Shown here: positions 1 to 23,176 of the stretch, piece by piece | Position numbering within the stretch: the stretch's first letter is position 1 | How the letters are laid out: each line of letters opens with the position of its first letter | Source: a virus | IMG/VR virus record: IMGVR_UViG_3300005537_000066 | Location: 1-23,176 of that record | Direction: 5' to 3' (one strand) | DNA: 23,176 nucleotides | Notes under the pieces: model-generated | Seen by the model: the letters and a program-made list of their open reading frames with translations, nothing else | Told to the model about the DNA's origin: nothing | The model's database searches: none | Made by a program: the position numbers and the translations under genes

Positions 1-250
1 CAGCAGTCGCCGGCGAAGGCGGCTTCGGCGTCGCGCACCCACTCGGTCAGGCCGCCGCCGATGTGGCCGGACAGAATGAGTGTCCACTTCGGCGCTAATG
101 AGTGTCCGTTTCGCCAAAATCGGCGTAATCCGGCCCACACCAAGGTCGCCATGGCGTGTGATCGCCCACGATCGCTCACCGGCCACTTACGCCCCAAAAG
201 TTAAAGTAGCACTTCAACAAGGCGGGGGGCTGTGGATAAGTGGGCGCGGA
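1..250. other. left flank, no confident gene; possible element boundary
   Basis: No open frame here has a convincing start, ribosome binding site or family signature. Bases 1-75 are open in more than one frame on both strands, so a transposase fragment running off the left edge cannot be excluded. The 11-mer AATGAGTGTCC occurs twice (75-85 and 97-107, period 22), which resembles the multiple terminal repeats of IS21-type elements. A perfect 9-mer DnaA-box consensus (TGTGGATAA) lies at 231-239, just after the tail fibre stop. A weak AAGT/ACTT inverted repeat near 204-214 could belong to a terminator, but it lacks a proper U tract. Confidence 0.4.
75..107. repeat. two direct copies of AATGAGTGTCC (75-85, 97-107), IS-end-like
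   Basis: Seen directly: two identical 11-mers 22 bases apart. The second continues into GTTTCGCC. Spaced direct repeats with a TGTCC core are reminiscent of IS21-family termini. That family link comes from memory of the pattern and no transposase is visible in the window. If correct, the phage cassette ends between about 108 and 250. Confidence 0.4.
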
Positions 251-982
251 TCAGCGCTGAACCCACAGCTTGACGGAGTCGAAGTTCCAGCTCGTGTTGC
301 CCCCGTCCGCGCCGTCCACGAACAGCCTCAGCTTGACCTGCCAGCCGTTCAACACGTCGGGCGGGACTGCGGCCGTCTGCACCACCACGCCATCGATCAA
401 CCAGCTGAGCGTGGCGCCGTCGCAGCGCAGCTCGAGGTGCTGGTAGGCGCAGTCGGCAGCGGCGCCCGGCGCGAGCGTGCAGGCGACGCCCGAGTCGCCC
501 GTCGTCACACCGCCACTCGATCGCCGCCATTGCCAGTTCGCCTGGCCATTGGTGATCGTGAACGACGCGCCATCGGGATCGGCGGTCAGCGCGCCGGGCG
601 GTCCGACGCCGATCGCGAGAGTCGTCAACGCATCCACGCTCCGCGTCGGCGAGCGCACGAGGCAGGAGAGCCGCCACACGCGCGCCCCCAGCGGGACGCG
701 TCGAGCGAGCGCGATCGCTGCCGTCGCGCCGGCGACGGTGTCGAGATGAACGATGCCCCAGGCGTCGACGTTGCCGCCGTCATCGCCCACCGCGACTGAG
801 CCGAGCGACGTCCATCGATTGGCGAGCGCCCCCTCCTCGAACTCGTCGACGATCACGAGCTGCCGACCGCTCGCCTGTTCGTGCGCGCGAACGATGCCGT
901 CTTGAATGTCGTTCAAATCGGCACTCTGAACGGGTTGATTCGGCGCGTAAGTGCGGTTGCGCGCGTATGGAAGATTTCCCAT
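251..982 (-). CDS. tail fibre / lectin-like adhesin
   Basis: 243 aa, last gene of the baseplate run. The N-terminus (residues 1-35) has the short motif region around ADLNDIQDGIVRAHEQ, typical of tail-fibre proteins that attach to a baseplate. The rest alternates hydrophobic and polar residues with many Gly, Trp and Asp, ending in a segment (ELRCDGATLSWLIDGV and following) that reads like a concanavalin A/LamG-type beta sandwich. It would sit at the fibre tip or baseplate edge and bind the host surface. The ATG start lies one base after the gp48-like stop, with GGGAG upstream. No fibre assembly chaperone follows it. The position is known from Mu; the lectin fold is inferred. Confidence 0.75.
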   Translation of the reverse strand: MGNLPYARNRTYAPNQPVQSADLNDIQDGIVRAHEQASGRQLVIVDEFEEGALANRWTSLGSVAVGDDGGNVDAWGIVHLDTVAGATAAIALARRVPLGARVWRLSCLVRSPTRSVDALTTLAIGVGPPGALTADPDGASFTITNGQANWQWRRSSGGVTTGDSGVACTLAPGAAADCAYQHLELRCDGATLSWLIDGVVVQTAAVPPDVLNGWQVKLRLFVDGADGGNTSWNFDSVKLWVQR

Positions 983-983
983 T

Positions 984-1937
984 TCAGACTCCCAGGGGTT
1001 CGCGGTCGGTGAGCGACTGCGTGTTGTCGCAAAGCAGATCGCTCGTCTCGCACACGTGCGGCTCGAGCTCCGCCGCCGCCGATCGCACGAGCTGCGCCTG
1101 CGTGCGCGCGATGTCGGTATTCACGCTCGGCGCCAGCACTGGATCGCGCTGCACGAAGAAGTAGTAGATCGAGCGCGCATCGAGATCGTTCGAGACGCGC
1201 AGGCTCCACGTGAGAAGCGTCGGCGACGGCCCGAAGGACGGGGTCCGCACGATGGACAAGAACCACGGGCCGGCGGCGGGAGCCCCGAGGAACGCCGTCG
1301 CCGTGCCGAGCGTGCGAGTCCCCCAGAAGCCGATGTTGTTGTTGGGGACGATCCAGCTTCGCCCTGCGTGGTGAAGCGTGATCGTCAAACGCGATGCGAG
1401 GCACGCGGAGATCTGGATGGTCACGACGACGCCGTCTGCATCGACGAGATCCGGCCAGGGGACATAACAGGATCGCGTGAGGCCCGGCGCGCCTGAGGGG
1501 ATTGGGATCGCGAGAGGCGGCGTCTCTGTCGCGGTGAGCGCGGCCTCGATGGTGGCGCGCGTTGCTTCGGTGAGCAGCACGCCCGACGGATCGCAATCGA
1601 GAAGGCCAGCGAGCAATCGCTGAATGCGCGCCGTAGTGTAGCCCTTCGAGCGGAGGAGGCGCGCGAGAATGCGCGCCCGGCGCAATGCGGCGTCGTCACC
1701 ATTGCGGACCGGGAGGCCCGCGACGCCCTCCCACAGATCGAGCATCGTCGTCGTTCGATCGGGCAGGAAGTCGCGGATGAGCAGCTCGAGCGAATCACAT
1801 GCGCGCCCGAGGGCCGAGGCGATCGCGCCGAGCTCCTTGACGACGTCGCTATTCGGATCCTGCGAATAGAAGATCGGCGGCTCTAGGCGCAGCAATGCCG
1901 CGAGCACTCGATCGTAAGAGAGAGGACCGGCGGGCAA
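984..1937 (-). CDS. gp48-like baseplate wedge/fibre-linker protein (DUF2313) with P-domain-like C-terminus
   Basis: 317 aa. Residues 10-130 match the Mu gp48/YmfQ (DUF2313) pattern, notably FLPDRTTTMLDLWEGVAGLP at 58-77, where the family has a conserved WE..GLP segment. The family links the baseplate wedge to the tail fibres. Residues 155-250 are extra. They read like a proprotein-convertase P-domain jelly roll: VVVTIQI, then LTITLHHAG, then TAFLGAPAAGPWFLSIV, then LLTWSLRVSND. The start is TTG, two bases past the gp47 stop, with AAGGCGAG upstream. An in-frame GTG a few codons later is a weaker alternative. The tail after 260 is helical and polar. Confidence 0.8.
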   Translation of the reverse strand: MPAGPLSYDRVLAALLRLEPPIFYSQDPNSDVVKELGAIASALGRACDSLELLIRDFLPDRTTTMLDLWEGVAGLPVRNGDDAALRRARILARLLRSKGYTTARIQRLLAGLLDCDPSGVLLTEATRATIEAALTATETPPLAIPIPSGAPGLTRSCYVPWPDLVDADGVVVTIQISACLASRLTITLHHAGRSWIVPNNNIGFWGTRTLGTATAFLGAPAAGPWFLSIVRTPSFGPSPTLLTWSLRVSNDLDARSIYYFFVQRDPVLAPSVNTDIARTQAQLVRSAAAELEPHVCETSDLLCDNTQSLTDREPLGV

Positions 1938-1938
1938 A

Positions 1939-3315
1939 CTAGCTCGCCTTCTTGGTGACCAGGACCGAGCCCGGGACGATCAAGGGCACGGTGGTGGTCT
2001 GCGTGGGCAAAGGATCCGATGGCGAGACGTTCGCGCCGGGCGTGGTGAGATCGGCGTCGACGACGCCGGCGACGTCGGTCGCCGAAGCGAGGAGCTTCGC
2101 GATGCGCAGGCTGTCATCCCAGAAGATCGCCGCACGCGTGTTGCGCGCAGGCCCGAGCGAGTCGTAGCGCGCGAGAAGCGCGGTGCGCACCGGCACGACC
2201 AGGTCGCCGCTCGCGCGAATGAACGAAGTGCCCACCGTCGGATCGACGGATGGCCACGCGTCGATCGTGAGGATGTTGTGCACGACGTCGATGACGGTGA
2301 TCTTCGCCTCCTCGCCCGTCGACGAGATCGTGAGGCGATCGCCGACCGCGAGGCCCGCGGGGAGGCCGCCGCCGAGCGTGATCGTTTTCGTGCCCGCGTT
2401 GAACGCCGTGATGATGAATGCGGATGAGCCGCCGTCGTCCCAATCCCAGACGAATCCGGCCTTGTCGTCGATCGCGATCTCGCATGCGACGTCGACCGAC
2501 TGGGGCGTAACAACCAGCACTGCGATGTCCTTCACGCCGGCCGGGCGGCGAGCTGCAATATAGTTCACCACGGCGGTGAGGTCGGCGAGGATGCGTGCGG
2601 CGCCCGAGCCCGCGCCGAGCACGGCAACATCGATCGTGCCGAGACCTCGCCGATGCGCCCAGACATAGGCCGTCGCGACGCCGGGGACTGCGAGCGCCCA
2701 GTCGAGATAGTCCTTCGCCGCGCCGCCCTCGGGTGAGTCGGCGATCTCTTGCGAGTAGCGCGGCACGTAGGCGTCATCGATCTCGGTGTCGTCGCCATCG
2801 ACCAGATCGGCGACGAGAGTCGCAACGGGATCGACGCCGACAGGTGGCGCGGTGAATGTCAGCACGTCGCCGATGCGCTTGTTCGTGGCGGAGCCGGTAG
2901 AGATCGCGACCACGTCGACGGTCACGTTGCCGCCGCCGTTGAGCACGGCGCCAACGCTTGCGACCTGGTAGAGCGTGCCGTCCGCGTGGGCGAGCTCGCT
3001 GCCGTTCGGCACCGGCGATCCGGCGACGCCGGTGACGGCAAGCGCCTGCGTCCCGTGCGACGGCGTCGCGCCCTTGCGCGGGACGCCAAAGATATTGCCC
3101 CAGCGATCGGCGAAGTCGGCGCGCGCGGTGTCGGGGAACAAGTTCTTCTCGGCGAAGAGGAGCTTCGCGATCACCGACCACACCGCGCCCGAGACGACGC
3201 GGCCGAGGCGGAAAGGATCGGAGCCCTTCGACGTGTTCTTCTCGGGGAACGCCGACTGGATGGCGTTCATGAACTCGGCGAAGAGGTCTTCGCGGCTTGG
3301 GACATCGAACGGCAT
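1939..3315 (-). CDS. gp47-like baseplate wedge protein (baseplate J family)
   Basis: 458 aa. The N-terminal part (MPFDVPSREDLFAEFMNAIQ, then FADRWGNIFGVPRKGATPSHGTQALAVTG) is typical of Mu gp47/P2 J proteins, followed by the ADSPEGGAAKDYLDWALAVP segment characteristic of the family. It forms the wedge around the hub, homologous in role to T4 gp6. A Gly-rich beta segment of roughly 85 residues (about 290-375, FIITAFNAGTKTITLGGG through TSFIRASGD) interrupts the C-terminal part and looks like an inserted small beta domain. The ATG overlaps the gp46 stop as TGATG, so translation is probably coupled. Confidence 0.9.
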   Translation of the reverse strand: MPFDVPSREDLFAEFMNAIQSAFPEKNTSKGSDPFRLGRVVSGAVWSVIAKLLFAEKNLFPDTARADFADRWGNIFGVPRKGATPSHGTQALAVTGVAGSPVPNGSELAHADGTLYQVASVGAVLNGGGNVTVDVVAISTGSATNKRIGDVLTFTAPPVGVDPVATLVADLVDGDDTEIDDAYVPRYSQEIADSPEGGAAKDYLDWALAVPGVATAYVWAHRRGLGTIDVAVLGAGSGAARILADLTAVVNYIAARRPAGVKDIAVLVVTPQSVDVACEIAIDDKAGFVWDWDDGGSSAFIITAFNAGTKTITLGGGLPAGLAVGDRLTISSTGEEAKITVIDVVHNILTIDAWPSVDPTVGTSFIRASGDLVVPVRTALLARYDSLGPARNTRAAIFWDDSLRIAKLLASATDVAGVVDADLTTPGANVSPSDPLPTQTTTVPLIVPGSVLVTKKAS

Positions 3316-3704
3316 CAGGCGCCTCCCCCGACTACGACGAAGAACGGCCCGAGATCGAACGGCGGCCGCCCCGGCGCGTAGCAGTCGACCTCGAAGGCGA
3401 TGCGCTGCGGGCCCTGCTGCTCGACCGTCACGTCGACGTGGTCGAGCTCGCCCGAAGCGACGAGCCACGCGACGGCGGCGCGCGCGAGATCGCGCACGCG
3501 AAGCGGCGTCTCGGCGAGCATCTTGTCGCGCGCGAGCTCGCCGAAGCGATGGCCGAGATAGGGCGCGCCCTCCCAGCTCCCGAGCGGCACGCGGAAGGAG
3601 AGCGCGATCTTGTTCTTAAGCACGTCGTCGGTGACGAACGCGCCCCGCGGCGCCGGCGAGAAGTCGCCGCTCACTGCGTCGACGATGCGATCGAGGATCG
3701 GCAT
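3315..3704 (-). CDS. Mu gp46-like baseplate protein (gp25/GPW role)
   Basis: 129 aa, the usual length for Mu gp46. Recognisable features are the start MPILDRIVDAVSGDFS, the central SFRVPLGSWEGAPYLGHRFGE and the ARAAVAWLVASGELDHVDVTVE segment, with alternating strands at the end. The family forms the inner wedge of contractile baseplates. It sits directly between the spike and gp47 genes, as in Mu. The ATG follows the spike gene stop immediately (TAGATG). The Gly/Ala/Val-rich C-terminus overlaps the next start. Confidence 0.85.
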   Translation of the reverse strand: MPILDRIVDAVSGDFSPAPRGAFVTDDVLKNKIALSFRVPLGSWEGAPYLGHRFGELARDKMLAETPLRVRDLARAAVAWLVASGELDHVDVTVEQQGPQRIAFEVDCYAPGRPPFDLGPFFVVVGGGA

Positions 3705-4370
3705 CTACTTCTTCACGAAGCCGACCGTCGATTTGATCGATGGTGGCCCTGAAATGATCGGCGCATGTGGCTTGAGCACGCCGGCGGTGACGGTGCAGGG
3801 TGCGCCGACGACGGCATTCGTCGTCGTGAGCGGCGTCGTTGCGTCGAGCGCAATGTTGAACTGGAAATTGTTGATCGCGTTTTCGATTGTTTGTAGCCGC
3901 GTCTCGAGATCGTCGCCGACGGGGATCGCCTGCAGCCCCGACTCGCCGATGTTGAACTTCTGGCCGCCCTTGGGCACGACGTTCACGTCGCCGTCCTTGT
4001 TGATCTCGATCTTCGAGGCGCCGGCGACGAGCGCGATGAGCGCGCGCTGGATGTGCACCTTCTGGCCTTGATCATCGACCATCACGAGCTCGCCCTTCTC
4101 GAGGGCGAGCTCGTACCGCCGATGCCGGTACGAGAGGAGCACGGCGTTCGCGCCGCGCCCTTCGACCTTCGCGATCACGCCCTCGCCGCCGTCGGGCGGC
4201 CGCGACTGAAAGCCGTAGGCTCCGCCCCAGTCGGCGCCGACGTCGTCGCCGGCCATCCCTTTCGCGGTGATCCCGTCGTCGGCGAAGACGACGTTCGAGA
4301 CGCGTTCGATCATCGTGCGAAAGCGCGAGAGCGCACCGTCGACCATCCGCTTCACGTCGAGCGGCGTCAT
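3705..4370 (-). CDS. gp45-like baseplate assembly protein V / central spike
   Basis: 221 aa. After a helical N-terminus (residues 1-25), residues 40-110 are an OB-like region: WGGAYGFQSRPPDGGEGVIAKVEG, then VLLSYRHRRYELALEKGEL. Short repetitive beta stretches follow (KIEINKDGDVNVVPKGGQKFNIGESGLQ), typical of the trimeric beta-helix of Mu gp45 and P2 gpV spikes. The residues after 165 resemble a trimer-tip or packing segment. The ATG overlaps the stop of the upstream hub gene as ATGA. The protein would pierce the host envelope after sheath contraction. Confidence 0.88.
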   Translation of the reverse strand: MTPLDVKRMVDGALSRFRTMIERVSNVVFADDGITAKGMAGDDVGADWGGAYGFQSRPPDGGEGVIAKVEGRGANAVLLSYRHRRYELALEKGELVMVDDQGQKVHIQRALIALVAGASKIEINKDGDVNVVPKGGQKFNIGESGLQAIPVGDDLETRLQTIENAINNFQFNIALDATTPLTTTNAVVGAPCTVTAGVLKPHAPIISGPPSIKSTVGFVKK

Positions 4371-5527
4371 GGCAGGAACACACCCTTCTCGTGCAGCGTG
4401 AGCTCGGTGCGGCGCTTGGGGCGCGTCTCGATGAACTTCCGCTGCGCCACGTAGAACTGCCCATCGATGCCCGCCGTCGGAATGCGCACCGTCGCAAGCG
4501 TGTCGATGGTGTAGAGGCGCGAGCCGTCGCGGCCCCCGCGGAAGCCGGGGACGGTGATCTTGATCGTGAGCGCGGAGAGTCGGCGCCTCCCCATCTCGTA
4601 CTCGGCGCGGTTCTTCGCCTGCGACGCGTTCGCGACGTCGCCGTCGGTCAAGATCATCCGGCGCTCGATGTTGCGGTTCACGAGATCCGGATCGGTGGCG
4701 GCCGCCTTGAACGAGCCGCCGGTCTTCGACGAGTCGCCGGTGAAGATGTTCGCGCCGGTGCCGGTGGCCGCCGTATTGCCGACGACGCGGATCTCCGAGA
4801 AGCGCTCGCCGATGGAGCGCGTGACCGTGTACGACTCGACGTTGTTGTCGACGGCGCGTTTGTCGCCCGGCGGGAACGAGTAGAAATAGAAGCTCGGCTC
4901 CTGCTCGTAGTCAGGCTTGCCGATGAAGAGATCGCCCTGCGCCGAGAGCCACCACATGAGCCCGAGCTGGCGAAGATGCTGATCGAGGATCTGCGCGACG
5001 CGTTGGCCCGGATCGACCTTCGTCACCGCGCGCGGCGAGAACCCGTCGGCGAAGACGGGCGCATTGCGCGAGGTGCCGGCCTTCGACTTCCGATCCTTTT
5101 TCCCGAGCAGCAGTTTCCGGTTGAGGGCGTTCGAGAAGACTACGTTCTTGATCCCCCAGCTCGGCTTGAGCAGTTTCTCGGCGAGGGTCTTCGCTGAATA
5201 CTTCGCTGCACGGATCGTCTCCGCCTCTCCGTCGACGAGGAAAGCGCCCTTGTCGCGGCCGGTGAGCGCCAGCGTCTCGGCCGAGCGCGTCCCTTCGACC
5301 ACGACGTCGTCGATCACGCCCGCCATCTGGCGATCGTCGCCGACGTAGACGTCGCACGACATGCCCTCTCGGAAGGCGCCGACGAGCTGCGCGCCGGGCG
5401 CGCGCGCGCGCACGGAGAACGCATCGGCCGGCATGAAGATGTCCGAGTCCATCTCGACCTCGAACCACTTCGAGTACTCGACGCCGGCGACGGCCACCTT
5501 CACGCGATCGCTCGTGTCAGACGGCAT
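4367..5527 (-). CDS. gp44-like baseplate hub protein P (gpD/late control D-like)
   Basis: 386 aa. It shows the hub pattern of Mu gp44/P2 gpD: a first beta domain (VKVAVAGVEYSKWFEVEMDSDI) and DVYVGDDRQMAGVIDDVVVEG, then LALTGRDKGAFLVDGEA. A Lys-rich linker at about 145-165 (KKDRKSK) precedes GQRVAQILDQHLRQLGLMWWLSAQGDLFIGKP and a C-terminal second barrel (TVPGFRGGRDGSRLYTIDTLATVRI). It would form the trimeric hub joining the tube to the spike. The ATG lies 11 bases inside the upstream reading frame. The spike gene overlaps its stop. Confidence 0.9.
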   Translation of the reverse strand: MPSDTSDRVKVAVAGVEYSKWFEVEMDSDIFMPADAFSVRARAPGAQLVGAFREGMSCDVYVGDDRQMAGVIDDVVVEGTRSAETLALTGRDKGAFLVDGEAETIRAAKYSAKTLAEKLLKPSWGIKNVVFSNALNRKLLLGKKDRKSKAGTSRNAPVFADGFSPRAVTKVDPGQRVAQILDQHLRQLGLMWWLSAQGDLFIGKPDYEQEPSFYFYSFPPGDKRAVDNNVESYTVTRSIGERFSEIRVVGNTAATGTGANIFTGDSSKTGGSFKAAATDPDLVNRNIERRMILTDGDVANASQAKNRAEYEMGRRRLSALTIKITVPGFRGGRDGSRLYTIDTLATVRIPTAGIDGQFYVAQRKFIETRPKRRTELTLHEKGVFLP

Positions 5528-5936
5528 AGCACCGAAGCCGCGTCCCGGCGGGGACGAGAAGAGGATCAGGGATCGAGTTGAGACGCAGGAGCTCGTCGGC
5601 GCGCGACGAGTCGCCGTAGGTCTCGTGCGCCCAGACGAGGAGCGGCGCGTCGGCGGCGACCACGCGCTCGATGAGCGGCGGCTTCGCCTCGAGGATCGCT
5701 TGCGCGTAGGTCTCGAGCCGCGCCGCCATGGCGGTGAGCGCGTTCGCGAGGTCGTAGCTCTCGGCGGCGGTGAAGTCGGGGATCGCAGCGAGTGCCTGGT
5801 CGACGAGGTTCAGCGCGCCGTTCACGAGCGCCTCGATCTCGGCGGCGCTCATGTCGTTGCTGCCCGCCTCGAGCTGATCGGTCACGCTCGAGCAGCGGCT
5901 CGAGGCGAGCGCGGCGGCGGCGGCGATCGCCGTCAC
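5517..5936 (-). CDS. C-terminal half of Mu N (DNA circularisation/tail hub) protein as a separate gene
   Basis: 139 aa from a GTG that overlaps the stop of the preceding N-terminal gene (GTGA). Residues 1-90 are Ala-rich helices. The end contains PLLVWAHETYGDSSRADELL and then LNSIPDPLLVPAGTRLRC. This matches the LysM-like ending of Mu N/gp43-type proteins, where YGD..RADEL...N.I...P is a recurring pattern. In Mu these pieces belong to one polypeptide of roughly 490 aa; here they are two tandem genes. Function is inferred: a link between tape measure/tube tip and hub. I see no frameshift-prone sequence at the junction. Confidence 0.65.
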   Translation of the reverse strand: MTAIAAAAALASSRCSSVTDQLEAGSNDMSAAEIEALVNGALNLVDQALAAIPDFTAAESYDLANALTAMAARLETYAQAILEAKPPLIERVVAADAPLLVWAHETYGDSSRADELLRLNSIPDPLLVPAGTRLRCYAV

Positions 5937-6439
5937 GGCGTGCCCCCGCTCGAGAGGAACGCGTCCATCTTGGCGGCCGCGGTGTTCACGTCGTCGCACG
6001 CGGCGCGCGTCGCGCTCGCCAGCGCGGCGAGGCTCTCCGACGTCTCGAACGGCCCGATCGCGTTGGTGCTGTGCTCGGCGAAGATGATGTCGACCATGGC
6101 CGCGTCGAGGGAGTCGTCGGCGTCGTGCGTGACGATGGCGCTCTGCACCGCGGCCTGCATCGTCCCAAACACCGGGTGCACGAGCTCACCGATCCCGCCC
6201 TCGTCGACCGCCTTCAAGACGGCGTTGAGCTGGTCGGGATAGTCCTCCTCGACGAACACCGCGCGCACCGAAATCGTGAGGCCCTTGCGCGTACGGTCTT
6301 CGATCTCCTGGCCGGGGCGGCCGGGATACTCGCGCCGGTCGAGCTCGCGCGCGTGCTCGTCGCGCACCGAGACGAAGTCGAAGCGCACGCCCTTCCACGA
6401 TCCCGTCTGGAGGATCTCCTCCCACGTCGCGCCGGCCAT
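5933..6439 (-). CDS. DNA circularisation protein N-terminal domain (Mu N/gp43-like)
   Basis: 168 aa. The N-terminus (ATWEEILQTGSWKGVRFDFV, then HARELDRREYPGRPGQEIEDR) and the GELVHPVFGTMQAAVQSAIV segment fit the DNA-circularisation N-terminal domain (PF07157). Despite its name the family is a virion tail component near the hub. It is only about a third of the usual N length; the rest appears to be encoded by the next gene. The ATG overlaps the tape measure stop (TGATG). Confidence 0.85.
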   Translation of the reverse strand: MAGATWEEILQTGSWKGVRFDFVSVRDEHARELDRREYPGRPGQEIEDRTRKGLTISVRAVFVEEDYPDQLNAVLKAVDEGGIGELVHPVFGTMQAAVQSAIVTHDADDSLDAAMVDIIFAEHSTNAIGPFETSESLAALASATRAACDDVNTAAAKMDAFLSSGGTP

Positions 6440-8715
6440 CAGCTCGAGGCCCCCGCGCCGCGCTTCACCGCCACCCGCGCGCCGCGCGTGCCGTCGCCCT
6501 CGGTCGTGACGTCGTCACCGTTGATGTTGACGACCAGGTTCAAGTTGACGTCGGGCGGCGCGGCGGTTGCCGCCGTCTCGGGCGTACCGAGGTCGGTCAT
6601 GTCGTGCGAGGGCATCGTCATGCCGTCGCGATTGAAGAGCGCGAACGGGTTGTAGCCCGCGGCGATGTGGCCGCCGTTCACGCCACCGGCAAGATCGTTC
6701 CGGCCAGCCATCGCGCGCAGGATCGCGGCCTTTCGCTTCCCCGACGCTCCCGCGAACTCGGGGTTCGAGCGCGCGATCGCAGCGAGGATGTTCGCGCCGC
6801 CCTCGGTCTGCTCGCCCACGAAGCCGGTATCGAGGCCCGACTCGAGGCCGCCCGCCATCGCGCGGAGCGTCGCCTGCTGCTCGCCGAACCGCTGCTTCAC
6901 GAGCTCGGCCGAGAGGCCGTAGGAGCCCTGCCCCTTGTAGGCCGCCCGCATCTGGGCCGGCGTGACCATCCCGCCGTAGGCGCCGACCGTGCCCTCGCCG
7001 ATCCCGGCGATCGCCGCCCCCTCCTTCGCCGCCTTGGCCGCCGCCTCGTCCTTCTTGCGCTGCTCCTCTCTATATAATAGGAGGCCGCCCTCCCTCCCGC
7101 GCTCCTGGCGACCACGCTCTTCGGCCGCCGCCGCCGCCGCCGCCAGCTCGGCCGCCGCCTCCGGCTTGATCTCAGTGACGGCGAACCCTTGCTTCATCGC
7201 CGAGGCTTTGCCGAGCTCGACGAGCGTCTCGACCTGGGCGGCCATCCCGCCCACCACCACGCCGAGCGAGGCGATGAGCGGGAGCGACGCGGCGAGACCG
7301 CCGGCGCCACCGACGCCCGGCAGGCCAAGGCCCGCCGCGCCAGGGAGCGTGCCCGAACCACCGCCCAAGCTCGAGGGCCAATTGGTCACGAAGACGCGCG
7401 AGCCGTCGCCCTGGTCGCCGCCGGCGACCGCGCTCGCAGCCGCGCCGGCGCCGGGGAAGAGGCGATCGAGGAGGCCGCCAGCCGCCCCCTTAATGGCGCG
7501 GCCGCCCACCCCGAGCGCGAGCTTGCCGCCGACCAGTCCGCCGGCGGCGAGGAGCGGGTGCTCGAGCACGCCCTGGTGGAGCTCCGCGACCAGGTCGGCG
7601 TGCGTCGAGAGCTGATCGATCTTGTCGCCGAGGTTCTTGTCGGCGTTGCCCTGCATCTTGATCTGCGCCTGCTTGAATCGGGCAGCCGCGGTGTTCGTGT
7701 TCTGCTTGAACTTCGAATCGATGATCGACTCGTCGCCCGAGACGTCGCGGAATTTCTCGTACGTCGCGAAGCCGCCCGTCTCGCGGAACTCCTTTGCGAG
7801 CGGGTTGATCGCGCGGATGCTCTCCTCCTGAAAAATGGAGGTGAGCAGATCCTGGCGGCCCTTCGTTTTGCGGATGATGTCCAGGATGACTTCGACCTGG
7901 TCGCGCATCTCATGCGTTTTCGGATCGAGTACGTCGATCCCCGAGCCCCGCAGCTTGCCCATCTTGTTCGCGTGCATCACATCGCGGAACGCCGCCTCGA
8001 CCGCCGTCGATGTGCGCTCGACGTTGCCGGTGCCGAGTTGTGCCACCTGCGCGAACGCGCCGCCCTCGCGTAGGCCCTTCTCACCCTTCAGTCCTGCCGC
8101 ACCGAACGCCGAGAGGAGGCGCGGCCCCTGCGATGCCAGATCCTTGAGCTCGACGGCGCCGACGTCGGCTTGCTTCGCGAGGATGGCAAAGGATCGCGTC
8201 TGGTCGCCGCCGATGTTGAGCTTCTTGAGATCGGCGCCGATGTTCGCGATGTCGGCGATCGAGGCGCGCGTGGCCGTCGCGGTCTTGCCGTACAGCTCGA
8301 GGTTCTTGCGGCCGGTCTCGACGTCGCCCGTCTTCGCGACGAACGCGCCCAGCGCATCGGTGAGCTCCTGGCCGAACTGGTTCGTCGCCTGCGAGGCCGA
8401 GAGGATCTGCGCGCGCAGGCCCGCGATCTGATCGTCCGCCAGGCCGGCGGTGACGGCGACGCCCTGGATCGCATCGCGGAGCTCCACCACGCCGCGGGCT
8501 TGCTGCGCGAAGCCGAAGCTCGCGGCGAGACCACCGAGCCCCGCGATCGCGCTCGTCGTCGAGCGCACCATCGAGCCGAGGTCGGCGCCGACCTTGCTGA
8601 GCTCCGAATGCATCATCGAGGAGAAGGTCTTCGCGCCGCGCCCCGAGCGCTCGAAGAACTGCGAGAGCTCGTCCTTGCCCTCGAGCGAGACCCGGAACTT
8701 CGCCTCCATCGTCAC
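6439..8715 (-). CDS. tail tape measure protein
   Basis: 758 aa. Features typical of the family are a helical, Ala/Lys/Gln-rich body, hydrophobic stretches near 55-72, 386-402 and 474-493, a coiled-coil-prone segment at about 515-570, and Gly-rich loops. At the usual ~0.15 nm per residue it would set a tail of about 110 nm. The start is GTG at 8715, overlapping the upstream stop as GTGA; an ATG two codons later is equally possible. Residues 545-550 are encoded by an AT-rich patch (7071-7083) with CTA, TTA, TAT and AGA codons that are otherwise rare here. It lies between the chaperone genes and N, as expected. Confidence 0.9.
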   Translation of the reverse strand: MTMEAKFRVSLEGKDELSQFFERSGRGAKTFSSMMHSELSKVGADLGSMVRSTTSAIAGLGGLAASFGFAQQARGVVELRDAIQGVAVTAGLADDQIAGLRAQILSASQATNQFGQELTDALGAFVAKTGDVETGRKNLELYGKTATATRASIADIANIGADLKKLNIGGDQTRSFAILAKQADVGAVELKDLASQGPRLLSAFGAAGLKGEKGLREGGAFAQVAQLGTGNVERTSTAVEAAFRDVMHANKMGKLRGSGIDVLDPKTHEMRDQVEVILDIIRKTKGRQDLLTSIFQEESIRAINPLAKEFRETGGFATYEKFRDVSGDESIIDSKFKQNTNTAAARFKQAQIKMQGNADKNLGDKIDQLSTHADLVAELHQGVLEHPLLAAGGLVGGKLALGVGGRAIKGAAGGLLDRLFPGAGAAASAVAGGDQGDGSRVFVTNWPSSLGGGSGTLPGAAGLGLPGVGGAGGLAASLPLIASLGVVVGGMAAQVETLVELGKASAMKQGFAVTEIKPEAAAELAAAAAAAEERGRQERGREGGLLLYREEQRKKDEAAAKAAKEGAAIAGIGEGTVGAYGGMVTPAQMRAAYKGQGSYGLSAELVKQRFGEQQATLRAMAGGLESGLDTGFVGEQTEGGANILAAIARSNPEFAGASGKRKAAILRAMAGRNDLAGGVNGGHIAAGYNPFALFNRDGMTMPSHDMTDLGTPETAATAAPPDVNLNLVVNINGDDVTTEGDGTRGARVAVKRGAGASS

Positions 8716-8906
8716 GGGGCGTCATCCCACGTGATCGCGGAATGGCGGTGCGGCCCTTCCACGTGGAAAAGGAGCGTGCACGCGATCCCCACGATGTCGG
8801 GGTGGCGCACACCGCACAGCGGCGCGCCCGGCAGCTCGAGCGGACCGTTCGGGCCGAGGATGCGGCCCGAGTCGTCGAGCTCGAGCTCGACCGCGCCGAC
8901 CTTCAT
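8712..8906 (-). CDS. 64-aa hypothetical tail protein
   Basis: Short protein between the frameshifted chaperone and the tape measure. It has a mixed alpha/beta look (VGAVELELDDSGRI; GVRHPDIVGIACTLLFHVEG) and a His-containing end (GPHRHSAITWDD). I do not recognise a family. The ATG overlaps the frameshift-product stop as ATGA, and the tape measure GTG overlaps its own stop, so both junctions suggest coupled translation and a real gene. A role as an additional tail assembly factor or minor tail protein is a guess from position. Confidence 0.65.
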   Translation of the reverse strand: MKVGAVELELDDSGRILGPNGPLELPGAPLCGVRHPDIVGIACTLLFHVEGPHRHSAITWDDAP

Positions 8907-9166
8907 CGTCCGCCTCGGGCGGAGCGCTTCTTCGCCCTCGCCCGCTCGGCGAGCTTCTTGAGCGCGAGGCGGGAGACGGAGCGCTTCGGCGGGGACTTTC
9001 CCCGCCGGCGCGCGTCCTCGTCGGCGCGCATCTCGTTGCCGCTTGCGATCATTCCGCAAAACCACCAGAGCTGTCCGTCGTCGAGGTCGCAAGCCGCGAC
9101 ACCAAAGTACGCACGAGCTCGCTCAGCAAAGTCGAAGGCAACACGTCGAGCCGAACCGAGTGGATG
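8903..9166 (-). CDS. -1 frameshift extension of the tail assembly chaperone
   Basis: This 87-residue open frame has no upstream start of its own but reads like real protein: VAFDFAERARAYFGVAACDL, then DDGQLWWFCGMIASGNEM, then a Lys/Arg-rich end. It would be appended after residue 145 of the chaperone by a -1 shift at the A AAA AAC heptamer, with base 9166 read twice, giving a 232-aa product. This mirrors the G/GT-type arrangement of lambda and the gp41 region of Mu. As an alternative, an ATG at 9052 overlapping the zero-frame stop could start a 49-aa stand-alone protein. The coding-like sequence upstream of that ATG favours the frameshift. Confidence 0.8.
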   Translation of the reverse strand, partial: HPLGSARRVAFDFAERARAYFGVAACDLDDGQLWWFCGMIASGNEMRADEDARRRGKSPPKRSVSRLALKKLAERARAKKRSARGGR

Positions 9167-9600
9167 TTTTTTTTTAGATTCTCGACGAGCGCATCGGTCT
9201 CCTCGCGCGAGTTTGGGCGCGCGGCGACCGAGCCTTGCAGCGACGTCCACTCGTTGTACAGCTCGGCGATCACCTCCGACGGCTGCGCCGCGAGCTCGTC
9301 GGTGTCGCGCGAGATCGCCTCGCCCGATTCGGGATCGCGCGCGGCGAGGAAGAGGAGCGCGGCGCGCTCCCGCATGAGGAACGTGATCGCCGTCGGATCC
9401 GAAGGCGGCGCCGGACGCCGCGCCGCCTTCGCTTCGGCGGCGAGCTTCTTGAAGTACTCCGCCGTCTCGAGATGCGCGCGCTCGAGATCGGTCTGGCCGA
9501 GGACGCGGAGGCGCACCTCGACGCCGGGGGCGCCGGGGAACGGGACGAGCTTCGCGCGCGGCGCGCTCGGCTCGATCTTCTCGAGGAACGATTTCGACAA
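9049..9600 (-). CDS. tail assembly chaperone (gp41-like), zero-frame product
   Basis: 183 aa, located between tube and tape measure, the canonical chaperone position. The sequence starts like a virion-binding beta segment (AKLVPFPGAPGVEVRLRVLG) and continues as helices (LERAHLETAEYFKKLAAEAK; EVIAELYNEWTSLQ), consistent with the fold of tail chaperones that coat the tape measure during assembly. The start is TTG, supported by AGGAG six bases upstream. The A9 run at residues 142-145 carries a -1 slippery heptamer that produces the longer form. Confidence 0.82.
   Translation of the reverse strand: MSKSFLEKIEPSAPRAKLVPFPGAPGVEVRLRVLGQTDLERAHLETAEYFKKLAAEAKAARRPAPPSDPTAITFLMRERAALLFLAARDPESGEAISRDTDELAAQPSEVIAELYNEWTSLQGSVAARPNSREETDALVENLKKNIHSVRLDVLPSTLLSELVRTLVSRLATSTTDSSGGFAE
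9166..9172 (-). promoter_or_regulatory. programmed -1 ribosomal frameshift site A AAA AAC
   Basis: Inside an A9 run (9167-9175, coding strand). The zero-frame codons are CTA AAA AAA AAC, so the heptamer is in phase for a simultaneous -1 slip. It lies upstream of a protein-like -1 frame that ends in overlap with the next gene. Conserved -1 frameshifts at this gene position are well established for tailed phages. Confidence 0.85.
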
Positions 9601-9630
9601 AGGGGGCTCCTGTGCGATTCGAACGTGCGT

Positions 9631-10017
9631 TTAGTTCGGGTTCTTCTCGAGCGCGATCACCTTCACCGTGTAGCTCCCGTCGCCGTCGGAGGTCTTCCGC
9701 TGCGCGCTCGTCGCGCGGCAGCGGCTGTAGGTGACGGTGGGGCCGGCTGACGGGGTCTTCGTGATCGAGAACTCGGTGCGGTTCGCGACCAGCGTCTCCC
9801 AGTCGGGGATGTTCGGGTCGACGATCTGCTCGGCGGTGACGTCGAGGCCGAAGCTCGTGTTGCCCTGCTTGTAGCCGCGGGCGCGACGGCGCTTGTTCAT
9901 CGTGTTCACCGTCTTCGTCGGCGTGTCCGTCGACTCGGTCACGTCGACGATCACGTCGTCGAGCGCCTGCGAGCCGATGCGCAGGCTGATGAACTCGACG
10001 TATTCGGGAGTGGGCAT
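9631..10017 (-). CDS. tail tube protein (Mu gp40/M-like)
   Basis: 128 aa, the size expected of Mu tail tube protein. It is beta-rich with the family's middle segment NTMNKRRRARGYKQGNTSFG and the following EQIVDPNIPDW, then a strand-rich end (GDGSYTVKVIALEKNPN). It polymerises on the tape measure to form the inner tube enclosed by the sheath. The ATG is preceded by AAAGGAG with six bases spacing, the strongest ribosome binding site in the tail module and suited to a high-copy protein. It sits directly downstream of the sheath gene. Confidence 0.9.
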   Translation of the reverse strand: MPTPEYVEFISLRIGSQALDDVIVDVTESTDTPTKTVNTMNKRRRARGYKQGNTSFGLDVTAEQIVDPNIPDWETLVANRTEFSITKTPSAGPTVTYSRCRATSAQRKTSDGDGSYTVKVIALEKNPN

Positions 10018-10032
10018 CGCGGGCTCCTTTCG

Positions 10033-11508
10033 TTACGCCGCGAACGGCGCCTGGATGAGAACGATCTTGCCGAGCGCCTCCTGCAGCGACTGGACGAAGT
10101 CGGCCGGGATCGAGAACTGGCAGTTGGTGCCGACCTTGTTGACGACGATCTCGTCCTTGAGCTCCTCGACCTGCTGCAGGATGCCGAGCCGCTCGAGCGT
10201 GCGGCAGACGTCGATGATGTCGTCCTTCACCTTCGCCGGCGTCGCGACGTCGGGCGGCAGAAGCCCGTCGGGATCGTCGTCGGCCCACTTCGAGCGCGCG
10301 TAGCGCTCGGAGAACATCTGCTCGATGTTGTCGCGCATGTAGTCGAACGACTGGATGGTCATGATGTCGAACACCGAGTAGTCGGGGTGCCCGCCACCGT
10401 CGAGCGTGTGCGTCGAGACGGCGCGCAGGATCGCGACCTGGTCGCCCGGCACGACGACGAGCGGCGAGACGCCGTTCGCGAGGGCGCTCGTGATCTCCCC
10501 CCGGATCGGGCGCGACGCGATCGGCGGCGGCAGGATGCCGGGGAGCGGGAGCGTGTTGTACGGCTTCGCCGGATCCTCCTCGCTCGACATGACGGCGGCG
10601 GCGGCCGCCGCCACCGTCGGGAACCAGCTCTCCGAGCCCTCGAGCCAGTAGACGAGCATGCGCACGCCGTCGAGCGTGGTCGCGAGCGTCGTCGTCGACG
10701 CGAGCGAGGCGGGCGTCGCCACCGCGATGATGCCGACCTGGCCGTGCGAGTGCTCGGCGTCGCCTTGCAGATCGAGGAAGCCCGAGAGGACGCCGGCGTT
10801 CGTGCCGTCGTTCACGCCGAGCGCGATGTCGTGGTGGCGCACCGCCGCGACCGCGGCGAGCGCGGCGGTCACGTCGATCGCGCCGGCGCCGCCGGTCATC
10901 TTCGCCGTCCCGACGGCGACGGTGACGCCGCTCGTGCCGAGCAGCATGTCGGCGCGGACGGAGATGTCGTTCGGCGCGACGCCCTTGTTCTGGGCGGTGA
11001 GCGTGACGACGCCGGCCGCCGCGGTCGCGACCACGGGCAGATCGACGATCGCGTTCACCGCGTCGCGGAGCGCCGCCGCGATGACCGTGGCCGTGTCGCC
11101 GGTGGAGACCTGCGCGGCGACGCGCCGGCCCGCGACGAAGAGCTCCGCCCCGTCGGCGCCGGTCGCGGTGCCGACGAAGGTGACGGTGTTCGTCGCCTTC
11201 GCACCCACCGGATCGTCGACGGCAACGGCGCGCATCCGCACGAGCGGGTACGCCTTGAACGCGGCCTTCGCCATCGCGTCGAGGACCGAGCCGGGGCCGA
11301 AGAAGTTCTCGGAGTCGGTCTCGCGGAAGAGGTCGACGGGGACGCCCGAGGCGATCGAGCCCGCGGCGAGCTTCTGCCCGACGAGCAGCACGAACTTCTG
11401 CAGGTCGGAGGTCTGCTTGACGCCGCTCGTGCGATCGAAGGCGACGGCGGTGCGCGGCGTCTTGTCGCTCCGCGAAATCTCGGGAGGGAGATCGATCTGA
11501 GGGGCCAT
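10033..11508 (-). CDS. contractile tail sheath protein (Mu gp39/L-like)
   Basis: 491 aa, the usual length of Mu L. The early segment VLLVGQKLAAGSIASGVPVDLF, the FGPGSVLDAMAKAAFKAYP region and the late IMTIQSFDYMRDNIEQMFSERY region are characteristic of sheath subunits, whose C-terminal domain is the most conserved. Residues 105-205 form a Gly/Thr/Val-rich outer domain, the variable part in this family. It would polymerise around the tube and contract. The start is three bases after the DUF2635 stop, with GAGGCGAAG upstream. Confidence 0.93.
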   Translation of the reverse strand: MAPQIDLPPEISRSDKTPRTAVAFDRTSGVKQTSDLQKFVLLVGQKLAAGSIASGVPVDLFRETDSENFFGPGSVLDAMAKAAFKAYPLVRMRAVAVDDPVGAKATNTVTFVGTATGADGAELFVAGRRVAAQVSTGDTATVIAAALRDAVNAIVDLPVVATAAAGVVTLTAQNKGVAPNDISVRADMLLGTSGVTVAVGTAKMTGGAGAIDVTAALAAVAAVRHHDIALGVNDGTNAGVLSGFLDLQGDAEHSHGQVGIIAVATPASLASTTTLATTLDGVRMLVYWLEGSESWFPTVAAAAAAVMSSEEDPAKPYNTLPLPGILPPPIASRPIRGEITSALANGVSPLVVVPGDQVAILRAVSTHTLDGGGHPDYSVFDIMTIQSFDYMRDNIEQMFSERYARSKWADDDPDGLLPPDVATPAKVKDDIIDVCRTLERLGILQQVEELKDEIVVNKVGTNCQFSIPADFVQSLQEALGKIVLIQAPFAA

Positions 11509-11511
11509 GGC

Positions 11512-11721
11512 TTACTTCGCCTCCGATTTCGGGTTGACGGCCGCCGGCGCCTCGGCCGGCTTCGACACTTCGCGGAGCTCGCCGGTCGCGATGCGGCGCT
11601 GGTAGTACCAGCTCCAGATCACGCCGACCGGCGCCTCTTTCGTCACGTAGCGGCGTGGCGCTTCTTCGCGGGGGACGGGATCGCCCGTCGCCACGATCCA
11701 GAGCATCTTGGGCTTCGACAT
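11512..11721 (-). CDS. DUF2635-like small protein (Mu gp38-like)
   Basis: 69 aa, immediately upstream of the sheath gene, where Mu and relatives carry a DUF2635 protein. Residues 12-50 (TGDPVPREEAPRRYV then SWYYQRRIATGELREV) fit the family outline of a short beta segment followed by a W...RR...GEL motif. Function is unknown. The ATG is preceded by GGAGG with five bases spacing. The Pro/Ala-rich C-terminus is probably unstructured. Confidence 0.7.
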   Translation of the reverse strand: MSKPKMLWIVATGDPVPREEAPRRYVTKEAPVGVIWSWYYQRRIATGELREVSKPAEAPAAVNPKSEAK

Positions 11722-11732
11722 CCGGTCCTCCC

Positions 11733-12308
11733 TCAGAAGGTTTGGTCGAGACCGCCGATCGTCTTCGGCGGCTCGTCGGTGTTGGTGATCGTTCCGGTCG
11801 TCTCGAGCAAGAGGTCGTTCGACGTCGAGCGGGTGAGGTCGACGTGGTAGCGCGTCGTGAACTTCACACCGTAGGCGAGGAGCTGGGGCCGCTCGGCCAC
11901 CACCACCAGGCCGTCGTAGCGGAGGCCCGAGATCTGGAGGCCGAGGCGGCGGCCCCCGAGCCGCCTGCGCACGTCCCGCATCACGGCGAAGAGGCGCTCG
12001 CGATCCTTCCGCGTGCGGTGCACGTCGGTCGCGCATATCGCGAGGAACGTCCCCTCGACGTGATCGAAGTTGCGCGCCACCGTCGAGTGGAGCGACTTCT
12101 CGCCGGCGAGATCGACGAGCACGGCGGGCGTGCGCCCCGCGATGCCGCCCTGCACCATGCCCTCCTCGCCCTCGAACTGCCCGACGTAGACGTCGAGCTG
12201 GCGGAGGTACTTCGTCGGATCGGTGCCGTCGACGTTGAGCACCGGCGTGAGCTCGGCGATCATGCCGGCCAGGATCTGCTCCCACGTGACCTCGACGAGG
12301 TAGCTCAC
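11733..12308 (-). CDS. DUF1834-like head-tail/tail terminator protein (Mu gp37-like)
   Basis: 191 aa. It has the alpha/beta layout of tail terminators: an N-terminal helix (VTWEQILAGMIAELTPVLNV), a strand with PAVLVDLAGEKSL, a central helix with HRTRKDRERLFAVMRDVRRRL, and a late strand pair (LLAYGVKFTTRYHVDLTRST). Its place before the DUF2635 and sheath genes supports Mu gp37. It would cap the tube at the neck. The GTG start overlaps the preceding stop (GTGA). Confidence 0.75.
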   Translation of the reverse strand: MSYLVEVTWEQILAGMIAELTPVLNVDGTDPTKYLRQLDVYVGQFEGEEGMVQGGIAGRTPAVLVDLAGEKSLHSTVARNFDHVEGTFLAICATDVHRTRKDRERLFAVMRDVRRRLGGRRLGLQISGLRYDGLVVVAERPQLLAYGVKFTTRYHVDLTRSTSNDLLLETTGTITNTDEPPKTIGGLDQTF

Positions 12309-12832
12309 GTGAGCCCTCCCGTGAGGTAGATCCGATAGAGCTCCATGATCGTCTGCTCGTCACCGGGCAGAAGCTCGAACGGATTGCGCGCCGGCGTCGC
12401 CGGCCGCACGCCGGGCCCCGAGCCGAAGAAGAGGCGCGCGGCCTGCTTCAAGTTCGAACCGACTTCGACGAACGCGCGATCGGCGAGATAGGTGATCGAA
12501 CGGTAGAGCCTGCCCGACCAGATGAGCGCCTTTGCGCCCTCGATGATCGTCTGGGCGTGCTTCGTGAGCGCGCGACTCTCGACGCCCTTCCGCGCCTGCT
12601 TGAACACCTTCGCCGTCCCGGTGCGGCCGCGCGCGCGCGCGATCAGCGTCGACACCGAGAGGTCCGGCCAGCGGCCGTTCCCGTTCGAGTCGAAGTTCCG
12701 GTGAACGACGTTCGTGAGGAGCTCGCCGATCTGGCGGTGAACCGGCGTGAGATCGCCGGCGCGGCGCGCGGCGTCGCGGAGCGGCGCCTCCCACCGGCTG
12801 GTATCGATCTGCTTGCGCAGCGTCACGCTCAT
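12305..12832 (-). CDS. virion morphogenesis / tail completion protein (Mu gpG-like, PF05069)
   Basis: 175 aa. Clear family signature: VVHRNFDSNGNGRWPDLSVS, then LIWSGRLYRSITYLADRAFV, then GSNLKQAARLFFGS, then PARNPFELLPGDEQTIMELY. The family acts in neck or tail completion. In Mu the gene lies beside F; here it sits between DUF1320 and DUF1834, an arrangement seen in other Mu-like prophages and sensible for a neck protein. The ATG overlaps the upstream stop (ATGA). Confidence 0.9.
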   Translation of the reverse strand: MSVTLRKQIDTSRWEAPLRDAARRAGDLTPVHRQIGELLTNVVHRNFDSNGNGRWPDLSVSTLIARARGRTGTAKVFKQARKGVESRALTKHAQTIIEGAKALIWSGRLYRSITYLADRAFVEVGSNLKQAARLFFGSGPGVRPATPARNPFELLPGDEQTIMELYRIYLTGGLT

Positions 12833-13269
12833 GCGAGCGGATCCCGCTTCCGCCCGAACTTGCGGCGGATGCCTTGCTCGAGGCCGCCGCCCGACGGCGA
12901 CGGCGAGGTGTCGGCGCGTGCGCGCGGACACGGCAGGACGACGTCGGAATCCTCGCGCCCGATCGACTCGACGAGCTTCTGCGCGCGCATGTGATCGTCG
13001 AGGATGGAGTCGGGCATCTGCATCGTCTCGCGACGTGCGTAGAGGAAGTAGCGGGCGAGATCGCGGCAGGCGAGCCGGATCACCGTCGGCACCGGCACGA
13101 GCGGCACGAGGTACTTTCCGCGGAGCATGTCCTCGATCCACGCCGTCGCGTCGTCGAGCGCCTTTTGCACGAGCGTGACATCGACGACGCCTTGCGCGTT
13201 CGCGGAGTCGGTGAGCTCCGCGAGGCGCACGTCGTCGAGGTTCAGGTCCGCTCGAGCTGCGTAGGACAT
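12829..13269 (-). CDS. DUF1320 head-tail connector protein (Mu gp36-like)
   Basis: 146 aa. The N-terminus (MSYAARADLNLDD then LAELTD) and the central segment (ALDDATAWIEDMLRGKYLVPL then IRLACRDLARYFLYAR) are typical of DUF1320, an all-helical adaptor of the gp6/gp15 type that sits under the portal. The last 35 residues are Pro/Ser/Gly/Arg-rich and likely disordered. The ATG follows the 36-aa ORF stop by five bases; AAGGGG lies further upstream. Confidence 0.85.
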   Translation of the reverse strand: MSYAARADLNLDDVRLAELTDSANAQGVVDVTLVQKALDDATAWIEDMLRGKYLVPLVPVPTVIRLACRDLARYFLYARRETMQMPDSILDDHMRAQKLVESIGREDSDVVLPCPRARADTSPSPSGGGLEQGIRRKFGRKRDPLA

Positions 13270-13274
13270 CTCGT

Positions 13275-13385
13275 TCAGATCCCCTTCGAGGAACTGGCAC
13301 GCTCGGCGGCGGCGCCGCCGCCCGCCCGGTGGTCGGAGCCCCCCGGCCCCCCACCGAACACGTCACCGCCGCCGAGCGCCACCAC
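13275..13385 (-). CDS. 36-aa Gly/Ala-rich small ORF
   Basis: The ORF starts with GTG directly after the TAG of the 75-aa gene and ends five bases before the DUF1320 start, filling the gap exactly. About 89% of its codons end in G or C, like its neighbours. The product is Gly-rich (ALGGGDVFGGGPGGSDHRAG) and ends SSSKGI. I recognise no family. The precise fit between two genes favours a real small protein, but a Gly-rich product in such GC-rich DNA could also be chance. Confidence 0.45.
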   Translation of the reverse strand: MVALGGGDVFGGGPGGSDHRAGGGAAAERASSSKGI

Positions 13386-13613
13386 CTACTTGACCTTGCC
13401 CTTGCCCGGCGCCCTCGGCATCGCGCGCGCCTCCTCCTCGGTGAGCTCCGGCGGCGGCAAGATCACCGCCCACGGCATCGCGCGCGCTTCCTCCTCGGTG
13501 AGCTCGACGAGCTCGCCCTCCTTCACGTAGCGCGAGCTCTTCTCGCCCTCGCGCCGGATGGTGATGCTGTTGCCGTCACGCACCCGGTACTTCTTCATCG
13601 ACGCGGCGTCCAT
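13386..13613 (-). CDS. 75-aa small head-associated protein with internal repeat (Mu gp35-like position)
   Basis: Begins with an ATG overlapping the capsid stop (TGATG). Residues 6-35 (KKYRVRDGNSITIRREGE then YVKEGELVELTEEEA) look like the small beta-barrel-like proteins often found after the capsid gene in Mu-like phages. The motif ELTEEEARAMP occurs twice, 19 residues apart, and reflects a 32-base direct repeat with one mismatch (13417-13448 and 13474-13505). The Lys-rich end is probably flexible. Function is unknown. Confidence 0.7.
   Translation of the reverse strand: MDAASMKKYRVRDGNSITIRREGEKSSRYVKEGELVELTEEEARAMPWAVILPPPELTEEEARAMPRAPGKGKVK
13417..13505. repeat. 32-base direct repeat, period 57, inside the 75-aa gene
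   Basis: Copies at 13417-13448 and 13474-13505 differ at one base. The period is a whole number of codons, so the frame is kept and the peptide ELTEEEARAMP is duplicated. This points to recent in-frame tandem duplication. Confidence 0.85.
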
Positions 13614-14608
13614 CAGGCGCTCACCGCGTTCTTGAAGAGGTAGCCCATCACGGCCGCGCCCGAGAGCAGCACGCCGTGCGACGTCTCCACCTTGACGAAG
13701 GTCGAGCCCTCGCCGGTGCCGACGAACGGGTTCCGCGCGGTGTAGACGCGCCAGGGCGGCGCACCCGCGGCGGCGCCGGCCATCGCCGAGCCGTCGGGCC
13801 CGATCGAGCCCGTGCCCCAGCGCGGCAGGTAGCCGAGCGTGGGCTGGTCCATGAGCGGCGACGGCGTCTCCTTCGTGCGGTAGCCGAGGATCGCGTCGAG
13901 GCCCCACACGTAGTCTTTCGACTCGGGCTGCCCGAGCGCCGCCGTGTCGACGAACGCCTCGCCGGTCAGGATCTCGTCGACCTCGAGGTAGTCGGCGAGC
14001 GCCTCCATCGAGACCTTGCCGCGCTCGGTGTACTTCGTGACGTCGAGGATCTTCGGGTGGCGGCGGAGCGCCGTGATCACGCGCCGGCCCCCGATGAACA
14101 CGTTCGGCTTGATGAGCATCCGATCGGCCTGCTCGAGGATCTGCGACGCCGGATCCGAGTGGACGTAGTCGTCCCACTGATCGTTGCCCACCACCGTCGT
14201 GTTGAGCGGCATCTGCGTCGGATCCCGCAGCGCGCTCGCGACGTCGTGCTCGAGGCGGAGCCGCATCGCGGCGGTGAGCGCCTCCGTCTTGTACGCCTCG
14301 AGCGCGATGCCGGGGCCGGCGAGCGCGCGCTCCTGCTCGTCGGTGTAATCCGACAGCGCGTGCGTTCCGAGCGTGAACGACTTCTTCGTCGCCTTGAGCT
14401 CGAGCTGGCCCGGCGCCGCGTTCGGCGTCGTGCGCGTCTGCGCGAGCTTGAAGTGCGCCGCGCGATCCCACTCGAGGTACTGACACTCGAGCTTCGGCAC
14501 CGAGAGCGGCGTGAGCACGCGCTCGGCGATGAAGGTGCGGTTCTTGTAGTTCACCGCCACGTTGGACAAAAGCGGCGATTGATAGAGCGAGCCGGGTTCG
14601 ATGGCCAT
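13613..14608 (-). CDS. major capsid protein
   Basis: 331 aa. The opening (NVAVNYKNRTFIAERVLTPL then PKLECQYLEWDRAAHFKLAQ) and the following segment with DYTDEQERALAGPGIALEAY and LRLEHDVASAL are typical of HK97-fold capsid proteins of Mu-like and related phages. VFIGGRRVITALRRHPKILD corresponds to the A-domain region. It follows the protease/scaffold and decoration-like genes, as in Mu. The ATG is three bases after the upstream stop, with GAGGGGG upstream. No separate delta domain is obvious, in agreement with a separate scaffold. Confidence 0.88.
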   Translation of the reverse strand: MAIEPGSLYQSPLLSNVAVNYKNRTFIAERVLTPLSVPKLECQYLEWDRAAHFKLAQTRTTPNAAPGQLELKATKKSFTLGTHALSDYTDEQERALAGPGIALEAYKTEALTAAMRLRLEHDVASALRDPTQMPLNTTVVGNDQWDDYVHSDPASQILEQADRMLIKPNVFIGGRRVITALRRHPKILDVTKYTERGKVSMEALADYLEVDEILTGEAFVDTAALGQPESKDYVWGLDAILGYRTKETPSPLMDQPTLGYLPRWGTGSIGPDGSAMAGAAAGAPPWRVYTARNPFVGTGEGSTFVKVETSHGVLLSGAAVMGYLFKNAVSA

Positions 14609-14611
14609 GGC

Positions 14612-15256
14612 TTACTGCCCCCTCTTGCTTTCGCGGTTGATGAGGATCGGGATGAGGTCGCCCTCTTCGGCCGCGACGCCGAGCGCCGTCGCGACGACGT
14701 TCTGCTCGGAGAGCGGCTCGTACTCGACGTCGACGGCGGCGACGCCGTCGCCCGCGAGGAAGTCGACCTTCGTCCCGTCGGCGTGGAGCGAGCACTGCCC
14801 GCTCGCCGCCGGCGCCGTGCCCCTCGGCAGGAACGCGTAGGGGCCGGTCGGCTTGCCCACCCCCGCCGCCGTCACGTTGACCGCGACGAGCTGGCGCGCC
14901 TTCTCGACGAGCAAGGCCGAGTTCGCGGCGGGCACGAGGCCCGCCTCGATCTTCGTGACCGGCGGATCGCTGGCCGACGTCACGTGGCCGCCCGCCGCGA
15001 CGACGAGCTTCGCGAGGGGCGGGATCGCGCCGGCGGCGATCCCATAGCCGACGCCGCCCTCGAGATGCACCGGGCAGTCCTGCCCGGCCTTCACGTCGTA
15101 GAGGGAGAAGCCGAGCGCCCCGTCGTTCGCGCCGGCGGGCGTGACGTGCGCCTCGTCGATGCCGAACTTCACCGCCTGGTGGCGCGCGATGTCGGCGTCG
15201 GCGATGAAGCTCTTGATGAGCGCGTGGCCGAGATCTTGGAGGATGTTCTGGCTCAT
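14612..15256 (-). CDS. capsid decoration / DUF2190-like head protein
   Basis: 214 aa. Rich in beta segments, Gly, Ala and Val, with few charged helices apart from the N-terminal one (NILQDLGHALIKSFIADADI). The pattern of short turns around Gly (LYDVKAGQDCPVHLEGGVGY; GAIPPLAKLVVAAGGHV) resembles small capsid-stabilising and DUF2190-type proteins found beside capsid genes. The slot between scaffold and capsid fits Mu gp33. The GGAGGAGGTC ribosome binding site is formed by the last codons of the upstream gene. The family call is moderate. Confidence 0.6.
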   Translation of the reverse strand: MSQNILQDLGHALIKSFIADADIARHQAVKFGIDEAHVTPAGANDGALGFSLYDVKAGQDCPVHLEGGVGYGIAAGAIPPLAKLVVAAGGHVTSASDPPVTKIEAGLVPAANSALLVEKARQLVAVNVTAAGVGKPTGPYAFLPRGTAPAASGQCSLHADGTKVDFLAGDGVAAVDVEYEPLSEQNVVATALGVAAEEGDLIPILINRESKRGQ

Positions 15257-15260
15257 GGGC

Positions 15261-15887
15261 TTAGACCTCCTCCGTGCGGAATTCGGCCGCGTCGCGCGCG
15301 AAGAGGACCGGATCCGCCTTCGAGCACTCCATCAGCGCGACCGTGTAGGTCGCGTCCTTGTTCGACGCCATGAAGTCGGCGATCGCCTTCTTCTGCGCCT
15401 TCGCCTTCTCGGTCGCGACGTCGCCGCGCGCCTTGTCCTTCGGCGTGCGGAGACCGGCGCGACCCGGCGACATCGGCTCGCGCTTGCTGATGAGCGCGCG
15501 GAAGAGCTTCACGTTCGACCGCGCGAGCTCGAGCAGCTCCGCCCGCTCGGCCGGCGCCGCCTTGAACTCCGCGATCACCTGGTCGACCTCCGCCTCGAGC
15601 TGCTTCGTCTCGAGCTCGACCACGCGGGCGCCGAGCGTCACGAGCTCGCCCGCCTTGCCCGCGAGCTCGTTGATCTTGCCCTTCACCTCGACGAACGTCG
15701 CGGCCCCGTCGAGGCCGAGCCGCGCGAGCGGCTCCGCACCGAGGAAGAGGAGCGGCGCGCCCTTGCCGCTCGCGATCGCGACGATCTCCTTCTCGTACTT
15801 CTGCACGTGCGACAGCAGCACGACCTCGTCGGCGTCCTTCGCGGCGCCGAAGAGGAGCACGAGCTTGCTTCTGAGCTCTTCGTTCAT
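15261..15887 (-). CDS. nested scaffold protein (Mu Z-like), in frame within the protease gene
   Basis: 208 aa, sharing frame and stop with the protease. The internal ATG (MNEELRSKLVLLFGA) is preceded by GAGGAG with six bases spacing, better than the ribosome binding site of the full-length protein. The product is the helical, charged C-terminal half expected of a scaffold. Mu and many other phages express scaffold from an internal start of the protease gene, usually in excess over the protease. Expression here is inferred. Confidence 0.7.
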   Translation of the reverse strand: MNEELRSKLVLLFGAAKDADEVVLLSHVQKYEKEIVAIASGKGAPLLFLGAEPLARLGLDGAATFVEVKGKINELAGKAGELVTLGARVVELETKQLEAEVDQVIAEFKAAPAERAELLELARSNVKLFRALISKREPMSPGRAGLRTPKDKARGDVATEKAKAQKKAIADFMASNKDATYTVALMECSKADPVLFARDAAEFRTEEV

Positions 15888-16427
15888 GGGATTCTCCTCG
15901 CCGGCGGCGCCGGCAGAAAGCGTGAGGGGCGCCATGCCCTTCACGCGAGCGTTCTTGACGAGCGCGACGTGATCGAGCGCCGCGCCGAGCGACTTGCCGG
16001 TCTCCGGATCCTTCCGCTGCCACACCACGCCGCCCGAGACGTAGCGGTAGCGCTTGCCGACGACGTCGTCGGTTCCTTCGGCGGTCCAGTCGATCGCGCC
16101 GTACAGCGAGAGCTTCTTCGGCGTCTTCGACGACGGCGCCGCGCGGAGCGACTTCACCCAGCCGCGCGCGCCGGCCTCGTTGAAGGCGAGCGCGCTCTCG
16201 TGCTCGCGATCGACCGGCGGCTCGTCGACGAGCGCCGAGAAGTTCGCGACCATCTCCCGGATGTGCTCGCTCGTGATCGGGATCGGCTTCGGCCCGTCGG
16301 CGATCTGGCCCTCGCGGATGATCTCGATCTCGGCGGGCGCCGCCTTCCCGTCGGCGACGCCGGCCGAGAAGAGCGCGAGGCCCTCGACGACGTGGAACGC
16401 CCTCTCCTTGTGCACGCCCCCGCTCAC
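15261..16427 (-). CDS. Mu I-like head maturation protease-scaffold
   Basis: 388 aa from a GTG overlapping the upstream stop (GTGA). The N-terminal half carries the Mu I pattern (PF10123): GKAAPAEIEIIREGQI, then PITSEHIREMVANFSAL, PPVDREHESALAF, RYVSGGVVW and LDHVALVKNARVKGM. The C-terminal half is a helical, Glu/Lys/Ala-rich scaffold region (ETKQLEAEVDQVIAEFKA). It would process and shape the prohead. An ATG at 15887 with its own strong ribosome binding site should yield the scaffold alone, as with Mu I/Z. A later in-frame GTG, four codons in, is an alternative start for the protease. Confidence 0.85.
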   Translation of the reverse strand: MSGGVHKERAFHVVEGLALFSAGVADGKAAPAEIEIIREGQIADGPKPIPITSEHIREMVANFSALVDEPPVDREHESALAFNEAGARGWVKSLRAAPSSKTPKKLSLYGAIDWTAEGTDDVVGKRYRYVSGGVVWQRKDPETGKSLGAALDHVALVKNARVKGMAPLTLSAGAAGEENPMNEELRSKLVLLFGAAKDADEVVLLSHVQKYEKEIVAIASGKGAPLLFLGAEPLARLGLDGAATFVEVKGKINELAGKAGELVTLGARVVELETKQLEAEVDQVIAEFKAAPAERAELLELARSNVKLFRALISKREPMSPGRAGLRTPKDKARGDVATEKAKAQKKAIADFMASNKDATYTVALMECSKADPVLFARDAAEFRTEEV

Positions 16428-16918
16428 AGGAGACTCGCGAGATCGACGTGCGTGTTGTAGCCGGTCTTGAGCGAGGCGAGATCGTCGTTGCAGTCGCCGA
16501 CGGAGACCGGCGGATCGTGGGCGAGCGCGAAGCCGGTGCCGCCGGCGCCGGCGTCGTTCGTGAAGTGGACGCCCGCGCGGTTGCCGTGGGCGATGAGCGC
16601 CGCCTTCGCGAGCGCGATCCAGGCGATGAGACCGGGCTGGTCGGCCGGGTGACCGGCGGCGATCAGCGCGGCGACCTCGGCGCCGGCGTCGGCCAGGCGG
16701 TGCGGCGCATCGACGATGGCCGTCGCGCCCGCGTCGGCGAAGTGCGAGACGAGCGCGTCGTGGATGGCGGCCGCGTTGACGAGCGCGGTCGCGAGGAGAT
16801 CCCCGTTCAGCGGGTTGACGACGATGAAGTCGTCGAGCTCCTGGTGCACGGTCGGCTTGGCGACCGCAACCGCATGGCGCGCGGACAGGATCAGCCCCGC
16901 ATCGGTGACTGGCTGCAT
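16424..16918 (-). CDS. unknown virion-type protein, first gene after the divergent region
   Basis: 164 aa with no family I can name. It is Ala/His/Asp-rich and helical: a segment with FIVVNPLNGDLLATALVNAA, then HDALVSHFADAGATAIVDAP, and an end with SLKTGYNTHVDLASLL. Such DLA.LI..N..K..HN..-like patterns recur in phage head and tail-associated proteins. It has an excellent ribosome binding site (AGGAGGTC at 16925-16932), suggesting high expression, and opens the protease-capsid block. It has no counterpart in the Mu order that I know of. Confidence 0.7.
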   Translation of the reverse strand: MQPVTDAGLILSARHAVAVAKPTVHQELDDFIVVNPLNGDLLATALVNAAAIHDALVSHFADAGATAIVDAPHRLADAGAEVAALIAAGHPADQPGLIAWIALAKAALIAHGNRAGVHFTNDAGAGGTGFALAHDPPVSVGDCNDDLASLKTGYNTHVDLASLL

Positions 16919-17083
16919 TTACGCGACCTCCTGAAAAGCGTTTTTCGTGGCGCGGTGGCCGACGGGCCCGCGGTGAGAGAACGGAAGGGTATTTCGCGGT
17001 TGAAAACGTTTGGTAGGGTAGCTTCCTTCCCGTAGAAGACGGGGCTCGCGCGGCAGCTGCGCCGCGTACGCAAGGAGCCCCCC
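16919..17083. promoter_or_regulatory. divergent intergenic region with two TGAAAA(G)CGTTT boxes
   Basis: 165 bases between a plus-strand gene and the minus-strand protease-capsid block; transcription in both directions probably starts here. TGAAAAGCGTTT at 16932-16943 and TGAAAACGTTT at 17001-17011 are near-identical, with a 69-base period. The first contains the inverted repeat GAAAA-GCG-TTTTTC and abuts the minus-strand ribosome binding site. TTGAAA at 17000 could be a -35 element, but no -10 of good spacing follows. Operator function is inference. Confidence 0.35.
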
Positions 17084-17530
17084 ATGCGAGAGCCCTTCCG
17101 CGAGTGCCCGTCGTTCGAGTCCTGTTCGTGCAACGTCTGCCCGCTCGATCCCCGAGCTGCCGAGCGCGAGGAGCTGCCAGGCGAAGATCCCTGTGGCGCC
17201 CAGCGCGCCACGCGGGAGCGCATCGCAGCCAAATACCCCGAGCTTCTGCCGGGCAAGGGCCTGCTGCCACGCGAGGTGGCCCGTGACCGGCGCCGTGCCC
17301 AACACGCGTCCCGGCTCGCGGCCATGTCGCCCGAAAGCAGGGCGAAGTTCGAGGATGGTCAGCGCCGGCTCATCGAGCGCAACGCGGAGCGCCGTGCCCA
17401 GAGCGTCCCCGACGCCGCTTTTGGCCGTGCCAAACCGGATCAATGGATGGACGAGGGGTCCGGCAGCGGAGCGTCTGCTCAGCCGAAAGATCACGGCGGC
17501 GCGGTTGACCCCGCCGAGCCGGTCGCCTAG
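17084..17530 (+). CDS. Cys-rich CPLDP-motif protein, plus-strand cassette gene 1
   Basis: 148 aa. The start is set by AAGGAG six bases before the ATG. Cysteines 8, 14, 16, 19 and 37 lie in CPSFESCSCNVCPLDP and LPGEDPCGAQRATRERIA. This arrangement (C-x5-C-x-C-x2-C-PLDP, then GE..C....R) resembles a small uncharacterised protein type found in phages and bacterial genomes, probably metal binding. The remainder is Arg/Glu-rich helix and a Ser/Gly tail. It is transcribed against all surrounding phage genes. Function is unknown; its orientation and own ribosome binding site suggest a moron-like accessory gene. Confidence 0.75.
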   Translation: MREPFRECPSFESCSCNVCPLDPRAAEREELPGEDPCGAQRATRERIAAKYPELLPGKGLLPREVARDRRRAQHASRLAAMSPESRAKFEDGQRRLIERNAERRAQSVPDAAFGRAKPDQWMDEGSGSGASAQPKDHGGAVDPAEPVA

Positions 17531-17539
17531 GCTGATCCC

Positions 17540-17827
17540 GTGGCCCTGTACCCGTGCCAGTGTGGCGAGCCGGTGGACGTGGACACCGAGCACCTCGGGC
17601 CGTGGGCGGCGCAGCTGCTCCTGCCCCCGGTTCGGGTGATCTGCGCCGCCTGCCGCGACCAGCTCGGCCTCGCCGAAGCCTTCGACCCCGAGCTCGGCCG
17701 ACCGTTCCTGCTCCGCGACGGCCGCGAATACGTCCTTCTCGGCGGCGCGTTCGTGCGCAGCGACAGCCCCCGGATGGCCGGGAAGTACCCCCGCGACGAG
17801 CAGCGCGGCGACGAAGCGCAGCACTAG
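17540..17827 (+). CDS. putative small zinc-ribbon protein, plus-strand cassette gene 2
   Basis: 95 aa from a GTG nine bases after the previous stop. Cys pairs CQC (6, 8) and CAAC (35, 38) could form one zinc site, followed by a short beta-like segment (LGRPFLLRDGREYVLLGGAF). Only a weak ribosome binding site (TAGG) is seen, so translation may depend on the upstream gene. Its TAG overlaps the TAG of the convergent MuF gene in the sequence CTAG. No family recognised. Confidence 0.6.
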   Translation: MALYPCQCGEPVDVDTEHLGPWAAQLLLPPVRVICAACRDQLGLAEAFDPELGRPFLLRDGREYVLLGGAFVRSDSPRMAGKYPRDEQRGDEAQH

Positions 17828-19380
17828 AGCACCCCCCACAGCGAAGCGTTGACGGCGATCGCCTCCGCCCGGTCGAAGCCGGGGAGCGGCCCCCGCGAGA
17901 GCGTCACGATCTCGCGGCCGCCGTCGGTGGCGCGCACGTTCCGAAAGGCGCGCTTCCATTTCGCGCCGTCGGGAAGATGCGCACCGGCGCCGCCGCGCAC
18001 GCGGACGTCTTGGATGTCCCACGCCCGACGGACGGGCGACTTGCCCTCGCCGCGCTCGCCGTTCGCCTCGAGGAAGGCGAGCGCGTGCTCGAGCTCGCCG
18101 GGGTGCACCCGAAGACGCAAGGCATACTCGGTCGAGCTCGCCACCGTCGCCCCGGCGGCGAGGCCCATCCGGTGCGCTAGCGCGTCGTCGTAGACGACCT
18201 CGGGATCGGGCCAGTGCGCTCCATCCCAGCCCGAGAAGAACGTCGCTCGCGCGGAGACGGCGATGCGATCTTTCAGCCGATAGAGCCCTTTCTCCTGCAC
18301 GAGCCGCGTGACGAGCTGCTCGGCGGTGTCGAGGTTCTGCGAGTACATGTGCCAGTCGACCTCGAGCTCGCCATGCGCGAGCGGCGGCCGAGCGAGCTCG
18401 ACGTTGAACACCGGCGTCCGCTCGAGCTGGCGCTCGACGTCGTGGGGCGAGAGCCCTGCGAAGGCTTCGACCCGGCGGCGGCGCGTCGGATCGGCGGCGC
18501 GGTTGAGATCGCCTGCGCCCTGGCTGAGCGCGCCGGTGCGACGCGCCTCGAACCGGATCCCGTCGACCGTCTCGTCGGCCGCGACCTGCGTCGCCGGCGA
18601 GCCCGAAAAGCCGGGATCGGGGATCATGTGCACGTGCTTGCCGTCTTCGGTCTCGATGCGCGCCGGCACGTCGTCGGCAGCGGTGAGCCCGCGGGCCTCG
18701 AGCTCGCCGCGCGAGAGCGACTCGACCCCGCACCGGCAGCGGTGCCCGTTCGGGGGGAACCAGGTCTGCCAGACGGGCGAGTCCGACGGGAAGACGCGGC
18801 CGTTCATCGCCTGGTGCGTCGGGCGCACGCGGTTGTCGCCGGCGGTGCGGTACTGCCAGAACGGCCGCGCGCGCGCCACGTCGGGATGCGTGAGCTGCGC
18901 GTAGCGGCCGCCGGCGTAGGCGCCGAGCACGGCGTTGTCGAACGTCGTTTGAAGCTGGAACGACGTCGGCGAGTCGACGCCGGCGCTCGCGAAGGAGGCG
19001 CGGATGCGGGCGAGCGTGTCCTTCTCGGCGGCCCCGTCGGCGATCGCGTCGAACAGCGCGCCGTGCGCCTCCTCGAGCACCTGGCGCGCGTGCACACCGG
19101 CGATGCCGAAGCCCTTCGACTTGTAGCGGTCCTCGAGGGCGTCGAGCTCGGGCGGCGTCATCGCCGTCTTCCGGCGAAAGAACGCCTTCGCCTCCTCGAA
19201 CGGGAGCCCCGCGAACGAGGGCGTCCCCATCGCCGAGAGCCGAATCGAATCGGGCGCGTGCGAAGCCGCCTCGAGGCGCGCGAGCATGTCGGCGCGCAGC
19301 ATCGACTCCGCCGCCGCGCGCCCGAGCTCGGGCACCGCGCTCGACGTGAGCAGCGCGAACACGACCATCTTCGCGTTCAT
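17824..19380 (-). CDS. Mu F-like head morphogenesis protein (MuF) with long C-terminal extension
   Basis: 518 aa from an ATG preceded by GGGAGG at five bases spacing. Residues 55-230 are the MuF domain (PF04233): FEEAKAFFRRKTAMTPPELD, then QLQTTFDNAVLGAYAGGRYA, then WQYRTAGDNRVRPTHQAMNG and TWFPPNGHRCRC with the family's GHRCRC motif. It is a minor capsid protein near the portal. Residues about 270-518 form an extra region of unknown fold. The same frame stays open for 117 bases upstream of the ATG to the A10 run at the portal end, so a portal-MuF fusion by -1 frameshift is possible (557 residues appended). Confidence 0.88.
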   Translation of the reverse strand: MNAKMVVFALLTSSAVPELGRAAAESMLRADMLARLEAASHAPDSIRLSAMGTPSFAGLPFEEAKAFFRRKTAMTPPELDALEDRYKSKGFGIAGVHARQVLEEAHGALFDAIADGAAEKDTLARIRASFASAGVDSPTSFQLQTTFDNAVLGAYAGGRYAQLTHPDVARARPFWQYRTAGDNRVRPTHQAMNGRVFPSDSPVWQTWFPPNGHRCRCGVESLSRGELEARGLTAADDVPARIETEDGKHVHMIPDPGFSGSPATQVAADETVDGIRFEARRTGALSQGAGDLNRAADPTRRRRVEAFAGLSPHDVERQLERTPVFNVELARPPLAHGELEVDWHMYSQNLDTAEQLVTRLVQEKGLYRLKDRIAVSARATFFSGWDGAHWPDPEVVYDDALAHRMGLAAGATVASSTEYALRLRVHPGELEHALAFLEANGERGEGKSPVRRAWDIQDVRVRGGAGAHLPDGAKWKRAFRNVRATDGGREIVTLSRGPLPGFDRAEAIAVNASLWGVL

Positions 19381-19472
19381 CGGACCCTCCCGCTTGACCA
19401 GCTCGAGCACTTCATCGTTCAGCCTTTCGACGGCCGCTCGCGCGCGCTCGGGCGCTCGGGCGGCGATCTCCT

Positions 19473-21032
19473 CTACGTCCCCCAGCTCATCGCCCGCTTT
19501 TTTTTTTGCGCGTCGGCGAGGAGGATGTGCGAGCTGCAGTTCGGGCAGACGCCCGAGCCGCGCATCTCCTCGCCCTCGTTCCCCGTCGGTGGAATTGGCG
19601 GGGCGCCCGGCGCCGGCGGCGCGGGCGGTTCGGTGACGCCGAGCGTCTCCTCGCCCGCTTCCGGCTCGACGAGCGAGAACTCGTCGCGCACCTGGCGCAC
19701 CGCGATCGGCATCTTCATCGAGGCGAGCACCTTGAGCGTCTCGGCGCGCGTCTTCCGCGTCTCGGCCTCGGCCTTCTCGTCGGTCGGCGGCTCGACGAGG
19801 TGGCGAAGGCGCGGCTTTGGCGCCTGCGGCCCGTAGTGCCAGACCGTCCACGGGCCGATGAGGTCGGTCGTGAGCATCTGGTCAATGCGAGCGGCGCGGA
19901 GCTGGACGAGCTGCTGCTCGGCGCGCTCCTGCACCTCGGCCGCGCCGCCGACGCCGAGCGCGCCGCCGGTGCGGGTGAGCTCAGTGGTCGCGGTGACGCC
20001 GTTTATGGCCTTCGAGATCGCTGCGTCGAGGTACTCGATGAACGCGAGGTAGACGTCGCGCACCGTCGCGGCCTTCGTGATCGATTCGAGGATCGTCACC
20101 TTCACGCCGGCGGGAACGAGCCCGATCTGGTCGGCGATGAGCGCACGCGCGGCGCCCTTGGCGCGCTCGAGCTCGGGCGAGCCCTCCTTCACGTTCGGCG
20201 GGAGCTCGACCTGCACATGCGGGTGGCCGAACCGCTCGATGAAGCTCATCCCGTCGATGAGGTTGTAGCTCTTGTAGAGCCACGGCTTCGCGATCACGCG
20301 GCCCGCGCCGCCGCGACAGATCAGGCCCGCGCGATCGCGCACCGCGTGGAAGAGGAGCCCCTCGGGCATGAGCTCGCCCGCGGGGTTCTCGAGCGTCTCG
20401 ATGAGCGGCGTGTTCCCCTCGACGAAGCGGAAGAAGCGCGCCTCGATCGCCTCCCACTGCTCGATCCACCAGGCGCCGGCGTCCTCGTACCAGACCGGCT
20501 GCACCGCCGCGAAGCCGCGATATTCGGCGTCGAGGAGGTCGGCGACCATCTGCGCCGAGTCGGGGATGCGCTTCCAGAACAGCTCGGCCGCCTCGGCGAT
20601 CTCCGCCGCCTTGTCGCTCTCGTCCCCCGGCTCGAGCTCGACCGGCGCGCCGGCGACCGACATCTTCATTTTCAGAAGCTGCGACTGCACGTGGGCGTCG
20701 CAGGCGACGTCGTCGAGCACTTCCTGCCAGAGGAACGTCGTGCCAAAATCGGCGAGCCGTTGGATCTCCTGCAGGCGGCGCGGATCGAGCCCGTCGGTCG
20801 GATAGAAGCGCGCGATCTTCCGCGACGGCGCGATGGTGATGATCGTCTGCGGCGGCCGGCCCTCGCTCGCGTTCGGGATCTTCGCCTCGGGGCTCTCGTC
20901 GCCCGTGAGCTCGCGCATCCTCGCGAGGAGCGCTTCGCCCATCTCGTTGCGACGCGGGATCTCCAAGGCACGCCCGTGCGCCTGCGACGCCCAGAAGGCA
21001 GCCATGGCCGGGCCGATGCCGAGGCGGCTCAC
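19473..21032 (-). CDS. portal protein (DUF935, Mu gp29-like)
   Basis: 519 aa in the zero frame. It matches Mu gp29 portals: PTDGLDPRRLQEIQRLADFG, DAHVQSQLLKMKMSVAG, DLLDAEYRGFAAVQPVWYE, KPWLYKSYNLIDGMSFIERF and AAISKAINGVTATTELT. The portal forms the dodecameric DNA gate at the capsid vertex. The C-terminus is Pro-rich with a lone CPNC pair and ends soon after KKK. The GTG start overlaps the terminase stop. The A10 run at 19498-19507 encodes the Lys stretch and contains an in-phase A AAA AAG heptamer; slippage by -1 there leads into the MuF frame. Confidence 0.92.
   Translation of the reverse strand: MSRLGIGPAMAAFWASQAHGRALEIPRRNEMGEALLARMRELTGDESPEAKIPNASEGRPPQTIITIAPSRKIARFYPTDGLDPRRLQEIQRLADFGTTFLWQEVLDDVACDAHVQSQLLKMKMSVAGAPVELEPGDESDKAAEIAEAAELFWKRIPDSAQMVADLLDAEYRGFAAVQPVWYEDAGAWWIEQWEAIEARFFRFVEGNTPLIETLENPAGELMPEGLLFHAVRDRAGLICRGGAGRVIAKPWLYKSYNLIDGMSFIERFGHPHVQVELPPNVKEGSPELERAKGAARALIADQIGLVPAGVKVTILESITKAATVRDVYLAFIEYLDAAISKAINGVTATTELTRTGGALGVGGAAEVQERAEQQLVQLRAARIDQMLTTDLIGPWTVWHYGPQAPKPRLRHLVEPPTDEKAEAETRKTRAETLKVLASMKMPIAVRQVRDEFSLVEPEAGEETLGVTEPPAPPAPGAPPIPPTGNEGEEMRGSGVCPNCSSHILLADAQKKKRAMSWGT
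19497..19503 (-). promoter_or_regulatory. candidate -1 frameshift / slippage site A AAA AAG in an A10 run
   Basis: Zero-frame codons are CAA AAA AAA AAG CGG, seven codons before the portal stop. A -1 shift enters the MuF frame, which is open from here to 17824. Three bases downstream, GGCGAU can pair with AUCGCC across a 21-base loop, a plausible but modest stimulatory hairpin. An A10 run could equally cause transcriptional slippage (one extra A). A sequencing indel in the homopolymer is the main alternative. Confidence 0.55.
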
Positions 21033-22492
21033 AAATACCTCCGCGCGCCGCCGGCGCCGTCGCCGCGCCAGTCGGTGAACTCACGCGTCCAAGCCCGCTT
21101 GCCTGCGCTCGCCATCCAGGTCTCGTGCGCACCGTCGCCGGCGGCGAGGAGCGCGAGGCCGAGCGCCCAGAAGTCGTCGGCATGGCCGGTCTCCTCGGTC
21201 GCGTCCGCGTCGTAGCGCGTCTTTCCCGCCGCCGTCGTGATCTTGTAAATCGAGTGGATCGACTCACGGAGCTCGGGCTCGGACGGAACGCGAATCGAAC
21301 GGTCCTCGAACTGGCGGAGAACGCGCGTCGCCATGTCCTCCTTCACCGCCGAGCCGAAGTCGATCGCCTCGACCCGCGCCTCCCCGAACTTCTCGACCGT
21401 CTCCTCGGCGAGCTGCGCGCCGATGCCGGTCGCATCGATGCACGCGCGGCGGCAGTGCTCGAGCGCCGCCCACAGCGCCGCGCGCTGCTCGGCGAACCTC
21501 CGCCTCTCGAACGCGATGCGCGCACGCACGCGGCGGAGCGGGCCGTCGGGCTCGATGATCGAGAGCACGGCGAGATCGCGCCGCCGCGCGACGTCGTAGC
21601 CGGCATAGAGCGTCTTGCCTTTCAGCGGCGCGAAGAGGCGCTTCCACGCGTTCACGTGGTCGTAGCCCTCGGACGGCGCGAGCTCGAGCGGGTCGGCGTC
21701 GACGAAGCGGCGCCACTCGCGCGCGCCACCGATGCGCAGGAACGGGACCACGAGAACGCCCTCGTCCTCGCAGGGCACGATCGCCTCGATCGGGATCAGG
21801 CGGCTCTCGGCGTCCTCGAAGATGAGGCCGTATTCCGTGTTGAACTTCCGGCCGCGCCCGATCGCCGCGTAGACGTCCTCGAGCCGGATCGGGCAGCCCT
21901 CGCGGATTGCCTGGTGGACATCGACGCGGTGGAGCGACCAGCCCTCGCGCGCGCCGCTCATGATCTCGTAGAACGGGCCGCGCCGCTCGTTCGGGGTGCC
22001 GACGAGCCGGATCTTCCGCCCCTCGCGCGATGCGATCGGCATCGCGGCGCCCGAGAGCTCCTCGGCGTTCGGCCAGTGGCCCGCCTCGTCGCCGATCAGG
22101 TTGCCGTGCTTGCCGCGAATCGAGAAGATGTTCGTGGGGAGTCCGACGATGCGCGAGCCGTGCTCGAAATTGATCGCGAGCATCGTGACCTTGCCGTCGC
22201 CACGCTCGTCGCGCACGAAGTGCTCTTCGTTGGTGATCTCGCTCGCGAGCCCGATCGCGCGTGCGTGGATCCCCGCGTAGCGGATCATCTCGCGCGTCTG
22301 CACCTCGGCCGCCGAGAAGCAGAACCAGGGCGCCGGCTTCTTCTCGGCGTCGGCGAGCTGGCAGTCGATCACCGCCTCGAGCATGACGGCGTGCGTCTTC
22401 CCGCCCGAGCGCGTCCACAGACCCGCCTTCCGCGGCGAGCGGTCCTCAATCCAGCGGCGCTGGTACGGGTAGAGCGGCGCGATGGCGGTCAT
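21029..22492 (-). CDS. terminase large subunit (Mu gp28-like)
   Basis: 487 aa. The ATPase domain has a deviant Walker A (TRSGGKTH, 27-34), Walker B LIGDEA (132-137) and the coupling motif GTPNERRGPFYE (165-176). The nuclease domain follows with the RNase H-like acidic residues in GYD (D300), CIDATG (D353) and GHADD (D439/D440). It cuts and pumps phage DNA through the portal. The ATG overlaps the stop of the ribbon-helix-helix gene (ATGA); an upstream in-frame extension is only the shadow of other genes. Confidence 0.95.
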   Translation of the reverse strand: MTAIAPLYPYQRRWIEDRSPRKAGLWTRSGGKTHAVMLEAVIDCQLADAEKKPAPWFCFSAAEVQTREMIRYAGIHARAIGLASEITNEEHFVRDERGDGKVTMLAINFEHGSRIVGLPTNIFSIRGKHGNLIGDEAGHWPNAEELSGAAMPIASREGRKIRLVGTPNERRGPFYEIMSGAREGWSLHRVDVHQAIREGCPIRLEDVYAAIGRGRKFNTEYGLIFEDAESRLIPIEAIVPCEDEGVLVVPFLRIGGAREWRRFVDADPLELAPSEGYDHVNAWKRLFAPLKGKTLYAGYDVARRRDLAVLSIIEPDGPLRRVRARIAFERRRFAEQRAALWAALEHCRRACIDATGIGAQLAEETVEKFGEARVEAIDFGSAVKEDMATRVLRQFEDRSIRVPSEPELRESIHSIYKITTAAGKTRYDADATEETGHADDFWALGLALLAAGDGAHETWMASAGKRAWTREFTDWRGDGAGGARRYL

Positions 22493-22710
22493 CGCAAGAT
22501 CTCCTCGCCGCCGCCGTCGTCCAGCTCGGCCTGCAGCGCGGCCGCCTCGATCGATTCGTACAGCTCGACGAAGGCGACGATCTCTTTTCGCGCGATGCGC
22601 CACGCACGCTCGACGAGGAAGTTCATCGGGCGGTCGATGCGTCGCGCGAGCTCTGCGAGCTCCTGCCCGAGCTCGCGCGAGACCGAGATGTGGCACTCGG
22701 GCTTCTTCAC
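22489..22710 (-). CDS. ribbon-helix-helix-like small DNA-binding protein
   Basis: 73 aa from a GTG overlapping the SET gene stop (GTGA). A short N-terminal strand (PECHISVSREL) followed by two helices (GQELAELARRIDRPMNFLVE; ARKEIVAFVELYESIEAA) is the layout of Arc/MetJ-type dimers that insert a beta ribbon into the DNA major groove. The C-terminus is acidic and Gly-rich. It lies directly before the large terminase, where a small terminase would be expected, and no other small terminase is visible. It may recognise the packaging site or repress transcription; both are inference. Confidence 0.65.
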   Translation of the reverse strand: MKKPECHISVSRELGQELAELARRIDRPMNFLVERAWRIARKEIVAFVELYESIEAAALQAELDDGGGEEILR

Positions 22711-23099
22711 CGCCAGCCCTCTCCGTACCCGGCGAAGTCGGGATCGAACTGGCGATAGTCCTCGGTGATCTCCTCCCCGATGGCGATGGAGCGCGCAGCG
22801 GTCGAGACGAATTGGTTTCCGGCCTCGACGGTGACGATGGTGTTGGGCGCGAAGCTGTGATTCAGGAAACGGCTGTTGTCGACGCTGACGAGCCAGCGGC
22901 CATCGGTGCCGCGCCAGCCGTAGCGCCACACGAACTCCTGCGCATGCGACGGCAGCGCGCGAAGCTCCTCGTCGGTGCACGACCAGCCGAAGCGCCCATC
23001 CCAGCGCGCAATGACCTCGCCGGCCGCGATCGACTGCCGCGCGAACAGGCCAAGGCCCTCGATCGGCGACGGCGCGACGGCGGTGCGCACGAGCAGCAT
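22707..23099 (-). CDS. stand-alone SET-domain protein (putative lysine methyltransferase)
   Basis: 130 aa, essentially a minimal SET domain. Visible motifs are EGLGLFARQSIAAGEVI with GLG at 15-17 (SAM loop), NHSFAPN at 80-86 and GEEITEDY at 108-115 with the catalytic-type Tyr115. Pre-SET and Cys-rich post-SET regions are absent. Known SET enzymes transfer methyl from S-adenosylmethionine to protein lysines. The ATG overlaps the upstream stop (TGATG) and its own stop overlaps the next GTG, so it is built into the packaging operon. The substrate is unknown. Confidence 0.85.
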   Translation of the reverse strand: MLLVRTAVAPSPIEGLGLFARQSIAAGEVIARWDGRFGWSCTDEELRALPSHAQEFVWRYGWRGTDGRWLVSVDNSRFLNHSFAPNTIVTVEAGNQFVSTAARSIAIGEEITEDYRQFDPDFAGYGEGWR

Positions 23100-23176
23100 C
23101 AGCCCGAGCCCTTCATCGCGCGACGCTCCGCGCGAGCGCCCGCTCGAACGATCTGCTCGAGCAGCTCGACGAACCA
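23099..23176 (-). CDS. 3' end of an unknown upstream gene (partial)
   Basis: 25 codons before a TGA that overlaps the SET gene ATG. The visible C-terminus (WFVELLEQIVRAGARAERRA then MKGSG) is an amphipathic, Arg-rich helix. The start and the rest of the gene lie beyond the right edge. The frame agrees with the coupled-overlap pattern of the operon. No function can be given. Confidence 0.6.
   Translation of the reverse strand, partial: WFVELLEQIVRAGARAERRAMKGSG

Follow-up and report, generated by a model that had tools for sequence, protein, structure and literature searches.

The Mu-type portal gene on the minus strand of the window, i.e. the whole stretch of 23,176 nucleotides of viral DNA analysed here, very probably contains a conserved recoding site near its end, where a selected run of 9-10 adenines would direct a minority of readings into the -1 frame and thus give rise to a covalent portal-MuF protein. 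Most readings would remain in frame and terminate within about 8 codons, yielding a short portal without its C-terminal domain, while the fraction that slips would read this domain first and MuF thereafter. The original prediction had at its core a programmed -1 shift that joins portal and MuF, and this shift is supported by conservation of the site, by coding constraint downstream of it and by the match of the -1-frame segment to portal C-termini.

Gene layout and the adenine run

In addition to portal and MuF, the minus strand of the window (69% GC) encodes the large terminase subunit, a Mu-type protease (PF10123) and the major head protein as well as a tail module, which includes the tube and tape measure genes. 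The portal gene (19473..21032, minus strand) specifies a 0-frame product of 519 aa, the short portal, which matches PF06074 Portal_Mu (E=3.7e-60, 204.5 bits with a cut-off of 23.9) and phrog_113 (E=8.7e-61), and its stop codon TAG is read directly from the sequence at 19473-19475. The adjoining MuF reading frame (17824..19380, minus strand), which comprises 518 aa from an internal ATG at 19380, is assigned by PF04233 Phage_Mu_F (E=3.4e-16, 60.4 bits with a cut-off of 29.6), by phrog_220 (E=1.1e-50) and by alignment. According to Pfam, the Phage_Mu_F domain spans 18724..19059 on the same strand, corresponding to residues 150-261 of the -1-frame protein read from 19506. The predicted structure of this -1-frame protein reaches a mean pLDDT of 60; its viral matches are MuF/head morphogenesis proteins, and its matches in the PDB are not significant.

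Two further proteins deserve mention in their own right. The C-terminal 260 aa of MuF (17824-18610, minus strand) are well conserved in the clade described below and feature the motifs VDW-MYSQ and ARATYF; no Pfam family exceeds its curated cut-off in this part, and the structure model suggests an alpha/beta fold with moderate to low confidence. Upstream of the terminase gene, a SET-domain protein of 130 aa is encoded (22707-23099, minus strand; PF00856, E=3e-13), whose fold is of the lysine-methyltransferase type.

The -1 shift, or the insertion of one extra A into the mRNA, is proposed to take place at an A10 run at 19498..19507 (minus strand). In the portal frame the run reads CAA AAA AAA AAG, so that A AAA AAG is in phase as predicted, and the TAG follows 8 codons after the run. 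Starting at the run, the -1 frame indeed stays open across MuF as far as 17824, and translation after addition of one A to the run gives a product of 1069 aa (17824..21032, minus strand), which consists of the portal, the portal C-terminal domain and MuF. That the -1 frame is open is, taken alone, weak evidence in GC-rich DNA. The run itself is not a chance event: 17 of the 215 lysine codons of the window are AAA, which puts the chance of Q-K-K being written CAA AAA AAA at p about 7e-4. Since AAA is likewise rare for lysine in the three relatives, and hence in all four members, the run has been retained in the face of codon bias. Moreover, A/T runs of at least 6 occur only twice in the 23 kb window, at the portal run and at a tail-chaperone slip site.

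Conservation of the run and its frame relation

The same arrangement is present on three further IMG/VR contigs, G001, G002 and G003, with the loci L009, L010 and L011, respectively. These relatives were recovered from viral contigs by MuF, terminase and portal-clade queries; the portal query alone gave no match among viral contigs. All four members, the only ones known, are metagenomic assemblies of uncultivated Mu-type tailed phages, and neither cellular hosts nor prophages were found in cellular genome contigs. A pattern scan for an A-run with a nearby TAG returned 13 stretches, two of which were the known relatives. Identity to the window amounts to 59%, 54% and 51% for MuF and to 46%, 39% and 48% for the portal of L009, L010 and L011, respectively. 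In the portal tree the four members are united with 100/100 support; distances within the group are long, the paths from the window to the other members measuring 1.1-1.6 changes per site. Despite portal identities of 39-48%, both the run and the -1 frame are kept in all three relatives, in agreement with what was foreseen for a programmed site: the runs are A10, A10 and A9 in the same phase, the 0-frame stop follows within about 7-9 codons, and the -1 path is open into MuF. Hence the run length varies between A9 and A10 across the clade, while the frame relation is constant.

Beyond the clade, about 40 other phages in which both genes could be located show no A-run of at least 7 at the portal/MuF junction, and a single frame carries their portals through to the profile end. 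A locus on the same well-supported branch, L116, encodes a portal (about 1707-3026) that terminates in the linker KPKKKPAKK*; it lacks the A run and the C-terminal domain, and no MuF adjoins it on its contig, a fragment of only 7984 bases. This suggests that a short portal can work alone, although a MuF gene may lie outside the fragment. Uninterrupted portal-MuF reading frames occur at separate places in the portal tree, apart from the clade, namely in L020 (8341-11100, 920 aa), L094 (3564-5696, 711 aa), L095 (3015-6302, 1096 aa) and L096 (3405-5678, 758 aa).

The existence of such in-frame fusions lends some weight to the alternative that the run was missequenced or misassembled, its true length being another, and that the gene is in fact one continuous portal-MuF reading frame. 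Homopolymers are error-prone, and a second site in these genomes serves as an internal control. On the sense strand of the window, G001 and G003, A-runs of at least 9 are confined to the portal site and a probable tail-chaperone site of the G/GT type, which in the window is an A9 run at 9167..9175 (minus strand) directly before the tape measure gene. This A9 run fits the G/GT position between the tail tube and tape measure genes; the portal/MuF site lies in the head module and hence outside that position. The chaperone reading frame (9049-9600, minus strand) with its -1 extension to 8903 (KKKHPLGSARRVAFDFAERARAYFGV...) follows the lambda G/GT arrangement, although neither part has a PHROG match, and matching A9 sites are present in G001 and G003. 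In G002, the corresponding run (L099, 15348-15355) is A8 and looks one A short, the conserved product lying in another, odd frame; this is possibly an assembly indel or a true variant, and run lengths in these assemblies are therefore not perfectly certain. Nevertheless, an error at the portal site is quite unlikely, since the same mistake would be needed in three contigs at 39-46% portal identity, with its equivalent at A9 in the fourth, whereas the tail-chaperone A9 runs read in the expected frames in three of these contigs. In addition, the 0-frame stop follows soon after the run in all four members, and an error would leave the selected A-run itself unexplained.

The -1-frame segment as portal C-terminal domain

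The 92 bases between the portal stop and the MuF ATG at 19380 had been correctly counted in the original prediction, which regarded them as a gap in the gene layout. The stretch after the run is, however, neither gap nor linker: the portal HMM, hhalign and coding constraint identify the -1-frame segment at 19258..19497 (minus strand; AGDELGDVEEIAARAP...MLARLEAASH) as the helical C-terminal domain of the portal. Seven annotated phages in which the genes are separate show portal and MuF overlapping or a few bases apart, and MuF starts there at the equivalent of about 19230 of the window, not at 19380. The extra sequence of the window before about 19230 aligns, in the -1 frame, with the C-terminal helical part of the portals of those phages; the portal of Ochrobactrum phage POA1180 also has the preceding CPxC motif (CPHCGGYHALAADERDELDVLADTGLE vs CPNCSSHILLADAQKKKAGDELGDVEEIA). 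With a portal profile built without the clade, the match of the 0-frame L009 product ends near position 418 of 499, whereas the fusions of L009 and L011 match as far as 495-496. The gain in score contributed by the -1 segment was equalled by 1/300, 0/300, 0/300 and 0/300 segment shuffles for the four members. When the profile of the four -1 segments was compared with a profile of portal C-termini, hhalign gave P=1.1e-4. Taken together, these comparisons point to a distant but consistent homology. The helical C-terminal domain, which is usual in related portals and not part of what defines the Pfam family, thus lies only in the -1 frame in all four members. Because the run is situated inside the region of portal homology, a shift would restore the portal's own end before entering MuF.

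The stretch from the run to the internal ATG comprises 38-39 codons in all four members and is devoid of stops and frame-breaking indels in the -1 frame; 79% of the 39 codons in the window end in G or C, in line with the bias noted earlier. For a test of coding constraint, the observed substitutions were moved to random sites 5000 times and the -1-frame amino-acid scores compared. Equal or better scores arose in 52/5000 cases for window/L009, in 0/5000 for window/L010 and in 42/5000 for L009/L010. Ahead of the run, the -1 frame shows no conservation. Hence the conserved relation of site and frame is accompanied by downstream coding constraint, as is typical of -1 frameshifting. No start codon common to all four members was seen between run and ATG, and in combination with the constraint this makes the stretch look translated, with slippage at the run as the obvious entry.

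The internal ATG is itself conserved. As proposed, it is preceded by a site resembling a ribosome-binding site (GGGAGGG, 19385..19391, minus strand), and both the purine-rich site and the aligned methionine are found in all four members. It is conceivable on these grounds that MuF starts only at this ATG, that no fusion is made and that the -1 stretch is a decayed portal C-terminal domain. This reading is very unlikely, because the codons between run and ATG show amino-acid constraint and neither stops nor frame-breaking indels in the -1 frame, because the four members share no start codon there, and because decay does not account for a maintained A run. Under the favoured slippage reading, the aligned methionine and the conserved ribosome-binding site make free MuF likely in addition to the fusion.

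Possible slip mechanisms and proposed consequences for the portal ring

Slippage at the run may be brought about by the ribosome or by RNA polymerase adding one A, the two being about equally likely. The dnaX-type heptamer A AAA AAG named in the original prediction is in phase in the window, L009 and L010, but L011, with its A9 run, has A AAA AAA instead. Both heptamers conform to X XXY YYZ, so that a slippery heptamer is in phase in all four members, and ribosomal -1 frameshifting, as first proposed, is a tentative choice with somewhat less than an even chance. It gains from the A8-A10 runs that the same phages carry at the tail-chaperone site, a type of site that is ribosomal in lambda (PMC5009743). 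Its weakness is the lack of a stimulator. The hexamers GGCGAT/ATCGCC of the predicted hairpin are present, but they form no pair in the predicted fold, and no hairpin is common to the three relatives. The 60 nt 3' of the run in the window fold no better than shuffles (z = +0.96), the z-scores for the four members being +0.96, -0.51, -0.53 and +0.25 with no common structure, and no Shine-Dalgarno-like stretch was seen upstream of the run. In E. coli, unstimulated heptamers raise frameshifting no more than about 10-fold over a background of close to 0.06% (PMC4066793), so that the ribosome by itself might slip weakly.

Because the A9 member lacks an in-phase A AAA AAG, what is conserved is a long A run (A10, A10, A10 and A9), of about the length of 9 or more associated with transcriptional slippage, and slippage of RNA polymerase is an equally good mechanism. 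mRNAs with an extra A would then be formed as in Citrobacter rodentium tssM1, where an A11 run with a stop 28 nt on supports polymerase slippage of about 20-25% (PMC4256274). This variant, likewise just below an even chance and at most a shade ahead, is favoured by a run that exceeds the heptamer in all members, by the absence of an RNA stimulator and by a layout closely matching tssM1. It is countered by the in-phase A AAA AAG of three of the four members, which is also ideal for ribosomal slippage, and by the E. coli enzyme, which shows rather little slippage where an A run is of modest length (PMC6260861).

By either route, the portal ring would probably consist of many short subunits and few long ones, and such a mixed ring would restrict the MuF copies at the portal vertex to a limited number, whereas the internal ATG and its ribosome-binding site within the C-terminal-domain sequence probably also supply free MuF. 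The fusion would be made at a low level and in a set ratio, as originally proposed; at a rate of the order of that of tssM1, a twelve-subunit ring would, by way of illustration and not as a result, contain about three long subunits. There is about an even chance that slippage sets the make-up of the ring in this way, equipping an otherwise uniform ring with a controlled number of covalently bound MuF proteins, and that the portal C-terminal domain is confined to few long portal-MuF subunits in the clade. Free MuF from the internal ATG could also do the work, the fusion being minor.

Portals are treated as uniform rings, and the entry of few MuF copies into the capsid is known mainly as non-covalent binding. 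In SPP1, few copies of the MuF-type gp7 enter the procapsid, through their binding to the gp6 portal (PMC6316719), while a covalent minority fusion is proposed here. In-frame fusion of MuF to the portal is known from Microbacterium phage clusters EA/EB (PMC7302621), and these, like L020, L094, L095 and L096, combine both functions in one polypeptide in the same order; there, however, every portal copy would carry MuF, whereas slippage would give two forms. The lambda G/GT pair shares with the present site a slip site close to where a gene of a phage structural module ends, and a minority extended product, but it is another gene pair, and here the extension comprises the portal's own domain plus a whole head protein, the MuF part being expected in the virion. 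The likeness to tssM1 extends to the long A run, the stop about 28 nt on and the short and long versions (PMC4256274), yet tssM1 belongs to type VI secretion and has A11, as opposed to A9-A10 in a phage portal with a putative polymerase step. A frameshift-made portal-MuF fusion was not found in openly licensed papers, PRFect bringing up MuF-like genes only where VIP2 fusions are concerned (PMC10885494), and we could not find an earlier description of a slippage-made mixed portal ring.

If true, the proposed mechanism would be a further case of recoding put to use in the phage head module and would explain a fixed low copy number of MuF. It would further imply that most subunits can do without the portal C-terminal domain, and gene callers would annotate this domain of the clade as intergenic DNA or as the N-terminus of MuF.
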